The notes under the pieces: generated by a model | Told to the model about the DNA's origin: nothing | The model's database searches: none | The model's input: the letters and a program-made list of their open reading frames with translations, nothing else | Made by a program: the position numbers and the translations under genes | Shown here: positions 1 through 64,000 of the stretch, piece by piece | Numbering within the stretch: position 1 is the stretch's first letter | How the letters are laid out: every line of letters begins with the position of its first letter | Origin: Nocardioides bizhenqiangii | Lineage (GTDB): Bacteria > Actinomycetota > Actinomycetes > Propionibacteriales > Nocardioidaceae | Assembly: GCF_034661235.1 (NCBI RefSeq) | Contig: NZ_CP141059.1 | Location: forward strand, 2,789,501 to 2,853,500 | Direction: 5' to 3' | Length of the DNA: 64,000 nucleotides

Positions 1-131
1 TCCTGCCAGCGCAGCGCAGCCTCGACGGGGTCACCGAAACGCTGCTCGGACCCGTCGACACCCTGGACCAGCTGCACCGCCTGGCCGCCCTTGACGTCGA
101 CGGCGGGGAGGAGTTCGAGGTAGTCGCTCAC
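1..131 (-). CDS. priA: Phosphoribosyl isomerase PriA/HisA, N-terminal fragment
   Basis: The first 43 codons read from a GTG at 131 and run off the left edge. The product starts with [18 protein letters not shown], the usual first beta strand and phosphate loop of HisA/PriA (beta/alpha)8 barrels; the Asp in AVDV is the usual N-terminal catalytic acid. HisA isomerises ProFAR to PRFAR. In actinobacteria the same enzyme often also serves as TrpF, so PriA is the likelier name; that is family knowledge, because the diagnostic C-terminal half is outside the window. It is the last visible gene of the his cluster, 23 nt after the hemerythrin gene. No Shine-Dalgarno is present, but TACGAT lies 6 nt before the start. 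Confidence 0.9.
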
Positions 132-137
132 CCCGGA

Positions 138-143
138 ATCGTA
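138..143 (-). promoter_or_regulatory. Putative -10 box of priA (leaderless)
   Basis: TACGAT on the minus strand is followed by 6 nt (TCCGGG) and the GTG start of priA. The spacing would put the transcription start at or next to the start codon. No good -35 element is visible, so this rests on the TANNNT match and on the same arrangement at other genes here. Confidence 0.45.
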
Positions 144-154
144 GAGAAGATCCG

Positions 155-787
155 TCACCGCCAGACCGGAGCGACCCTGCGGTGATACGAGAAGCCGAAC
201 ACCCGGCTCATGATCGTCACGACCGGAGCGGGCACGGTCGACCGGAGCGCAGCGACCACCTCGGGGTCGGCGCCGTCCTGCAACCACGCGAACAGCTCAC
301 CGGCCTCGAACGGACTGCCCTTCCGCAGCTCGGCCTCGACGGTCTTCCACTCCGGGGTGTCGACACGCTCCTGGATCACCGGCGTGATCGCGCGTTCCTC
401 GTGCTCGAGGTGGGAGTCGGTGACCCGGGCGGCCTCCGCGACAGCGTCCGCTGCCGCGGTCGCGCGAGCCGCGGTCGGATCGGCCACGACCGCCTCGATG
501 GCCGCCGTCGCGGCATCGCACGCGGCGGCCATCGCCTGGTGCTCCGACTCCATGGCGTCGACGACCGCCGGCTCCACCACCGCGAGCCCACGGACGTAGG
601 GCCACACCAGCGTGTCCTCACTCTCGTGATGGCGGTGCAGCTGGCGCCACAAGACGTCCCACGCCCGCTTCAGGCCCGCGGCCCGGTCGGCGTCGGCCTC
701 GGCGAGCCCTCGCAACGCGGTCTCCATCCGCGCCAGGTCCCGTCGTACGGCGGCGTGGATGATCTGGTTCATGTCGAGGTCGACCAC
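155..787 (-). CDS. Hemerythrin (HHE cation-binding) domain protein
   Basis: 210 aa, GTG start. It has the HHE pattern of di-iron four-helix bundles: [10 protein letters not shown] near the N terminus, [13 protein letters not shown] around residues 54-66, ESEHQAM, and [13 protein letters not shown] in the fourth helix, giving the His/Glu ligands. Such proteins bind O2, NO or iron, or act in redox sensing; the substrate cannot be told from sequence. It lies inside the histidine operon between hisH (9 nt upstream) and priA (23 nt downstream), on the same strand, although nothing links it to histidine synthesis. A TAAGTT box 6 nt before the start suggests its own leaderless promoter. The C terminus ([14 protein letters not shown]) is basic and aromatic. 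Confidence 0.88.
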
Positions 788-793
788 GGCGCC

Positions 794-799
794 AACTTA
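794..799 (-). promoter_or_regulatory. Putative -10 box of the hemerythrin gene (leaderless)
   Basis: TAAGTT, then GGCGCC and the GTG at 787. The box overlaps the stop codon of hisH, so if real the hemerythrin and priA genes can be transcribed separately from the upstream his genes. No clear -35. Confidence 0.4.
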
Positions 800-1456
800 G
801 AGACTCGTCACCCAGTTCCGCAGCAGTTCGGCACCAGCGTCCCCGGACTTCTCCGGGTGGAACTGGGTGGCGCACAACGGCCCGTTCTCGACGGCAGCGA
901 CGAACCGGTCGCCCTCCCCCGGCGCGGCTCCGGTCTCGGCCCAGGTCACCCGCGGCTGGTGCGAGTCGGGGGTGCGGTCGTTGGTGACGAGAGTCCAGTC
1001 GCGCACGCCGTAGGAGTGCACGAAGTAGAACCGCTCGTCCTCGATGCCGGCGAAGAGACGCGAGCCGTCCGGTACCTCGACCGTGTTCCAGCCCATGTGC
1101 GGGACGATCGGCGCCTGCAGCCGCTCGACGACGCCGGGCCACTCGCCGCAGCCCTCCGTCTCGACGCCGTGCTCGATCCCGCGCTCGAACAGGATCTGCA
1201 TGCCGACGCAGATGCCCAGGACCGGTCTGCCGCCCGCGAGCCGGCGTCCGATCGCCCGCTCACCGCGGACCGACCGCAGCCCCGCCATGCACGCTGCGAA
1301 GGCGCCCACCCCGGGGACCACCAGCCCGTCGGCGTCCATCGCGAGGTCGAGGTCGGAGGTCAGGGTGACCGCCGCACCGGCGCGCTCGACCGCGCGCTCG
1401 GCGGAACGCAGGTTGCCGGAGCCGTAGTCCAGGACAACCACCGACGGCGACGCCAC
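797..1456 (-). CDS. hisH: Imidazole glycerol phosphate synthase, glutaminase subunit HisH
   Basis: 219 aa. Class I glutamine amidotransferase that releases ammonia from glutamine for HisF. The oxyanion strand VPGVGAF, the nucleophile elbow GICVGMQIL (Cys) and the C-terminal [10 protein letters not shown] (His, Glu of the triad) are all present, and the length is normal. The GTG start directly follows the TAG stop of hisB with no spacer, so translation is probably coupled. The partner hisF is not in the window and presumably lies left of priA. Confidence 0.97.
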
Positions 1457-2071
1457 CTAGAGAGCACCCTTCGTGGAAGGGATACCGGTCTCGCGGGGGT
1501 CGATCGCGACCGCGTCGCGGAAGGCACGGGCGAACGCCTTGAACTGGGTCTCGACGATGTGGTGCGGCTCGCGGCCGGCGAGCACCCGCACGTGCAGCGC
1601 GACGTGGGCGTGGAACGCGACGGTCTCGAAGACGTGCCGGGTCAGCGAGCCCAGGTAGGGTACGCCGTCGCCACCGCCGCCGAGCGCGACGTACTGCTGT
1701 CCCTCGGGCTCGCCCGTGTGCACGCAGTAGGGACGGCCCGACACGTCGACGACGGCCTGCACGAGAGCCTCGTCGAGCGGCACCGTCGCGTCGCCGAAAC
1801 GGCGGATGCCGACCTTGTCGCCGAGCGCCTCACGCAGCGCCCGACCGAGCACGATCGCCGTGTCCTCGACCGTGTGGTGCGCGTCGATGTGGGTGTCGCC
1901 GGACGTCGCGACGGTCAGGTCGACCAGGGAGTGCCGGGCGAACGAGATGAGCATGTGGTCGTAGAAGCCGACGCCGGTGGAGACGTCGTGGCGTCCCGTG
2001 CCGTCGAGGTTGACCTCGACGACCACCTTGGACTCGCTCGTCTGCCTCTCGATGCGGGCGGTACGGCTCAT
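1457..2071 (-). CDS. hisB: Imidazoleglycerol-phosphate dehydratase HisB
   Basis: 204 aa, the monofunctional dehydratase without the phosphatase domain of enterobacterial HisB. It converts IGP to imidazole-acetol phosphate. The two manganese-binding repeats are visible: [13 protein letters not shown] and [16 protein letters not shown], plus GFYDHML near residue 37. The ATG start overlaps the hisC stop as ATGA, the usual sign of translational coupling. Order hisD-hisC-hisB-hisH is typical of actinobacteria. Confidence 0.98.
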
Positions 2072-3180
2072 GACATCTCCTTGATCACTTCGACGAGGGC
2101 GTCCTCGAACGCCGCCATCTCCTCAGGCGTCCCGATGGACACCCGCAGCCAGCCTTCGGGACCGGTCTCCCGGATCAGCACACCCCGGTCGAGCAGTCCC
2201 TGCCAGACAGCATGACGATCCCGGAAGGTGCCGAACAAGCAGAAATTGGCGTCGCTGTCGGCGACGCGGTGTCCCTGGTCGCGCAGCCAGGCCACGGTCT
2301 TGTCGCGCTGGGCGCGGAGCTGGTCGACGTTGCCGAGCAACTCGGGAGCGTGCCGGAGCGCCGCCAGCGCGGCTGCCTGGGTGACCGCGGAGAGGTGGTA
2401 GGGCAGCCGCACGACGCGGATCGCGTCGCAGATCGCCGGGTCCGCGGCCAGGTAGCCGAGGCGCAGCCCGGCCGCCGCGAACGCCTTGCTCATCGTGCGG
2501 GTGACCACCAGGTTGCGGTGCGCGGGCAGGAGCTCCAGGGCGCTCGGCACGCCGGCGCGCCGGAACTCGCCGTACGCCTCGTCGACCACGACCAGGCCGT
2601 CGATCCCGTCCTCGGCGGCCGACTCGCACAAGGCGGTGACCGCCTCGGGCGGCAGCGCCGTGCCGGTCGGGTTGTTGGGGCTCGGCAGCAGCACGACGTC
2701 CGGCCGGACCTCCTCGATCATCGCCCGAGCGCGGTCGAGGTCGAGGGAGAAGTCGTCCTCCCGTCGTCCCGCGACCCACGCCGTCATCGTGTCGCGGGCG
2801 TACTCCGGATACATCGAGTACGTCGGCGCGAAGCTCAGCGCCGTCCGCCCCGGCCCGCCGAAGGCCTGCAGGAGCTGCAGCATGACCTCGTTGGAGCCGT
2901 TGGCGGCCCACACCTGCTCGACGGCGATCTCGCCGGAGACGTCGCGGGAGAGGTAGGACGCCAGGGCGGCGCGCAGCGCCACGAACTCCCGGTCGGGGTA
3001 GCGGTTGAGCGTGCGCGCCGCGTCCGCCGCCGACGCTGCGATGTCGGCGACGCACTCAGCGGACGGCGGGTAGGGGTTCTCGTTGACGTTGAGCTGGACG
3101 GGCACCTGGTCGACAGGGAGCTGAGGCGCCCCGTACGGCTCGATCCCGGCGAGCTCGGGGCGGATCGGCGGGAAGGTCAC
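2068..3180 (-). CDS. hisC: Histidinol-phosphate aminotransferase HisC
   Basis: 370 aa, PLP fold type I. The product begins [17 protein letters not shown] and continues [12 protein letters not shown], the usual HisC N-terminal segment. [23 protein letters not shown] and the Schiff-base lysine in [12 protein letters not shown] are present. The open frame extends upstream to 3945, but that part is a shadow of hisD. The GTG at 3180 overlaps the hisD stop as GTGA and fixes the start. It transfers an amino group from glutamate to imidazole-acetol phosphate. Confidence 0.97.
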
Positions 3181-4487
3181 TCGAACCGCACCTTGACGGC
3201 CGCCCCGTGGCCGGGGAGGTCCTCGGCCTCGGCGAGGTTGACCACGTGGTCGGCCACCTCGCCGAGCCCGTCGCGGGAGTACTCGACGACGTGCACCGAC
3301 TTGGTGAAAGCGCGGACCGACAGGCCCGAGGAGTGGCAGGCGCAGCCGCCGGTGGGCAGCACGTGGTTGGAGCCGGCGCAGTAGTCGCCGAGGCTGACCG
3401 GCGCGTAGGGGCCGACGAAGATCGCACCGGCGTTGCGCACTCGGGCGGCGTACGACGCCGCGTCGGCGGTGTGGATCTCCAGGTGCTCGGCGGCGTAGGC
3501 GTCGACGACGGCGAGGCCCTGCTCGAGGTCGCGCACGAACACGATCCCCGACTGCTGACCGCTGAGCGAGGTGCGGATGCGGTCGACGTGCTTGGTCGCC
3601 GAGACCTGCTTGTCGAGCTCGGCGTCCACGTCGTCGGCGAGCGTCTCCGAGGTCGTCACGAGCACTGCCGCCGCCAGAGGGTCGTGCTCGGCCTGGCTGA
3701 TCAGGTCGGCCGCGACGTACGCCGGGTCGGCGGTCTCGTCGGCCAGGATCGCGATCTCGGTCGGTCCGGCCTCGGAGTCGATGCCGACCTGGCCCTTGAG
3801 GATCCGCTTGGCGGTGACGACGTAGATGTTGCCGGGCCCGGTGACCAGGTCGACCTTCGCGCACGGCCCGACGCCGTAGGCGAACATGGCGATCGCCTGC
3901 GCACCACCGACCGCGTAGACCTCGTCGACACCGAGGAGGGCACACGCGGCGAGGATCGTCGGGTGGACCGCCCCGCCGAAGTCCTTCTGCGGTGGGCTGG
4001 CCAGCGCGATCGACTCGACGCCTGCGGTCTGGGCGGGGACGACGTTCATCAGGACGCTGGACACCAGCGGCGCCAGTCCGCCCGGCACGTAGAGCCCCAC
4101 CCGGCCGACCGGCACCTTGCGGTGGGTAACCCTGGCGCCGGCACCGAGGTCGGTGACCGCATCCTGCTCGAGCTCGGCGGCGCAGGTCGCCCGCAGCCGG
4201 CGGATCGACTCCTCGAGGGCCGCGCGGACGTCCGGGTCGAGCTGCTCGAGAGCGGTGGCGAGGGCCTCGGGCGCAACCCGGATGTCGTCGACGCGGACAC
4301 CGTCGAACCGCTCGCCCAGCGACCGGATCGCCTCGAGCCCGCCGGTACGGACCTCCTCGCAGATCGCATGCACCGCCGGCACCGCGGCTTCGACGTCGAA
4401 GTCGGCGCGGGGCACGGCCGCGCGGTAGTCGGCCGCTGACGATGCAACGTCCGCCTCGCGCAGGTCGATGCGACGGAGAAGGGACAT
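3177..4487 (-). CDS. hisD: Histidinol dehydrogenase HisD
   Basis: 436 aa, the normal length. It carries out two NAD-dependent oxidations from histidinol to histidine and needs zinc. Signature segments are [36 protein letters not shown] and [21 protein letters not shown], which include the zinc ligands and catalytic Glu/His. It is the first gene of the his operon. A TAGAAT box lies 6 nt before the ATG with no Shine-Dalgarno, so the operon mRNA may be leaderless. A divergent hydrolase gene starts 130 nt away. Confidence 0.98.
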
Positions 4488-4493
4488 GCGCCG

Positions 4494-4499
4494 ATTCTA
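4494..4499 (-). promoter_or_regulatory. Putative -10 box of the his operon (leaderless)
   Basis: TAGAAT on the minus strand, 6 nt (CGGCGC) before the hisD ATG. This is one of the best TANNNT matches in the window. The -35 region is not recognisable. Confidence 0.5.
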
Positions 4500-4617
4500 C
4501 GGTCGCATGCCCCTCGCTCCGGCGTCCTCGACGTCAGGCGGACGTCTCGACACCAGGTAAGGCATCCACCTGCCGACCCGATTGCGCCCCGGGTACTGCG
4601 AGAGGACCGTGGCAGGC

Positions 4618-5568
4618 ATGGCAACGCCCGTCCGCCCGGCAGTCTCGGTCATCATCTCGGCCGTCCTGCTGGGCGGCGGATGCGCGGAGGACCACGGCGA
4701 CGACCCGCCTCAACCGTCATCCTCGGAGTTCCAGACGTCCGATGTCCCGCCGGACGCCGTCGTCGAGACCGAGGACACCATCGCCATCGACGAACGCTCT
4801 CTCTACCTGAAGTGCTGGGGCGAGCCGGTTCCCGGGGAGCCCACGGTCCTGCTCTTATCGGGGCAAGGCCCGCCGGTGTCGTACTGGGAGCCCATGGCAC
4901 CCGACCTTGCCACCGAGGGTCATCATCTCTGCGGTTACGACCGGGCAGGAGTCGGACGCAGCGAGGCGCCGCCGGAGGACCGTCGCACTACGGACGATCA
5001 GGTGGCGGACCTGGTCGCGATGCTGGACGCAGCCGACCTGAACGAACCGCTCGTCGTGGTCGCCCACTCGCTGGGCTCGCTTCCTGCCATCGCGCTCGCA
5101 GACCGGGCCCCCCAGCGGGTCGCCGGGGTCGTGTTCGTCGACCCGTGGGCGCCCCGCGTGAGCAGCACCCTGCTCGCTGCGCTGCCGCCCGAGAAACCGC
5201 ACGAGTCGGCCGCTCTCATGGAAGAACGCCGGTTCCTGACCGACTTCCTCAATGATCCCGCGCAGAACAGCGAGCGCCTCCTCCTGGCGGCATGCGACGA
5301 ACAAGCGGCAGCGCTGCTCGACCAGCCCGGACCGATCTTCGGTGACCGTCCCGTCCTCGTGCTCCAAGCTCCCTTCCCGCCTCGCCCGGTCGGGCTTCCC
5401 CGCGACTACGACGAAGTGGCGAGGGCAGCCTGGACCAACGGCAACAAGGAGCTTGCGGCGGAGTCGACCCGCGGCGAGGTGATCGAGGTCGAGAACACGG
5501 GCCACGACATCCATGCCGACCGGCCGGAGGTCGTGATGGACGCGATCCGCGACGTCATTGCCGGGTAG
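4618..5568 (+). CDS. Secreted or lipid-anchored alpha/beta hydrolase
   Basis: 316 aa from the ATG at 4618; an upstream in-frame TTG at 4582 is less likely because the signal peptide begins at the ATG. Residues 1-22 form a signal sequence ending VLLGGGC, a weak lipobox, so it may be a lipoprotein. The fold follows alpha/beta hydrolase order: oxyanion loop GQGPPVSYWEP, GYDRAGVGRSE, nucleophile elbow VVAHSLGSLP (Ser), DPWAPR, and the C-terminal GHDIHADRPE with the catalytic His. Substrate unknown; esterase, lipase or haloalkane-type activities are all possible. GAGAGGA about 11 nt upstream can serve as ribosome-binding site. Confidence 0.85.
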   Translation: MATPVRPAVSVIISAVLLGGGCAEDHGDDPPQPSSSEFQTSDVPPDAVVETEDTIAIDERSLYLKCWGEPVPGEPTVLLLSGQGPPVSYWEPMAPDLATEGHHLCGYDRAGVGRSEAPPEDRRTTDDQVADLVAMLDAADLNEPLVVVAHSLGSLPAIALADRAPQRVAGVVFVDPWAPRVSSTLLAALPPEKPHESAALMEERRFLTDFLNDPAQNSERLLLAACDEQAAALLDQPGPIFGDRPVLVLQAPFPPRPVGLPRDYDEVARAAWTNGNKELAAESTRGEVIEVENTGHDIHADRPEVVMDAIRDVIAG

Positions 5569-5584
5569 CCACGCCGCGGACGGC

Positions 5585-5590
5585 TAGGTT
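5585..5590 (+). promoter_or_regulatory. Putative -10 box before the LON-domain gene
   Basis: TAGGTT followed by GGGAGC and the GTG start at 5597. GGGAG could also be read as a Shine-Dalgarno, but it would sit only 1 nt from the start, so a leaderless transcript is the better reading. Confidence 0.4.
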
Positions 5591-5596
5591 GGGAGC

Positions 5597-6262
5597 GTGA
5601 CGGACCGGCTGCCGATGTTCCCCCTGAACAGCGTGGTGTTCCCGGGAGTCACCGTGCCGCTGCACGTGTTCGAGGACCGCTACCGGGCGCTGATGCACCA
5701 CCTGCTGCGGATCGAGGACCCGGCGGACCGGCTGTTCGGGTCGGTGGCGATCCGGGAGGGCTACGAGGTCGGCGACCACGGTGCACAGTCGCTGTTCCGG
5801 GTGGGCGTCCGGCTCCAGCTCACGGAAGCCGAAGCCCGTCCCGACGGGACCTTCGACGTCGTCGCGGTCGGCCGCGACCGGATCCGCCTCGACCGGCTCG
5901 AGCGTGGCGACCTGTTCCCGATGGGCGAGGTCGACGAGCTGCCCGAACCCGGCGTCACCGTGCCGGCAGAGCTCGTCCACCGGGCCCGGGCCACCTTCAC
6001 GGCCTACCGGCTGGCGCTGAGCGAGATCTCCACCGACCCCTACCAAGGCGCTCTGCCGACCGACCCGATGTACCTCTCGTGGGTGCTCGCGGCCTGCGCC
6101 CCGCTCCCGATGGCCGAACGCCAACAGCTGCTCGAAGCGTCCGACGCCGAGGAGCGGCTGGTGCTGACCACCGAGCTGCTGCGCACCGAGCTGCGGGCGA
6201 TGAACGTCATCACCTCACTGCCGGCCACCGAGGTCGCCCGCACCCGTTGGTCCCCCAACTGA
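5597..6262 (+). CDS. LON peptidase substrate-binding domain protein
   Basis: 221 aa, GTG start. The N terminus RLPMFPLNSVVFPGVTVPLH and the following VFEDRYRAL are the hallmark of the N-terminal domain of Lon protease (PUA-like fold). The AAA+ and Ser-Lys protease domains are absent, so this is the stand-alone form common in bacteria and probably binds peptides or proteins; it cannot itself cleave. The C-terminal half is helical (LAACAPLPMAERQQLLEA). The next gene starts 3 nt later, so they form an operon. Confidence 0.9.
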   Translation: MTDRLPMFPLNSVVFPGVTVPLHVFEDRYRALMHHLLRIEDPADRLFGSVAIREGYEVGDHGAQSLFRVGVRLQLTEAEARPDGTFDVVAVGRDRIRLDRLERGDLFPMGEVDELPEPGVTVPAELVHRARATFTAYRLALSEISTDPYQGALPTDPMYLSWVLAACAPLPMAERQQLLEASDAEERLVLTTELLRTELRAMNVITSLPATEVARTRWSPN

Positions 6263-6265
6263 CCC

Positions 6266-6763
6266 ATGGCGAAGAAGCCCAAGTCGGGCGGCACGCCCGC
6301 GACCACCGCGCTGAGCGCGGCCTCGGTCGCGTTCACGGTGCACGAGTACGCCCACGACACCCGGTCCGCGTCGTACGGCGAGGAGGCGGCGGCCGCGCTC
6401 GGCATCACCGCCGACCGGGTCTTCAAGACCCTGCTCGCGGACGTCGACGGCGCTCTCACCGTCGCGGTGGTGCCGGTCTCGGGGCAGCTGGACCTCAAGG
6501 CGTTGGCGCGGGCGGTCGGCGGTCGGAAGGCGTCGATGGCGGACCCGCAAGCGGCCGAGCGGTCGACCGGCTACGTCGTCGGCGGCATCTCGCCGATCGG
6601 CCAGAAGCGGCCGCACCCGACCGTCGTCGACATGACCGCTCTCGACCACGCGACGGTCTTCGTGTCCGCGGGCCGGCGCGGCCTGGAGATCGAGCTCGCC
6701 CCGACGGACCTGGTCAGGCTGACCGCGGCGATCACGGCACCCGTCGGCCGTCCGGCTCCCTGA
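6266..6763 (+). CDS. ybaK: Cys-tRNA(Pro) deacylase, YbaK/EbsC family
   Basis: 165 aa. It hydrolyses Cys mis-attached to tRNA(Pro). The catalytic-lysine segment DRVFKTLLADVDG (K in the position of E. coli K46), the GQLDLKALARAVGGRKASMA stretch, and TGYVVGGISPIGQKRPHPTVVD match the YbaK clade closely. It starts 3 nt after the LON-domain gene. Its 3' end overlaps by 32 bp the 3' end of the convergent membrane-protein gene. A second, more divergent YbaK-like gene is at 42369. Confidence 0.95.
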   Translation: MAKKPKSGGTPATTALSAASVAFTVHEYAHDTRSASYGEEAAAALGITADRVFKTLLADVDGALTVAVVPVSGQLDLKALARAVGGRKASMADPQAAERSTGYVVGGISPIGQKRPHPTVVDMTALDHATVFVSAGRRGLEIELAPTDLVRLTAAITAPVGRPAP

Positions 6764-7391
6764 CGCGAGCCGGGTGCGGTGTGAGCGGCTCGAGGTCGTC
6801 GAGCTTCGTTCGCGTGCTCCCGATCCACGTCATCACGGCGATCGTGAGCGAGAACCCACCGAGTGCCCCGATCGGCCAGCACAGGAAGGGTGTCCACCCG
6901 CTCACCTCGATCGCGGCCGGGTAGTCCTTGCAGGGCTCCTCCCGACAGACGTTCGCCTCGGTCGCGTACCGCTCGGGATCCGGCGGGCTGAGCGCGGTGC
7001 CGACCACGAAGGCGAGGTACGCCGCGAGCGCACTGCCCACGACCAGCCCGACCAGCGCCGCGATCGCCTGCCGTCGGCCCAGCACGGCACCGAGGATCCC
7101 GAGCAACGTGCCGAAGCCGAGCCCGATCACCGCGTACTGAGCGGGACCGTCGAACTGCTGACCCAGACCCTGGTCGGTGAGGTCGATCCACCGCGGTCCC
7201 CAGGTGGCGGTGTCGTAGATCGCGCCGGTGTTGGGCGGACCCCACCACTGGTACCAGAGCCAGCCGCCGAGCGCGCCGAGACCTGCGGCGGCGAGGACCA
7301 CCACCGCCACGACGACCGCGATCGCGCGCCACGGCAGGCGCGAGCGCTCCGTGGCCGGCGCCGGTGGCGACACGGTCTCCTGTTCTGTCAC
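6732..7391 (-). CDS. Membrane protein, function unknown
   Basis: 219 aa, GTG start only 4 nt after the dnaE stop, so probably co-transcribed with dnaE. Three hydrophobic spans are clear: about residues 23-45, 86-108 and 112-135, with a fourth near 175-195. The external loop has two pairs of closely placed Cys/Pro residues (VCREEPCKDYP). I do not recognise a family with confidence. The C-terminal tail is short, charged and overlaps the ybaK 3' end. Confidence 0.75.
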   Translation of the reverse strand: MTEQETVSPPAPATERSRLPWRAIAVVVAVVVLAAAGLGALGGWLWYQWWGPPNTGAIYDTATWGPRWIDLTDQGLGQQFDGPAQYAVIGLGFGTLLGILGAVLGRRQAIAALVGLVVGSALAAYLAFVVGTALSPPDPERYATEANVCREEPCKDYPAAIEVSGWTPFLCWPIGALGGFSLTIAVMTWIGSTRTKLDDLEPLTPHPARVREPDGRRVP

Positions 7392-7395
7392 TCCC

Positions 7396-10300
7396 CTATC
7401 CTGCCAGGCAGCCGGGTCCGAGCAGCTGCTTGAGGTCGGCGAAGAGCGCCGGGCTCGGAGAGACGCGGAGCCGGTCGTCGAGCCGCATCAGCTTGGTGGC
7501 GTCGCGGGTGAGCAGCCGCAGCCGCACCTCGGTGAGGCCCGGATGGGTACCGAGCACCTCCTTGAGCTGGGCGATGACCGGCGCGGTGCACCGGGTCGCC
7601 GGCAGGCTGATCACGACGGGGCCGTCGTTGTCGGTGTCGAGGTCGGGCACCGTGACTTCCATCGCGTGCAGCTCGGGCTGCTCCTTGTTGCGCGACAGCC
7701 GGCCCTTCACCGTGATGATCGCGTCGGGCACCAGGTGCGTGCTCGCGAGCTGGTAGGCGCTCGGGAAGAGCAGCACCTCGATGGCACCCTCGAGGTCCTC
7801 GAGGGTGATCATCGCCCACGGGTCGCCCTTCTTGGTGATCTTGCGCTGCACGGCGGTGACCAGCCCGCTGACGGTGACCGTTGCCTGGTCGGGCCGCTCC
7901 TCGTCGGTCATCAGCTCACCGATCGTGCAGTCGGCGGTGCCGGCGAGCACGTGCTCGAGCCCCAGCAGCGGGTGGTCGGACACGTAGAGACCGAGCATGT
8001 CGCGCTCGTGGCCGAGCAGCGTGGTCTTGTCCCACTCGTCGAGGTCGGGGATGGTCACGCTGACGCCGAAGTCACCGCCGTCGAGGTCGTCGAGGCCCGC
8101 GAACAGCGAGTCCTGGCCGATCGCCTCGTTGCGCTTGATGTCGACGTACTGGTCGACCGCGGTCTCATGGATCGCGACCAGCGCCCGGCGCCGGTGCTTG
8201 AGGTCGTCGAACGCGCCGGCCTTGATCAGCGACTCGATGACCCGCTTGTTGCAGACCAGCGCCGGCACCTTGTCGAGGAAGTCGTTGAACGACTCGTAGC
8301 GGCCCTTGCTCTCGCGGGCCGCGACGACCTGCTCGACGACGTTGGCGCCGACATTGCGGATCGCGGTCATGCCGAAGCGGATGTCGGTGCCGACCGGCGT
8401 GAAGTTCTTGGCGGACTCGTTGACGTCGGGCGGCAGGACCTGGATCTTGAGCCGCCGGCACTCGCCGAGGTAGATCGCCATCTTGTCCTTGTCGTCCTTC
8501 ACGGACGTGAGGAGCGCCGCCATGTACTCGGCGGTGTAGTTGGCCTTGAGGTAGGCGGTCCAGTAGGAGATGACGCCGTAGGCCGCCGAGTGCGCCTTGT
8601 TGAAGGCGTAGTCGGAGAACGGGAGCAGGATCTCCCACAGCGCGGTGATCGCGCCCTGGGAGTAGCCGCGCTCGAGCATCCCGCTCTGGAAGCCGGCGTA
8701 CTGCTTGTCCAGCTCCTCCTTCTTCTTCTTGCCCATCGCCCGGCGCAGGTTGTCGGCCTGCCCGAGCGTGAAGCCCGCCAGGACCTGGGCGATCTCCATC
8801 ACCTGCTCCTGGTACACGATCAGGCCGTAGGTCTCCCCCAGCACCGGCTCCAGCGCCGTCGCCAGCTCGGGGTGGATCGGGTCGATCGGCTCGCGACCGG
8901 TCTTGCGGCGCGCGTACTTGTTGTGGGAGTCGGCGCCCATCGGTCCGGGTCGGTAGAGCGCGCCGACCGCGGAGATGTCGGCGAACTTGTCGGGCCGCAT
9001 GCTGCGGAGCAGCGCCCGCATCGGGCCGCCGTCGAGCTGGAACACACCGAGGGTGTCGCCCGCCGACATCAGCTCGTAGGTCGCCGGGTCGTCGAATGTC
9101 AGCTCCTCGAGGACGACCTCCTCACCGCGGTTGGCGCGGATGTTGTCGAGCGCGTCGTCGAGGACGGTCAGGTTGCGGAGACCCAGGAAGTCCATCTTGA
9201 CCAGCCCGAGCGCCTCGCACATCGGGTAGTCGAACTGGGTGATGACCGCGCCGTCCTGCGGCCGCGCCATGATCGGCACGATGTCGACCAGGGGCTCGCT
9301 GGACATGATGACGCCGGCGGCGTGGACGCCCCAGTTGCGGATCTGGCCCTCCAGCCCGACCGCAGTCTGGTAGATCGTGCGCACGTCGGTGTCCTGCTCG
9401 TAGAGCGAGCGGAACTCGGCGCCGTCGCCGTAGCGCCGGTGCTCGCTGTTGAAGATCTCCTTGAGCGGGACGCCCTTGCCCATGATGTCGGGCGGGAGCG
9501 CCTTGGTGATCCGGTCGCTGACCGCGAACCCGTAGTCGAGCACGCGGGCGGCGTCCTTGATCGCCGCCTTGGCCTTGAGCCGGCCGAACGTCGCGATGTA
9601 GGCGACCCGGTCACTGCCGTACTTGTCGGAGACGTACTGGATGACCTCGGTGCGCCGACGCTCGTCGAAGTCGATGTCGAAGTCGGGCATGGAGGGCCGC
9701 TCGGGATTGAGGAACCGCTCGAAGATCAGGCCGTGCTCGAGGGGACACAGGTCGGTGATGCGGAGCGCATACGCAGCGATGGATCCGGCGCCGGACCCGC
9801 GGCCCGGCCCGACCCGGATGCCGTTGTCCTTGGACCACTGGATGAAGTCGGCGACCACCAGGTAGTAGCCGCAGTAGCCTTTGCTCGCGATGACGTCGAG
9901 CTCCATCGCGACCCGCTGCTTGACCTCGGGCGTCAGCCGGTCGCCCGGGTAGCGCGACTCGATCCCGCGCCAGACCTCCTTGACGAACCAGGACTCCTCG
10001 ATCTCGCCTGCGGGTACGTCGGCACGGGCCATGTAGCCGCCGTTGGACTCGGTGAACTCGACGTCGCACCGCTCCGCGATCAGCAGCGTGTTGTCGCAGG
10101 CCTCGGGCATCCCGAACCGGTCGGCCCACAGCTCGCGCATCTCGGCGGCGGACTTGATGTAGTAGCCGCCGCCGTCGAACTTGAGCCGGTTGGTGTCGGA
10201 CAGCCGCTTGCCCGAGGCGACGCAGATCAGTGCGTCGTGGGCGTCGGAGTCCTCGGGGTTGTTGTAGTGGGAGTCGTTGGTGGCGACCGGCGGGATGCCG

Positions 10301-10992
10301 AGGTCCTTGCCGAGCCGCAGCAGGTCGTCGCGGACCCGCTTCTCGATGTCGATCCCGTGGTCCATCAGCTCGAGGAAGAAGCTGTCCTTGCCGAAGATCT
10401 CCTGGAACTCGGCGGCCGAGCGACGGGCCTCGTCGTACTGCCCGAGGCGCAGCCGGGTCTGGATCTCACCCGACGGGCAGCCGGTCGTGGCGATCAGGCC
10501 CTTGGCGTAGGTCTGGAGCAGCTCGCGGTCGGCGCGCGGCTTGTAGAAGAAACCCTCGAGGCTCGACCGGGACGAGAGCCGGAACAGGTTGTGCATGCCC
10601 TCGGTCGTCGCGGCCCACATCGTCATGTGGGTGTAGGCACCGCCTCCCGCGACGTCGTCGCCGCCCTCCTCGGCCCCGTTGAAACCGCCGCCCTTGCTCC
10701 ATTTGACTCTACGGCGCTCGGAGCGGTTGGTCTGCGGCGTGAGGTACGCCTCGAGCCCGATGATCGGGCGGATGTCGTGCTTCTTGGCCTTGGAGTAGAA
10801 GTCGTAGGCCCCGTGCAGGTTGCCGTGGTCGGTCATCGCGATCGACGACATGCCGAGGTCGCTCACCCGCGCGAAGAGGCCGTCGAGCAGCGACGCCCCG
10901 TCCAACATGGAGTACTCCGTGTGGACATGGAGGTGGACGAAATCAGATCGGTCCCCGGCGGCTGCCATCTGTGCTGAAGACTCCTCAGACAT
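7396..10992 (-). CDS. dnaE: DNA polymerase III alpha subunit DnaE
   Basis: About 1198 aa, the replicative C-family polymerase. An N-terminal PHP domain starts FVHLHVHTEYSMLDGASL with AMTDHGNLHG and later TNDSHY, carrying its metal-binding His/Asp set. The palm-domain catalytic aspartates lie in MPDFDIDFDERRR near residue 435, with MDFLGLRNLTVLDD further on. The fingers segment GKKKKEELDKQYAGF, helix-hairpin-helix region and a C-terminal OB fold (TVSGLVTAVQRKITKKGDPWA) follow. The frame opens at an ATG at 11034, but a TAGGCT box lies 1 nt before it. ATG 10992 (MSEESSAQ) or 10968 (MAAAGDRSDF) are the credible starts. No intein is seen. The length and PHP features fit the DnaE1 group. Confidence 0.96.
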   Translation of the reverse strand: MSEESSAQMAAAGDRSDFVHLHVHTEYSMLDGASLLDGLFARVSDLGMSSIAMTDHGNLHGAYDFYSKAKKHDIRPIIGLEAYLTPQTNRSERRRVKWSKGGGFNGAEEGGDDVAGGGAYTHMTMWAATTEGMHNLFRLSSRSSLEGFFYKPRADRELLQTYAKGLIATTGCPSGEIQTRLRLGQYDEARRSAAEFQEIFGKDSFFLELMDHGIDIEKRVRDDLLRLGKDLGIPPVATNDSHYNNPEDSDAHDALICVASGKRLSDTNRLKFDGGGYYIKSAAEMRELWADRFGMPEACDNTLLIAERCDVEFTESNGGYMARADVPAGEIEESWFVKEVWRGIESRYPGDRLTPEVKQRVAMELDVIASKGYCGYYLVVADFIQWSKDNGIRVGPGRGSGAGSIAAYALRITDLCPLEHGLIFERFLNPERPSMPDFDIDFDERRRTEVIQYVSDKYGSDRVAYIATFGRLKAKAAIKDAARVLDYGFAVSDRITKALPPDIMGKGVPLKEIFNSEHRRYGDGAEFRSLYEQDTDVRTIYQTAVGLEGQIRNWGVHAAGVIMSSEPLVDIVPIMARPQDGAVITQFDYPMCEALGLVKMDFLGLRNLTVLDDALDNIRANRGEEVVLEELTFDDPATYELMSAGDTLGVFQLDGGPMRALLRSMRPDKFADISAVGALYRPGPMGADSHNKYARRKTGREPIDPIHPELATALEPVLGETYGLIVYQEQVMEIAQVLAGFTLGQADNLRRAMGKKKKEELDKQYAGFQSGMLERGYSQGAITALWEILLPFSDYAFNKAHSAAYGVISYWTAYLKANYTAEYMAALLTSVKDDKDKMAIYLGECRRLKIQVLPPDVNESAKNFTPVGTDIRFGMTAIRNVGANVVEQVVAARESKGRYESFNDFLDKVPALVCNKRVIESLIKAGAFDDLKHRRRALVAIHETAVDQYVDIKRNEAIGQDSLFAGLDDLDGGDFGVSVTIPDLDEWDKTTLLGHERDMLGLYVSDHPLLGLEHVLAGTADCTIGELMTDEERPDQATVTVSGLVTAVQRKITKKGDPWAMITLEDLEGAIEVLLFPSAYQLASTHLVPDAIITVKGRLSRNKEQPELHAMEVTVPDLDTDNDGPVVISLPATRCTAPVIAQLKEVLGTHPGLTEVRLRLLTRDATKLMRLDDRLRVSPSPALFADLKQLLGPGCLAG

Positions 10993-11035
10993 CGTGGACG
11001 ACGGTCCTGAACAGGTGGGGTCGGGGAAGGGCATC

Positions 11036-11041
11036 AGCCTA
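11036..11041 (-). promoter_or_regulatory. Putative -10 box for dnaE
   Basis: TAGGCT on the minus strand in the divergent gap to the VOC gene. Transcription would start near 11030, giving a 5' leader of roughly 35-60 nt to either plausible dnaE start codon and excluding the ATG at 11034. No strong -35. Confidence 0.35.
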
Positions 11042-11096
11042 CGCGACCGATTGAGGCAGACTAGAAAGACCCACCGACAGAAACGGAGGAACCCCC

Positions 11097-11477
11097 ATGA
11101 CCGGCAGGATCGTCCACTTCGAGATCCCGTTCGACGACGGCGACCGCGCCCGCGACTTCTACGGCAACGTCTTCGGCTGGCAGCTCATGCACATGCCGGA
11201 GATGGACTACACGATGGCCATGACCGGCCCGTCCGACCCCGAGAGCGGACCGAGCGAGCCCGGGTTCATCAACGGCGGCCTGTTCCAGCGCGAGGAGGGC
11301 TTCACCGGCCCCGTCGTCGTCATCGACGTCCCTGACATCGACGCCGCGCTCGCGAGCGTCGAGGCGGCGGGCGGGAAGGTCGGGCGCCCCAAGGAGGCGG
11401 TCGGCGACATGGGGTTCGCTGCCTACTTCAGCGACACCGAGGGCAACTTGGTCGGCCTGTGGGAGACCGCGACCTGA
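11097..11477 (+). CDS. VOC-superfamily (glyoxalase-like) protein
   Basis: 126 aa. The first beta strand and helix IVHFEIPFDDGDRARDFYGNVFGW and the closing AYFSDTEGNLVGLWE are classic for single-domain vicinal-oxygen-chelate proteins that dimerise to form a metal site. The family spans glyoxalase I, dioxygenases and resistance proteins. No substrate can be named. GGAGGA sits 6 nt before the ATG. It ends head to tail with the convergent GNAT gene, separated by one nucleotide. Confidence 0.88.
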   Translation: MTGRIVHFEIPFDDGDRARDFYGNVFGWQLMHMPEMDYTMAMTGPSDPESGPSEPGFINGGLFQREEGFTGPVVVIDVPDIDAALASVEAAGGKVGRPKEAVGDMGFAAYFSDTEGNLVGLWETAT

Positions 11478-11478
11478 G

Positions 11479-11973
11479 CTACGAGGCCGAGGAGGGCGGC
11501 CGGGGACCCAGCCACTCCATCCGGATGTCCGGAGCGCGCTCTTCGTTGGTGGAGCCGTCGGTGTGCTCCCGCTCGACGAGGCCGTGCCGGGCGTAGAACC
11601 CTCGTGCGGGCGTGTTGGACTCGAACACCCACAGCGAGAAGCCCGCGGGACGGACCGACTTCGCCACGTCGAGCAGCGCGGAGCCGATCCCCTCGCCCTG
11701 CGCGTCCGGACGGACGTAGAGGGCGTCGAGCCAGTCGCCCTTGAGCTCGGCGAACGCGACGATGCCGCGGCCGTCCTCAGCCACCCAGCCTTCCCGCTCG
11801 CCCCCGACGGGGTCCAGGCCGGCGTAGAACGCGTGGACCTCGTGCGGCGGGTGGATCGACGGCGGCATCGCCGGGACGGCCGCGCCGCGCGCGGCGATGA
11901 ACAGGTCGGCCATCCCCGACAGGTCCTCGGTGGTGGCCGGCCGGATCGTCAGGTCGCCGTCAGTCGCTGTCAC
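11479..11973 (-). CDS. GNAT-family N-acetyltransferase
   Basis: 164 aa from a GTG that overlaps the upstream pseudouridine synthase gene by 14 nt; the open frame further upstream is a shadow of that gene. The acetyl-CoA motif A is [21 protein letters not shown] (R/Q-x-x-G-x-G/A) around residues 90-110, followed by [20 protein letters not shown], the typical motif B. The acceptor is unknown. Last gene of the long dcw-side transcription unit. Confidence 0.87.
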
Positions 11974-12895
11974 GGATGACGTCGAGCGCGTGCTGGAGGT
12001 CGTCGGGATAGCCGGACTCGTACTCGACGTACTCGCCGCTCTCGGGGTGCTCGAACCCGAGGCGAACGGCGTGCAGCCATTGCCGGGTGAGACCGAGCCG
12101 TCGCGCGAGCACCGGGTCACCGCCGTAGGTGAAGTCGCCCACGCAGGGATGCCGCAACGCCGCCATGTGCACACGGATCTGGTGGGTGCGGCCGGTCTCG
12201 AGATGCACCTCGAGCAGGCTCGCGAAGCGGTGCGCCTCGAGCGTCTCGTAGTGGGTGACGCTGGCCCGGCCGTCGTCCATGACGGCGAACTTGTAGTCGG
12301 CGCCGGGGTGCCTGCCGATCGGCGCGTCGACCGTGCCCGAGAGCGGGTCGGGGTGGCCCTGCACGAGGGCGTGGTAGGTCTTGTCGACCGTCCGCTGCCG
12401 GAACGCGTTCTTGAGGATCGAGTAGGCGTGCTCGGACTTCGTGATGACCATGACGCCGGACGTGCCGACGTCGAGGCGCTGGACGATGCCCTCGCGTTCC
12501 TTGGCGCCCGAGGTCGAGATCCGGAAGCCGGCCCCGGCGAGGTGTCCGACGACGGTCGGGCCGCGCCAGCCGGGGGAAGGGTGCACGGCGACGCCCACGG
12601 GCTTGTCGATCACCACGATGGCGGGGTCGTCGTGGATGATCTTGATCCCCTCGACGATCTCGGGGACGACCTCGAGGGGGTCCGACTCCGCCGGGATCTC
12701 GACGTCGAGCACCGCGCCCTGGAGCACCCGCTCGCTCTTGCTGACTCCCACGCCGTCGAGGTGCACCCGGCCCTCGGCGATCAGCGCCGCGGCGCGCGAC
12801 CGGGAGAGTCCGAACAGCTGGGCCAGCGCGACGTCCACCCGCTGCCCGTCCAGCCCGTCGGGGACCCGCAGGCTCCGGTGGTCGACGGCGTTCAC
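11960..12895 (-). CDS. rluD: RluA/RluD-family rRNA pseudouridine synthase
   Basis: 311 aa. An N-terminal S4 RNA-binding domain ([21 protein letters not shown] and [11 protein letters not shown]) is followed by the catalytic domain with [17 protein letters not shown], holding the catalytic Asp, and [10 protein letters not shown]. The family isomerises uridines in 23S rRNA; RluD-like is the best guess, and exact target positions are not readable. The GTG start overlaps the lspA stop as GTGA; the frame extends upstream but only as a shadow of lspA. lspA-rluD pairing is common in bacteria. Confidence 0.95.
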
Positions 12896-13470
12896 GTGTC
12901 GTCCTCGACGTCGTGGTCGGGCCGGGTCCCGTCCATCCGGATCCCTCGGAACACCTGGAGGAGGATCAGGCCGGCGCCGACGTTGATGGCGATGTCGGCA
13001 ACGTTGAAGATCGGCCAGTTCGGCAGCTGGAGGAAGTCGATGACGTGCCCACGGAAGGGGCCTGGCTCGCGGAGCATCCGGTCGGTCAGGTTGCCGGTGA
13101 TACCGGCCAGCAGCGCACCGAGGCCCGCAGCCCAGACGGGGTCGACCACCTTCCGGCTCACGCCGAGCACGACCACCGTCGCCACGATCGCGAGACACGA
13201 CAGACCGACGGTGAACCCGGTGCCGAGCGAGAACGCGGCGCCCGGGTTGCGCGTGAGGTGCAGCTGCAGGAGCTCGCCGACGACCTTGACGTCGTCACGG
13301 CCGGTGAGGTGCTCGACCGCGGCCCGCTTGGACAGCTGGTCGGTGACGTAGATGACGACCGCGACGACCGCGAACACGGTCCACGCGCGACTACTGGTCA
13401 GCACGGTCCGCCGGGGGCCGGCAGGGCCGCTGTCGCTGCTGTCTACCGACGTTCCTCGCGCTGCTTGCAT
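12892..13470 (-). CDS. lspA: Lipoprotein signal peptidase LspA
   Basis: 192 aa, aspartic peptidase that cleaves the signal peptide of diacylglyceryl prolipoproteins in the membrane. Four membrane spans are visible. Conserved boxes are [38 protein letters not shown] and [11 protein letters not shown]; the two catalytic aspartates are in GNLTDR and NVAD. GNLTDR has Thr where Ile is usual. The ATG at 13470 lies 28 nt inside the end of the DksA-like gene. A longer open frame upstream is not lspA but the antiphase reading of the Lys/Ala tail. Confidence 0.95.
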
Positions 13471-14519
13471 GGCATGCACAGTGTGGCACGCGGAAACGCC
13501 ATCAACCGCATCTTCCCGATCGCGTTGCCGCACGACTCGCACACGCCGTAGGTGCCGTCCTCGATCCGCGCGAGGGCCCGGTCGATCTGGGCCAGCTTCT
13601 CCCGTTCGTGGTTGAGGACGGTCAGTTCGTGGTCCCGCTCGAAGCTGGTCGCGCCGAGGTCCGCCTGGTCCTGGCCGGCGCCGTCCCCGGCGTCGCGCAG
13701 CAGGCCGGACAGGTCCTCCTCCTGCTCGGCGACGATCTGACCGCTGTGCTCGCGCTGCTCGTGGAGCTCGGCGAGCACCTCGGCCAGCTCGGCCTTCGAC
13801 CACGCCTCCTCCCCCTCGAGGACGACCAGGCTGCTGGCGCCGGCCTTCCTGGCCGGCGCGGCCTTCGTGGCCGATGCCTTCCTGGCGGGCGCAGCCTTCT
13901 TGGCGGGCGCAGCCTTCTTGGCGGGCGCAGTCTTCTTGGCGGGCGCAGTCTTCTTGGCGGGCGCAGTCTTCTTGGCCGGCGCAGCCGTCCTCGCGGGCGC
14001 TGCCTTCTTGGCCGGCGCGGCCGGCGCTGCCTTCTTGGCCGGCGCTGCCTTCTTGGCCGGCGCTGCCTTGGTGGCGGCCTTCTTGGTCGGAGCGGCCTTC
14101 TTCACGGGCGCTGCCTTCTTCTTCGCCGGAGCCTTCTTCGCGGGCGCTGCCTTCTTGGTCGCCGCAGTTTTCTTCGCCGGAGCCTTCTTCGCGGGCGCTG
14201 CCTTCTTGGTCGCCGCAGTTTTCTTCGACGCAGTCTTCTTCGCCGTCGCTGCCTTCTTGGTCGGCGTGGCCTTCGCCGGAGCCTTCTTCGCCGGAGCCTT
14301 CTTCGCCGGAGCCTTCTTCGCCGGAGCCTTCTTCGCCGAAGCCTTCTTCGTGGCCGGGACGGCGGCCTTCTTCGCAGACGTCGCCTTCTTCCCCGCAGAC
14401 GTGGCGTTCTTCGCCGGCGCCGCCTTCTTCGCGGCCGAATCCGGGCGTCGGCGGCCGATCATCTTGCCGGCCGCGGACACCGTGCGCCCTGCCAACGACT
14501 TCTTCGTGGTGCGGGCCAT
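13443..14519 (-). CDS. DksA/TraR-type zinc-finger protein with a long Lys/Ala/Pro tail
   Basis: 358 aa. The C-terminal part (about 245-358) is a DksA/TraR-like protein: acidic coiled coil ([34 protein letters not shown]) and a four-cysteine zinc finger, CESCGN then CMPCKQ. Residues about 30-235 are almost only Lys, Ala, Pro and Thr in imperfect [14 protein letters not shown] units, like histone H1/HU tails of actinobacteria. DksA proteins bind RNA polymerase through the secondary channel; the tail should bind DNA or RNA. That combination is an inference, and tail length is likely variable between strains. It has its own promoter (TTGGTG-N17-TACCCT) and a strong site GGAGGAGG 7 nt before the ATG. 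Confidence 0.9.
13835..14435 (-). repeat. Tandem AKKAP-coding repeats
   Basis: Roughly 600 bp of imperfect short tandem repeats, units of 12-18 bp such as GCGCCCGCCAAGAAG, in frame inside the DksA-like gene. One 48-nt block is repeated almost exactly (near 14104-14165 and 14165-14225 on the plus strand). It codes the Lys/Ala/Pro tail and is prone to slippage or length change. Confidence 0.85.
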
Positions 14520-14573
14520 GCTCGGGCCTCCTCCGGACCGTGTCGCCCGCGGCGGTGGCGACGGGCTGCACGG

Positions 14574-14602
14574 AGGGTAGCCGTTGCGACGTTCGTCACC
14601 AA
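14574..14602 (-). promoter_or_regulatory. Promoter of the DksA-like gene
   Basis: -35 TTGGTG (14602-14597), 17-nt spacer, -10 TACCCT (14579-14574) on the minus strand, about 55 nt upstream of the ATG. Spacing and both hexamers fit a housekeeping sigma promoter. It separates the DksA-like/lspA/rluD unit from divIVA. Confidence 0.6.
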
Positions 14603-14640
14603 GGTGCCACTCCGCGATGTGGGCCGCGGATGAAATGACC

Positions 14641-14669
14641 TCGGCCGACCCGCACAGCGGGTCGGCCGA
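14641..14669 (-). terminator. Rho-independent-type hairpin after divIVA
   Basis: A perfect 12-bp inverted repeat, TCGGCCGACCCG / CGGGTCGGCCGA, with a 5-nt loop (CACAG), starts 30 nt after the divIVA stop. On the minus strand it is followed by GGTCATTTCATC, only a weak T run, as is common in high-GC genomes. Confidence 0.8.
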
Positions 14670-14698
14670 TGCCGATGCGTGTGAACGCGACCGTCAGG

Positions 14699-15460
14699 TC
14701 AGCGCTCCTCCTCGCCGAGGATGGACCGGAGCCGCTTCGGCGCCGGCGAGTCGTCGGTCGGAGCGACCGTGTCGCCCGGGGCCTGCAGCGCTTCGAGCTG
14801 CTGGGTGAAGTAGCTCTTGAGCCGCGAGCGGTACTCGCGCTCGAACGAGCGCAGGTTCTCGACCTCGACGCTGAGCTTGTCGCGCTCCTTCTCCAGGTCG
14901 GAGAAGAGCTGGGCGCGACGCTCGGCAGTCTCGGCGTCGAGCATCTCGGCCCGGGTGCGGGCGTCGGACTCCACGCGGTCCGCCTTGCCCTTCGACTCGT
15001 TCTCGAGCCGCTCGGCCTTGGTGCGCGCCTCGCCGACGATGCGGTCGGCCTCGTTCTTCGCGTCCTCGACCAGCTCGTCGGCGTTGCGGGTCGCGATCTC
15101 GAGCAGCCGCGCCGCGGCGTTGGACGCCTCGGGGACGGTCTCCACCCGGATGGTCTCGAGGCCACCGGGGATCTCGACGGGCGCGGTCACCGGCGCGGGA
15201 GTCTCGGCGACAGGGGCCGGGGGCTCGGGCGCGGGAGCCTCCCGTACGGCGGTGAGCTGGGTCGGCGCGGGCTCGAACGACGGCGAGCCCGACTGGGCCG
15301 CAGCAAGCTTCGCACGCAGTTCGTCGTTCTCGGCGGTCAGGCGAGCGAGCTCGGCCTCCACCTCGTCGAGGAACTGGTCGACCTCACCCATGTCGTAGCC
15401 CTCGCGGAGCCGGACGGGGGTAAAGCGCTTGTTGCTCACGTCCTCGGGCGTCAGCGGCAT
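14699..15460 (-). CDS. divIVA: Polar growth and division protein DivIVA/Wag31
   Basis: 253 aa. The N-terminal lipid-binding segment MPLTPEDVSNKRFTPVRLREG is the typical actinobacterial DivIVA start, followed by the first coiled coil (VDQFLDEVEAELARLTAENDELR), a Pro/Ala/Glu-rich linker (about 85-125) and a long second coiled coil. The ATG at 15460 has AGGTGAGG upstream; the frame opens at 15526 but without family similarity. In actinobacteria this protein marks poles or septa and directs wall growth. It follows sepF and yggT and is closed by a strong hairpin. Confidence 0.95.
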   Translation of the reverse strand: MPLTPEDVSNKRFTPVRLREGYDMGEVDQFLDEVEAELARLTAENDELRAKLAAAQSGSPSFEPAPTQLTAVREAPAPEPPAPVAETPAPVTAPVEIPGGLETIRVETVPEASNAAARLLEIATRNADELVEDAKNEADRIVGEARTKAERLENESKGKADRVESDARTRAEMLDAETAERRAQLFSDLEKERDKLSVEVENLRSFEREYRSRLKSYFTQQLEALQAPGDTVAPTDDSPAPKRLRSILGEEER

Positions 15461-15541
15461 GACCTCACCTATCTTTGGTACTGGGACTTGACTGTCCCGC
15501 GAACAATAGCGCCTGAGCAGCGCCAACTGAGACTCGGCGAC

Positions 15542-15835
15542 TCACGTGAAGAAGATCTGACGGTTAACGGCTAGCGCCACATAAGCCAGGATCATCACCA
15601 GGATGAAGCTCAGGTCCAGCGCGAAATTGCCGATGCGGATCGGTTTGACCACACGCCCGAGCGCCTTGATCGGTGGATCGGTGATCGAGTAGACGATCTC
15701 GAGCAGCACGAGCAGCACTCCTCGCGGCTCCCACGACCGAGCGAAGACCTGCACCCAGTCGACGATGAACCGGATCCAGAGCAGCCCGATGAAGGTCCAG
15801 AGGACACCCTCGATGATCTGGCCAGCGAGCGACAA
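15542..15835 (-). CDS. YggT-family membrane protein
   Basis: 97 aa with two hydrophobic spans (about residues 8-28 and 70-92) around the conserved SITDPPIKALGRVVKPIRIGNFALDLSF region; DPP and the basic PIR segment are the family signature. The start is a TTG chosen because AGGA lies 7 nt before it and no ATG/GTG gives the full first helix. YggT genes between sepF and divIVA are a conserved arrangement. The role is not settled; osmotic tolerance and division have been proposed. Confidence 0.88.
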   Translation of the reverse strand: MSLAGQIIEGVLWTFIGLLWIRFIVDWVQVFARSWEPRGVLLVLLEIVYSITDPPIKALGRVVKPIRIGNFALDLSFILVMILAYVALAVNRQIFFT

Positions 15836-15907
15836 AGACAGTTCCTAGCGGTGGCTGATGGGACTGCGGTGATCCTAGGGGGCTGCCCCCAACGGCCGGA
15901 TGTCGCC

Positions 15908-16402
15908 CTAACTCTGATTAAAGAAACCGCCTTCGGCGATCCGCTGCTTGTCGGCGGCCGCCACCGTGACGTTGGGCGGGGACAGCAGGAACACCTTGGC
16001 GGTCACCCGCTCGATGCTGCCGCGGGTGGCGAAGATCAAGCCGGCAGCGAAGTCGACGAGCCGCTTGGCGTCGGCGTCGTTCATCTCCGAGAGGTTCATG
16101 ATCACCGGCGTGCCGTCGCGGTACTGCTCCCCCACGGCCCGCGCCTCGTTGTAGGTGCTCGGGTGCAGGGTCGTGATCCGCGACAGCTCGGCCACCACGC
16201 CGACGGCGGGGGCAGGGGTCGACCGCCGACGCTCGTTGATGTCGGCGACGGACGCAGAGCGCGCGCGGGGCGCTCGATCCGGACGGGCCTCGCGAGCCGG
16301 GGCGGTCTCCTGGGCGTCGTACCCGTCGCCGTCGAACTCGTCGTAACCGGTGTCCTCGAGCAGGCCGAGGTATTCACCGATCCTGCGCATCGCACCGCTC
16401 AT
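15908..16402 (-). CDS. sepF: Cell division protein SepF
   Basis: 164 aa. The N-terminal amphipathic membrane-binding segment [17 protein letters not shown] is followed by an acidic/Arg-rich linker and the C-terminal globular domain ([46 protein letters not shown]) that binds the FtsZ C-terminal peptide. SepF is the main FtsZ membrane anchor in actinobacteria lacking FtsA and ZipA, and no ftsA is present in this cluster. GGAGG lies 8 nt before the ATG. Confidence 0.96.
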
Positions 16403-16472
16403 GGCTGTTGCCTCCGCCTTGTCTTCTTGGCTTTGCGCCCCGGGAGGGACGCCGCATGGCTTGTTGTGGACA

Positions 16473-17195
16473 TTACTGGACCGAGGGCCTCGATCCGAGG
16501 ACCGCGGTGCCGACGCGCACGTGTGTCGCGCCGGCGTGGATCGCGGCCTCGAGGTCGCCGCTCATCCCGGCCGACAGCCAGTCGGCAGAGGGGTGATCGA
16601 CGAGGAAGTCACGGCGTACGTCGGACAGCCGGGCGAACGCCTGCGCAGGGTCCTCGTCGAGCGGGGCGACCGCCATCAGGCCACGGAGCCGGAGCACGCC
16701 CGCGGCCTCCACGAGCTCGGCCAGGGCCGGCAGGTCGGCGGGGTCGGCACCGGCGCGCCCGGCCCGGTCGGGCGGGTCGAGACTGACCTGCAGCAGCACG
16801 TCGATCGGATGGGAGCGGTCGTGAGCGCCGGCATCGAGCCGGGCGACGAGCTTGGCGCGGTCGACGGAGTGCACCACGTCGGCATACGCCGCGACCGCCG
16901 CGGCCTTGTTGCTCTGCAGGCCGCCGACGAAGTGCCAGCGCAGGTCCGGTCCCCCGGGACGTCTCAGGTCCGCGCACTCCCGGTGCTTGGCCTCGGCCTC
17001 CTGGTGGCGGTTCTCGCCGACGTGGGTGACGCCGAGCTCGGCGAGCAGCCGGACGTCGGACGCCGGGAAGAACTTGGTGACGACGACGAGGGTCACCTCG
17101 TCGGCGTCGCGCCCTCCGGCCGCGCACGCGGTGGCGATCCGCTCCCGCACCGCGCCGAGGTTGGCGGCGATCTCGGCCCGTCGTGAGGAGCTCAT
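16473..17195 (-). CDS. YggS/PLPBP-type pyridoxal-phosphate homeostasis protein
   Basis: 240 aa. A single-domain alanine-racemase-like barrel: [16 protein letters not shown] with the PLP lysine (TK), [40 protein letters not shown] and [13 protein letters not shown] with VRVGTAVLG at the phosphate site. It has no known catalytic reaction and is thought to carry and balance PLP. The ATG overlaps the pgeF stop as ATGA; sequence before it in the same frame is shadow. yggS between ftsZ/pgeF and sepF is a conserved actinobacterial order. Confidence 0.95.
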
Positions 17196-17899
17196 GGGAT
17201 CCACACCAGCCCGGCGAACCGACCCGCCCGGGCGCCGTCGCGCCGGAAGGAGTGAAGGGTCTCGTCCTCGAGCGTGCAGCGGCCGACGCGCACCGCCGGC
17301 ACCCCCGCGGCTGCCAGCTGGGCCTCGATGCCGGCGCCGAGGTCGAGCGCGGGTGTGCCCCAGGAGGTCTCCGACATCGCGGCCGGCACGACGGCGCCCA
17401 CCTCGCGGCGCATCGACTCCGGCACCTCGTAGCAGCGACCGCACACGTGCGGGCCGATCCACGCGCGGACGTCCGCAGCGCCCAGCGAGCGCATCCGCTC
17501 GACGGTCTTGCCCACGATGTCGAGGGCCATGCCGAGCCGGCCGGCGTGGGCTGCGCCGATCACCCCGGCCCCGGGGTCGGCGAGGACGACCGGGACGCAG
17601 TCCGCCACCCGGACCATCAGGCCGGTGCGGGGTCGGGTGGTGACCAGCGCGTCGGCGCTCGGCACGTCGTCGGACGGGCCGGCCGGCGGCTCGTCGACGA
17701 CGGTCACGATGTCGGCGCCGTGCACCTGGCTCAGCCGGGCGAACGGGACGCCGGTCGCCTCCACGACGGTGGCGAGGGCCAGGGCGAAGCCGTCCTTCTC
17801 CCCCTGGAGGTCGACCGTTGCGTCCGTGAACGCGACCTCGACCCGGACCCCGTCAAGGAGGTCCGGGTCGAGGGCGCAGGTGTCACGGAAGGCGAACAC
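17192..17899 (-). CDS. pgeF: Peptidoglycan editing factor PgeF (YfiH/laccase-domain family)
   Basis: 235 aa, GTG start. Family boxes are RLSQVHGADIVTV, SADALVTTRPRTGLMVRVADCVPVVLAD, GVIGAAHAGRLGM and IGPHVCGRCYEVPE, which hold the zinc-binding His/Cys/His. YfiH in E. coli removes wrongly added L-Ser from UDP-MurNAc, and the family also includes purine nucleoside phosphorylase-like enzymes, so editing is inferred. The gene sits 27 nt after ftsZ, its usual place in actinobacteria. Confidence 0.93.
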   Translation of the reverse strand: MFAFRDTCALDPDLLDGVRVEVAFTDATVDLQGEKDGFALALATVVEATGVPFARLSQVHGADIVTVVDEPPAGPSDDVPSADALVTTRPRTGLMVRVADCVPVVLADPGAGVIGAAHAGRLGMALDIVGKTVERMRSLGAADVRAWIGPHVCGRCYEVPESMRREVGAVVPAAMSETSWGTPALDLGAGIEAQLAAAGVPAVRVGRCTLEDETLHSFRRDGARAGRFAGLVWIP

Positions 17900-17926
17900 G
17901 AAGTCGGCCGCCCAGCAGGTCGGGAC

Positions 17927-19111
17927 TCACTTCAGGAAGTCCGGCACATCCAGCTCGTCGTCGTCGAACTGCATCGGCGCCACTGCCGGCCGCGCCCCCA
18001 CGGGGACGGCCTGCTCGGCGGGCGCCTGCTGGGCGGGGGCCTGCTCCTCCGCGGCGGGCTCGGCGTCGCGGCGGTTGGCCACGGCGGCGCGCATCTCTTC
18101 CTGGGTCTGCTGGGGACGGGCGTCGCGACGGAGCGAGCTGCCCAGCTCGCGCTTCTTCGGCGGGGTGCCGCCGTCGAAACCGGCCGCGATGACGGTGATC
18201 CGGACCTCGTCGCCGAGCGCGTCGTCGATGATCGCGCCGAAGATGATGTTGGCGTCGGCGTGCACCGCCTCCGCCACCATGCCGGCCGCCTGGCTGATCT
18301 CGAAGATGCCGAGGTCGGAGCCCCCGGCGACCGAGAGGAGCACGCCGTGCGCACCGTCGATCGAAGCCTCGAGCAGCGGACTGCTCACCGCCATCTCGGC
18401 CGCCGCGATCGCGCGGTCCTCACCGCGCGCCGAGCCGATGCCCATCAGCGCCGAGCCGGCGTTGCTCATGACGGCCTTGACGTCGGCGAAGTCGACGTTG
18501 ATCAGGCCGGGGGTGGTGATCAGGTCGGTGATGCCGGAGACACCCTGCAGCAGCACCTGGTCGGCCTGGCGGAACGCGTCCATGACCGACACGTTGCGGT
18601 CGGAGATCTGGAGCAGCCGGTCGTTGGGGATCACGATGAGGGTGTCGACCTCCTCGCGGAGCCGTTCGATGCCCTCGTCGGCCGCCTTCTTGCGGCGCGC
18701 GCCCTCGAACACGAACGGTCGGGTCACGACCCCGATGGTCAGCGCGCCGAGCGAGCGGGCGATGCGGGCCACCACCGGCGCCCCGCCGGTGCCGGTGCCG
18801 CCGCCCTCACCCGCGGTCACGAACACCATGTCGGCCCCCTTGAGGACCTCCTCGATCTCCTCGGCGTGGTCCTCGGCAGCCCGTCCGCCCACGTCGGGGT
18901 TGGCGCCGGCGCCTAGCCCGCGGGTCAGCTCACGTCCGATGTCGAGCTTGACGTCGGCGTCGCTCATGAGCAGCGCCTGCGCGTCGGTGTTGATCGCGAT
19001 GAACTCGACGCCCTTGAGGCCGACCTCGATCATCCGGTTCACGGCGTTGACCCCGCCGCCACCGATGCCTACGACCTTGATGATGGCCAGGTAGTTCTGT
19101 GCAGCAGCCAC
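17927..19111 (-). CDS. ftsZ: Cell division protein FtsZ
   Basis: 394 aa, tubulin-like GTPase that forms the Z ring. It has [17 protein letters not shown], the GTP-binding signature [17 protein letters not shown], the T7-loop [11 protein letters not shown], and after a Gln/Pro/Ala-rich linker (about 335-385) the C-terminal peptide [10 protein letters not shown] that binds SepF/FtsW. The start is a GTG preceded by GAGAGGGGAAG. A TTGACA hexamer and a 7-bp inverted repeat lie 40-70 nt upstream, so ftsZ can be expressed apart from the upstream wall genes. Confidence 0.99.
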
Positions 19112-19151
19112 GCCGTCTTCCCCTCTCAGCTATGGATCGATCAGAACCCTT

Positions 19152-19182
19152 ACCCTCATCCTGAGGGTTATAGTTATGTCAA
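19152..19182 (-). promoter_or_regulatory. Putative ftsZ promoter and operator-like inverted repeat
   Basis: On the minus strand TTGACA (19182-19177) is followed by TAACTATAA and a 7-bp inverted repeat ACCCTCA-GGA-TGAGGGT (19168-19152). TTGACA matches a -35 exactly, but no TANNNT lies at 16-18 nt, so either the repeat covers an atypical -10 or the element is an operator. This A+T-rich island stands out from the surrounding sequence. Confidence 0.45.
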
Positions 19183-19269
19183 CCTCGTGGTGCCCATGAC
19201 ACTAAGGACGACGGCATCCCCTGCTCGGGAGACACGCCGCAACGACGGGTTCGGATCCCAGAAGATGTG

Positions 19270-20016
19270 CTACTTCGCGGCCGGCAGGCTGGGCACGCTG
19301 ACGTCGTACGTCTGCGCCTCCGGCCGGGCGTCGAGCAGGTTGAGGAGCACCACGGCCTTCTCGTCGGACTGCGCCGCGCTCCCCCACCTGACCTCGCGGC
19401 CGTCGCGCAGCTCGAGCAGGATCTCGTCCGCGGTCTCGACCTCGATGTGGTCGACCAGCCGCGCGACTTCGTCGTCCAGGCTGGCGACGACGGCGGCGGC
19501 CTCCTGCAGCGCCAGTCGGTCTGCCTGGGAGCCCAGCTTGACCTGCGGCAGCGACACCGGCGGCTCCTTCGGCATCTGCTCGAACGTGAAGGTGTCACCG
19601 CTCTCGGCGAGGAACGTGAACGAGGACCCCTCGATCACCACCGCGAGCGGGCGCCACTCCTCGATCTCGATCCGGATCTCGTGCGGCCACTGGCGCGAGG
19701 CATCGACGGACTTCACGGCCGTGAGCCTGCCGTCCACCCTGGCCTCGATCTCGTCGAGGTCGACCGTGACCAGGGCCTCGTCGATCGGCAGCTCCGCGGC
19801 GTCCAGCACCTCGGCCTCGGCGAGCTGGGACGTGCCGCTCACCTCGGCGCCCTCGACCGTGAGCCACGACGAGAAGTAGAGCCCGTAGATGGCGAAGCCG
19901 ACGGCACCGAGCACGAGCACGGTGGCGAGGACGGGACGCCAGGCCAGCCACCGCCGTGCCCACTGGCGGCGGGCGAACCGGCGTCGGCTCTGGTCCTGCG
20001 TGGAGCGGTCAGCCAC
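19270..20016 (-). CDS. ftsQ: Cell division protein FtsQ
   Basis: 248 aa. A short Arg-rich cytoplasmic N terminus (RRRFARRQWARRW), one membrane span at about 29-50, then the POTRA domain (WLTVEGAEVSGTSQLAEAEVL) and the FtsQ beta domain. It scaffolds the FtsQ-FtsL-FtsB complex at the septum. The GTG start overlaps the end of murC by 8 nt. A 158-nt gap to ftsZ holds a separate promoter signal. Confidence 0.94.
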   Translation of the reverse strand: MADRSTQDQSRRRFARRQWARRWLAWRPVLATVLVLGAVGFAIYGLYFSSWLTVEGAEVSGTSQLAEAEVLDAAELPIDEALVTVDLDEIEARVDGRLTAVKSVDASRQWPHEIRIEIEEWRPLAVVIEGSSFTFLAESGDTFTFEQMPKEPPVSLPQVKLGSQADRLALQEAAAVVASLDDEVARLVDHIEVETADEILLELRDGREVRWGSAAQSDEKAVVLLNLLDARPEAQTYDVSVPSLPAAK

Positions 20017-21481
20017 CGGCTCGCTCCTGCAGCGCCGCCACCAGCTGCGGCGCCAGCGCCGTCACGTCGCCGGCCCCAAGGGTCAGGACGACGTCACCCG
20101 GACGCACCCGGTCGAGCAGCACCGCGAGCGCCTGACCGCGGTCGGACACGAACGTCACCTGCTCGGCGGCCAGGGGTACGGCGTCCGCCACCACCGCTCC
20201 CGTGACCGACGGGTCGGGCTCCTCCCGGGCGACGTAGACGTCGAGCACGACGACCTCGTCGGCCGCACCGAGCGCGATCCCCATCTCGGCGCCGAGGATC
20301 CGGGTACGGGACACCAGGTGCGGCTGGAAGCACACCAGCAACCGGCCACCGACGCCGCCGGCCACCGACCGCGCGGCCTCGAGGTCACCCCGGATCTCGC
20401 TGGGGTGGTGGGCATAGCTGTCGTAGACGCGCACCTCCCCGCTCACTCCGCCGGCACCGCCGACTCCCCCGACCCGGCCCTTGAGCTCCATCCGGCGGCC
20501 GGTGCCGACGAACGAGCCGAGCCCCTCGGCGAGCCGTCCGGCGTCGTAGCCCAGCTCGACGCCCAGCGCGAAGGCGGCAAGGGCGTCCATCACGTAGTGC
20601 CGGCCCGGGATCTGCAGCGAGATCCGCGCCAGCGCAGGCGTTCCGGCCCGGTCCTCACCGGGCACGACGTCGAACGACGTGACGCCGTCGACGACCTCGA
20701 GACCGACCGCACGCAGTGTGGCGTCGCCGTCGACGCCGACGGTGATGACCCGACGACCGCGACCGCGCAGCCGGTCTGCCAACCGGGCGCCGCCGGGATC
20801 GTCGACGCCGACGACGATCGGCCCTGCCGCGTCGACGCCGTCCGCGAACTCGTCGAACGCCGCCGCGTAGGCCGCCTCGGTGCCCCAGACGTCGAGGTGG
20901 TCCGCCTCGACGTTCAGCACGATCGCGCCGAACGTGTCGTAGACCAGGAAGGCTCCGTCGCTCTCGTCGGCCTCGGCGACGAAGAACGGGCCGGCACCGA
21001 GGTCGGCGTTGCGGCCGGTCGCGGTGAGCACCCCGCCCACGGCGTACGACGGGTCCGCGCCGGCCGCGATCAGCGCCACCGTCAGCAGGGAGGTCGTCGT
21101 GGTCTTGCCGTGGGTGCCGGCGACGGCGAGCACCTGCTGTCCCTCCATCGCGGCCTTGAGGCCTGCCGAGCGCGGGAGCAGGGTCAGCCCGCGGCGCTGC
21201 GCCTCGAGCACCTCCGGGTTGTCGTCGCGCGCGGCCGTGGTCACGACCACGGTGTCGGCGTCGCCGACGTGAGCGGCGTCGTAGCCCAGGTGACACGGGA
21301 CGTCGAGCTCGCGGAGCTGCGCCAGGAACGGGGTGTCGTTGTCGTCGCTGCCGGTGACCGGCACCCCGCGGCGCGCCATCACCCGGGCGATCCCCGACAG
21401 GCCGGCGCCACCGATGCCGACGAAGTGCACCCGGCCGAGCTGCTCAGCGGCCGGGATCTCGCCGGGGACGTCGATCCTCAT
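20009..21481 (-). CDS. murC: UDP-N-acetylmuramate--L-alanine ligase MurC
   Basis: 490 aa. It ligates L-Ala to UDP-MurNAc in the cytoplasm. VHFVGIGGAGLSGIARVM is the UDP-binding Rossmann start; AVAGTHGKTTTTSLL is the ATP-binding P-loop; EADESDGAFL, NVEADHLD and the C-terminal YDSYAHHPSEI are the other Mur-ligase landmarks. A Gly/Val-rich insert (GRVGGVGGAGGVSGEV, about residues 340-355) precedes the last box and is unusual. The gene begins 10 nt after murG. Confidence 0.98.
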   Translation of the reverse strand: MRIDVPGEIPAAEQLGRVHFVGIGGAGLSGIARVMARRGVPVTGSDDNDTPFLAQLRELDVPCHLGYDAAHVGDADTVVVTTAARDDNPEVLEAQRRGLTLLPRSAGLKAAMEGQQVLAVAGTHGKTTTTSLLTVALIAAGADPSYAVGGVLTATGRNADLGAGPFFVAEADESDGAFLVYDTFGAIVLNVEADHLDVWGTEAAYAAAFDEFADGVDAAGPIVVGVDDPGGARLADRLRGRGRRVITVGVDGDATLRAVGLEVVDGVTSFDVVPGEDRAGTPALARISLQIPGRHYVMDALAAFALGVELGYDAGRLAEGLGSFVGTGRRMELKGRVGGVGGAGGVSGEVRVYDSYAHHPSEIRGDLEAARSVAGGVGGRLLVCFQPHLVSRTRILGAEMGIALGAADEVVVLDVYVAREEPDPSVTGAVVADAVPLAAEQVTFVSDRGQALAVLLDRVRPGDVVLTLGAGDVTALAPQLVAALQERAGG

Positions 21482-21491
21482 TGCTGCGCCC

Positions 21492-22580
21492 TCATCCGGA
21501 CGCCGTCTCGCTGACGATCAGGGCCAGCCGGTCGTCGGCGTCGGCCGGCACCAGGCCGGACGCCGCCGCTCCCATCGCGGCCAGCCGGTCGGGGTCACCG
21601 AGCAGCCCTGGGATGCTGTCGGCGACGTAGTCCGCGGTGAACCTCGCCTCCTCGACCACGACCGCCCCTCCCGCGTCGGCCACCGAGCGCGCGTTGAGCA
21701 GCTGCTCGCCGTTGCCGTGCGCGAGCGGCACGAAGACGGCCGGGACGCCGGTCGCGGCGGCCTCCACCACGCTCGACGCACCGCCGCGGCACACCATGAG
21801 GTCGGCGGCGGCCAGGGCGTAGTCCATCCGCTCCACGAACGGCAGCACGAGGTACGGCGTCCCGGTGTCGGCGGGTTCGACCCACTCCGGGTCCTCCTTG
21901 CCGCGGGCGCCGATGACGTGGAGCACCTGCACACCGCTGGCGCCGAGCGCGGCCGACGCCCTCGTGACCGCGCGGTTCAGCTTCCACGCGCCGAGCGAGC
22001 CGCCGGTCACGACCAAGGTGGGCAGGTCGGGGTCGAGCCCGAAGAACGCTCTGGCCTCCGCGCGCAGCGCGGGACGGTCGAGCTGCGAGATCATCCGGCG
22101 CAGGGGCAGACCGACGTACTCGGCGTTCTTCAGCGGGGTGTCCGGGAAGCTGACGGCGACCCGCTGCGCGATCCGCGCGCCGACCTTGTTGGCGATGCCC
22201 GGCAGCGCGTTCTGCTCGTGGATCACCAGCGGCAGCTTGCGGCGGCGGGCGGCGAGGTAGGCCGGCATGGAGACGTAGCCGCCGTAGCCGACGATGACGT
22301 CCGGCCGCACGCGGTCGATCACCTCGTGGGTCGCCTTGACCGCGCCGCGCAGCCGGGACGGCACCATGGCCAGGTCCTTGTTGGGGCGTCGCGGCAGCGG
22401 GACCGGCGGGATCAGCTCCAGCGGGTAACCGGCCGCCGGCACCACGGTGTTCTCGAGGCCGCGGGGCGTCCCGAGGCAGGTGATCTCGGTCGCCGGGTCG
22501 AGTCGCACCAGGGCGTCGGCCGTGGCGAGCAACGGGGAGGTGTGGCCGGCGGTGCCCCCACCGGCGAGCAGGACCTTCAT
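21492..22580 (-). CDS. murG: UDP-GlcNAc:lipid I transferase MurG
   Basis: 362 aa, GT28 glycosyltransferase that adds GlcNAc to lipid I on the inner membrane face to make lipid II. The G-loops KVLLAGGGTAGHTSPLLA and VTGGSLGAWKLN, HEQNALPGIANK, and the donor site CRGGASSVVEAAATGVPAVFVPL are all present. The ATG at 22580 begins exactly at the first beta strand; the longer open frame upstream is a shadow of ftsW. The gap to the ftsW stop is 11 nt, with no strong ribosome-binding site. Confidence 0.98.
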   Translation of the reverse strand: MKVLLAGGGTAGHTSPLLATADALVRLDPATEITCLGTPRGLENTVVPAAGYPLELIPPVPLPRRPNKDLAMVPSRLRGAVKATHEVIDRVRPDVIVGYGGYVSMPAYLAARRRKLPLVIHEQNALPGIANKVGARIAQRVAVSFPDTPLKNAEYVGLPLRRMISQLDRPALRAEARAFFGLDPDLPTLVVTGGSLGAWKLNRAVTRASAALGASGVQVLHVIGARGKEDPEWVEPADTGTPYLVLPFVERMDYALAAADLMVCRGGASSVVEAAATGVPAVFVPLAHGNGEQLLNARSVADAGGAVVVEEARFTADYVADSIPGLLGDPDRLAAMGAAASGLVPADADDRLALIVSETASG

Positions 22581-22591
22581 CAGCAGCGAGG

Positions 22592-23764
22592 CTATCGACG
22601 GGCCGACAGCCCGGTCGCACGGGCCCGGCGGCGCTGGGCGAGCGCCCGGGCGGCCGCGGGCTCGCGCCGAGCGAACCCGACCACCAGGCCGAGTGCGATC
22701 AAGGTCGGCAGCAGGCTCGAGCCGCCGTAGGAGACCAGCGGCAGCGGGATGCCGATGACCGGCAGCAGCGCCAGCACCATGCCGACGTTGATCATCATCT
22801 GGCCGAGGAGCCAGATCACGATGCCGAAGCTGCAGTAGCGGACGAACGGGTCCGTGGTCTGCCGGGCGACGCGCAGCGTCGCGTAGGCGATGGCGAGGAA
22901 GAGCCCGATCACGAGGAGGGTGCCGACCAGACCGAGCTCCTCGCCCAGCACCGCGAAGATGAAGTCGGTGTGGGCCTCCGGCAGGGTGCCCCACTTCTGC
23001 CGGCTCGCCCCGATGCCCTCACCGAAGATGCCGCCCGTCGCCATCGCGTAGAGGCCGTGGGCGGGCTGCCAGCCGGTGCCGTGGTAGTCCTTGAACGGAT
23101 CGACGAACGTCGTGATCCGGTCGAGGCGCTCCGGTGACGTCGCAGCCAGACCGAGGGCGAGCACGCTGACCACGCTGAGGCACATCACGAAGAGCCGGGC
23201 AGGCGCACCGACCACCCAGAGCATGCCGACCAGGATCGCGAAGAACACCAGCGCGGTGCCGAGGTCGTGCCCGACGACCACCAGTCCGGTCGCGAGCAGC
23301 ATGCCCGGGACCACCGGAACCATCATCTGGTGCAGGTTGCCGAGACGGCGGTCCTTGTTGGCGTAGATGTGGGCGGCCCAGATGATGATGGCGAGCTTCG
23401 CGATCTCCGACGGCTGGATCTGGATCGGCCCCAGCGCCAGCCAGTTCTTGTTGCCGTAGACCTCGATGCCGAACCGCGCCGTCGCGAGAAGAAGGACCAG
23501 CGACACCGAGAACGCCGGGTAGGCCAGGCTGCGGACCCACTTGTGGGAGACCCGGGACGCGAGCCACGCGAGCGGCACGCCGATCGCGACCCACATCAGC
23601 TGCCGCTTGACGATCGCGTAGGAGTCGCCGTACTTCTCGTACGCCTCGACGCTGGACGAGCTCAGCACCATCAGCAGGCCGATGGTGAGCAGCAGCGCGA
23701 TCGAGCCGAGCAGGAGGTAGTAGTTGGTGAGCGGGCGCGCCATCGCGTCGCGGACGGCCGTCAA
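22592..23764 (-). CDS. ftsW: Lipid II polymerase FtsW (SEDS family)
   Basis: 390 aa from the only canonical in-frame start upstream of the first helix, a TTG. About ten membrane spans. SEDS landmarks are GPIQIQPSEIAKLAIIIW, GHDLGTALVF, ASRQKWGTLPEAHTDFIFAVLGEE cut by short loops, and the C-terminal PLPLVSYGGSSLL. FtsW polymerises glycan with FtsI at the septum. The frame stays open for about 110 nt above the TTG with no ATG/GTG, and GGGGAGG stands 5 nt before an ATC at 23839; see findings. ATG 23743 is a shorter alternative. Confidence 0.95.
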   Translation of the reverse strand: MTAVRDAMARPLTNYYLLLGSIALLLTIGLLMVLSSSSVEAYEKYGDSYAIVKRQLMWVAIGVPLAWLASRVSHKWVRSLAYPAFSVSLVLLLATARFGIEVYGNKNWLALGPIQIQPSEIAKLAIIIWAAHIYANKDRRLGNLHQMMVPVVPGMLLATGLVVVGHDLGTALVFFAILVGMLWVVGAPARLFVMCLSVVSVLALGLAATSPERLDRITTFVDPFKDYHGTGWQPAHGLYAMATGGIFGEGIGASRQKWGTLPEAHTDFIFAVLGEELGLVGTLLVIGLFLAIAYATLRVARQTTDPFVRYCSFGIVIWLLGQMMINVGMVLALLPVIGIPLPLVSYGGSSLLPTLIALGLVVGFARREPAAARALAQRRRARATGLSARR

Positions 23765-23876
23765 CCACGTGGTGCCGCGGCCGTTCCGGAGGAACGCCGG
23801 ACGAGAGCGCTCGCGGGAGTCGGGGATCGCGGCGGTGATGGCGGCCTCCCCTCTGTCCGGCTGGGTCTCGTGCGGC

Positions 23877-25361
23877 TTAGCCCAAGGTGTCGTGCTCGGC
23901 GATCGCCGCTCGGACCGCTGCTGCGAAGGCGTCGCCCCGTGCGGCGTAGTCGGAGAACTGGTCCATCGAGGCGCACCCGGGCGCCAGAAGCACCGTGTCC
24001 CCGGGTCGGGCAGCCGCAGCCGCCGCCCCGACGACGCGTCGCATCAGGTCAGCCCCGTCTACCGGGCCAGTCTCTCCGGCGGTCACCTCGATCACCGGGA
24101 CATCTGGCGCGTGTCGCGCGAGCGCCTCCGCGATCACCGCGCGGTCCCTTCCGATGAGGACGACGCTCCGCAGCCGGCGGCCGACCTGCCGCACCAGCTC
24201 GTCGAAGGTCGCGCCCTTGGCCAGGCCGCCCGCCACCCAGACCACGGGGTCGTAGGCCGCCAGTGACGACTGTGCGGCGTGCGGGTTGGTGGCCTTGGAG
24301 TCGTCGACCCAGGTGATGCCCGCGTGCTCGGCGACCACGGCGATCCGGTGCCCGTCGGGACGGAACGCCCGCAGGCCGTCCCGTACGGCGGCCTGACCGA
24401 TGCCGTGCGCCCTGGCCAGCGCGGCGGCGGCGAGAGCGTTGGCGACGAAGTGCGGGGCGGGTGAGGCGAGGTCGGCGATCGCGCACAGCTCGGCCGCGCT
24501 GCTCTGCCGCTCGTCGACGAAGGCCCGGTCCACGAGGAGGTCCTCGACGACGCCCACCATGCCCACCGAGGGGATGCCGAGGGTGAAGCCGATCGCCCGC
24601 GCTCCCTCGACGACGTCGGCCTCGCGAACCAGGCGCTCGGTGGTCGGGTCCGCGACGTTGTAGACGCAGGCCCGCGCGACACCCTGGTAGATCCGCCCCT
24701 TGTCGCGCGCGTAGTCGTCCATCCCCGACCCGCCGGAGTACCAGTCGAGGTGGTCCTCCGCGACGTTGAGCACCGCAGCCGACTCGGCCGCCATCGTCGA
24801 GACGTAGTGGAGCTGGAAGCTCGACAGCTCCACCGCGATCACGTCGTACGGCTCGGGATCCATGACCGCCTCGGTGAGCGGCAGGCCGACGTTGCCGGCC
24901 GCGACGCTGCGCAGGCCCGCCGCGCGGAGGATCGAGTCGAGCATCTGCACGGTCGTGGTCTTGCCGTTGGTGCCCGTGACGCAGAGCCAGGGCGCCGGGC
25001 GCTCGGGGTCGCGGAGCCGCCAGGCGAGCTCAACCTCTCCCCAGACCGGCACTCCGCGTTCGGCCGCCTGCACCAGCAGCGGTGCGTCCGGGCGGAAGCC
25101 CGGCGAGACCACGACCAGGTCGACGTCGTCGGGGAGCGCGGTGGCGGCGCCCTCGCCGACCCGGAACCGGGCACCGAGCGCCTCCAGGAGCTCGGCCCGC
25201 GGCTGCAGCCTCGGGCCGACGGCGTCGGCCACCGCGGTGACGTCGGCGTCGAGGTGCAGCAGGTTGTCCACCGCGGCCGCCCCGCTCGCGCCGAAGCCGG
25301 CGACGACCGCCCGCACGCCGCGCCAGGAGTCCTTGCGGCCGAGACCGTCGACGTCCGTCAC
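23877..25361 (-). CDS. murD: UDP-MurNAc-L-Ala--D-Glu ligase MurD
   Basis: 494 aa. It adds D-Glu to UDP-MurNAc-L-Ala. [18 protein letters not shown] is the nucleotide-binding start, [18 protein letters not shown] the P-loop, [21 protein letters not shown] and [13 protein letters not shown] the further ligase motifs. The GTG overlaps the mraY stop as GTGA; earlier sequence in the frame is shadow of mraY. It ends 112 nt before the ftsW TTG, longer than other gaps in this operon, which supports a longer FtsW N terminus. Confidence 0.97.
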
Positions 25362-26443
25362 AACCGGGCCACCCACTCGGCGTAGAACACGCCCAGGCCG
25401 GTGGCGACGAAGAGCCCGGTGATGATCCAGAACCGGATCACGATTGTCACCTGCTCCCAGCCGAGCAGCTCGAAGTGGTGCTGGAGCGGTGCCATCCGGA
25501 ACACCCGCTTGCCCACACCGGTGAACCGCTTGGTCGCCTTGAACCAGCTGACCTGGAGCATCACCGAGGCCGTGATGAGCACGAACAACCCGCCGAGGAT
25601 CACCAGCAGCAACTCCGTGCGGGTGAGGATCGCGAAGCCCGCCAGCCCGCCGCCGAGGGAGAGCGACCCGGTGTCGCCCATGAAGATCTTCGCCGGCGAG
25701 GCGTTCCACCACAGGAAGCCGAAGCAGGCCCCGGTGATCGCGGCGGCGATGATGGCGAGGTCGAGCGGATCTCGGACGTTGTAGCAGCTGGCGCCCGCGG
25801 CGTCCTCGCAGGACTGGTTGTTCTGCCAGATGTTCACGAGCGTGTAGGCGCCGAAGACCATCACGCTCGCGCCGGCGGCGAGGCCGTCGAGGCCGTCGGT
25901 GAGGTTGACCGCGTTGCTGAAGCCGGTGACGAGCAGCCAGACCAGCAGCAGGGCGAGCACCATCGGCAGCGCCAGCCACTCGATCTCACGCAGGAACGAC
26001 ACCTTCTCGGACGCCGGCGGCCGGCCGTTCTCGTCCTCGAGCCACGGCGCCAGGGCGAGGACCCCGAAGACCAGGGCGATCACGGTCTGGCCGACCATCT
26101 TGGCCTTGCTGCGCAGGCCGAGGCTGCGCTGCTTGGAGATCTTGATGAAGTCGTCGAGGAAGCCGACCAGGCCCATCCCGACGAACAGGAAGAGCAGCAG
26201 CAGCGCCGAGGCGCTGGGCGCGTCGGCCGTGAGCACCTTGGCGAGGCCGTAGCCCAGGACCACCGAGGCGATGATCACGACGCCACCCATCGTGGGCGTG
26301 CCGCGCTTGGTGTGGTGGCTGGTCGGGCCGTCGTCGCGGATCTCCTGGCCGTAGCCCCACTTGGTGAACAGGCGGATCGCGACCCGGGTGCCGAGCAGCG
26401 AGATCATCAGCGAGATGCCCCCACCGAGCAGGATCGCTAGCAC
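25358..26443 (-). CDS. mraY: Phospho-MurNAc-pentapeptide transferase MraY
   Basis: 361 aa, GTG start with AGAGGA 7 nt upstream. Ten membrane spans. It transfers phospho-MurNAc-pentapeptide to undecaprenyl phosphate, giving lipid I. Catalytic landmarks are GTPTMGG after [22 protein letters not shown] with the Asp pair, [24 protein letters not shown] and [11 protein letters not shown]. The order murF-mraY-murD-ftsW is standard. Confidence 0.98.
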
Positions 26444-26471
26444 GCCGGTGTCCTCTCACACGCTGTCGTTG

Positions 26472-27836
26472 TCATCCCGGGTCACCCAGCAACTTCTCGG
26501 CGACCCATTCGAGCGCCACCCCACGGGACGCCTTGACGAGGACGACGTCCTCCGGACCGGCATTCTGCCGCACCCAGGCGAGGGCCTCGTCGCGCCCCTC
26601 GGTCCTGATCACGACCGGACCGTCGGCGGCGGTGATCGCCTCCGCGATCGGTGCGGCGGGATCGCCGACCACGACGACGACGTCGACCCCGAGCCGGGCG
26701 GCGTCGGTGCCGACGGACCGGTGTCCCGCCTCGTGCTCGGCGCCGAGCTCCATCATCTGTCCGAGGACGGCGACGGTACGGCGCCCGCGCGCCCGTCCGA
26801 TCGCGACCAGGGCCTCCAGTGCGGCGCGCATGGAGTCGGGGTTGGCGTTGTAGGCGTCGTTGACGACGACCATCCCGTCGGACCGCTCCTCCACCTCCAT
26901 CCGCCACCGCGACGCAGGGGCGATCTCGGACAGCGCTCCGGCGACGTCGGCGAGCGGGAACCCGGCGGCGAGGGCCATGGCGGCCGCGGCGGCCGCGTTC
27001 TGCGCCTGGTGCGCGCCCGACTGGAGCAGCTGGACCGGGTGCGCCTCGTCGTGGTGGGCGAGGGTGAACCCCGGGCGACCCAGCGCGTCGAGCTCCACGG
27101 CGTCGTACCGGAGCGAGCCGCCGCGGCCGAACGTCACCACCGGCGCCCGGGTCCGCGACGCCATCGCCGCCACGAGCGGGTCGTCGGCGTTGAGCACCGC
27201 CGCGCCGTCGGCCGGCAACGCCTCGACGATCTCCCCCTTCGCCAGCGCGATCTGCTCGCGACCGCCGAACTCACCGACGTGCGCAGTGCCGACGTTGAGC
27301 ACCGCGGCGATCCGCGGGGGTGCGATCTCGCACAGGTAGCGGATGTGCCCGACTCCCCGCGCGCCCATCTCGACGACCAGGTAGTCGGTCGCTGCGCCGG
27401 CGCGCAGGACGGTGAGCGGCACACCGATCTCGTTGTTGCCGTTGCCCTCGGTGGCGGCGACCCGGTCGCCGCCGGCGAGGAGCTCGAGCACACCGGCCAG
27501 GTAGTCCTTGGTGCCGGTCTTGCCCTGCGACCCCGTCAGCGCCAGCACCGTCGCGGGCGTCCGGGCCACGACGTGCCGGGCGAGCCGGCCCAGCGCCACC
27601 ACCGGGTCGGCGACCACCACCGTAGGGGCTCCGGTCGGCCGGCTGCCGAGCACGGCGTGCGCGCCGCCGGCGTACTCGTGCCCGTCGACGCGCTCGCCGA
27701 CGATCGCGACGAAGAGCCCGCCGGGGACGGGCGAGCGGCTGTCGACGTACGCGGTGCCGGTCACTGCCAGCGCCGGGTCGCCGTGCACCTCGCCGCCGAC
27801 GACGGCGGCGATCTCGTCGAGCCGCATCGGGATCAT
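26472..27836 (-). CDS. murF: UDP-MurNAc-tripeptide--D-Ala-D-Ala ligase MurF
   Basis: 454 aa. It completes the pentapeptide with D-Ala-D-Ala. The P-loop reads ALTGSQGKTGTKDYL, and EGNGNNEIGVP, NVGTAHVGEFG, VVNDAYNANPDSMRAAL are the family boxes. The second Thr of the usual GKTTTK is Gly here (GKTGTK), seen in other actinobacterial MurF. ATG at 27836 overlaps the murE stop as ATGA; an in-frame ATG three codons in (MRLDEIA) is also possible. Confidence 0.97.
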   Translation of the reverse strand: MIPMRLDEIAAVVGGEVHGDPALAVTGTAYVDSRSPVPGGLFVAIVGERVDGHEYAGGAHAVLGSRPTGAPTVVVADPVVALGRLARHVVARTPATVLALTGSQGKTGTKDYLAGVLELLAGGDRVAATEGNGNNEIGVPLTVLRAGAATDYLVVEMGARGVGHIRYLCEIAPPRIAAVLNVGTAHVGEFGGREQIALAKGEIVEALPADGAAVLNADDPLVAAMASRTRAPVVTFGRGGSLRYDAVELDALGRPGFTLAHHDEAHPVQLLQSGAHQAQNAAAAAAMALAAGFPLADVAGALSEIAPASRWRMEVEERSDGMVVVNDAYNANPDSMRAALEALVAIGRARGRRTVAVLGQMMELGAEHEAGHRSVGTDAARLGVDVVVVVGDPAAPIAEAITAADGPVVIRTEGRDEALAWVRQNAGPEDVVLVKASRGVALEWVAEKLLGDPG

Positions 27837-29386
27837 CGGGCGGCTCCCCGGAGCAGCTCGCGCACGACCTCGCGGTCGTCGAAGGGATGGATCACGCCGT
27901 CGATCTCCTGGCCGGTCTCGTGCCCCTTGCCCGCCACGAGCACGACGTCGCCCGGCCCGGCGGCGTCGAGCGCGGTCGCGATCGCGGCCCGGCGGTCACC
28001 GACCTCGAGCACCTCGGCCCGCCGCGACGCCTCGACGTCGTCGATGCCCGCCAGCACCGCCGCCCGGATCTCGGCCGGCTGCTCGGTGCGCGGGTTGTCG
28101 TCGGTAACGATCACCAGGTCGGCCTGGGCAGCGGCGATCGCGCCCATAGCCGGCCGCTTGCCGCGGTCACGGTCGCCGCCCGCGCCGATGACGACGATCA
28201 GGCGGCCGGCCGTCACGGGCCGCAGCGTCGCGAGCACCGCCGTGAGGGCGTCCGGCTTGTGCGCGTAGTCGACGTAGACCGCAAAGCCGACGGTCTCGTC
28301 GGACACCCGCTCCAACCGGCCCGGCACTCCTCCGGTCGCCGCCACCCCCGCGACCACCTGCTCGGGATCGAGCCCGGCCTCGGTCGCCGCGGCGACGGCC
28401 GACAGCGCGTTGGCGACGTTGAAGTCGCCCGGCAGTGCCACCGACGCCGGGAGCGACAGACCGCCCGGCCCGCGGATCGTGAACGTCGATCCCTCCGGTC
28501 CGAGCTCGACGTCGGTCACCGACCAGTCGGCGTCACGGCCGTGCGTGGACATCGTGCGGATGGGGATGGTCGCGGTGGTCACGAGCCGGCGACCGTGCTC
28601 GTCGTCGACGTTGACCAGGCCGAGCCGCGCCCGTCCGGGGGTGAACAGCGCCGCCTTGGCGGCGAAGTAGTCGTCGAGATCGGCGTGGAAGTCGAGGTGG
28701 TCACGCCCGAGGTTCGTGAAGACGGCGACGTCGAACACCACCCCGTCGACCCGCCCCAGCACCAGGGCGTGGCTCGACACCTCCATCGCGCAGCAGGTGA
28801 TCCCCTCCTCCCGCATCAACGCGAACAGCCCGTGCAGGTCCGGCGCCTCCGGGGTCGTGAGCGTCGTCTTGAGGTCCGTCCCGGCGAGGCGCGTGCCGAC
28901 GGTGCCGACGACCGCGGACGCGATGCCGGCCGCGCCGAGGCCGCTGTCGAGCAGGCGGGTGGCGGTGGTCTTGCCCTGGGTGCCGGTGACCCCGATCATC
29001 CGCATCGCGCGGGCGGGGTGCCCGTAGATGCCGGCGGAGACGGCGCCGAGCACCCCACGCGGCTGCGCCACGACGACGGCCGGCAGGCCCGCCGGTACGG
29101 CGGCCGCGCCGGTCTCGTCGGTCAGGACCACGCTGGCGCCCGCAGCCGCGGCCTGGGTGACGAAGTCGATGCCGTGGGCCCGCGCACCGGGGAGCGCTGC
29201 GTAGACGTCGCCCGGCAGCACCCGCCGCGAGTCGAGGGTGATGCCCGTGACCGCCACGTCGGCACCGTCGCCGCCGACCACGCGCGCCTCGTCCTGCTCC
29301 CGGACCAGTGCGACGACGTCGTCGAACGAGAGCGCCGCCGGGTGCCGCGGTCGCGTGGTCCCCGTGTCCATCAGGGGTCCCGTCAC
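27833..29386 (-). CDS. murE: UDP-MurNAc-dipeptide--diaminopimelate ligase MurE
   Basis: 517 aa from a GTG overlapping the ftsI stop as GTGA; an ATG five codons later (29371) is the alternative. It adds the third residue of the stem peptide. MIGVTGTQGKTTATRLLD is the P-loop; EVSSHALVLGRV, NLGRDHLDFH, YVDYAHKPDAL follow. The specificity motif is DNPRTE, which in known MurE enzymes selects diaminopimelate over lysine. Whether the isomer is meso- or LL-DAP cannot be read, though LL-DAP is expected for Nocardioides. Confidence 0.97.
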   Translation of the reverse strand: MTGPLMDTGTTRPRHPAALSFDDVVALVREQDEARVVGGDGADVAVTGITLDSRRVLPGDVYAALPGARAHGIDFVTQAAAAGASVVLTDETGAAAVPAGLPAVVVAQPRGVLGAVSAGIYGHPARAMRMIGVTGTQGKTTATRLLDSGLGAAGIASAVVGTVGTRLAGTDLKTTLTTPEAPDLHGLFALMREEGITCCAMEVSSHALVLGRVDGVVFDVAVFTNLGRDHLDFHADLDDYFAAKAALFTPGRARLGLVNVDDEHGRRLVTTATIPIRTMSTHGRDADWSVTDVELGPEGSTFTIRGPGGLSLPASVALPGDFNVANALSAVAAATEAGLDPEQVVAGVAATGGVPGRLERVSDETVGFAVYVDYAHKPDALTAVLATLRPVTAGRLIVVIGAGGDRDRGKRPAMGAIAAAQADLVIVTDDNPRTEQPAEIRAAVLAGIDDVEASRRAEVLEVGDRRAAIATALDAAGPGDVVLVAGKGHETGQEIDGVIHPFDDREVVRELLRGAAR

Positions 29387-31161
29387 CACTCGACGGGGAG
29401 CTGCGAGGCGCGGGTCCCGGTCGGGGGCACGCCGTACCGCCGGAGAGCGTGGCTCATCAGCTTCGCGAACGCCGGGCCGGCGACGGTGCCGCCGCCACCG
29501 GTGCGTGAGTCGTGGACCACCACGTAGACGGTGAACCGCGGGTCGTCGGTCGGGCCGAACCCGACGAACGACGCGGTGTGGCTGCCGTCGTAGCTGCCGT
29601 CGACGACCCGCTGCGCGGTGCCGGTCTTGCCGGCGATCCGGTAGCCGGGCACGGCGGCCAGCGGCGCGGCGCCGTCGACCGGGTCGAGCACTCGTTCCAT
29701 CATCAGTGCAGTCTGCCGCGCCGCCCTGGTGCTGATCACACGGCGCTCGTCGGCCTGCTCGGTGCCGACCTCGGTGCCGTCGTCCAGCGTCGCTCTGCCG
29801 TCGACGAGGCTGGGGTCGATCCGCACGCCGTCGTTGGCGATGGTGTTGACCGCGGCGATCATCTGCACGGCGTTGACGGACAGCGACTGGCCGAACGCGA
29901 TCCGGTCGTCGACCTGGTCGGTCCACTCCGCGCCTTCCGGGAGAATGCCCTTGGTCTCGCCGCGGAGGCCGATCCCGGTCTCCTCACCGAACCCGAAGGC
30001 CGTCAGGTAGGAGCGCAGCTCGCCGGGCGCGAACTCGTCGGCGGCGAGGACGGTGCCGATGTTCGAGGACTTGGCGAGGATGCCGGTCAGGGTGAGGTGC
30101 TCGACGCCGTGCACCCAGTGGTCGTGGATCGGCTGGTCCTGCCGGTTGAGCACGGGCGGTACGACGTACTGCTGCAGCGGCCGGCCGAGACCGGCGTCGA
30201 TGACCGAGCTCAGGGTGAGCACCTTCTCGGTCGAGCCGGGTTCGTAGACGTCGGTCAGCGCGCTCGACCTGTAGCGCGACTTCGGCCACTCCTGCGGCTC
30301 GCTGGCGTCGTAGCTCGGATAGTCGGCCAGCGCGAGGATCTCACCGGTGCGGCTGTCCATGATGATGGCGATCCCCGACTCCGCGTGGGACCCCTCGACC
30401 GTCTGTTGCAGGACACCCTGCGTGAAGTGCTGCAGCCCGTTGTCGATGGTCAGGTTCAGGTCCGTGCCGTCGACCGCGGGGCTCACCGTGTTGTCGCCGA
30501 GCGGGATCTGGGTGCCGGCGCCCATCTCGTAGCGGGCCTCGCCGTCCACGCCGGAGAGGTAGTCGTCGAACGCGTCCTCCAACCCGGCGAGGGCGCGCGC
30601 CGAGCCGTCCCGGCGTGGGGTGCCGAGGAAGCCCACGAGGTTGGCCGCCAGGTCGCCGTTGGGATAGATCCGCACCGGGTCGCGTTGCATGAAGAGGCCG
30701 ACGAAGCCCTCCTCCTCTGCCTCCGCGACCACCGCCTCCGCCTGCCACGTCGGCACCTGGCGGGCGATGTACTGGAACCGACTGTCTTCCACCCGGAGCC
30801 GCTCGAGCACGCGGACGTAGTCGAGGTCGAGTCGCCTGGCCAGGAACGTCGCGAGCTCCGGAGCGTCGTCGCTCGTCAGCGTCGGATCGGCGATGATCAT
30901 CCGACCGTCGATCGACTCCGCGAGCGGATCGCCGTTGCGGTCGAGGATCTCCCCGCGGGTGGCGGGCAGGGAGACGATGACCGAGCCCTCGGCGGCCGCC
31001 ATCTCGGCGTACCGGTCGGGGTCGACTCCCTGCAGCTGGACCAGGCGCGCCGCGAAGACCGACAGCACCATCGCGATGAAGACGAACCCCACCTTGAGCC
31101 GCACCTGTGGTGACGCGCGCAGCGGACTACCGGCCGTGCGGGGTCGGCTAGGTCCGGTCAC
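29383..31161 (-). CDS. ftsI: Septal class B penicillin-binding protein FtsI (PBP3)
   Basis: 592 aa, GTG start. One N-terminal membrane span (about 22-42), the dimerisation/pedestal domain with RGEILDRNGDPLA, then the transpeptidase domain with EPGSTEK (active Ser and Lys of SxxK), SSN (SxN) and AGKTGTAQ (KTG). STEK has Glu where Phe, Val or Met is more usual. It cross-links septal peptidoglycan with FtsW. No PASTA domains. It lies 18 nt after ftsL. Confidence 0.96.
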   Translation of the reverse strand: MTGPSRPRTAGSPLRASPQVRLKVGFVFIAMVLSVFAARLVQLQGVDPDRYAEMAAAEGSVIVSLPATRGEILDRNGDPLAESIDGRMIIADPTLTSDDAPELATFLARRLDLDYVRVLERLRVEDSRFQYIARQVPTWQAEAVVAEAEEEGFVGLFMQRDPVRIYPNGDLAANLVGFLGTPRRDGSARALAGLEDAFDDYLSGVDGEARYEMGAGTQIPLGDNTVSPAVDGTDLNLTIDNGLQHFTQGVLQQTVEGSHAESGIAIIMDSRTGEILALADYPSYDASEPQEWPKSRYRSSALTDVYEPGSTEKVLTLSSVIDAGLGRPLQQYVVPPVLNRQDQPIHDHWVHGVEHLTLTGILAKSSNIGTVLAADEFAPGELRSYLTAFGFGEETGIGLRGETKGILPEGAEWTDQVDDRIAFGQSLSVNAVQMIAAVNTIANDGVRIDPSLVDGRATLDDGTEVGTEQADERRVISTRAARQTALMMERVLDPVDGAAPLAAVPGYRIAGKTGTAQRVVDGSYDGSHTASFVGFGPTDDPRFTVYVVVHDSRTGGGGTVAGPAFAKLMSHALRRYGVPPTGTRASQLPVEW

Positions 31162-31179
31162 ACCCTCAAACCTAGATCG

Positions 31180-31749
31180 CTAGCGCTGGCGCGCCCGGTC
31201 CGGCACGCCGTTGCGGTCGCCATTCCCGCGCCCGCCGTCGCCGCGGTCCCCGCGGGCCCCGATCCGCTCGACAACGGGATCCGGGTCGAGCGCGGCGGGC
31301 TTCTTCGGGCTGGGGACGCTCCCCGGCAGATCGAATCCGGGCACCGCCGGCTGCTTCTGGTCGCCGAGCACGTCGCCGGTGGCCAGGTCGAGCACGAGCG
31401 GTCCGCCGGCCGGCAGCACCATTTCCATCCGCTGCGCCTCGGTCGCGATCCGCTGGGGGTCGCGCAGCGCCTGGAGCTCGAGGCGGAGCGCCTCCTGCTG
31501 GGCGGTCAGGTCGTCGGCCTGCTGCTCGAGCGCGGCCGCGCGGAACGACGCCTGCTGCATGGAGGTGTTGAACATCAGCAGGCCGATGACCCCGGCCAGC
31601 AGGATGACGCTGACCAGTGTCACGAACGGCACCCGCGGGGCGCGGGGCTTGGTACGGGGCCGCGGTACGACGGTGAGCCGGGCCCGCTTGACGGCGATCT
31701 CGGCGATCCGCGGGAGCCGCGCGCGGACCTGGGCTGCGGTGCTGCTCAT
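31180..31749 (-). CDS. ftsL: FtsL-like septum formation protein
   Basis: 189 aa. A basic N terminus (KRARLTVVPRPRTKPRAPR), one membrane span at about 42-62, then a coiled coil SFRAAALEQQADDLTAQQEA and LRDPQRIATEAQRMEMVLP, followed by a disordered Gly/Asp/Arg tail. Size and place between rsmH and ftsI identify FtsL, although sequence identity in this family is low. Its ATG overlaps the stop of a 36-aa ORF as ATGA. Confidence 0.85.
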   Translation of the reverse strand: MSSTAAQVRARLPRIAEIAVKRARLTVVPRPRTKPRAPRVPFVTLVSVILLAGVIGLLMFNTSMQQASFRAAALEQQADDLTAQQEALRLELQALRDPQRIATEAQRMEMVLPAGGPLVLDLATGDVLGDQKQPAVPGFDLPGSVPSPKKPAALDPDPVVERIGARGDRGDGGRGNGDRNGVPDRARQR

Positions 31750-31856
31750 GATTTTTCGGGGTCCCTGCGGAGTTGTTCGCTGGAGGACAGAAGGTGCGGG
31801 TCGGCGGTCGCCAGCAGACCGCCTGGGGGAGGCGAAGAACTTCGTGGGGTGTTCAT
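31746..31856 (-). CDS. 36-aa ORF coupled at both ends between rsmH and ftsL
   Basis: The product starts [20 protein letters not shown] and is Ser/Pro-rich with no membrane span. Its ATG overlaps the rsmH TGA as ATGA, and its own TGA overlaps the ftsL ATG as ATGA. GGGAG precedes the start by 4 nt. This chain leaves no untranslated spacer, so it is probably translated, perhaps mainly to couple ftsL to rsmH. Third codon positions are about 64% G+C, lower than in neighbours, which argues against strong selection on the protein. No family is recognised. Confidence 0.6.
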
Positions 31857-32833
31857 GCGGCTCCCTTGCCGTCGGTCCGGGGTCGAACTCGTTCGATGGC
31901 GCGCAGCCGCACGGACGCGGCGCGGGGGTTCTCGGCGATCTGGTCTGCGTTCGCCTGCTCGGCGCCGCGGGTGACGAGTCGCAGTGCCGGCTCGTGACCC
32001 TCGGGCACGAACGGCAGGTCCTCGGGCACGTCGCTCCGGCTGGCGGCGGTGAACGCCCGCTTCACCACCCGGTCCTCGAGGGAGTGGTAGGACTCGACGA
32101 CCACCCGGCCGCCGACGCCAATCGCGTCGATCGCGGCCGGCACCGCCCGCTCGAGCACCCGCAGCTCGTCGTTGACCTCCATCCGCAGCGCCTGGAACGT
32201 GCGCTTGGCGGGGTGGCCGCCGGTACGACGGGCCGGGGCCGGGATGACGTCGTAGAGCAGGGCCACCAGACGTCCGGACGTGGTGAACGGTGCGCGGGCG
32301 CGCTCGCGCACGATCGCGTCGACGATCCGGCGGGCGTGGCGCTCCTCGCCGTACTCCCGCAGCACGCGGAGCAGGTCGGGCGCCGCGTAGGTGTTGAGGA
32401 CGTCGGCCGCGGTGGGACCGTGCCCTGTGTCGGAGGGGTCCATCCGCATGTCGAGAGGAGCGTCGACGGCGTACGCGAAGCCCCGTTCGGGGAGGTCGAG
32501 CTGCATCGAGGAGACGCCGAGGTCGAAGAGCACTCCGTCGACCTCGGGGAGGCCGAGGTCCGCGAGCACGTCGGGGATCTCGTCGTAGACGGCGTGGACC
32601 GCGGTGAACCGGTCGCCGTACGGCGCCAGTCGCTCGCGGCTGAGCTCGAGCGCACGCGGGTCGCGATCGATCCCGATCACCCGCGCCAGCTCGCACCGGG
32701 CGAGCACCGCCTCGGTGTGGCCGCCCAGGCCGAGGGTCGCGTCGACCAGGACGGCGCCACTGTGGTCGAGCGCAGGTGTCAGGAGCGCCACGACCCGGTC
32801 GAGCAGGACTGGGACGTGTCGGGGAGTCGTCAT
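31853..32833 (-). CDS. rsmH: 16S rRNA (cytosine-1402-N4) methyltransferase RsmH
   Basis: 326 aa. [33 protein letters not shown] (SAM-binding loop), [29 protein letters not shown] and [16 protein letters not shown] are the family signature from N to C terminus. The enzyme modifies the P-site region of 16S rRNA. Located between a 56-aa membrane protein (13 nt upstream) and the 36-aa ORF. Confidence 0.98.
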
Positions 32834-32846
32834 CGCCGGGTGGCCC

Positions 32847-33017
32847 TCAGTGACCCAACCAGAAGCCGAGCAGGACGATCAGGAAGACCGTGAGGGAGAC
32901 CCCGGCCGAGAACGCCATCAGGGTCACGGCCTCGCGGGCCAGCTCACGCACCCGGGGTTCGCCGACCTCGGTTGCGGTGCCGACCGTCCCGGCTGCACTC
33001 GCGCCCATCACGCTCAT
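32847..33017 (-). CDS. 56-aa single-span membrane protein in the dcw operon
   Basis: The product begins [20 protein letters not shown] and ends in one strong hydrophobic helix, [20 protein letters not shown], at about residues 37-56. A basic/acidic stretch RVRELAREA precedes the helix, so the N terminus is probably cytoplasmic. AGGGGG lies 7 nt before the ATG, and codon third positions are nearly all G or C, like real genes here. It sits between mraZ and rsmH, 13 nt before rsmH. A small protein at this place may act in division, but no function is known to me. Confidence 0.8.
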
Positions 33018-33079
33018 GGTTCGACCCCCTGACCCTGCCCGCGAGAAACGAAGAAGCTGAAGAAACGTCTGCTGCTGAA

Positions 33080-33191
33080 CGATCCGCAGGACCAGGTCCC
33101 CCGCCCGCTCCCGGTGGGGTTGCCGTCTGGTGCCGGGGAAGGTGCCCCAGAAGGCAGCGGGAGCGGGCCAGAGACCTCGTCCTGCGGATCG
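33080..33191. repeat. Long imperfect hairpin in the mraZ-rsmH leader region
   Basis: Nested inverted segments share one centre: 33080-33092 pairs with 33179-33191 (13 bp, perfect), 33094-33098 with 33173-33177 (5 bp), 33103-33112 with 33159-33168 (10 bp, perfect), and 33121-33130 with 33147-33156 (9 of 10 bp). About 37 bp can pair within 112 nt. It lies in the 218-nt non-coding gap between the mraZ stop and the 56-aa gene. It could be an attenuator, a processing site or a mobile palindrome. Confidence 0.8.
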
Positions 33192-33235
33192 CTATGGAGT
33201 TGTGCTCCCGGTCGCGCCGACCGGCCGTCGGTGAC

Positions 33236-33658
33236 TCAGTCGTCGTCCTCGTCGAGGTCGACGAAGTCACCCATCGCGTCCTCCTGGAACTCCCGCCAGC
33301 GGTCGGGGTTCCAGATCTCCAGCCGGTCGCGCACACCGATCACCACGACGTCGCGATCGAGTCCGGCGTAGTCGCGCAGGTGGGCCGGGATGCCGATCCG
33401 GCCCTGCTTGTCGGGGGTGCCCTCGTCGCCGCCGGCGAACAGCACCCGTGCGTAACGGCGTGCGGCGCGGTTGGTCATCGGCCGGGCCGCGGCGCGGTCG
33501 GCCTCCTCCGCGAACACGTCGGAGGGCCAGACGACGAGGCAGTTCTCCTGACCCTGCGTCACCACGAGCCCCTCTGACAGTCGATCCCTGAACTTCGCCG
33601 GGAGGAAGAGGCGCCCCTTGTCGTCGAGCTTGGGGGTGTAGGTGCCCATGAAGAGCAT
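33236..33658 (-). CDS. mraZ: Transcriptional regulator MraZ
   Basis: 140 aa from ATG 33658, chosen because AGGAGG lies 6 nt upstream; the frame extends to 33721 but over the promoter repeats. Two AbrB-like swapped-hairpin repeats: FMGTYTPKLDDKGRLFLPAKFRDRL and ARVLFAGGDEGTPDKQGRIGIPAHLR (each cut here by family spacing), with DxKGR-type DNA-binding turns DDKGR and DKQGR. MraZ represses its own dcw promoter through direct repeats, two of which are found just upstream. Confidence 0.97.
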   Translation of the reverse strand: MLFMGTYTPKLDDKGRLFLPAKFRDRLSEGLVVTQGQENCLVVWPSDVFAEEADRAAARPMTNRAARRYARVLFAGGDEGTPDKQGRIGIPAHLRDYAGLDRDVVVIGVRDRLEIWNPDRWREFQEDAMGDFVDLDEDDD

Positions 33659-33675
33659 CGGGCACCTCCTGCTTC

Positions 33676-33711
33676 CTCCACTTTCCCCCACAGTACTCCA
33701 CTTTCCCCCAC
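33676..33711 (-). promoter_or_regulatory. MraZ operator: two 16-bp direct repeats
   Basis: GTGGGGGAAAGTGGAG occurs exactly twice on the minus strand, at 33711-33696 and 33691-33676, a 20-bp period. G-rich GTGGGG/GTGGAG units with fixed spacing are the known MraZ-box type. One copy fills the spacer between -35 and -10 and the other lies at the transcription start, so bound MraZ would block RNA polymerase. Confidence 0.8.
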
Positions 33712-33717
33712 CGTCAA
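33690..33717 (-). promoter_or_regulatory. dcw operon promoter
   Basis: -35 TTGACG (33717-33712), 16-nt spacer, -10 TACTGT (33695-33690) on the minus strand. The start point should fall near 33683, giving a leader of about 25 nt to the mraZ ATG. It overlaps both MraZ repeats. Confidence 0.7.
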
Positions 33718-33939
33718 CCACCCAACGGCGTGTTTCGCATGGGTGCGGACGCGTTTGCGCAGGCCAGACCCCCGGCAGCCGCGTGGAGCGTGGTGGAGGG
33801 GGACGCCGGTCGATGCGAACGCGTGACCGCTCCGTGACCTCAGGAGCCGTTCCCTAGGGTTAGGTTGCTCCGGCGCCGTACCTTTGCCCTACCGCGCGCC
33901 CTACGCTGGAAGGGCGCGCAAGAGACGGGAGACCTGCAC

Positions 33940-34944
33940 GTGGAGTCGCCGACCCCTCATCCGACCGCGGGGCAACCGCACCACCCCACCGGGGCCGACG
34001 TCGCGACCGTCGCCCGGGTGGCCGGCCGGATCCGCTCCAACATCGAGCGCGTCATCGAAGGCAAGAGCGAGGTCGTCTCCGCCGCGCTCGTGGTGCTGCT
34101 GGCCGAAGGGCACCTGTTGCTCGAGGACGTCCCCGGTGTCGGCAAGACCATGCTCAGCAAGTCGCTCGCCCGCAGCATCGACTCGACGGTGCGCCGGATC
34201 CAGTTCACGCCCGACCTGCTGCCGTCCGACGTCACCGGCGTCTCCGTCTACAACCAGCAGACCCGCGAGTTCGAGTTCCGGCCCGGCGGCGTCTTCGCCA
34301 ACATCGTGATCGGCGACGAGATCAACCGCGCCTCCCCCAAGACGCAGTCCGCGCTGCTGGAGTGCATGGAGGAGCGGCAGGTGACCGTCGACAACGTCAC
34401 CTACCACCTCGAGCCGCCGTTCATGGTGATCGCGACCCAGAACCCGGTCGAGATGGAGGGCACCTACGCGCTGCCCGAGGCGCAGCGCGACCGGTTCATG
34501 GCCCGGGTGTCGATCGGCTACCCGGTGCCGGCGGCCGAGATCGCGATGCTCAATTCGCACACCGAGCTCAACCCTCTCGACGACCTCGAGCCGGTCACCG
34601 ACAGTGCCGAGCTCCGCAAGCTCTGCGGGATCGTCGGCCAGGTCCACGTCTCCGAGGCGGTCCAGCGGTACGCCGTCTCCCTGACCGCCGCCACTCGGGA
34701 GAACCCCGAGCTGCTGCTCGGTGCCTCGCCGCGGGCGACGCTCCACCTGGTGCGGGCCGCCAAGGCCTACGCCGCCCTCCACCAGCGCGACTTCGTGCTG
34801 CCCGACGACGTGCGCGCACTGGTGCACCCCGTGATCGCCCACCGGCTGCTGCCGAGCGCGGAGGCGGCCGTGGGCGGTCGCGGCACCGGCGCGATCCTCG
34901 AGGGGATCGCCGCGCAGGTGCCGGTCCCCGAGATCCGCTCCTGA
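33940..34944 (+). CDS. MoxR-family AAA+ ATPase
   Basis: 334 aa from a GTG with GGGAGA 7 nt upstream; an open frame from 33865 has no better start. Walker A is EDVPGVGKTMLSKSL, Walker B VIGDEINRASPKTQSALLE, sensor region VIATQNPVEMEGTYALPEAQ and the lid with SPRATLHLVRAAKAYA. MoxR ATPases act as chaperones for metal insertion or complex assembly and nearly always pair with DUF58 proteins, as here (31 nt downstream). Divergent from mraZ, a common actinobacterial arrangement. Confidence 0.95.
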   Translation: MESPTPHPTAGQPHHPTGADVATVARVAGRIRSNIERVIEGKSEVVSAALVVLLAEGHLLLEDVPGVGKTMLSKSLARSIDSTVRRIQFTPDLLPSDVTGVSVYNQQTREFEFRPGGVFANIVIGDEINRASPKTQSALLECMEERQVTVDNVTYHLEPPFMVIATQNPVEMEGTYALPEAQRDRFMARVSIGYPVPAAEIAMLNSHTELNPLDDLEPVTDSAELRKLCGIVGQVHVSEAVQRYAVSLTAATRENPELLLGASPRATLHLVRAAKAYAALHQRDFVLPDDVRALVHPVIAHRLLPSAEAAVGGRGTGAILEGIAAQVPVPEIRS

Positions 34945-34975
34945 CGGCCGGCGCGGCGCGACATGAGACACGGCG

Positions 34976-36229
34976 ATGCGTGACGGACTGGCGGGACTGA
35001 CCCTCCGCGGCCGAGCGTTCCTCGCCGCGGGCGTCACCGCGATCTGCTGCGCCGTGCTCCTCGGGCAGTCGACGCTGACCCGGATCGGCGTCCTCGTCGT
35101 CGCGCTCCCGCTCGTCTCCGCGTTCGTCATCGGGCGGCGGCGCTACGCACTCGCGGTGACGCGGTCGGTTCACCCGCGGCTGGTCGCGGCCGGGCAGCCC
35201 GCGCGGATCGACCTCGAGCTCACCAACGCGGGCCGCCCGAGTGCCGGCGCGATCCTGGTCGAGGACCAGGTGCCCTACGCCCTCGGCACCCGGCCGCGGT
35301 TCGTGCTGCAGGGCATCGCACGGCAGTGGCAGCGGCGCGTGAGCTACCAGGTCCGCTCCGACGTGCGCGGCCGGTTCGAGATCGGGCCGCTCACGATCCG
35401 CATCGCCGACCCGTTCGGTCTGATCGAGCTCCGCCGGATGGTCCCCGGCGTGGCACCGCTCGTGGTCACGCCCCGGACCGTGGTCCTGCCGCGGATCCCG
35501 GTGATGGGCGGCTGGAGCGGGTCGGGCGAGCACCGGCCGCAGGCGTTCGCCGCCGGCTCGGCCGAGGACGTCAGCGTCCGCGAGTACCGCCGTGGCGACG
35601 AGCTGCGCCGCGTCCACTGGCGCAGCTCCGCGCGGGTGGGCGACCTGATGGTGCGCCGTGAGGAACAGCCCTGGGAGGCCCGCGCCACGGTCCTGCTCGA
35701 CAACCGCCTTCGTGCCCACCGCGGGCAAGGCCTCGGCTCCAGCTTCGAGTTCGCGGTGGTGGCCGCCGCGTCCCTCGTGCTGCACCTCGACCAGCACGGC
35801 TACGCCGTACGGCTCGTGCTGGCGGACGGCTCGGGCGCGGACGAGACGTCCACCGCCGTCCTCGAGCGGCTCGCTCTCGTCACGACGAGGCAGACCGCCG
35901 TCATCGACGTCGGCTGGACCGGCGACCAGACCCGGGGCGGCCTGGTCGTCGCCGTGCTCGGTGGCCTCGAGCAGAGGGACAGCATCGCCCTCCGCCAGAT
36001 CCGGCACGATGCCGGTACGGCGCTGGCGATGGTGCTCGACGTCGAGCAGTGGGCCGGTCGCGCCGCCCAGGGGCAGCCCGGCCCGTCCCCGTCCGTCGCC
36101 GGCCTCGGCTGGCGAACGGTGACGCTCGGACCCCGCGACCGGCTCGACTCCGCCTGGCGCGACCTCGGACGTGCTTCCGGCAGGGCGGCGGCGGCAGCCG
36201 GCGTCGCCAGCACCAGGGGCGGCCGATGA
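34976..36229 (+). CDS. DUF58 domain protein
   Basis: 417 aa. Two hydrophobic spans at the N terminus (about 15-32 and 36-52), a beta-rich middle region, and the DUF58 signature GSAEDVSVREYRRGDELRRVHWRSSARVGDLMVR (given here for orientation in parts: EYRRGDELRRVHWR). DUF58 is related to von Willebrand factor A domains and acts with MoxR ATPases, probably in envelope assembly. Its stop overlaps the transglutaminase ATG as ATGA. Confidence 0.93.
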   Translation: MRDGLAGLTLRGRAFLAAGVTAICCAVLLGQSTLTRIGVLVVALPLVSAFVIGRRRYALAVTRSVHPRLVAAGQPARIDLELTNAGRPSAGAILVEDQVPYALGTRPRFVLQGIARQWQRRVSYQVRSDVRGRFEIGPLTIRIADPFGLIELRRMVPGVAPLVVTPRTVVLPRIPVMGGWSGSGEHRPQAFAAGSAEDVSVREYRRGDELRRVHWRSSARVGDLMVRREEQPWEARATVLLDNRLRAHRGQGLGSSFEFAVVAAASLVLHLDQHGYAVRLVLADGSGADETSTAVLERLALVTTRQTAVIDVGWTGDQTRGGLVVAVLGGLEQRDSIALRQIRHDAGTALAMVLDVEQWAGRAAQGQPGPSPSVAGLGWRTVTLGPRDRLDSAWRDLGRASGRAAAAAGVASTRGGR

Positions 36230-38595
36230 AGGGCGGGCAGACGTTCGGCTACACCCTGCTGCTGGCGTTGATCGCGACCGGCACCACGTGGGCTGCCCTG
36301 ATGGCGTGGCGGGGCTTCCTGACCAACTCCGATTCCTACCTCGCGCCGCTGGCGGCCACGGGAATGGTCGTGTGCCTTGCCGGAGCCGGGCTCCGCTGGC
36401 TCGGCAGCCCGGCTCTCGCGATCGTCGCGGTCCAGGCGGCGCTCGCGGTCGCGATGGTCAGCAGCGAGCTGGGCGGCGGTCCGATCCCGCTGGGCGCCAC
36501 CGGCGACGAGGTCGCGCGGTCCCTCGAGCTGGCCATGGAATCGGCCCGCACCTACGAGGCCCCCATCCAGGCCAACGTGCCCTCGGTCGCCCCGCTCATG
36601 ATCCTCGGTGGCGCGTTCTTCCTGGTGCTGGTCGACTTCCTCGCCTGCACGCTGCGCCGGGTCCCGGTCGCGGGCCTCGCGCTGCTGGCCATCTACTCCG
36701 TGCCGGCCGGCCTGGTCCAGTCGGGCCCGGGGCTGGTCGCCTTTCTGCTCGCCTCCGCAGGCTTCCTGGCGCTGCTGCACCTCGACAGCCGCGACCACCT
36801 GCTCCGGTGGGGACGACCGCTCGGACCCGACGAGGCCAACCCGTGGGTCGAGGCCAACCCGGTCGTCGACGCCGTGCGCGTCGGCGCCGGCCGGATCGGC
36901 GTGACGGCGACCGTGATCGCGGTACTGCTCCCCCCGTTCGTCCCCGTCCTCAACCTCGACCTGCTCGGAATCGGCCCGGGCGACGGCGACGACGACATCG
37001 AGATCCGCAATCCGCGCGCGGACCTGCGCAGGGACCTCGAGCGCGACGACGACATCCCGCTGATCCGGTTCCACACCGACGACCCCTCCCCCGACTACCT
37101 CCGGGTCGCGGTGCTCAACCGGTTCACCGGCCTGGAGTGGAGCAGCGGCGATCGCGGTGTCGCCGACGCCAACACCGCCACCGGCGAGCTCCCCGCGCCG
37201 GAGGGGATGGACCCCGACGTACCCCGAACTCTCTACGAGTACCAGTTCGAGGCGAGCGACGCCTTCGACTCCTCCTGGCTGCCGACCCAGTTCCCCGCGT
37301 CCTCGGTCGAGGCCGTCGGCGACTGGCGCTTCGACGAGGACACCATGGACTTCCTCGCCGTGCCCGACGACCTGACGACCGAGGACCTCGAGTGGTCGGT
37401 CCAGGGCATGGAGCCGGACTACGGCACCAGTGGGGAGTTCTTCCTCGACTCCGCGACCGACGCGGTGGACTCTGAGTTCCTCGAAGTGCCGGGCGGGCTG
37501 CCGTCGATCGTCCGCAACCTGGCGGTGTCGGAGACGGTCGGCACTCGCTCGGACTACGAGGCGGCGCTGCTGCTGCAGGCGTTCTTCCGCAGGAACTTCG
37601 AGTACAGCCTGGAGGACGCCCCCGAGGGCATCGGCGGCAACGTCTTCGAGACGTTCCTCAGCCCCACGGCACCCGACGGACGCACGGGCTACTGCGAGCA
37701 GTTCGCCTCAGCGATGGCAGTGATGGCGCGGATCGTCGGCATCCCAGCGCGGGTGGCGGTCGGCTTCCTCCAGCCGGACGACCTGGGCAACGGCAACTAC
37801 GAGTACAGCTCCTACGACCTCCACGCCTGGCCCGAGCTGTACTTCGAGGGCGCGGGCTGGGTCCGGTTCGAGCCCACCCCGTCGGGCCGCGCCGGGCCGG
37901 TGCCGGACTACGCGGCGGTGCCGGTCGACGTCTCGGATCCCACCGACAACACCGGCCCGACCGAGACCGGACCGACCGGCGCGGACATCCCGGAGCCGAG
38001 CGGGCCGACCGCGAGCGTCGTGCCGCAGGACCAGGCCGCCGGCGGCGACGACGCCGCAGACGAAGGCGTCGACTGGACCGTGGTCGTGCTCCGGGTCGCC
38101 CTGCTGCTCCTGGCGCTCGCCCTGATCGGCGCCCTGGCGCTGGCGCCCCGCTTCTTCCGCGGGCGCGCCCGCACCCGCAGGCTCGCCGGGACGCCGGAGG
38201 ACGTCTGGGACGAGCTGCGATCGACGGCGATCGACCTCGGGCTCACCTGGCCGACCGGGCGGTCACCGCACGAAGTCGGACGGTTCCTGGTCGACCACCT
38301 CGGCGACCGGAGCGACAGCGATCGTCCCGAGCGTCCCCGCACCGGGCCCGACGCCGATCCGGAGGCGGCCGCGGCGTTGGAGCGGCTCGTGTCCGCGCTC
38401 GAGCTCGCTCGCTACGCGCGCCCCGGCTCGGCCGTGCCGGACGTCGCGCTGGCCGACGACGCCCGCACCTGCTGCGCGTCGCTGGAGGCCGGGGTCACCC
38501 GGAGGGTGGCGTTGCGGGCCCGGTGGCTGCCCCGCTCGCTGTGGCAGCGGTCGACACGAGACTCCGTCGACCACGACCAACTGGTCGGCGTGTAA
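36226..38595 (+). CDS. Membrane transglutaminase-like protein with DUF4129 tail
   Basis: 789 aa. Five or six membrane spans at about 8-235, a large external region with the transglutaminase-like core (GYCEQFASAMAVMARIVGIP, Cys near residue 488; YDLHAWPELYFEGAGW, His), a Thr/Pro/Gly-rich linker (about 565-605), one more span at about 620-642, and a cytoplasmic DUF4129 helix region (EDVWDELRSTAIDLGL). This TgpA-like layout is usual downstream of MoxR-DUF58. It probably acts on surface proteins or peptidoglycan; the reaction is not known. Coupled to the DUF58 gene by an ATGA overlap. Confidence 0.93.
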   Translation: MKGGQTFGYTLLLALIATGTTWAALMAWRGFLTNSDSYLAPLAATGMVVCLAGAGLRWLGSPALAIVAVQAALAVAMVSSELGGGPIPLGATGDEVARSLELAMESARTYEAPIQANVPSVAPLMILGGAFFLVLVDFLACTLRRVPVAGLALLAIYSVPAGLVQSGPGLVAFLLASAGFLALLHLDSRDHLLRWGRPLGPDEANPWVEANPVVDAVRVGAGRIGVTATVIAVLLPPFVPVLNLDLLGIGPGDGDDDIEIRNPRADLRRDLERDDDIPLIRFHTDDPSPDYLRVAVLNRFTGLEWSSGDRGVADANTATGELPAPEGMDPDVPRTLYEYQFEASDAFDSSWLPTQFPASSVEAVGDWRFDEDTMDFLAVPDDLTTEDLEWSVQGMEPDYGTSGEFFLDSATDAVDSEFLEVPGGLPSIVRNLAVSETVGTRSDYEAALLLQAFFRRNFEYSLEDAPEGIGGNVFETFLSPTAPDGRTGYCEQFASAMAVMARIVGIPARVAVGFLQPDDLGNGNYEYSSYDLHAWPELYFEGAGWVRFEPTPSGRAGPVPDYAAVPVDVSDPTDNTGPTETGPTGADIPEPSGPTASVVPQDQAAGGDDAADEGVDWTVVVLRVALLLLALALIGALALAPRFFRGRARTRRLAGTPEDVWDELRSTAIDLGLTWPTGRSPHEVGRFLVDHLGDRSDSDRPERPRTGPDADPEAAAALERLVSALELARYARPGSAVPDVALADDARTCCASLEAGVTRRVALRARWLPRSLWQRSTRDSVDHDQLVGV

Positions 38596-38660
38596 CCGCG
38601 CTGCCGCCCACCGACCGTCACCACTGACTGCGTCTACCGCGTGCGCTCGCGCAATCTAAG

Positions 38661-39107
38661 TCAGAATCCGCGGTTCTTGCGGCGGCGCCACCGCTCCTCG
38701 ACGCGCTCCATGAAGGAGCCGGAGGACTTGGCCCGGCCGGGGCGGCGGCTGCGGGACCGGCCGCCGTCGATGACACCGAAGCCGGACGGGTGGGCGGCCG
38801 CGGCCGCCTCGGCACCGGACTTCTGCTGGCCGCCCAGGCCCTGACCTCGCACGGCGCTGAGGCCGATCGTCGCCGAGCCGAGCATGATCACGAATCCGAC
38901 GATGCCGATCTGCCAGTAGCCGCTGATCGCGCCGCCCATCAGCACCGCGATCCCGACGGCGAACACGAATCCGGCGAGCAGCGCCCGGCGACGGGCGGCC
39001 TGGCGAAGCGTCGTGCCACGGAGGGTCGAGGCGAACTTCGGGTCCTCTTCGACGAGCGCCCGCTCCATCTGCTCGAGCAGTCGCAGCTCCTCTTCGGAGA
39101 GTGGCAC
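38661..39107 (-). CDS. DUF3040 membrane protein
   Basis: 148 aa from a GTG with GGAGG 6 nt upstream. VPLSEEELRLLEQMERALVE is the DUF3040 start, followed by ALVEEDPKFASTLRG, a basic patch (LRQAARRRALL), two membrane spans at about 45-85, and a basic Gly/Ala tail ending RRRKNRGF. Small DUF3040 proteins are widespread in actinobacteria near division and wall genes. Function unknown. It faces the transglutaminase gene tail to tail. Confidence 0.9.
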   Translation of the reverse strand: MPLSEEELRLLEQMERALVEEDPKFASTLRGTTLRQAARRRALLAGFVFAVGIAVLMGGAISGYWQIGIVGFVIMLGSATIGLSAVRGQGLGGQQKSGAEAAAAAHPSGFGVIDGGRSRSRRPGRAKSSGSFMERVEERWRRRKNRGF

Positions 39108-39282
39108 CGGTTTCCTCCACACATGCGGTCGACGACTGGCGTCGAAGTTCTGAATCTTCAGTGTAGGCAGGCTCCGCGTTGACCGGTAGCCGTCCACGGC
39201 ATTTCCTCGAGGTGTATTCGAACGGTTGGTACCCATGATCAGCCCGGACCAGTCGCCGCGACGAATCACTTGGGCCACGTTC

Positions 39283-40473
39283 CTACAGCAGGCTCCCCCG
39301 GCGTACGGCGGTCGGGCCGAACCGATCGGTCGCCCGATCGACCGCCCGGTCGGCGTCGGGCCACCCCGGGTCCGGCTCGCCGATGACCAGCTGCCGGCCG
39401 CCGATCTCGCGGCGCGGCCGGAGGCCCTCGACCCTGACGCCCACCAGCCGCACTGCCATCCGCAGCGGGAAGACCGCGTCGAGCAGCAGCAGGGCCGCTT
39501 CGTAGACGTCGTGGGTGACGTCGGTCGGCTCGGGCAGCGTCCGCGACCGCGAGATGGTGCGGAAGTCGCTCCACCGGACCGTGATCGCGACCGTGCGGCC
39601 CACCTTGTCCGCCGCTCGGAGCCGAGCCGTCACCCGGGTCGAGAGGCGGAGCAGCTCGCGCGCGAGCCGGTCGCGGTCACGGGTGTCGGCCGCGAGCGTG
39701 TGCTGCGCACCCATGCTGCCCTCAGGCACGCCCTCGCCGAAGCCGAACGTCCCTGCCCCGCCTGGCGAGAGCTCGCTCCGGTCGGCCCCCCACGCGAGGG
39801 CGTGGAGATGGCCGCCCAGGTGACCGCCGACCATCCGCCGCAGCTCGGCGACCGGCACCCGGGCGACGTCGCCGACCGTGATCAGGCCGAGCCGGTGGAG
39901 CCGCTGGCGGGTCGCCTCGCCGACACCGTAGAGCTCGCCGACGTCGAGCGGATGGACGACCGCGACGAACCGCTCGGGCGGGATGGCGAGCACCCCGTCG
40001 GGCTTGGCCCGCCGGCTCGCCAGCTTGGCGACCGAGACCGCAGCGGCGATACCGACCGAGCAGGTGATCCCGTGCTCGGCACGGACGCGGGAGCGGATCC
40101 GTTCTGCGATCACCTCCGGCGGCCCGAACAACCGGGCCGCGCCACGGACGTCGAGGAACGCCTCGTCGAGGGACATCACCTCGACCACCGGACTGAACCC
40201 ACGGAAGGTCTCCATGATCGCCTTCGACACCGGCCGCAGGACGTCGAAGTCAGGGGGGACCTCGACCAGCCTCGGGCAGAGCCGGCGTGCCTCGCCCCCG
40301 GACATCCCCGAGCGGATGCCGTAGCCACGGGCGGGGTAGTTGGCCGAGAGCACCACGCCGCGGTGGCCGCCACCGACGACGACGGGCACGTCGTGGAGCT
40401 CCGGGCGGTCACGGATCGCCACCGACGCGTAGAACGCGTCCATGTCGACGTGGAGCAGGTGCGGCGCGGTCAT
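39283..40473 (-). CDS. dinB: DNA polymerase IV (Y family) DinB
   Basis: 396 aa. LHVDMDAFYASV and VMSLDEAFLDV carry the three catalytic acids. SVGIAAAVSVAKLASRRAKPDG is the conserved palm segment, followed by the helix-hairpin-helix thumb (LYGVGEATRQRLHRLGLITVGD) and the little-finger domain. It does error-prone bypass synthesis. No clear C-terminal beta-clamp peptide (QLxLF type) stands out. It is the last gene of a cassette starting at an SOS box at 41761, 33 nt after the methyltransferase gene. Confidence 0.96.
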   Translation of the reverse strand: MTAPHLLHVDMDAFYASVAIRDRPELHDVPVVVGGGHRGVVLSANYPARGYGIRSGMSGGEARRLCPRLVEVPPDFDVLRPVSKAIMETFRGFSPVVEVMSLDEAFLDVRGAARLFGPPEVIAERIRSRVRAEHGITCSVGIAAAVSVAKLASRRAKPDGVLAIPPERFVAVVHPLDVGELYGVGEATRQRLHRLGLITVGDVARVPVAELRRMVGGHLGGHLHALAWGADRSELSPGGAGTFGFGEGVPEGSMGAQHTLAADTRDRDRLARELLRLSTRVTARLRAADKVGRTVAITVRWSDFRTISRSRTLPEPTDVTHDVYEAALLLLDAVFPLRMAVRLVGVRVEGLRPRREIGGRQLVIGEPDPGWPDADRAVDRATDRFGPTAVRRGSLL

Positions 40474-40506
40474 CGCGCCGACCGGCGCGGGATAAGGAGA
40501 CGTGCC

Positions 40507-41241
40507 CTAGGTCGCCAGCAGGTGGATCTGGGTCGCGAGCGGGAGGTACTCGGGCAGCTCGGCCACCGCGCGCTCGAGGTCGACGAGGGCCGCGACGGCG
40601 CCGGGCTCATGGTCGAGGAGCGAGCCCGGCACGAGGTCGGTGAACACCCGGACGGCGTGCACGGCCGACACGGCGAACCCCGCCTGCTCGACCAGCGCGC
40701 CGAGCTCGGCGGCGGTGAACCGGCGGGCCGGGCGGGAGGCCCGTCCCGCACGCTCGGCCTGCTCGTCGCCGTCGAGCAACGCCAGCGCCTGGTGGAGGTG
40801 GCCGGCCATCGCCCGGGCCACGACCGCCGCGTGCCGCTGCGCGACCAGGATGCTGACGGTGCCGCCGGGGCGCAGGACCTTGCGGATCGTGGCCAGCGCC
40901 TCGCCGGCGTCGACGACCTCGAGCAGCCCGTGACACAGGACCAGGTCTGCGCTGTCGGTCCCGACCACGTCGAGCAACCCGGAGACGTCGCCCTGGTGGC
41001 CGGCGACCTCGACGCCCACCTCCCGCGCTCGCCGGGCGAGTGCGGCCAGCGCATCGGGGCTCGGATCCACGACGGTGACCCGGTGCCCGGCCTGGGCGAC
41101 CCGGACCGCGAAGCCCCCGGTGCCGCCGCCGATGTCGACGACGTCGCACGGCGCCGCTGACAGCACCGGCCCGAGCGCGTCCCAGACCACGGCGGTGCGG
41201 ACCGAGCCCGGGCGCTCGCCGGGCCGCTCACGGGAGACCAT
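40507..41241 (-). CDS. Class I SAM-dependent methyltransferase
   Basis: 244 aa from ATG 41241; the frame opens at 41298 but TAGTGT lies 7 nt before ATG 41241, which supports this start. Motif I is CDVVDIGGGTGGFAVRVAQ, then VTVVDPSPDAL, GDVSGL and DLVLCHGLLEVVDAGEAL. The fold is that of SmtA/UbiE-like enzymes. The substrate is unknown; tRNA, DNA or small molecules are possible. It lies between the HEPN gene (43 nt) and dinB (33 nt), the same order as in other actinobacterial SAV_6107 loci. Confidence 0.92.
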   Translation of the reverse strand: MVSRERPGERPGSVRTAVVWDALGPVLSAAPCDVVDIGGGTGGFAVRVAQAGHRVTVVDPSPDALAALARRAREVGVEVAGHQGDVSGLLDVVGTDSADLVLCHGLLEVVDAGEALATIRKVLRPGGTVSILVAQRHAAVVARAMAGHLHQALALLDGDEQAERAGRASRPARRFTAAELGALVEQAGFAVSAVHAVRVFTDLVPGSLLDHEPGAVAALVDLERAVAELPEYLPLATQIHLLAT

Positions 41242-41248
41242 GACGGCA

Positions 41249-41254
41249 ACACTA
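41249..41254 (-). promoter_or_regulatory. Putative -10 box of the methyltransferase gene (leaderless)
   Basis: TAGTGT, 7 nt (TGCCGTC), then ATG 41241 on the minus strand. If used, it is an internal start giving methyltransferase and DinB without the SOS-controlled HEPN gene. Confidence 0.5.
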
Positions 41255-41284
41255 GTGCGAGTGCCGGTGATGCCGACGGGTCCC

Positions 41285-41740
41285 TCAGCCTGCGGCACGC
41301 CCGGCGAGCTGGTCGCCGAGCGGGACGTGCGGGGTCAGGCCGAGAGCCTGCTCGACGACAGCCAGGAACCGATCCGCGTCGCGGACCAGGTCGTCGGCAT
41401 CGCGCTCGGTGACCGAGCGCGTGGATCCGGACTCGGCGGCCGCCCGCTTGGCGGCGCCGGAGGCGAAGAACGACGCCCATTCCCCGAGCTCGGGGGCCAC
41501 CTCGGTCAGCAGCACCCACGCGTTCTTCTGCTGGCGCCGGCGGGCCGGCGCGGGGCGCGCCCGGGCGGCGAGGAGTGCGGCCGCGGCGCGCAGCGCGGCC
41601 ACGTGGGCGCAGGCGTAGCGCTCGGCGACGTCACGCGAGCCGACGGCCTCGCTGAGGGACTCCGCCGCACGCCGCAGGTAGGAGTGGGTGGTGGCGGGCA
41701 GGTGGTCGGGGTGTGGAAGCAGGTGCTGCTCGCTGGCCAT
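41285..41740 (-). CDS. SAV_6107-type HEPN domain protein
   Basis: 151 aa, ATG with GAGGAG 6 nt upstream; upstream frame is shadow. Nearly all alpha-helical and Ala/Arg-rich: HSYLRRAAESLSEAVGSRD, then ERYACAHVAALRAAAALLAA, which contains R-x4-H as in HEPN RNase active sites, and a second helix pair near the C terminus. HEPN proteins include RNase toxins and nucleotide-binding helpers. No antitoxin nucleotidyltransferase lies next to it. It heads the cassette under the LexA box. Confidence 0.85.
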   Translation of the reverse strand: MASEQHLLPHPDHLPATTHSYLRRAAESLSEAVGSRDVAERYACAHVAALRAAAALLAARARPAPARRRQQKNAWVLLTEVAPELGEWASFFASGAAKRAAAESGSTRSVTERDADDLVRDADRFLAVVEQALGLTPHVPLGDQLAGRAAG

Positions 41741-41760
41741 GGCTGACTCCTCGGATCGGC

Positions 41761-41780
41761 GTTCGAACATGTGTTCGAAC
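41761..41780. promoter_or_regulatory. LexA/SOS box
   Basis: GTTCGAACATGTGTTCGAAC: the inner TCGAAC-N4-GTTCGA matches the actinobacterial/Bacillus-type SOS box on both arms without mismatch, and the outer G/C bases extend the symmetry. It is 21 nt upstream of the HEPN start codon and 6 nt downstream of a TACCTT -10 box, covering the expected transcription start. Confidence 0.92.
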
Positions 41781-41786
41781 AAGATC

Positions 41787-41817
41787 AAGGTACACCGCTC
41801 CCCCGACACGAGGTCAA
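41787..41817 (-). promoter_or_regulatory. Putative SOS-regulated promoter of the HEPN cassette
   Basis: -10 TACCTT at 41792-41787 with a TTGACC hexamer about 19 nt upstream on the minus strand. The spacer is long, so the -35 is uncertain. The LexA box begins 6 nt beyond the -10. Confidence 0.5.
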
Positions 41818-41838
41818 GACCTGACGGTGCGTCAGTGG

Positions 41839-42294
41839 TCAGGGCCGGACGTCGGCCCGGTCGAGGTCCGCGGCTTCGCGGCAGTGGCGCCGCGCGTCGG
41901 GGTGCCACAGGAAGACCAGCGTGACCGCGCTCATGACGGCAGCGGCGATGATGAGACCTCGGAACAGCGGCGGGGGCATGGTCCGTACGGTCGCGAGGGT
42001 CGAGAGCAGGATGCTGACGGAGATCAGTGCGAGCGCGTGCCGGGCCCAGTTGTGACCGGACCGCAGCAGCGGGATCAGGGTCAACGCGGTGACGGCCACG
42101 ACGCCGTAGAGCACCAGGATGACCGGCACGAAGTCGAGCGGCTGCACCGTGCTGTCGCCTGTCCTCCCCGGTGACCAGGCCTCCTCGAGGTCGTCCCGGA
42201 GGACCACGACGAGCACGCAGACCACCAGGCCCGCGACGACCTGGAGCCAGATCAGCCAGGTCGCCAGGTCGACCGCTGCCGGTCGCTTGCCCAT
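41839..42294 (-). CDS. Small four-span membrane protein, function unknown
   Basis: 151 aa from ATG 42294 (MGKRPAAVDL) with GAGGAGG 4-5 nt upstream. Hydrophobic spans lie at about 10-32, 53-75, 85-104 and 107-128, separated by short charged loops; the C terminus WHPDARRHCREAADLDRADV is charged. I do not recognise a family. It ends 46 nt upstream of the HEPN promoter, on the same strand. Confidence 0.72.
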   Translation of the reverse strand: MGKRPAAVDLATWLIWLQVVAGLVVCVLVVVLRDDLEEAWSPGRTGDSTVQPLDFVPVILVLYGVVAVTALTLIPLLRSGHNWARHALALISVSILLSTLATVRTMPPPLFRGLIIAAAVMSAVTLVFLWHPDARRHCREAADLDRADVRP

Positions 42295-42355
42295 CCGTCC
42301 TCCTCGACGTCCTCGACGCACCCGAACCCCGGCGGCACCGTGTCGGCCCGTCCTC

Positions 42356-42361
42356 TAGGGT
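42356..42361 (+). promoter_or_regulatory. Putative -10 box of the second YbaK-like gene (leaderless)
   Basis: TAGGGT, 7 nt (CACACCC), then ATG 42369, with no Shine-Dalgarno between. No clear -35. Confidence 0.5.
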
Positions 42362-42368
42362 CACACCC

Positions 42369-42842
42369 ATGTCGGCCGACCATCCCTCGATCAGCCGGTT
42401 CCGCGCCGAGCACGCGCGACGCGGCGGAGCTGGCGAGATCGTCATTCTGCCCGATGCCGTCCACACCGCCGCACTCGCTGCGGAAGCGCTGGGGTGCGAG
42501 GTGGGGGCGATCGCCAACAGCCTGCTCTTCGACGCCGACGGTTCGCCGGTGCTCGTCCTCACGTCCGGGGCGCACCGGGTGGACACCGGCAAGACGGCCG
42601 CGAGCGTCGGCGTGGCGAAGCTGCGGCGGGCCTCCCCCGAGTTCGTGCGGGAGCACACCGGGCAGGTGATCGGCGGGGTCTCGCCGATCGGCCACCCGGC
42701 CCCTGTGCCGACGTACCTCGACGCCTGGCTCCAGCGGTACGACGTCGTGTGGGCCGCGGCCGGCCACCCGGCGGCGGTGTTCTCGACGACCTACGACGAG
42801 CTGCTGCGCCTCACCGGCGCCAGCCCGATCGACGTCGAGTGA
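42369..42842 (+). CDS. YbaK/aminoacyl-tRNA deacylase-like protein lacking the usual lysine
   Basis: 157 aa. VGVAKLRRASPEFVREHTGQVIGGVSPIGHP fits the YbaK/ProX fold, in parts: TGQVIGGVSPIGHP is the glycine loop. The position of the catalytic Lys of YbaK is Asn here (GAIANSLLFDADG instead of the xVFKTLL pattern at 6266). It may be a different editing domain (ProXp-x-like) or a non-catalytic relative. The gene is 19 nt upstream of the oxidoreductase. Confidence 0.85.
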   Translation: MSADHPSISRFRAEHARRGGAGEIVILPDAVHTAALAAEALGCEVGAIANSLLFDADGSPVLVLTSGAHRVDTGKTAASVGVAKLRRASPEFVREHTGQVIGGVSPIGHPAPVPTYLDAWLQRYDVVWAAAGHPAAVFSTTYDELLRLTGASPIDVE

Positions 42843-42861
42843 TCGACCGGAGAGGACGCCG

Positions 42862-44169
42862 ATGAGGATCGTCGTCGTCGGAGGCGGGCTGGCCGGGCTC
42901 GCGTCGGCGGCCCGGCTCGCCAAGACCGGGCACCAGGTGGTGCTCGTCGAGGCCTCGGCGACGCTGGGCGGTGCGCTCGGCGCGGTCAGCGAGGACGGCT
43001 ACACCTGGGACGGCTCGGCGACGTCGACCCTGCTGCCAGCGGCCCTGCGCGACCTGTTCCGCAAGTCCGGCCGTCCACTCGAGGCCGAGCTCGGCGGCGA
43101 GCTGGAGCCGCTCGAGGTGATCACCGAGCACCGGTTCGAGGACCGCACGTCGGTGCGGGTGCCCGGCGGATCCCGCGCTGCCCAGCTCGCGGCGTTCGAC
43201 GGGCTCGGCCCCGGGCTGGGCGAGGCGTGGGTGCGCCACGTCGACACCTACGCCCCGGTCTGGGACGTGCTGCGCAAGAACTACGTCGAAGTGCCGTGGG
43301 ACCCGCGGGACGTCCCGAGCGACCTCGACTCGCTGTTCAACACCCGCGAGACCCTGCACAAGCGGCTGCGCCGCGACTTCCGCGACGACAGGCTCGGCCT
43401 GGTCGCCGGTCACCGCGCCGTGGCCGAGGGGCACGACCTGCGCAACGTGCCGGCGTGGGTCGGCGTGACCAACTACCTCGAGCAGTCCTTCGGCGCGTGG
43501 ACGGTCCCCGGCGGGATGGCCCGGATCGTCGACCTGCTGGCCGCACGTCTCGAGACCCGTGGCGTCACCGTGCTCACCGGTACGGCGGCCCGCGACCTCG
43601 TCGTCCGCGATGGCAGGGTGGCGGCGGTGTCCGTCGAGTCCGGCGAGATCGACGTCGACGCGGTCGTGGTCGCGGTCGACCCGCGACGCCTGCCCGCCCT
43701 GGCCGGCGTCGTCGAGCGCACCATGCCCGCGCTCCCGCCCGTGGTGGCCCATCTGGGGCTGGTCGGCGAGGTACCCGACCTGCCGGCCGAGCTCGTGCTC
43801 CACGCAGACCCGATGATCATCATCCGCACCGGCGGCAGCGCGCCGGAGGGCGGCACCGCCTGGACGTTGCACGGGCGCGGCAAGCTGGCCGAGGACATCC
43901 TCGAGGCCCTCGCGCGCCACAAGATCGACGTCCGCGAGCAGGTCGTCACCCGGGTCGACCTGTCCCCGCGCGACCTGGTCGAGCAGTGGCACGGCTCTCC
44001 GTGCGGCGTCCTGTGGCAGGGCCGCGGGACGGTCCGCTACCGACTCGGCCCGCGCACGCCGATCGCGGGGGTGTATGCCGCCGGCGCGCACGCCGCGCCG
44101 GGCGCGGGGGTGCCGTTCGTCGCCCAGTCCGCCGCGCTGGTGGCGCAGGCGATCGGACCCGCGAAGTAG
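42862..44169 (+). CDS. FAD-dependent oxidoreductase, phytoene desaturase-like
   Basis: 435 aa. MRIVVVGGGLAGLASAARLA is the dinucleotide-binding fold and EASATLGGALGAV the following ribose-binding Glu with the GG doublet, as in amine oxidases and CrtI-like desaturases. The C-terminal TPIAGVYAAGAHAAPGAGVP is the second FAD contact. The active site does not tell the substrate. It lies beside a trans-prenyltransferase (45149) and metF, so a role in isoprenoid or carotenoid metabolism is possible. GAGAGGA precedes the ATG. Converges on metF. Confidence 0.88.
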   Translation: MRIVVVGGGLAGLASAARLAKTGHQVVLVEASATLGGALGAVSEDGYTWDGSATSTLLPAALRDLFRKSGRPLEAELGGELEPLEVITEHRFEDRTSVRVPGGSRAAQLAAFDGLGPGLGEAWVRHVDTYAPVWDVLRKNYVEVPWDPRDVPSDLDSLFNTRETLHKRLRRDFRDDRLGLVAGHRAVAEGHDLRNVPAWVGVTNYLEQSFGAWTVPGGMARIVDLLAARLETRGVTVLTGTAARDLVVRDGRVAAVSVESGEIDVDAVVVAVDPRRLPALAGVVERTMPALPPVVAHLGLVGEVPDLPAELVLHADPMIIIRTGGSAPEGGTAWTLHGRGKLAEDILEALARHKIDVREQVVTRVDLSPRDLVEQWHGSPCGVLWQGRGTVRYRLGPRTPIAGVYAAGAHAAPGAGVPFVAQSAALVAQAIGPAK

Positions 44170-44181
44170 CCGGCGTCGTCC

Positions 44182-45072
44182 TCAGACGGTGATCCGGAGC
44201 GCCTCGAAGATCTCGAGCGTGGCCTTCGACCGGTTGAGCGTGTAGAAGTGCAGGCCGGGCGCGCCGCCGTCGAGGAGCTCCTCGCACAGCTCGGCCGCCA
44301 GCTTGATGCCTTCGGCCCGCACCGCGACCGGGTCGGGGCCGGCCGCGGTGATCCTCGCGACGATCTCGTCGGGCACGGAGGTCCCGATCAGCTCGCCCTG
44401 GCGCCGGATAGCGCTCAGGTTCAGGATCGGCATGATCCCGGGGAGGATCGGCATGTCGACGCCGCGGGCCCGCACCCGCTCGACCAGCCCGAAGTAGTCC
44501 TCGGCACGGAAGAACATCTGGGTGACGGCGAACTCCGCGCCCGCGTTGGCCTTCGCCACCAGCCGGTCGGCGTCGACGTCGAGCGACTCGGCGTTCGGGT
44601 GGCCCTCCGGGAACGCGGCGACGCCGATGCGGAAGTCGCCGCGCGAACGGGCCAGCTCGACGAGGTCGAGCGCGTAGTTGAGACCGCCCGCGGTCGGGGT
44701 CCACTCCGCCCGCGGGCCCTCGCGGGGGTCGCCCCGCAGCGCCATCACGTGGAAGACGCCCTCGGCGACGTACGAGTCGAGGATGGCCTCGAGCTCCTCA
44801 CGGGTGTGGCCGACGCAGGTCAGGTGCGCCATCGGCACCAGCGACGTCTCACGCGCGATCCGGCCGGTGATGGCCACGGTCTTGTCCCGGGTGCTGCCGC
44901 CGGCGCCGTACGTCACGGAGACGAACGTCGGGCGGTAGGGCTCCAGCTTGCGGATGGCGTTCCACAGCTGCTCCTCACCCGCCTCGTCCTTCGGCGGGAA
45001 GAACTCGAACGAGAACGAGCGATCGCCCTGGCGGATGATCTCGGCGAGGGAGCGGCCACGACCGGTTGTCAT
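44182..45072 (-). CDS. metF: 5,10-Methylenetetrahydrofolate reductase MetF
   Basis: 296 aa from ATG 45072. FSFEFFPPKDEAGEEQLW holds the conserved catalytic Glu of MTHFR; VSVTYGAGGSTRD, AHLTCVGHT, HVMALRGDPR, QMFF and PILPGIMPI are family landmarks. It makes methyl-THF for methionine synthesis. TACACT 7 nt before the ATG predicts a leaderless transcript. The longer open frame upstream overlaps the divergent prenyltransferase gene and is not coding. Confidence 0.97.
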   Translation of the reverse strand: MTTGRGRSLAEIIRQGDRSFSFEFFPPKDEAGEEQLWNAIRKLEPYRPTFVSVTYGAGGSTRDKTVAITGRIARETSLVPMAHLTCVGHTREELEAILDSYVAEGVFHVMALRGDPREGPRAEWTPTAGGLNYALDLVELARSRGDFRIGVAAFPEGHPNAESLDVDADRLVAKANAGAEFAVTQMFFRAEDYFGLVERVRARGVDMPILPGIMPILNLSAIRRQGELIGTSVPDEIVARITAAGPDPVAVRAEGIKLAAELCEELLDGGAPGLHFYTLNRSKATLEIFEALRITV

Positions 45073-45079
45073 GTGCGGG

Positions 45080-45085
45080 AGTGTA
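45080..45085 (-). promoter_or_regulatory. Putative -10 box of metF (leaderless)
   Basis: TACACT, 7 nt (CCCGCAC), then ATG 45072, in a 76-bp divergent gap to the prenyltransferase gene, which has the mirror arrangement. Confidence 0.55.
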
Positions 45086-45135
45086 GGTGGCGCCGCTCGG
45101 TCGAGCCCGATCGCGGCCACTCCGTGGCCGCTCTC

Positions 45136-45141
45136 TAGAGT
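45136..45141 (+). promoter_or_regulatory. Putative -10 box of the prenyltransferase gene (leaderless)
   Basis: TAGAGT, 7 nt (CGGGCCC), then GTG 45149. It faces the metF -10 box, so two leaderless promoters would diverge from one 76-bp gap. Confidence 0.55.
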
Positions 45142-45148
45142 CGGGCCC

Positions 45149-46240
45149 GTGACCGGGCAGGCGTGGGACCAGGGCGACCAGCAGCAGTTCCGCACCGACC
45201 TCCAGGCTGCGATCGACGGCTTCCTCGACGAGCAGGCCGCCCGCCTCGCACCGCTCGGCGACGACGCCGCGCGGCTGGTCGCGGAGGGGCGGGCGGTGGT
45301 CAGCGGCGGCAAGCGGTTCCGTGCCGCGTTCTGCTACTGGGGTTTCCGCGCCGCCGCGCGGGAGCAGTACGACGAGCGCACGATCCTGCGCGCTGCCGCG
45401 TCCCTCGAGCTCCTCCACGCCAGCGCGCTCGTCCACGACGACCTGATGGACGCGTCCGACACCCGTCGCGGCCGGCCGGCGACCCATCGCGGCTTCGCAG
45501 AGCTCCACCGCGACCAGACGTGGCCCGGCGACCCGCAGCAGTACGGCGCCGCCGCGGCGATCCTGCTCGGCGACCTGCTGCTCTCCTGGTCCGACGAGCT
45601 GCTCCGCCGGTGCGGCATGCCCTTCGACCGGGTCGGACCGGCCCTCGACGTGCTCGACACCTGCCGGTCGGAGGTCATCGCCGGCCAGTTCCTCGACGTG
45701 TCCGTGCAGGCGCGTGGTCGGGCGACGGTCGAGGACGCGATGACGGTGCTGCGCTACAAGTCGGCGAAGTACTCCATCGAACGGCCCCTGCACGTCGGCG
45801 CCGCCCTCGCCGGCGCCTCGCCGGACGCCCTGGCTGCGCTCACCGGCTTCGGCCTCCCGCTGGGAGAGGCGTTCCAGCTGCGGGACGACCTACTGGGAGT
45901 CTTCGGCGACCCGGCCACCACGGGGAAGCCGGCGGGCGACGACCTGGTCGAGGGCAAGCGGACAGTGCTGGTCGCCCTCGCGCTCGAAGCCGCTCCGGCA
46001 GCCGACGCCGCACGTCTCGACGCCGCGCTCGGCACGACGCTGGGTGAGGAGGAGGTCGCCGAGCTGCGCGGCATCATCGACCGCTCGGGCGCCCACGCCC
46101 AGGTCGAGGAGAAGATCGACGACCTGGCGCAGCGCGCGGTCACGGCGCTCGCCGAGGCCCGGTCCGCCGTCGGTCTCGACGAACACGCGTGCGCCGTGCT
46201 GGAGGGGCTGGCGTCGTCCGCCACCCGCCGCGCGCTCTGA
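45149..46240 (+). CDS. Polyprenyl (trans-isoprenyl) diphosphate synthase
   Basis: 363 aa from GTG 45149. VVSGGKRFRAAF is the first conserved region, LVHDDLMDASDTRRGRP the first Asp-rich motif (DDLMD) and LRDDLLGVFGDPATTGKPAGDD the second (DDLLGVFGD). It condenses IPP with allylic diphosphates. The residues before the DDxxD (ASALVHDD) do not let me fix chain length; geranylgeranyl or longer (menaquinone side chain) are both possible. Ends convergent with barstar. Confidence 0.95.
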   Translation: MTGQAWDQGDQQQFRTDLQAAIDGFLDEQAARLAPLGDDAARLVAEGRAVVSGGKRFRAAFCYWGFRAAAREQYDERTILRAAASLELLHASALVHDDLMDASDTRRGRPATHRGFAELHRDQTWPGDPQQYGAAAAILLGDLLLSWSDELLRRCGMPFDRVGPALDVLDTCRSEVIAGQFLDVSVQARGRATVEDAMTVLRYKSAKYSIERPLHVGAALAGASPDALAALTGFGLPLGEAFQLRDDLLGVFGDPATTGKPAGDDLVEGKRTVLVALALEAAPAADAARLDAALGTTLGEEEVAELRGIIDRSGAHAQVEEKIDDLAQRAVTALAEARSAVGLDEHACAVLEGLASSATRRAL

Positions 46241-46249
46241 CCGGCTGCG

Positions 46250-46666
46250 TCAGTCCAACGACGTGATCCCGGTGTCCTCCGGTCCGGGGCCGCGCAGCAG
46301 CACCTCGAGGGACGGGTCGCCGTTGCTGCGCGTCCCGAGCACGCGACAGACCTTCTCGAACGCGGTCGGCTCGGCCCGGGCCAGGCTCCCCCAGCCGTCC
46401 CAGAGCAGCACGGTCTTCGCGCCGAGGTCGTCGAGGCGCTCCTTCAGCGCGTCGACGTCGCCGTCATGTCCCTCCGGGAGCGACAGCGCGGCGCCGATCG
46501 CGCCGAGGATCTCCTGTTCGCTCTCCAACGCGACACCGTCCACATAGCCGAACGTCCAGCCTGCGTGTTCGACCGCGTGCTGGACGTCCGGGACGTGGAG
46601 GGCGTTGTGCCACCGGTGGACACCGGCGTCGTGCCGCCCCGCGAGAACTGCTGCGAGGCCGCTCAT
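46250..46666 (-). CDS. Barstar-family protein
   Basis: 138 aa. The C-terminal 100 residues follow the barstar fold: GWTFGYVDGVALESEQEIL, AIGAALSLPEGHDGDVDALKERL and LWDGWGSLARAEP, the region that plugs the barnase active site in the founder. Barstar itself inhibits a secreted ribonuclease. No barnase-like gene is within the window, so it is an orphan inhibitor or has another partner. It is 106 nt downstream of the Rv2175c homologue, same strand. Confidence 0.85.
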   Translation of the reverse strand: MSGLAAVLAGRHDAGVHRWHNALHVPDVQHAVEHAGWTFGYVDGVALESEQEILGAIGAALSLPEGHDGDVDALKERLDDLGAKTVLLWDGWGSLARAEPTAFEKVCRVLGTRSNGDPSLEVLLRGPGPEDTGITSLD

Positions 46667-46772
46667 GACGGCCTTCTTGGTGCTTCGGTCATCTCCAGAT
46701 CACCTCGAACGATTCGTCGGTCCTGTGTCACCATCGGTCATAGTCGCCCGCGAGCGGGGAAGCAACCCCTTG

Positions 46773-47153
46773 CTACAAAGCCAGGGCCTGGGCCCGGCGC
46801 TTGACCTCGGTGCCGCGGTTCTCGCGCAACGCGTCGATCGGCCGGCCGGGCAGGTCCGCGTCGAGGAAGATCCAGGCGATGCACTCGCGGTCGTCGAACC
46901 CGGAGTCGTGCATGAGGGTCAGCAGACCGGGCAGGCCCTTCACCGGCAGCCCTTCGTCGTCGATGAACAGCGCGGGGACCATGGGCGGTCGGCCGGGACC
47001 GGGTACGGCGGCCGCCAGCTGGTGGTCGCGCACCATGGTGCGGACCTTCGCCGGCGTCACCCCGAGGAGCTCGCCGGCAGCGTCCCAGTCGAGCCACTCG
47101 TCGACGAGCGCCGCCAGGTCGTGGTCGGCCAGGCGCGGTGCAGGTTCGCTCAT
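46773..47153 (-). CDS. Rv2175c-family winged-helix DNA-binding protein
   Basis: 126 aa. An N-terminal helix-turn-helix (LVDEWLDWDAAGELLGVTPAK, RTMVRDHQLA) is followed by RPPMVPALFIDDEG and the C-terminal domain LLTLMHDSGFDDRECIAWIF. In Mycobacterium tuberculosis the homologue Rv2175c lies next to pknL and is phosphorylated by it; the same divergent pairing is present here (148-nt gap), which supports the assignment. Target DNA is unknown. Confidence 0.93.
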   Translation of the reverse strand: MSEPAPRLADHDLAALVDEWLDWDAAGELLGVTPAKVRTMVRDHQLAAAVPGPGRPPMVPALFIDDEGLPVKGLPGLLTLMHDSGFDDRECIAWIFLDADLPGRPIDALRENRGTEVKRRAQALAL

Positions 47154-47240
47154 GGACCCATCATTCCAGCCCCGTTTCCGCCCTCCCTGAGTCGGCCCCG
47201 GCCAACGGCGTGGTGGCGGGGGCCGTCAACCGCACCCGCG

Positions 47241-47276
47241 TATCCTGTGGGCTCCGGATCTTCCCCTCCGGAGCCC
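47241..47276 (+). promoter_or_regulatory. pknL -10 box with a 10-bp perfect palindrome
   Basis: TATCCT (47241-47246) is followed at once by the inverted repeat GGGCTCCGGA-N8-TCCGGAGCCC (47249-47276, loop TCTTCCCC). The repeat covers the expected transcription start and ends 25 nt before the pknL GTG. It can act as an operator or as a hairpin in the 5' leader. No firm -35. Confidence 0.65.
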
Positions 47277-47301
47277 GACACACCTGCACAGGAGGGTCGC
47301 T

Positions 47302-49365
47302 GTGCACGAGGACACGCATGACCGCGGCGGCAGCCCGCGCGGCGTCGCGTCCCCGGACGACCCCCACGTCGGTCGGCTGCTCGACGGCCGCTACCGCATC
47401 GGCCCGCGCATCGCCCGCGGCGGGATGGCCTCGGTCTACGAGGCCCACGACACCCGGCTCGACCGCGCCGTCGCGATCAAGATCATGCATGCCGGGCTCG
47501 GCGACGCGACGACGGGTGACGAGCAGTTCGCGGCCCGGTTCGTGCGCGAGGCACGGGCAGCAGCGCGGCTGTCGCACCCCAACGTGGTCGCCGTCTACGA
47601 CCAGGGCGAGGACCGGGGCACGATCTTCCTCGCGATGGAGCTGGTGCCGGGCCACACGCTGCGCGACACCATCGCCAAGGAGGCGCCGATGTCGCCCGAG
47701 CGGGCGCTGTCGATCCTCGACCCGGTGCTCTCCGCCCTCGCGTCGGCCCACCGCAGCGGGCTCATCCACCGCGACGTGAAGCCCGAGAACGTGCTGATCG
47801 CCGACGACGGCCGGATCAAGGTGGCCGACTTCGGCCTCGCCCGCGCGGTCAGCGCCGAGACCCAGCACACCGCCACCGGCGGCGTGCTCATCGGCACGGT
47901 CTCCTACCTCGCCCCCGAGCTGGTCGTCGACGGCAAGGCCGACGCCCGGGCCGATGTCTACGCCGCCGGCGTCGTCCTCTACGAGCTGCTCACCGGTCAC
48001 AAGCCGCACCAGGGTGAGTCGCCGATCGCCGTCGCCTACAAGCACGTCCACGAGGACGTGCCGGCACCGTCGGCGGAGGTGCCCGGGCTTCCGGCGTACG
48101 TCGACGCGCTGGTCGCGCGGGCGACGACCCGCGACCGGTCGCTGCGCCCGGCCGACGCCGGCGTGCTGCTCCACCACGTGCACCGCGTGACCCATGCGCT
48201 GCACCACGGCGTCCGTGACGACGACGACCTGGTCGCCGACCTGTTGCCGACGCCGGCCCGCGCCGAGAGCACGGACACGATGCCGGAGCCGATCCGTGAC
48301 CTGTGGGACGACGCCCAGGTCGCTCCGCCGGTGAGGATCCTCGAGCCCGTGACGCGGGAGGGCACGACCCAGCTCGAGACCGTCCTTCCGCCACCCCCGC
48401 CCCGGCGCACTCCTCCTTCCCCGCCGCGCCCGGCGACCGGTTCCGAGCGGCCGGCGCGGCCGCGACGGCGTCGCCGCGGCGTGGTGCTCCTCGTCCTCGC
48501 CGCGGTCGTGGCGGCCGCCGTCGGCGGCGGCGCTTACTGGTTCGGCTGGGCCCGCTACACGAACACGCCGAGCGTGGTCGGCCTGTCCCAGGCCGGCGCG
48601 GAGCAGAAGATCGAGGACGCCGGGCTCGAGGTCGAGTACGCCGACGCGGTCTACTCCACCAGCGTCGCCGAGGGCGACGTCGTCGCCAGCGATCCCGGCC
48701 CAGGTGAGCGGATCCTGCCGGGCGACGCGGTCACCGTCACCCTCTCCCTCGGCGAGGAGATGCACGACCTGCCCAAGCTGCGCGGGCTCACCCTCGAGCA
48801 GGCCACCGACAAGCTCGACGACGTGAAGCTGGTGGTCGGCAAGGTCGAGGAGGACTACTCCGAGGTCGTGCCGAAGGGCAAGGTCATCAGCAGCAACCCG
48901 GACCACGGGACGAAGAAGGCCGAGGACCTGCCGGTCAACGCCGTGGTCGACCTGGTCGTGAGCCTGGGACGCGAACCGCTGAAGGTCGGCGACTGGGTCG
49001 GCAAGAGCTTCGAGCAGGCCGAGACCGAGCTCGAGGCCCGCGGCCTGGTGGTCAACGTGGTCGGCCGCGAGCACAGCGACACCGTCGCCGAGGGCGACGT
49101 GATCAGCCACGAGCCCAGCGGGGGCACGCTGTTCAAGGGCGACAAGGTGGACTTCGTCGTCTCGGACGGCCCGGAGCTGGTCGAGGTCCCCAGCGTGTTC
49201 TACGAGCCGACGGACCAAGCCGTCGAGACGCTCGAAGGTCTCGGGTTCGAGGTCACGGTCGAGCACGCGCCGGTCTACTTCACCGGCGAGACCGCCTACT
49301 CGACCGACCCGCCGTCGGGTTCCATGGCCGAGATGGGCAGCGAAATCATCCTCTACGTGGTCTGA
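47302..49365 (+). CDS. pknL: PASTA-domain Ser/Thr protein kinase (PknL-like)
   Basis: 687 aa, GTG start with AGGAGGG 5 nt upstream. Hanks-type kinase domain about 30-290: RIARGGMASVYEAHD, VAIKIM (ATP lysine), LIHRDVKPENVLI and VADFGLARA. Juxtamembrane Pro/Arg linker, one span at about 393-416, then four external PASTA repeats of about 67 residues (NTPSVVGLSQAGAEQKIEDA begins the first). PASTA domains sense peptidoglycan fragments or lipid II. The Rv2175c neighbour identifies PknL rather than PknB. Confidence 0.96.
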   Translation: MHEDTHDRGGSPRGVASPDDPHVGRLLDGRYRIGPRIARGGMASVYEAHDTRLDRAVAIKIMHAGLGDATTGDEQFAARFVREARAAARLSHPNVVAVYDQGEDRGTIFLAMELVPGHTLRDTIAKEAPMSPERALSILDPVLSALASAHRSGLIHRDVKPENVLIADDGRIKVADFGLARAVSAETQHTATGGVLIGTVSYLAPELVVDGKADARADVYAAGVVLYELLTGHKPHQGESPIAVAYKHVHEDVPAPSAEVPGLPAYVDALVARATTRDRSLRPADAGVLLHHVHRVTHALHHGVRDDDDLVADLLPTPARAESTDTMPEPIRDLWDDAQVAPPVRILEPVTREGTTQLETVLPPPPPRRTPPSPPRPATGSERPARPRRRRRGVVLLVLAAVVAAAVGGGAYWFGWARYTNTPSVVGLSQAGAEQKIEDAGLEVEYADAVYSTSVAEGDVVASDPGPGERILPGDAVTVTLSLGEEMHDLPKLRGLTLEQATDKLDDVKLVVGKVEEDYSEVVPKGKVISSNPDHGTKKAEDLPVNAVVDLVVSLGREPLKVGDWVGKSFEQAETELEARGLVVNVVGREHSDTVAEGDVISHEPSGGTLFKGDKVDFVVSDGPELVEVPSVFYEPTDQAVETLEGLGFEVTVEHAPVYFTGETAYSTDPPSGSMAEMGSEIILYVV

Positions 49366-49433
49366 CCCCGCTCCGAAGCGCTGGCATCAGGTCCGGATCG
49401 TGAATTGGGAAGCGACGGCTGGGACCGCCCACC

Positions 49434-49439
49434 TACCCT
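49434..49439 (+). promoter_or_regulatory. Putative -10 box of the class I DAHP synthase gene
   Basis: TACCCT, 7 nt, then ATG 49447. GGAG also lies in the spacer but only 2 nt from the ATG, too close for a good ribosome-binding site. Confidence 0.4.
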
Positions 49440-49446
49440 CGGAGAC

Positions 49447-50502
49447 ATGGTCGTGGTCATGGCGCCGGACGCAACGCCGGAAGACGTTGCGCACGTCGTC
49501 GAGAAGGTCGAGGCGGTCGGTGGCACTGCCTTCGTCTCCCAGGGTGTGGACCGCACGATCATCGGTCTGGTCGGTGACATCGACAGCTTCCACGGCCTGA
49601 ACCTGCGCACCCTGCGGGGCGTCGCGGCGGTGCACCGGATCTCCGACCCGTACAAGCTGGTCAGTCGCCAGCACCACCCCGACCGGTCGACGGTGTGGGT
49701 GGGCAAGCCCGGCGCCCAGGTGCCGTTCGGACCGTCGACGTTCACGTTCATCGCCGGGCCGTGCGCCGTCGAGACGCCCGAACAGACCCTCGAGGCGGCC
49801 ACGATGGCGAAGGCCGCGGGTGCGTCGATGTTGCGCGGTGGCGCCTACAAGCCGCGGACGTCGCCGTACGCCTTCCAGGGCCTCGGCAGGCGCGGCCTCG
49901 ACATCCTCGCCGCCGTCGGCAAGGCGACCGGACTGCCGATCGTCACCGAGGTCATCGACGCCCGGGACGTCGCCGAGGTGGCCGAGCAGGCGGACATGCT
50001 GCAGATCGGCACCCGCAACATGGCCAACTTCGGCCTGCTGCAAGCCGCGGGAGAGTCGGGCAAGCCGGTGCTCCTCAAGCGCGGGATGACCGCGACGGTC
50101 GAGGAGTGGCTGATGGCGGCGGAGTACGTCGCCCAGCGCGGCAACCTCGACATCGTGCTGTGCGAGCGCGGCATCCGGACCTTCGAGCCGGCCACCCGCA
50201 ACACGCTCGACATCTCGGCCATCCCGATCGTCCAGGCGGCGAGCCACCTGCCGATCATCGTCGACCCGTCACACGCCTCCGGACGCAAGGAGCTGGTCGT
50301 CCCCCTGTGCCGGGCGGCGATCGGGGTCGGCGCCGACGGCATCATGGTCGACGTCCATCCCGATCCCGAGGTCGCACTCTGCGACGGCCCGCAGGCACTG
50401 CACGGGCCGGACCTCCGGGCGCTGGCGCAGGCGGTGCGGCAGATCCCGCCACTGGTCGGCCGCAGGCCTGCCGAAGCGGCGACCGCGAACCCTCCGGGTT
50501 AG
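49447..50502 (+). CDS. aroF: DAHP synthase, class I (AroF type with ferredoxin-like domain)
   Basis: 351 aa from ATG 49447. It condenses PEP and erythrose-4-phosphate, the first shikimate step. The N-terminal ferredoxin-like regulatory domain (DATPEDVAHVVEKVEAVGGT, about 1-75) marks the class I beta type. The barrel has FIAGPCAVET, SMLRGGAYKPRTSPYAFQGLG, LQIGTRNMANF, LLKRGM, CERGIRTFE and IVDPSHASGRKELV, which carry the metal and PEP ligands. A class II enzyme is 5 kb away. Followed 27 nt later by the zinc-ribbon gene. Confidence 0.96.
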   Translation: MVVVMAPDATPEDVAHVVEKVEAVGGTAFVSQGVDRTIIGLVGDIDSFHGLNLRTLRGVAAVHRISDPYKLVSRQHHPDRSTVWVGKPGAQVPFGPSTFTFIAGPCAVETPEQTLEAATMAKAAGASMLRGGAYKPRTSPYAFQGLGRRGLDILAAVGKATGLPIVTEVIDARDVAEVAEQADMLQIGTRNMANFGLLQAAGESGKPVLLKRGMTATVEEWLMAAEYVAQRGNLDIVLCERGIRTFEPATRNTLDISAIPIVQAASHLPIIVDPSHASGRKELVVPLCRAAIGVGADGIMVDVHPDPEVALCDGPQALHGPDLRALAQAVRQIPPLVGRRPAEAATANPPG

Positions 50503-50529
50503 TGTCCTCCTCGAAATGGAGGGGGGTCG

Positions 50530-51402
50530 TTGGACCAGGCCACGAGGTTCTGCACGAACTGCGGTCACCAGCTCGTCGTGGGCAGGTACTGCACGAATTG
50601 CGGTACCCGCGTGTCGGTCACAGCCGGTGACGCCCCCGCACAGCCGCTGCCCGGACCGGCCCCGGCGCCCGCGCGTTACCCGCTCTTCGCCGACACGGTG
50701 CAGGCACCCCCGTCACCGGTCCCGCCGCCGGTTCCCCCCGTCACGACGTCGGACGCCGCCGCACCGACCTCCCGCCGGCCGGTCCCGCTGTGGCTGCTCG
50801 CCGTGGTCGCGCTCGTGGTCGTTGCGCTCGTCGGTGTCGGCCTGACGCTGCTGCTCGCGCCGTCCGGCGACGACGACGCGGACGACCGTGAACACTACGG
50901 CCGGGACGGCAAGGGGAACCGAGGCGCGTCGATCGGGCCGGCGCTGACCCCGACCGACGTCGCGGTGCCGGGCTCCGCCCCGGCCAGCGTCGACGGTGAC
51001 GGCGACCCGGTGACCTTCGAGGCCGACAACATGCTCGACGCCGACCCGCGCACGAGCTGGCGGATGCCGGGCGACGGCAGCGGATCGGTCATCACCTTCA
51101 CCTTCGGCGAAGCCGTCACCGTCGCCGAGGTCGGCCTGATCAACGGCTACGCCAAGACCGACCCGCCGCACGACTGGTACGCCGGCAATCGCCGGATCGA
51201 GGCCGTCACCTGGGTCTTCGACGACGGCACCGAGGTGACGCAGGAGCTCCGCGAGCGCCCGGACCTGCAGACGATCGGTGTCGACGCCGTCGAGACGGCG
51301 ACGATCGAGCTGCGGATCCTCGAGGTCACCGGGCCAGGCGATGGTCCGGACGGCCGGGACTTCACCGCGATCAGCGACGTGAAGATCTTCGGCTCCGAGT
51401 GA
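50530..51402 (+). CDS. Zinc-ribbon membrane protein with discoidin-like (NADase-type glycan-binding) domain
   Basis: 290 aa from a TTG with GGAGG 7 nt upstream. A double zinc ribbon opens the protein (FCTNCGHQL and YCTNCGTRV), then a Pro-rich linker, one membrane span at about 82-105, an Asp/Gly linker, and a C-terminal beta domain: DNMLDADPRTSWRMPG, ITFTFGEAVTVAEVGLINGY and TIELRILEVT, the pattern of discoidin/NADase-type glycan-binding domains. The ribbons should be cytoplasmic and the beta domain outside. Function unknown; surface glycan binding is inferred. Confidence 0.82.
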   Translation: MDQATRFCTNCGHQLVVGRYCTNCGTRVSVTAGDAPAQPLPGPAPAPARYPLFADTVQAPPSPVPPPVPPVTTSDAAAPTSRRPVPLWLLAVVALVVVALVGVGLTLLLAPSGDDDADDREHYGRDGKGNRGASIGPALTPTDVAVPGSAPASVDGDGDPVTFEADNMLDADPRTSWRMPGDGSGSVITFTFGEAVTVAEVGLINGYAKTDPPHDWYAGNRRIEAVTWVFDDGTEVTQELRERPDLQTIGVDAVETATIELRILEVTGPGDGPDGRDFTAISDVKIFGSE

Positions 51403-51467
51403 GCGCGTGACCGGACCTCAGCGGCACGCGGCATTTAGGGCGGAACGGCGCCAGGGCAATCGAAGAA

Positions 51468-51520
51468 GCGTGGTGCCACGCCGCGGTGGTTGCGGTGCGG
51501 TTCCCCGGGCCCTGCCCGGG
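51468..51520. terminator. Possible terminator hairpins between convergent genes
   Basis: Two inverted repeats lie in the 271-nt gap between the zinc-ribbon gene and the convergent HNH gene: GCGTGG-TG-CCACGC (51468-51481) and CCCGGGC-CCT-GCCCGGG (51504-51520). Neither has a T run. Nothing else is seen in this gap; the short open frames across it look like random high-GC frames. Confidence 0.4.
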
Positions 51521-51673
51521 CGCGGGGAGGTCTGGGGTGCTCGTTGTGGTTGCGGCCGCAAAGGGGAGACGGGTGGTGGCGGCAGGTGCGCGGCTTGCGG
51601 CTTCAGGACCGGCTTCCGGACCGCCGTGGGCATGCCGTTGGCCCCGCCGGTGGCGGGGTGCGGGGCGGGGTAG

Positions 51674-53026
51674 CTAGTCCTCGGGCGGCGGTGTGGCGGT
51701 GAGTTGGTGGGTGCCGGTGGGGTCGACCAGGTAGGTGCCGGTGGGGAGGGTCCAGTGGTAGGTGCCGGGGGTGAGCATCCGGTAGTTGGCTCGGCCCGAG
51801 GTTTTGTACCGGTGGTGGCCGCGGCAGGCCGGGGAGAGGTTGCAGGCGCAGGTCGGCCCACCGCCGGCGTGGGGGGTGATGTGGTCGAGGTCGCAGGTTT
51901 CGGCGGGTTGGGTGCAGTAGGGGAAGCCGCAGTGGTGGTCGCGTCCGGTGACCTGGCGGCGGATCCGGTCGGGGATCTCATAGGAGTCGACCGGTTGGTG
52001 GCCGGCGAGGTCGACCACCGGCCGCACGATCACGCTGGTGTGGGGGGTGGTGAGCCATTCCTTGACCTGCTCCACGCTGATCGGGGTGCGGGTGTTGCCG
52101 AACCGGCCCACGGTCTGGTCGGTGGCGGAGAGGTGGAGGGTGAGCTCGGTCTTCCGGCCGGGGACGACCCGGGTGATCTCCCCGGTGTCGGGGTCGGCGA
52201 CCTCGAGGTCGAGGACCAGGTCCTCCCGGGCGATCTCACCGAGCGCCTTGGCCCGACGGACGTCCAACGAGTCCTCATCACCGAGCTGGCCGGCGAGCTT
52301 GGCGCGGCGGGCAATCGCTTGTTCGAGGTCGAGGGCATCGGCGGCGTCCAGGGTGGCGTCGACCTGCGCGGTGCCGTTGTAGCCGACCCGGTCCAGGCCG
52401 GTGTGGACGTGTCGGTGGTCCCGGGACTCCCGCCGGCGGTCCTCCGCCGCGGCGGGGTCGTAGCGGACCAGGGCTTCCTCGACCAGCCGGTCGACCTGCG
52501 CCCAGGTCACCCCGTGCGCGAACGGAGCCAGGTGATTGTCGACAAACGAAGCGGCGTCCTGCGGTAGGAGGCGGGTGGCGTCGGCGACCCGGAGTGCTTT
52601 CCACACCGGGACCTGGCCGTCGAGGAGGCGGGTCCAGGTCTTGGGGAGGCGGTGGGCGAGCTCGAGGACCTGGCCGACGTAGTTGCGACCCGAGTCCAGC
52701 GACCGACCCAACAACGCGGAGAGCTCCATCACCGCGAAGTCGGAGATCAACGGCGCGCCGGGTCCGGCGAGCGGGAGCCCGGTGTCCAGACCCCGCTCGG
52801 TCAACGTCGCCACATCACCGGCGTCCTCATCAACGACATGCTCGCCGGCCCATTCGGCGACCGCCCGCAGGGTGGCGATCTCGCGTTCGGCGACCACCCT
52901 GCGGTGGTCGCGGATCTCGGCCAGCAGCTCCTGGGACCGGGTGCGGACCGCGGGCTCAACGACCTGGTCCGCCGCGGGGGCGGTGAGGTCGAAGAGGGGT
53001 GCGGTCCCGAGATCCATGAGGCCCAT
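51674..53026 (-). CDS. DUF222/HNH endonuclease-domain protein
   Basis: 450 aa. A helical DUF222 region (about 25-300) is followed by a C-terminal HNH zinc-finger nuclease: HHCGFPYCTQPAETCDLDHI, TPHAGGG, CNLSPACRGHHRYK, with the DxDH...N...H pattern. This is the 13E12-repeat type that occurs in many copies in Nocardioides and mycobacteria and may be a remnant or cargo of mobile DNA. The start may be ATG 53026 or 53017. It is flanked by a degenerate repeat region. Confidence 0.9.
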   Translation of the reverse strand: MGLMDLGTAPLFDLTAPAADQVVEPAVRTRSQELLAEIRDHRRVVAEREIATLRAVAEWAGEHVVDEDAGDVATLTERGLDTGLPLAGPGAPLISDFAVMELSALLGRSLDSGRNYVGQVLELAHRLPKTWTRLLDGQVPVWKALRVADATRLLPQDAASFVDNHLAPFAHGVTWAQVDRLVEEALVRYDPAAAEDRRRESRDHRHVHTGLDRVGYNGTAQVDATLDAADALDLEQAIARRAKLAGQLGDEDSLDVRRAKALGEIAREDLVLDLEVADPDTGEITRVVPGRKTELTLHLSATDQTVGRFGNTRTPISVEQVKEWLTTPHTSVIVRPVVDLAGHQPVDSYEIPDRIRRQVTGRDHHCGFPYCTQPAETCDLDHITPHAGGGPTCACNLSPACRGHHRYKTSGRANYRMLTPGTYHWTLPTGTYLVDPTGTHQLTATPPPED

Positions 53027-53128
53027 TCAACCCCGACCCTCCGACACAACGAAACGCTCAGAACCCCCCTGTGGACAGGCGATCCGCCGTTCGGCGCCTG
53101 TGGACGGAAGGTGGTCCGGGCGCCTTGG

Positions 53129-53430
53129 TTTCGAGGCTCGGCGCTAGCGCTCGTCGCACCTCAACCAGCGGCGTTGGCGCACCACGGTGAGCCGGCCGCG
53201 GCGAGGAACCGACAGCCCTCCGCTCCCCGTCCCAAGCCCTGTCGGTCGCAACCCCCTGCCGACCGCAGCCAGCACACATAGGCCCGGGTCTCGAGACGGT
53301 CACAGCGCGACCTCCTCGACCACCGACCGAGGCTCCGCCATGAGCCGGACGCGGCGCGCAACGAGCAGCCCCCGCTCCCGTCCAAAGCCTGTCGATCGCA
53401 CCCACCCACAACCTGCAACCCGCGGCCATG
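53129..53430. repeat. Two degenerate tandem copies of a ~155-bp unit with palindromic heads
   Basis: The 423-nt gap between the HNH gene and ltaE has no credible gene. It holds two diverged copies of one unit. Copy 1 begins GGTTTCGAGGCTCGGCGC (53129) and copy 2 GGTCTCGAGACGGTCACAG (53287). Each head runs to CCTCAACCA or CCTCGACCACC, an imperfect palindrome. The bodies align from GAGCCGGCCGCGGCG (53189) and GAGCCGGACGCGGCG (53342), offset 153 nt, and both go on to a CCTGTCG(G/A)TCGCA segment. It resembles dispersed REP-like elements of Nocardioides. Confidence 0.65.
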
Positions 53431-53449
53431 GGCGGTGATCTCGTGACGG

Positions 53450-54438
<989 letters not shown>

Positions 54439-54442
<4 letters not shown>

Positions 54443-55029
54443 GAGATCTCGCGGGAGAGGATCGGCGACCAGCCGGCCTCCTTGTCGGGAGTGGCCGCGG
54501 TGTTCGTGGTCCGCGCCCGCAGCTGGTAGGTCCCTGAACGCGTCCGGTTGAAGAACCCGGTCGCCGCGGCGGTGTCGGTCCGGAAGGTCTGCCATGTCGT
54601 GGTGCCGGCCCGGCGGTACTGGACGTCGAAGGCACGCCCGGTCTCGGCTCTCGAGGCTGCCCAGCGCAGGGTCCAGCCGCTACCCGGGGAGCCCGTCGCC
54701 AGGATGCGTACGGCGATGCTGCCGTTCATGCCCGCGTGGACCGTGCAGTGGTAGGGGAACTTCCCCGCCGACGGCATCTCCTCGCTGAAGGGTGTCGTGC
54801 CCTCCCCGCTGTCCCAGAAGTCCTGGTTGGACGTGGTCGAGTGGTTGCCCTGGAAGGACCACGACACCGACGTCCCCTGCGCGACGGTCGTCTTCGACGG
54901 GGTGAAGCTGAAGCCGGAGGCGACGATCGTCGAGCCACCACCCACCGCGGTCGGGGCACCCACCAGGGATGCCGTGATCAGTGCCGCGGCGCCGAGAACC
55001 GCCGGCGCGAGAAGGGATCGGATGCGCAC
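54439..55029 (-). CDS. Secreted cupredoxin-domain protein
   Basis: 196 aa, GTG start. A signal peptide (about 1-28, ending VGAPTAVG) precedes a plastocyanin-like domain: [32 protein letters not shown] and [15 protein letters not shown] give the type 1 copper ligands His, Cys, His, Met. Residues about 115-196 form a fibronectin-type-III-like beta domain ([18 protein letters not shown]). Electron transfer or copper binding outside the cell is expected. TATGGT lies 6 nt before the start, predicting a leaderless transcript. Confidence 0.9.
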
Positions 55030-55035
55030 CCGATC

Positions 55036-55041
55036 ACCATA
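55036..55041 (-). promoter_or_regulatory. Putative -10 box of the cupredoxin gene (leaderless)
   Basis: TATGGT, 6 nt (GATCGG), then GTG 55029 on the minus strand; lies 10 nt beyond the class II DAHP synthase stop. Confidence 0.5.
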
Positions 55042-55050
55042 GGGCGGTGC

Positions 55051-56391
55051 TCAGGCGCGGCGCAGCATCTCGGCGACCAGGAAGGCCATCTCCAGCGACT
55101 GCACGCGGTTGAGGCGTGGGTCCACGACCGACTCGTAGCGGTGCGCGAGCCCCAGCTCGTCGAGCTCCTCGCCGCCGCCGATGATTTCGGTGACGTCGTC
55201 GCCGGTGTTCTCGACCAGGATGCCGGCGGGGATCGTGCCGAGCGCCCGGTGCACGTCGAAGAAGCCCTGCACCTCGTCGAGGACGTCCTCGAACCGCCGG
55301 GTCTTGTAGCCGTTGGAGGTCTCGAAGGTGTTGCCGTGCATGGCGTCGCAGACCCAGGCGACGTCGACGCCCTCGGCGGTGACCTTTTCGACCAGGTGCG
55401 GCAGGCCCTCCCGGATCCGTCCCGCGCCGAACCGGGTGATGAAGGTCAACCGGCCCGCCTCGTTGGTCGGGTTCAGCTTCGCCGCGAGCGCGAGCGCGTC
55501 GTCGGCCGTCGCGTTCGGGCCGAGCTTGCACCCGATCGGGTTGCTGATGCGACTGAAGTACTCGACGTGCGCCCCGTCCAGCTGGCGGGTCCGCTCCCCG
55601 ATCCAGACCATGTGGGCGGAGACGTTGTACGGGTTCTCGGTCCGCGAGTCGATCCGCGTCATCGCGTGCTCGTACTCGAGCAGCAGCGCCTCGTGCGAGG
55701 AGTAGAAGTCGACCCGGTGGAACTCGTCGGGATCGCCGGCGCCGATCGCCTTCATGAACGTGAGCGCGCGGTCGATCTCGGCCGCCATCGCCTCGTAGTG
55801 CTGGCCCACCGGGCTGTTGCGGACGAACTCGGAGTTCCACGTGTGCACCTGGCGCAGGTCGGCGTAGCCACCCGTGGTGAACGCGCGGACCAGGTTCAGC
55901 GTCGAGGCCGACGCGTGGTAGACGTCGAGCAGCCGTTGCGGGTCCGGACGACGCGACTCCGGGGTGAACTCGAACCCGTTGACCGCGTCGCCGCGGTAGG
56001 CCGGCAGGGTCACGCCGTCGCGGGTCTCCATGTCCGACGAGCGCGGCTTGGCGTACTGGCCCGCGAGCCTGCCCACCTTCACGACGGGCACGGACGCGGC
56101 GTAGGTCAGGACGACCGCCATCTGCAGCAGCACCCGCAGCTTGTTGCGGACGTTGTCCGCGGTGGCGTCCACGAATGTCTCCGCGCAGTCGCCGCCCTGG
56201 AGGATGAACGCCTCGCCGCGGCTCGCCGCTGCGATCTTGGCCTTGAGCTCGTCGCACTCCCCCGCGAACACCAACGGCGGCATGGTCCGCAGCCGGGCGA
56301 CGGCGGCGGCCACGGCGGCAGGGTCGTCGTACGACGGCTGCTGCGCGGCACCGAGGGCGTGCAGCTGCTCGAGGGTCGGGATCTGACTCAC
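55051..56391 (-). CDS. aroH: DAHP synthase, class II (plant/actinobacterial type)
   Basis: 446 aa from GTG 56391. Class II signature: PLVFAGECDELKAKIAAAS, FILQGGDCAETF (metal Cys), VGRLAGQYAKPRSSD, MVWIGERTRQLDGAHVEYF cut into RTRQLDGAHVEYF, NPIGCKLGP, TRFGAGRI and CDAMHGNT (His ligand). This group forms complexes with chorismate mutase in mycobacteria; none is in the window. TACCCT lies 6 nt before the start. Gene name aroH is tentative; class II enzymes are also called aroG in mycobacteria. Confidence 0.96.
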   Translation of the reverse strand: MSQIPTLEQLHALGAAQQPSYDDPAAVAAAVARLRTMPPLVFAGECDELKAKIAAASRGEAFILQGGDCAETFVDATADNVRNKLRVLLQMAVVLTYAASVPVVKVGRLAGQYAKPRSSDMETRDGVTLPAYRGDAVNGFEFTPESRRPDPQRLLDVYHASASTLNLVRAFTTGGYADLRQVHTWNSEFVRNSPVGQHYEAMAAEIDRALTFMKAIGAGDPDEFHRVDFYSSHEALLLEYEHAMTRIDSRTENPYNVSAHMVWIGERTRQLDGAHVEYFSRISNPIGCKLGPNATADDALALAAKLNPTNEAGRLTFITRFGAGRIREGLPHLVEKVTAEGVDVAWVCDAMHGNTFETSNGYKTRRFEDVLDEVQGFFDVHRALGTIPAGILVENTGDDVTEIIGGGEELDELGLAHRYESVVDPRLNRVQSLEMAFLVAEMLRRA

Positions 56392-56397
56392 CGGACA

Positions 56398-56403
56398 AGG
56401 GTA
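56398..56403 (-). promoter_or_regulatory. Putative -10 box of the class II DAHP synthase gene (leaderless)
   Basis: TACCCT, 6 nt (TGTCCG), then GTG 56391, in the 105-bp divergent gap to the acyltransferase/cNMP gene. Confidence 0.5.
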
Positions 56404-56484
56404 CGGCGCCCGCCAGGGACCCGCCGATTCAGCGTCCATCCATGGGCAGCCGGTCGCGCGCCTCGAGAACGCCGCGTTCTGGGT

Positions 56485-56490
56485 TAACCT
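56485..56490 (+). promoter_or_regulatory. Putative -10 box of the acyltransferase/cNMP gene (leaderless)
   Basis: TAACCT, 6 nt (GCCCGC), then GTG 56497. No Shine-Dalgarno fits between. Confidence 0.5.
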
Positions 56491-56496
56491 GCCCGC

Positions 56497-57633
56497 GTGG
56501 GCAAGTTGCGCTCGCTCAAGCAGCAGCTCGACGTGTTGCGCGGACGCTACGAAGGCTTCCGCGTCGAGTCCGCCGCGGACCGCGACGAGTGCATGCGGGT
56601 GCTGGACGAGGTCCGCAGACTCGAGCTGAAGCGGGTCAAGGGACGCAGCGTCCTGGAGTCGGCGGCGTTCGTCGACGTCGATGTCGACGACGTGCTCCTC
56701 GCTGTGCGCGACACCGCGGAGGACCGGATCGTGGGCTGCATCCGCTCCACGCCTGCCGCCCAGATCGCGACACTGCAGTCCAGCCGCGACGAGTACCAGA
56801 TCGACAAGCTCGCCCCGGACCTCCTGGACCGCACCCAGGTCCTCACCCGGTTCGCGATGCTCCGCTCGCACCGGAGCACCCTGGCCTCTTACGTGATCAT
56901 GCGCGAGCTCTACCGCGACTCGCTGGCCCGTGGACTGTTGATCAGCCTGCAGAGCTGCGAGCCCGGTCTGTACGCCACCTACCTGCGACTCGGCTTCCGC
57001 CCGATGGGCTCGGTGCACCAGAGCTCGCTCGGCGGCTTCCGGATCCCGATGGTCCACGTGCACCACGACCGCGACCACATGGAGCGCGTCGGTACGCCGT
57101 TGGTGAAGGAGCTGCCCCGCGACCGGCCGCTGCCGACCGAGGGCATCGAGTGGTACCGGGAGATGGAGGCCCGTGAGGGTCGGATCGACCCCGGTGTGGC
57201 GTTCCACGAGACGAACGACGGCGCCGACTCCCAGGGCGAGGCCGAGGTCCACGCCTGGCTCACCGAGGGGCTCAGCGACAAGGGCCGTGCCGAGCTCCTC
57301 CGCAATGCGCTGGAGGTGAATTGCACCGACGGCGACGTGGTCATCGCCGCGGGCGACGGCGGGCGGTTCCTCGGTTTCGTGCTCGACGGTGTCGTGGAGG
57401 TCAAGACCGGTGACCGCGTGGTGCGGATGCTGGGCGAAGGAGAGCTGTTCGGCGAGATCGCGCTCGTCCTCGACCGGCCGCGGACGGTCGACATCGTGGC
57501 TGCCGGGGACGACACGCGGGTACTGCTGCTGAGCCAGACGGCGCTGACGCGGCTGTCGACCGGCGCCGATCAGGTCCAGGTGTGGCGCAACATCGCCCGG
57601 GTGCTGGCTACGCGGTTGCCGTACACGACCTGA
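56497..57633 (+). CDS. Acyltransferase-like protein fused to a cyclic nucleotide-binding domain
   Basis: 378 aa from a GTG. Residues about 18-195 look like the N-acyl amino acid/homoserine-lactone synthase group of the GNAT fold (YEGFRVESAADRDECMRVLD, EDRIVGCIRSTPA, LTRFAMLRSHRSTLASYVIM). Residues about 270-375 are a cNMP-binding beta barrel: GDVVIAAGDGGRFLGFVLDG, GEGELFGEIALVLDRPRTVD, with the phosphate-binding FGEIAL...RPRTV pattern. So acyl transfer may be controlled by cAMP or cGMP. Its end overlaps by 26 bp the convergent fusion gene. Domain boundaries are my estimate. Confidence 0.75.
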   Translation: MGKLRSLKQQLDVLRGRYEGFRVESAADRDECMRVLDEVRRLELKRVKGRSVLESAAFVDVDVDDVLLAVRDTAEDRIVGCIRSTPAAQIATLQSSRDEYQIDKLAPDLLDRTQVLTRFAMLRSHRSTLASYVIMRELYRDSLARGLLISLQSCEPGLYATYLRLGFRPMGSVHQSSLGGFRIPMVHVHHDRDHMERVGTPLVKELPRDRPLPTEGIEWYREMEAREGRIDPGVAFHETNDGADSQGEAEVHAWLTEGLSDKGRAELLRNALEVNCTDGDVVIAAGDGGRFLGFVLDGVVEVKTGDRVVRMLGEGELFGEIALVLDRPRTVDIVAAGDDTRVLLLSQTALTRLSTGADQVQVWRNIARVLATRLPYTT

Positions 57634-59644
57634 TGAAGGAGACCAGCTCGGTCGCCAGCCGGTCCGCGAGCTCGAACTGCACGGCGTGACCGGTGTCCAC
57701 CTCGACGAGGTGGCTCGTGGGAGCCCGCTCCAGCACCGGCGCGATCCACGCGCGGACCTTCGCGTTGTCGACGATGCGGTCGCCCGTAGCCGTGAGTGCG
57801 AACACCGGGAGCCGGACGCCGAGGATGGCCTCCCATGACCGCTCCTGGACCTCGTCCATCACCACGACGGACTTCAGGGTGAGCTCGGTCGTCTTGAGTG
57901 CGTCGGCATCGATGAAGTCCAGTCCGTCGGGTTCGAGCGTGAAGTCGGTTGCCTGCAGCGGGACGGGCACGAACGACTCGTCGCGGTCGGGACCCAGGTC
58001 GAAGTGGGTCAGCAGGTGCTGCACCACCCGCTCGGTCATGTCGATCACCGAGCGGAAGCGGGCGTTCCAGAACAGCCCGGGTGTGACGAGCAGCAGGCTG
58101 GAGAGCCACTCCTCGTCCTGGAGCTCGTGGGCCGCCACCGCGGCGTACTGCGCACCCTGGCACCAGCCGGCGAGGTGCACCCGCTGGTAACGCTCGGCGA
58201 GGAACCGCAGGTGCTCCTCGACGTCGTCGATCGTGCGGTCGGCACTGCCGAGGTCGCCACGACCGTCGTTGAGCCCGCACCCGCGGCGATCGGGCGCGAA
58301 GACGGCGTAGTCCGACCGCGCGGTGATGGCCTCGGCCAGGGGGCGCTGCCACAGCGAGTGGCTCATCCCGCCGTGCAGCACGACCACGACGTCGTCGGCC
58401 TGCTCGGGTCCCCAGAGCCGGTAGTGGATGTCGTACCCGTCCGACATCGACTGGACGGCCACCTTCTCTCGCTCCGGCCACGACGTGCTCGGCGCCCGAC
58501 CGGTCGTGCCCCAGCCGCGGCCCCACGCATCGGGCGGCGTGACCTGCAGGCCTTCGGGGGTCACCTCGGCGTACAGCTGGCTGAGGTCGAGCCGGCCCCC
58601 GCGTCCCCAGCGCAGGCTGGGCGTGACCGGTTCGCGTTCGATCAGCCGCGACCCGAAGGCGCCCTCCTGAGCGGCGAGATCGTCCGCCTGCGCGGCGACG
58701 AGCATGGCCGCCCGGGTGAGCACCGACGTCTCCCCCACGTGGGCACCGACGATGAGCGGCCATCCGCGCTCGTTGATCGCGTCCACCAGGCGCAGTCCTC
58801 GGAGCACCCCGCCGACGCGCGACACCTTCAGGTTGGCGATGTAGGTGCCGGCGAGGCCGTCGTACCGCTCCAGGTCGGCCATCGTGCACAGGCTCTCGTC
58901 GAGGATGATCGGTACGCCCAGCTCGACGCTGATCGCGCTCTGCATCTGGGCGTCTCGCGGAGCCACTGGCTCCTCGATGCCGAACAGGGGCGCGTCGAGA
59001 GCCTTCAGGTAGCCGAGCGCGTCGGCGGGCGAGTCCGCCCAGAGGTTGTTGGCGTCGACACGGACCCGCCAGGACTCGACGCCGTGCCACGCGGCGAGCT
59101 CGGCGATGTCAGCGAGCTTCTGCTGATCGACGCCCAGGTCCCCGCCGAGCTTCACCTTGAAGTCGGTGAGGCCGAGGATGCAGTACTGGTCGATGAGGAA
59201 CCTGGTCTTCCACCGTTCGTCGTTGCCGAGCACCGCGCTGTAGCGATGCGGCCCCCCCGGTGGCCGGAGCCCGAGCAGACCCTCGACGCTCGCCTCCTGC
59301 TCCTGGGCGAACAGGTCGAGCAGAGCCATCTCGACGGCGCACCACGCCGAAGGCGAGGCATCGATCTCCTTCTCGTGCGCGACGGTCCACGCGCGCACGT
59401 CGGCCAACGAGCCGCACTCCGCCATGATCTGCGGGCCGCGAGCCCCGAGCCAGGCCCGGACCGACTCTCGCGTCTCACCCGTGACGTACGGCCGCGGGCA
59501 GCCCTCGCCGTAGCCGCGCAGCCCACCGCGGGAGGCCTCGACCCACAGGCTCTCGCCGTGCGTGCGTGCGGCCGACGCGTGCCGGAAGGTCATCTTCAGC
59601 GGGACCCGAAGCTCGGAGAACTGCAGACGCAGCACGTCGTCCAT
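57608..59644 (-). CDS. Fusion of an enolase-superfamily racemase/epimerase and an alpha/beta hydrolase with Cys nucleophile
   Basis: 678 aa from ATG 59644. Residues 1-355 are a muconate-lactonising-subgroup enolase protein with the full acid/base set: K163/K165 (DFKVKLGGD), D197 (VDANN), E224 (IEEPV), D249 (LDES) and K273 (NLKVSR). Spacing is as in dipeptide epimerases and N-acylamino acid racemases. Residues about 385-678 are an alpha/beta hydrolase: VVLHGGMSHSLW, APDRRGCGLND, nucleophile elbow LAGWCQGAQYA with Cys in place of Ser, and DTGHAVQFE with the His. A bifunctional enzyme is inferred; substrates are unknown. It is the last gene of the operon with permease and amidohydrolase. Confidence 0.88.
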   Translation of the reverse strand: MDDVLRLQFSELRVPLKMTFRHASAARTHGESLWVEASRGGLRGYGEGCPRPYVTGETRESVRAWLGARGPQIMAECGSLADVRAWTVAHEKEIDASPSAWCAVEMALLDLFAQEQEASVEGLLGLRPPGGPHRYSAVLGNDERWKTRFLIDQYCILGLTDFKVKLGGDLGVDQQKLADIAELAAWHGVESWRVRVDANNLWADSPADALGYLKALDAPLFGIEEPVAPRDAQMQSAISVELGVPIILDESLCTMADLERYDGLAGTYIANLKVSRVGGVLRGLRLVDAINERGWPLIVGAHVGETSVLTRAAMLVAAQADDLAAQEGAFGSRLIEREPVTPSLRWGRGGRLDLSQLYAEVTPEGLQVTPPDAWGRGWGTTGRAPSTSWPEREKVAVQSMSDGYDIHYRLWGPEQADDVVVVLHGGMSHSLWQRPLAEAITARSDYAVFAPDRRGCGLNDGRGDLGSADRTIDDVEEHLRFLAERYQRVHLAGWCQGAQYAAVAAHELQDEEWLSSLLLVTPGLFWNARFRSVIDMTERVVQHLLTHFDLGPDRDESFVPVPLQATDFTLEPDGLDFIDADALKTTELTLKSVVVMDEVQERSWEAILGVRLPVFALTATGDRIVDNAKVRAWIAPVLERAPTSHLVEVDTGHAVQFELADRLATELVSFIRSCTATA

Positions 59645-59692
59645 CCGGAAACAGTGGCACGTCCGGGCGGGCGCCACCAGAGCTCGTGGGCG

Positions 59693-61207
59693 TTACCTCG
59701 GGTCGTCCGTCGGGTCGATGTCCATGTGGTCGATGTCGACGAAGCGTGGCGGCTCCTCGTCCTTGTTCGCCACACGGTTGATCAGCCAGGTCACCACCCA
59801 GAGCCCGACGCCGATCACCATCAGCCCGCCGGCGATCTCGTAAACGATCGAGTCGCGATCGACCCACGGACCGGCCAGGTAGAGGCAGAGGATGGCGGCG
59901 ACCGGCGGCACCACCATCGGCGCCGTGAAGAACGTCTTGTCGTGGTCGGCGCGCTTGCGCTTCAGGACAAGGCAGGCGACGTTGACGACCGCGAACACGC
60001 ACAGCAGCAGGAAGGCGGTCGTGCTGCTGAGGTTGGCGACCACGTTGCTGTCGGGGTCGCTCGTGACGTACCAGATGAGCAGCAGCGACAGCACGGTCGT
60101 GAACAGGATCGCCAGCCAGGGCGTACGACGGCCCGGCAGGACCGCCGAGAGCTGCCGCGGCAGCACCCGCTGCTTCGCCATCCCGTAGACGAGGCGACTC
60201 GCCATCAGCATGTTGATGAGGGCGGTGTTGGCGACGGCGAACACCGCCAGGAACGGGAAGACCTTGTCGATCGGGAAGTCGGGTGAGCCGATGTGGACCA
60301 CCTCGACCAGGGCGCGACCCTCGGACTCGTAGATGTCCTGGAGCTGCTGCTCGTTGAGGACGCTGACCACCGATACGGCGACCAGTATGTAGAGGAGCGC
60401 GGCGATGCCGAGTCCGAGGAACATGGTCCGCGGGAAGATCCGCTCCGGCTCCTTGGTCTCCTCCACCATGTTGACCGAGTCCTCGAACCCCACCATCGCG
60501 AAGAACGCGATCGAGGTCGCTGCGGTCACGGCGAAGACCCAGCCCATGTCCTGGTAGTCGTCGAAGCTGACCAGGTCCTCCATGTTTGCGTCCCCGCGGG
60601 CGACGACGGCGAACCCGACGCCGATGACGATGCACAGCGCGACCATCTCCACCATCGTGAGGACGATGTTGAACTTCACGCTCTCGCCGACACCACGCAG
60701 GTTGATGAGCGCCAGCAGGAGCATGAAGCCGAGTGCCACCAGGGTCACCACGCCGGTGTCCACCGAGGTGACGGTGGCTCCGTCGGCCGTCGTCGACCAC
60801 ACGTCGTTGAGGGCCAGGCCGGCGAAGAAGTTCTGCGCGAGCGTGTTGGCCGACGTCGAGGCGCTGGTGATGCCGGAGCACACGACGGCGAACGCCACCA
60901 TGAACGTGAGGAAGTGGATCCCGAACGCCTTGTGCGTGTAGAGAGCGGCCCCCGCCGCCGCGGGGTACTTCGTGACGAGCTCCAGGTAGGAGAACGCCGT
61001 CAGCACGGCGACCACGAAGGCGAGGAGGAACGGCAGCCACAGCACGCCACCGACGTAGCCGGCCATCTGGCCGGTCACCGCGTAGACGCCCGCGCCGAGG
61101 ATGTCGCCGACGATGAAGAGGAGGAGGAGCCAGGGCCCCATCACCCGTTTGAGCTCGTGCGGCTCCTCAGCTGCCGGAGTCTTCTCAGGCGAGGTCGAGA
61201 CTGTCAT
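59693..61207 (-). CDS. APC-family amino acid permease
   Basis: 504 aa with 12-13 membrane spans. Residues 20-60 carry MGPWLLLLFIVGDILGAGVY, the unwound first helix (GDILGAG) of APC transporters, then FSYLELVTKYPAAAGAALYT and the conserved GFEDSVNMVEE. A 30-residue acidic C-terminal tail follows. It should import amino acids or small peptide-like compounds by cation symport or exchange. GGAGGA sits 6 nt before the ATG. It lies 48 nt upstream of the fusion gene and 88 nt downstream of the amidohydrolase. Confidence 0.93.
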   Translation of the reverse strand: MTVSTSPEKTPAAEEPHELKRVMGPWLLLLFIVGDILGAGVYAVTGQMAGYVGGVLWLPFLLAFVVAVLTAFSYLELVTKYPAAAGAALYTHKAFGIHFLTFMVAFAVVCSGITSASTSANTLAQNFFAGLALNDVWSTTADGATVTSVDTGVVTLVALGFMLLLALINLRGVGESVKFNIVLTMVEMVALCIVIGVGFAVVARGDANMEDLVSFDDYQDMGWVFAVTAATSIAFFAMVGFEDSVNMVEETKEPERIFPRTMFLGLGIAALLYILVAVSVVSVLNEQQLQDIYESEGRALVEVVHIGSPDFPIDKVFPFLAVFAVANTALINMLMASRLVYGMAKQRVLPRQLSAVLPGRRTPWLAILFTTVLSLLLIWYVTSDPDSNVVANLSSTTAFLLLCVFAVVNVACLVLKRKRADHDKTFFTAPMVVPPVAAILCLYLAGPWVDRDSIVYEIAGGLMVIGVGLWVVTWLINRVANKDEEPPRFVDIDHMDIDPTDDPR

Positions 61208-61295
61208 CCGAGATCCTCCAGAGGTCGGGTCCGCTTCCCCAGGACGTCACCATCCCGCAAGAATTCCTGTTTGGGAAGCATCTCGGCGGAGCGCC

Positions 61296-62495
61296 TCAGA
61301 CGTGTCGCCCCCTGATCACGACCGTCTGCGGCCGGCCCAGCGCGGCGGGATCGGACTCGATGTCTCCGTCGACGACCAGCAGGTCGGCGTCGTACCCCGC
61401 GGCCAGCCGGCCGGTCACGTCCCCGACACCGCAGGCGTCGGCGGCCCCGGAGGTGCCGGCCGCGAGCGCCTCGTCGACCGGGTAGCCACACCGCACCAGG
61501 TCGGTGACCGCGATCCAGGCGTTGCCGTGGGCCTTGAGCGGCATCGCGCCCGAGTCGACACCGGGTACGACGCTCACGCCGTGGTCGCGCATCCGGCCCA
61601 CGTCGACGTAGCGCTGCGCGAAGAAGGCCATGATGTCGAGGCCCAGCCGCTCGATCAGGTCGGCTACCTGGGGCGGAGGCGGCGGCAGTTGGCCGACGAG
61701 CGAGAAGTCGTTGCCCATGGTCGGGTCGACGAGAATTCCCGCGGCAGCCACCCGGTCGAGGAGGTCGTCGGAGAGCACGGAGCCCTGTTCGCAGAACCCC
61801 GTGAAGTGCTCGATGCCGTCGACGCCGGCCGCCACGGCGTGCTCGATGCCGGCGACGGAGTGCGCATGCGCGAGCACCTGGAGGCTGCGGTCATGAGCCG
61901 CCTCGACGAGGGACCGCAGCACGTCGACCTCGTACTGGGCCCCGAACATGTCGGTGCCCGGGGTGAGGAAGCCGCCGCTCGCCATCACCTTGATCACGTC
62001 GACGCCACGCTCGTCGTGGTCGGCGACCGCCTGCCGGAGCTCCTCCGGTGTCGCAGCGACGCAGCCGAGGTAGTGGCAGTGGCCGCCGGGGATCGTGATC
62101 GGCGGCCCGGCAGCGACGATCCTCGCCTGACCGGGGACGCGCCGGTCCCGGAAGCCGAGTGTCCGGTAGTCGCGGTCGCCAAGGTCCCGCACCGTCGTCA
62201 CGCCGTGCGCCGCCTGCGCCGCCAGGGATCTCTCGATCTCGCCGTCGATCTCCTCGGGCGTCATCGTGCCGACCCGCTCGAGCGACCCGGGCTGGGCATC
62301 GGACACCAGGTGCGCGTGGGCGTCCACGAGGCCCGGCAGCAGCGTGCCGCGAGAGGACGACACCTCGCACCCGTCGGGCACCGGGAAGCCCACCGGTTCG
62401 ACGCCCACGATCCGCTCGCCCTCGACCAGGACGGTCGCGCCGCCCTCGAGGAAGCGGGCGCCGTCGAACGCATGGGAAGCCCTCAAGGCGAGCAC
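61296..62495 (-). CDS. Metal-dependent amidohydrolase (imidazolonepropionase/Xaa-Pro dipeptidase-like)
   Basis: 399 aa from a GTG. Binuclear metal-site pattern: LLPGLVDAHAHL (HxH), VDVIKVMASGG (carboxylated Lys), VLAHAHSVAGI (His), IEHFTG (His) and PGVDSGAM (Asp), in a TIM barrel with the small beta domain at both ends. Members hydrolyse N-acyl amino acids, dipeptides such as Xaa-Pro, or cyclic imides. First gene of the operon. Context with a permease and a racemase-like fusion points to uptake and use of acylated or peptide-like amino acids. Confidence 0.9.
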   Translation of the reverse strand: MLALRASHAFDGARFLEGGATVLVEGERIVGVEPVGFPVPDGCEVSSSRGTLLPGLVDAHAHLVSDAQPGSLERVGTMTPEEIDGEIERSLAAQAAHGVTTVRDLGDRDYRTLGFRDRRVPGQARIVAAGPPITIPGGHCHYLGCVAATPEELRQAVADHDERGVDVIKVMASGGFLTPGTDMFGAQYEVDVLRSLVEAAHDRSLQVLAHAHSVAGIEHAVAAGVDGIEHFTGFCEQGSVLSDDLLDRVAAAGILVDPTMGNDFSLVGQLPPPPPQVADLIERLGLDIMAFFAQRYVDVGRMRDHGVSVVPGVDSGAMPLKAHGNAWIAVTDLVRCGYPVDEALAAGTSGAADACGVGDVTGRLAAGYDADLLVVDGDIESDPAALGRPQTVVIRGRHV

Positions 62496-62554
62496 ACGTC
62501 GAGTGTGGCCGGGCCCGGGCGCGCTGTCATCCGTCGAACGGCGGAAGCATCCGC

Positions 62555-63583
62555 TCAGCCGAAGAAGACCTCGGCTTCGGCGTACTCCGCCTGGCTGACC
62601 AGCTTCAACTCCCCGGTGCCCTCGATCAGGGGGACCCGGACGATGTCCTTGCCGCGCAGCGCGACCATCACGCCGAAGTCACCCTCGGCGACGGCGTCGA
62701 TCGCCTGCAGGCCGAACCGGGTGGCGAGCCATCGGTCGAACGCCGTCGGCGTGCCGCCCCGCTGCACGTGGCCGAGCACGACGGCGCGCGCCTCGGCGCC
62801 CGTGCGCTGCTCGATCTCCTTGGCTACGCGGTCGCCGATCCCGCCGAGCCGGACGTGGCCGAACGCGTCGGTCTCGCCGCTCTGCAGGGTCATCCCGCTG
62901 CCGTCGCGGGGCACGGCGCCCTCGGAGACGACCAGGATCGGTGCGAAGCGCGACTCGAAGCGCTTCTGCACCAGGGCGCACACCTCGTCGATGTCGAACG
63001 GCTGCTCGGGGATGAGCACGATGCTGGCGCCGCCGGCGATCCCGGAGTGCAGGGCGATCCACCCGGCGTGCCGGCCCATCACCTCCACCACGAGCACCCG
63101 GTGGTGCGACTCCGCGGTGGTGTGCAGCCGGTCGATCGCCTCGACCGCGATGTTGACCGCGGTGTCGAAGCCGAACGTGAAGTCGGTGCCTGACAGGTCG
63201 TTGTCGATGGTCTTCGGCACGCCGACGACGTTGACGCCCAGGTCGGCGAGCTTGGTGGCCACGCCGAGGGTGTCCTCGCCTCCGATCGCCACCAGTGCGT
63301 CGACGCCGCCGGCGGCGAGGTTGTCCTTGATCCGCTGCACCCCGTTGTCGACCTTGAACGGGTTGGTGCGCGACGACCCGAGGATGGTGCCGCCGCGCGG
63401 CAGGATGCCGCGGCACTGTTCGATGCCGAGCGGCATCGTGACGCCCTCCATCGGGCCCTTCCAGCCATCGCGGAAACCGACGAACTCGAAGCCGTGCTGC
63501 TTGACTCCCTTGCGCACGACGGCGCGGATGACGGCGTTGAGACCAGGGCAGTCGCCCCCACCGGTCAGGACTCCGACACGCAT
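62555..63583 (-). CDS. pfkA: 6-Phosphofructokinase
   Basis: 342 aa. MRVGVLTGGGDCPGLNAVIRA, LGSSRTNP, VGVPKTIDNDLSGTD, VEVMGRHAGWIAL and VLGHVQRGGTPTAFD are the PFK landmarks. The nucleotide site reads AIGGEDTLG: Asp follows Glu where classical ATP enzymes have Gly, a change linked to pyrophosphate use, though actinobacterial ATP-PFKs of this group also show it. So the phosphoryl donor is not decided. GAAGGAG precedes the ATG by 6 nt, and a 16-bp palindrome lies in the leader. Confidence 0.95.
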   Translation of the reverse strand: MRVGVLTGGGDCPGLNAVIRAVVRKGVKQHGFEFVGFRDGWKGPMEGVTMPLGIEQCRGILPRGGTILGSSRTNPFKVDNGVQRIKDNLAAGGVDALVAIGGEDTLGVATKLADLGVNVVGVPKTIDNDLSGTDFTFGFDTAVNIAVEAIDRLHTTAESHHRVLVVEVMGRHAGWIALHSGIAGGASIVLIPEQPFDIDEVCALVQKRFESRFAPILVVSEGAVPRDGSGMTLQSGETDAFGHVRLGGIGDRVAKEIEQRTGAEARAVVLGHVQRGGTPTAFDRWLATRFGLQAIDAVAEGDFGVMVALRGKDIVRVPLIEGTGELKLVSQAEYAEAEVFFG

Positions 63584-63595
63584 GCGACTCCTTCA

Positions 63596-63611
63596 CCTTG
63601 AACGTTCAAGG
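63596..63611. promoter_or_regulatory. 16-bp palindromic operator candidate before pfkA
   Basis: CCTTGAACGTTCAAGG is perfectly symmetric, with a central CG as in many LacI-family operators. It lies just upstream of the pfkA Shine-Dalgarno and about 11 nt downstream of a TAGGCT -10 box, so a bound repressor would block transcription. Confidence 0.65.
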
Positions 63612-63621
63612 GTCCCGAGCC

Positions 63622-63627
63622 TAGCGT
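63622..63627 (-). promoter_or_regulatory. Putative -10 box of pfkA
   Basis: TAGGCT on the minus strand (AGCCTA on the plus strand, in the segment GAGCCTAGCG), upstream of the palindrome. The -35 is poorly defined. Confidence 0.4.
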
Positions 63628-63659
63628 CCGGCCGCGGTCCGGGTCATCGCCGATCTCGC

Positions 63660-63665
63660 TACGGT
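63660..63665 (+). promoter_or_regulatory. Putative -10 box of the DUF1028 gene (leaderless)
   Basis: TACGGT, 6 nt (GAGCGC), then ATG 63672. The 88-bp gap to pfkA holds both divergent promoters. Confidence 0.5.
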
Positions 63666-63671
63666 GAGCGC

Positions 63672-64000
63672 ATGACGTTCTCGATCGTGGCCCGCTCCGC
63701 CGACGGTGATTCGTGGGGCGTGGCCGTTGCCTCGAAGTTCCTGGCGGTCGGCTCGGCCGTGCCGGCCGCGGTCGCCGGCGTCGGAGCCGTCGCCACCCAG
63801 GCCTGGGCGAACGTGGCCTACAAGGGTCTTGCCCTCGCGCACCTCGACGAGGGCGCCACCGCGTCCATCGCGGTCCAGCGCCTGATCGAGGAGGACGACG
63901 GCCGCGACCACCGCCAGGTGGGGATCGTCGACGTCGAGGGCGGCGCGGCGACGTACACCGGCTCGGCGTGCCTGGAATGGGCGGGCGGCCTCACCGGGGA
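63672..64000 (+). CDS. DUF1028 (Ntn-hydrolase-fold) protein, N-terminal part
   Basis: The first 109 codons run off the right edge. MTFSIVARSADGDSWGVAVA, SKFLAVGSAVPAAVAGVGAV, ATQAWANVAYKGLALA and DDGRDHRQVGIVD are the DUF1028 hallmarks; the family adopts an Ntn-hydrolase fold and is often found with amino acid or peptide catabolism genes. Its catalytic activity is not established. Divergent from pfkA. Confidence 0.92.
   Translation, partial: MTFSIVARSADGDSWGVAVASKFLAVGSAVPAAVAGVGAVATQAWANVAYKGLALAHLDEGATASIAVQRLIEEDDGRDHRQVGIVDVEGGAATYTGSACLEWAGGLTG

Follow-up and report, generated by a model that had tools for sequence, protein, structure and literature searches.

Organization of the cassette

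Within the window (the whole 64-kb stretch of Nocardioides bizhenqiangii DNA that was analysed), three genes lie close together on the minus strand. The first in reading order (41285..41740, start ATG at 41740) encodes a 151-residue HEPN protein of the SAV_6107 family, which scores 124.7 bits with the profile PF18726 (HEPN_SAV_6107; cut-off 27.2). It is followed by a CmoM-like, SAM-dependent methyltransferase (MTase; 40507..41241, 244 residues from the ATG at 41241; Methyltransf_25, 59.6 bits) and by the Y-family DNA polymerase DinB (39283..40473; IMS, thumb, and IMS_C domains, the IMS match scoring 163.5 bits). An earlier note on this DNA had described a same-strand HEPN-MTase-DinB cassette, and the profile matches bear it out. 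The intergenic gaps measure 43 bases (HEPN/MTase) and 33 bases (MTase/DinB), so that a single transcript is plausible; the sole trace of a putative internal promoter is a TAGTGT hexamer 7 bases upstream of the MTase start. The HEPN gene is annotated as hypothetical, and even as "chromosome segregation protein SMC".

The best solved relatives of the MTase are the CmoM (tRNA cmo5U34 methyltransferase) entries 8joz, named tRNA 5-carboxymethoxyuridine methyltransferase (E 1.6e-17), and 4htf; the likeness spans residues 3-243, nearly the full length, and includes a common VRVF-x-D stretch. The enzyme nevertheless differs from CmoM proper, as its 87.9 bits fall well below the NCBIfam family cut-off of 366. 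DinB carries the motifs VDMDAF and SLDEAF, and its C-terminus, ADRAVDRATDRFGPTAVRR, resembles by eye the RecA-NT motif, with similar ends in most of the 20 relatives compared.

LexA sites and putative promoters

Upstream of the HEPN gene stands a predicted LexA (SOS) box, GTTCGAACATGTGTTCGAAC (41761..41780), a perfect palindrome, as reported earlier, and the only perfect match to TCGAACANNNGTTCGA within the window. In the whole genome of 4,546,893 bases, TCGAACN4GTTCGA occurs perfectly just three times, against no occurrence of its reversed control. The second perfect site (locus L148, 2673) lies upstream of ImuA' (NCBIfam NF058630, 149 bits vs a cut-off of 65) and an ImuB-like Y-family protein; the third (locus L149, 5872) lies upstream of a DUF222/HNH gene and, after it, DnaE2 (1411 bits vs 939 with an error-prone polymerase model). 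The three perfect sites of the genome thus mark imuA'-imuB, the HNH-dnaE2 pair, and the HEPN-MTase-DinB cassette. The genome holds one match for lexA itself (PF01726, 91.3 bits).

A putative promoter (41787..41817, minus strand) combines TTGACC (41817-41812) with TACCTT (41792-41787); since the box starts 6 bases past TACCTT, with TTGACC 19 bases further upstream, the earlier placing of the box across the start point is reasonable. The same region contains a putative RecA-NDp/PafBC-type element (41809-41787, minus strand) that agrees at 10 of 12 positions with the consensus used here. As scores of at least 10 against this consensus arise seven times in the whole window, the cassette promoter (score 10) included, and the genome's own imuA'-imuB and HNH-dnaE2 promoters score 6 and 8, PafBC control of the cassette is offered only as a suggestion.

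A survey with PF18726 covered 393 genomes of the class (122 genera) and found the family in 238 of them (89 genera), from which 92 HEPN neighbourhoods were taken. In 87/92 loci the 1300 bases upstream of HEPN contain a LexA-like site with 11 or more matches to the 12 positions (perfect in 69), a score reached by 0.95% of 3675 null windows from the same loci; SOS control of the cassette, as proposed earlier, is thus supported at the level of sequence. No site of this quality was found at L056, L057, L116, L143, and L144, the best score at L116 and L143 being 10. Many relatives have a small gene, DUF6504 (PF20114 in each of four proteins examined), between box and HEPN, which sets the two several hundred bases apart, and in two loci (L106 and L107), where HEPN is split from MTase-DinB, a perfect LexA box precedes each half. 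The arrangement TTGAC-N16-20-TANNNT is found in the roughly 60 nt that precede the box in 38/88 loci, the window included (mean of 0.07 among 88 random 64-mers), and a RecA-NDp-type match of at least 10/12 to the consensus used here in 33/88 (0.27% of null windows). The earlier note had also proposed a check in Streptomyces; in the genus taken to be Streptomyces (g23), HEPN-MTase is kept, but a LexA site of at least 11/12 was found in none of 21 loci from 19 genomes.

Long and short forms of the operon

Comparison of the relatives' loci revealed a longer operon of the order LexA site, DUF6504, HEPN, DnaE2, MTase, DinB, in which DnaE2 is followed downstream by MTase, DinB, and DUF3040. The open frame after HEPN in these long forms spans about 1220-1370 residues, contains PHP, polymerase, finger, and HhH domains in the two cases tested (L105 and L156), and displays a PDIDxD motif in 4/4 examined. 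When 90 loci were classed by gene content, 33 proved to be long forms with DnaE2 (31 have DUF6504, 19 an MTase within view, 27 DinB), 12 of which have no MTase between HEPN and DinB. Short forms account for 18 loci, namely 14 HEPN-MTase-DinB and 4 HEPN-DinB, with DUF6504 still present in 2. Four loci (L156-L159) have an ImuB-like gene and DnaE2 after HEPN, followed by MTase, DinB, or both (ImuA' was confirmed in L156, the one tested, and no MTase was found at L158); DnaE2 or ImuB-DnaE2 accordingly lies downstream of HEPN in 37/90 loci. The remaining classes are HEPN-MTase (2), HEPN-DUF3040 (7), none of these genes close by (21), and loci too short to class (5); in 28/90 loci DnaE2 is absent and MTase and DinB are not close to HEPN. 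The 14 HEPN-MTase-DinB loci without DnaE2 come from five families, so the cassette is conserved beyond the strain, as had been anticipated. These comparisons appear to give good support to the view that it is the short form of an SOS/DnaE2 mutasome operon widespread in actinobacteria.

The form of the operon follows the presence of ImuB, which was sought in the same 393 genomes with the N. bizhenqiangii protein as query (E <= 1e-15). ImuB occurs in none of the 33 long-form genomes and in all 18 with the short form (Fisher 3.6e-14, without correction for shared descent). A DinB tree with 40 rows places six changes between long and short forms, at least five of them forced by well-supported branches, and ImuB changes along with the operon form in 5/5 independent pairs; the sign test p of 0.0625 is the minimum possible, because there are only five pairs. 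Among the 238 HEPN-bearing genomes, 9 have both DUF6504 and ImuB, 81 DUF6504 alone, 91 ImuB alone, and 57 neither (36 of these in g23). With one genome for each of the 89 HEPN-bearing genera, the corresponding counts are 3, 45, 32, and 9, and for the 20 HEPN genomes of the organism's own genus they are 5, 6, 9, and 0. DUF6504 and ImuB therefore shun each other among HEPN-bearing genomes. Given the ImuB split and the four HEPN-ImuB-DnaE2 loci, HEPN turns up repeatedly, but not always, beside SOS mutasomes in the genomes compared.

Relation to described mutasomes

According to a 2026 survey, DnaE2B genomes are without ImuA and ImuB, and the DnaE2-[ImuB-C]-PolY-RecA arrangement is actinobacterial (PMC12926913), a statement with which the ImuB/DUF6504 pattern observed here agrees. 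The 33 long forms resemble the DnaE2B-[ImuB-C]-PolY-RecA modules in their DnaE2-type polymerase, their active-looking Y-family polymerase, whose end looks RecA-NT-like by eye, and the lack of ImuB in the genome (PMC12926913). The long-form relatives fit that module except that the equation of DUF6504 with ImuB-C is unproven, a comparison of the two profiles having given no significant match. The N. bizhenqiangii cassette differs from the module, which has both DnaE2 and ImuB-C: its locus lacks DnaE2 and DUF6504, and its genome encodes ImuB. Neither HEPN, methyltransferase, nor DUF6504 is mentioned in the main text of PMC12926913, and no paper was found that adds HEPN or MTase to the DnaE2/ImuB-C/PolY part of the longer operon, itself described in 2026.

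The ImuA'-ImuB-DnaE2 mutasome of mycobacteria (PMC6511836; NF058630) is likewise controlled by LexA, and an ImuB-like gene and DnaE2 follow HEPN in the four loci noted above. The cassette itself contains none of ImuA', ImuB, and DnaE2, all three of which are encoded elsewhere in its genome. The passages of PMC6511836 consulted name no HEPN protein, and PF18726 is absent from 27/27 ImuB-bearing genomes of genus g10, as it is from 13/13 of genus g2.

The HEPN protein and competing interpretations

The earlier note had described a small helical HEPN protein with an R-x4-H motif and had proposed that it is RNase-like and perhaps toxic. The motif is indeed present (RYACAH, residues 41-46); its predicted position, however, with helices read from a structure model (pLDDT 76.5), is the middle of helix 2, whereas the published HEPN catalytic site is at the end of helix 3 (PMC3710099). 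At that canonical site an arginine (R99) is found in 104 of 110 distinct family sequences, with a histidine at +5 in 0/104 and at +6 in 1/104, such that the R-x4-6-H with an exposed histidine characteristic of catalytic HEPN RNases is missing there. The 2013 HEPN survey lists the same family as HEPN-M (SAV_6107), of actinobacteria, with "No" under Rx4-6H conservation (PMC3710099); its table gives "-" for architecture and operon, whereas here the family is linked to a LexA site and mutasome genes.

An SOS-induced HEPN RNase that halts growth during lesion bypass, with the MTase as its antidote or protector, would be in keeping with the HEPN fold, with the retention of the R-x4-H pair in 91/110 distinct sequences, and with the reported toxicity of motif-less HEPN proteins in a genome-scale screen (PMC3710099). 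Against it stand the location of the pair and the canonical arginine without its histidine, and also the loss of the pair both in L097, L136, and L139, which keep the LexA site and the DnaE2 operon, and in 15/15 Corynebacterium HEPN proteins. Nor do the genes behave as a toxin-antitoxin system, for which a regular two-gene pair with patchy or mobile spread would be looked for: a single HEPN match is present in 235/238 positive genomes and two matches in the remaining 3, the chromosomal surroundings recur, and, unlike HEPN/MNT toxin-antitoxin pairs, the cassette has no nucleotidyltransferase, no canonical catalytic histidine, and a single chromosomal HEPN gene. The MTase is missing between HEPN and DinB in the 12 long forms mentioned above, within reach in the 4 HEPN-DinB loci, and close by in 28 further loci; it is thus not an obligate partner, and neither its casting as antidote or protector nor that of HEPN as RNase toxin is supported. 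A growth-halting RNase of this kind is judged quite improbable.

Two further readings preserve SOS control and assign HEPN elsewhere. One makes it a cell-cycle or division checkpoint protein, for which the DUF3040/mraZ edge of the division cluster would be the constant and the polymerases passing neighbours. The order HEPN-DUF3040-MraZ in 15/15 Corynebacterium loci is consistent with this, as are LexA-like sites of at least 10/12 in 14/15 of them (a score of 10 is reached by about 8% of random windows of 530 starts from these loci) and the 28/90 loci whose polymerase genes are not close to HEPN. Expression data point in the same direction: in C. glutamicum treated with ciprofloxacin, the LexA-regulon gene cg2381 is induced (M 3.86, equal to recA at M 3.86) and RNA of mraZ (cg2378) declines (M -1.13) (PMC5055667), and cg2381 is probably the HEPN gene, judging from its position beside mraZ and the order in 15 other Corynebacterium loci. 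A checkpoint function nevertheless leaves unexplained both the coupling to ImuB and the DnaE2 or ImuB-DnaE2 genes after HEPN in 37/90 loci, and the location beside the division cluster could be no more than a matter of descent; such a function is accordingly regarded as rather unlikely. The other reading treats the three genes as co-induced neighbours with separate tasks, DinB bypassing lesions, the MTase modifying tRNA, and HEPN doing something else. The MTase and DinB can each be absent from HEPN loci, and in the 2 g23 loci whose sequence extended far enough HEPN-MTase stands without either LexA site or DinB, both of which would suit such independence. The recurrence of HEPN-(MTase-)DinB without DnaE2 in separate branches of the DinB tree argues against mere neighbourhood, as does the LexA box before each half where the halves are split, and this reading, too, seems improbable.

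Proposed role of the HEPN protein

The LexA box, the gene order, the coupling to ImuB, and the absence of the canonical HEPN histidine can be read directly from the DNA and the predicted proteins; SOS control and membership in a family of mutasome-linked operons are, on this footing, well supported. The interpretation favoured here, and considered fairly probable, is that the cassette represents an actinobacterial operon for SOS translesion synthesis in its short form, with HEPN as its non-catalytic helical accessory. DNA damage would give rise to RecA filaments and LexA cleavage, upon which HEPN, MTase, and DinB would presumably be produced jointly; the ciprofloxacin response of C. glutamicum cg2381, the probable HEPN gene there, is an indirect hint of such induction. 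Where relatives have no ImuB, this predicted LexA-controlled operon also encodes DUF6504 and a DnaE2-type polymerase; where ImuB is encoded elsewhere in the genome, as in N. bizhenqiangii, DnaE2 and mostly DUF6504 are absent from the locus, and HEPN-MTase-DinB or HEPN-DinB remains. HEPN may associate physically with the error-prone polymerases (DnaE2 or DinB) and serve them at stalled forks, conceivably by helping them to assemble or hand over, or by binding nucleic acid as a brake; the nearest solved relative of the MTase modifies a tRNA uridine.

The accessory role in translesion synthesis is best described as the best-supported guess that we infer from sequence comparison. It is weakened by mutasome genomes from which PF18726 is absent (69/169 ImuB-bearing and 73/163 DUF6504-bearing), which also indicate that mutasomes as a whole can do without HEPN, and by the 57/238 HEPN genomes with neither ImuB nor DUF6504. 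The 28/90 loci with no DnaE2 and no MTase or DinB near HEPN, and the g23 loci that keep HEPN without a LexA site of at least 11/12, count against it as well. A more ambitious conjecture, possible yet on the doubtful side, would make HEPN_SAV_6107 a subunit or regulator, so far overlooked, of the SOS mutasomes of actinobacteria. In this view a HEPN domain that lost its catalysis was taken into the service of error-prone synthesis and would work with whichever mutasome is present (DUF6504-DnaE2 or ImuA'-ImuB-DnaE2); the CmoM-like enzyme would then modify a partner, and the locus would serve as a slot for mutasome exchange.

Mutagenesis by DnaE2 mutasomes after damage drives adaptation, and the actinobacterial parts list of these machines may be incomplete. 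A predicted LexA-controlled gene that recurs, in many genera, beside two mutually avoiding mutasome types constitutes a testable missing part, and the HEPN protein is therefore a candidate partner, so far missed, of mutagenic repair and not a candidate toxin. If this is true, a HEPN domain would here have a task that lies beyond toxins and defence.

In loci L106 and L107, where about 1.4 kb separates the HEPN gene from the methyltransferase and DinB genes, HEPN has a perfect LexA box and methyltransferase-DinB has another. Within the genus taken for Streptomyces, 8 of 19 genomes carry a LexA-type site that starts with CCGAAC, matches 10 of 12 positions and lies 244-245 bases before the point where the HEPN domain begins (loci L029, L036, L038, L040, L041, L044, L047, and L049); this site is perhaps a decayed LexA box, or perhaps a chance match within a conserved stretch. 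Several HEPN_SAV_6107 proteins (P0011, P0014, P0063, and others) are named "chromosome segregation protein SMC" in public records, a name that is misleading for them.

A second DnaE-type gene, in a minus-strand frame at 7396-11034 of the window, is probably the replicative dnaE1. Upstream of it, by 24 or about 70 bases depending on the start, is a putative RecA-NDp-type element (11080-11058, minus strand; 11 of 12 positions of the consensus used), which hints at damage control of this gene. Elsewhere in the N. bizhenqiangii genome, locus L149 (5872-10511) comprises, in order, a perfect LexA box, a DUF222/HNH endonuclease gene, and dnaE2. Finally, four LexA sites with one mismatch each (L005-L008; G000:C1:684537-684658) lie close to the lexA match of the same genome (684256-684447), and their proximity fits autoregulation of lexA.
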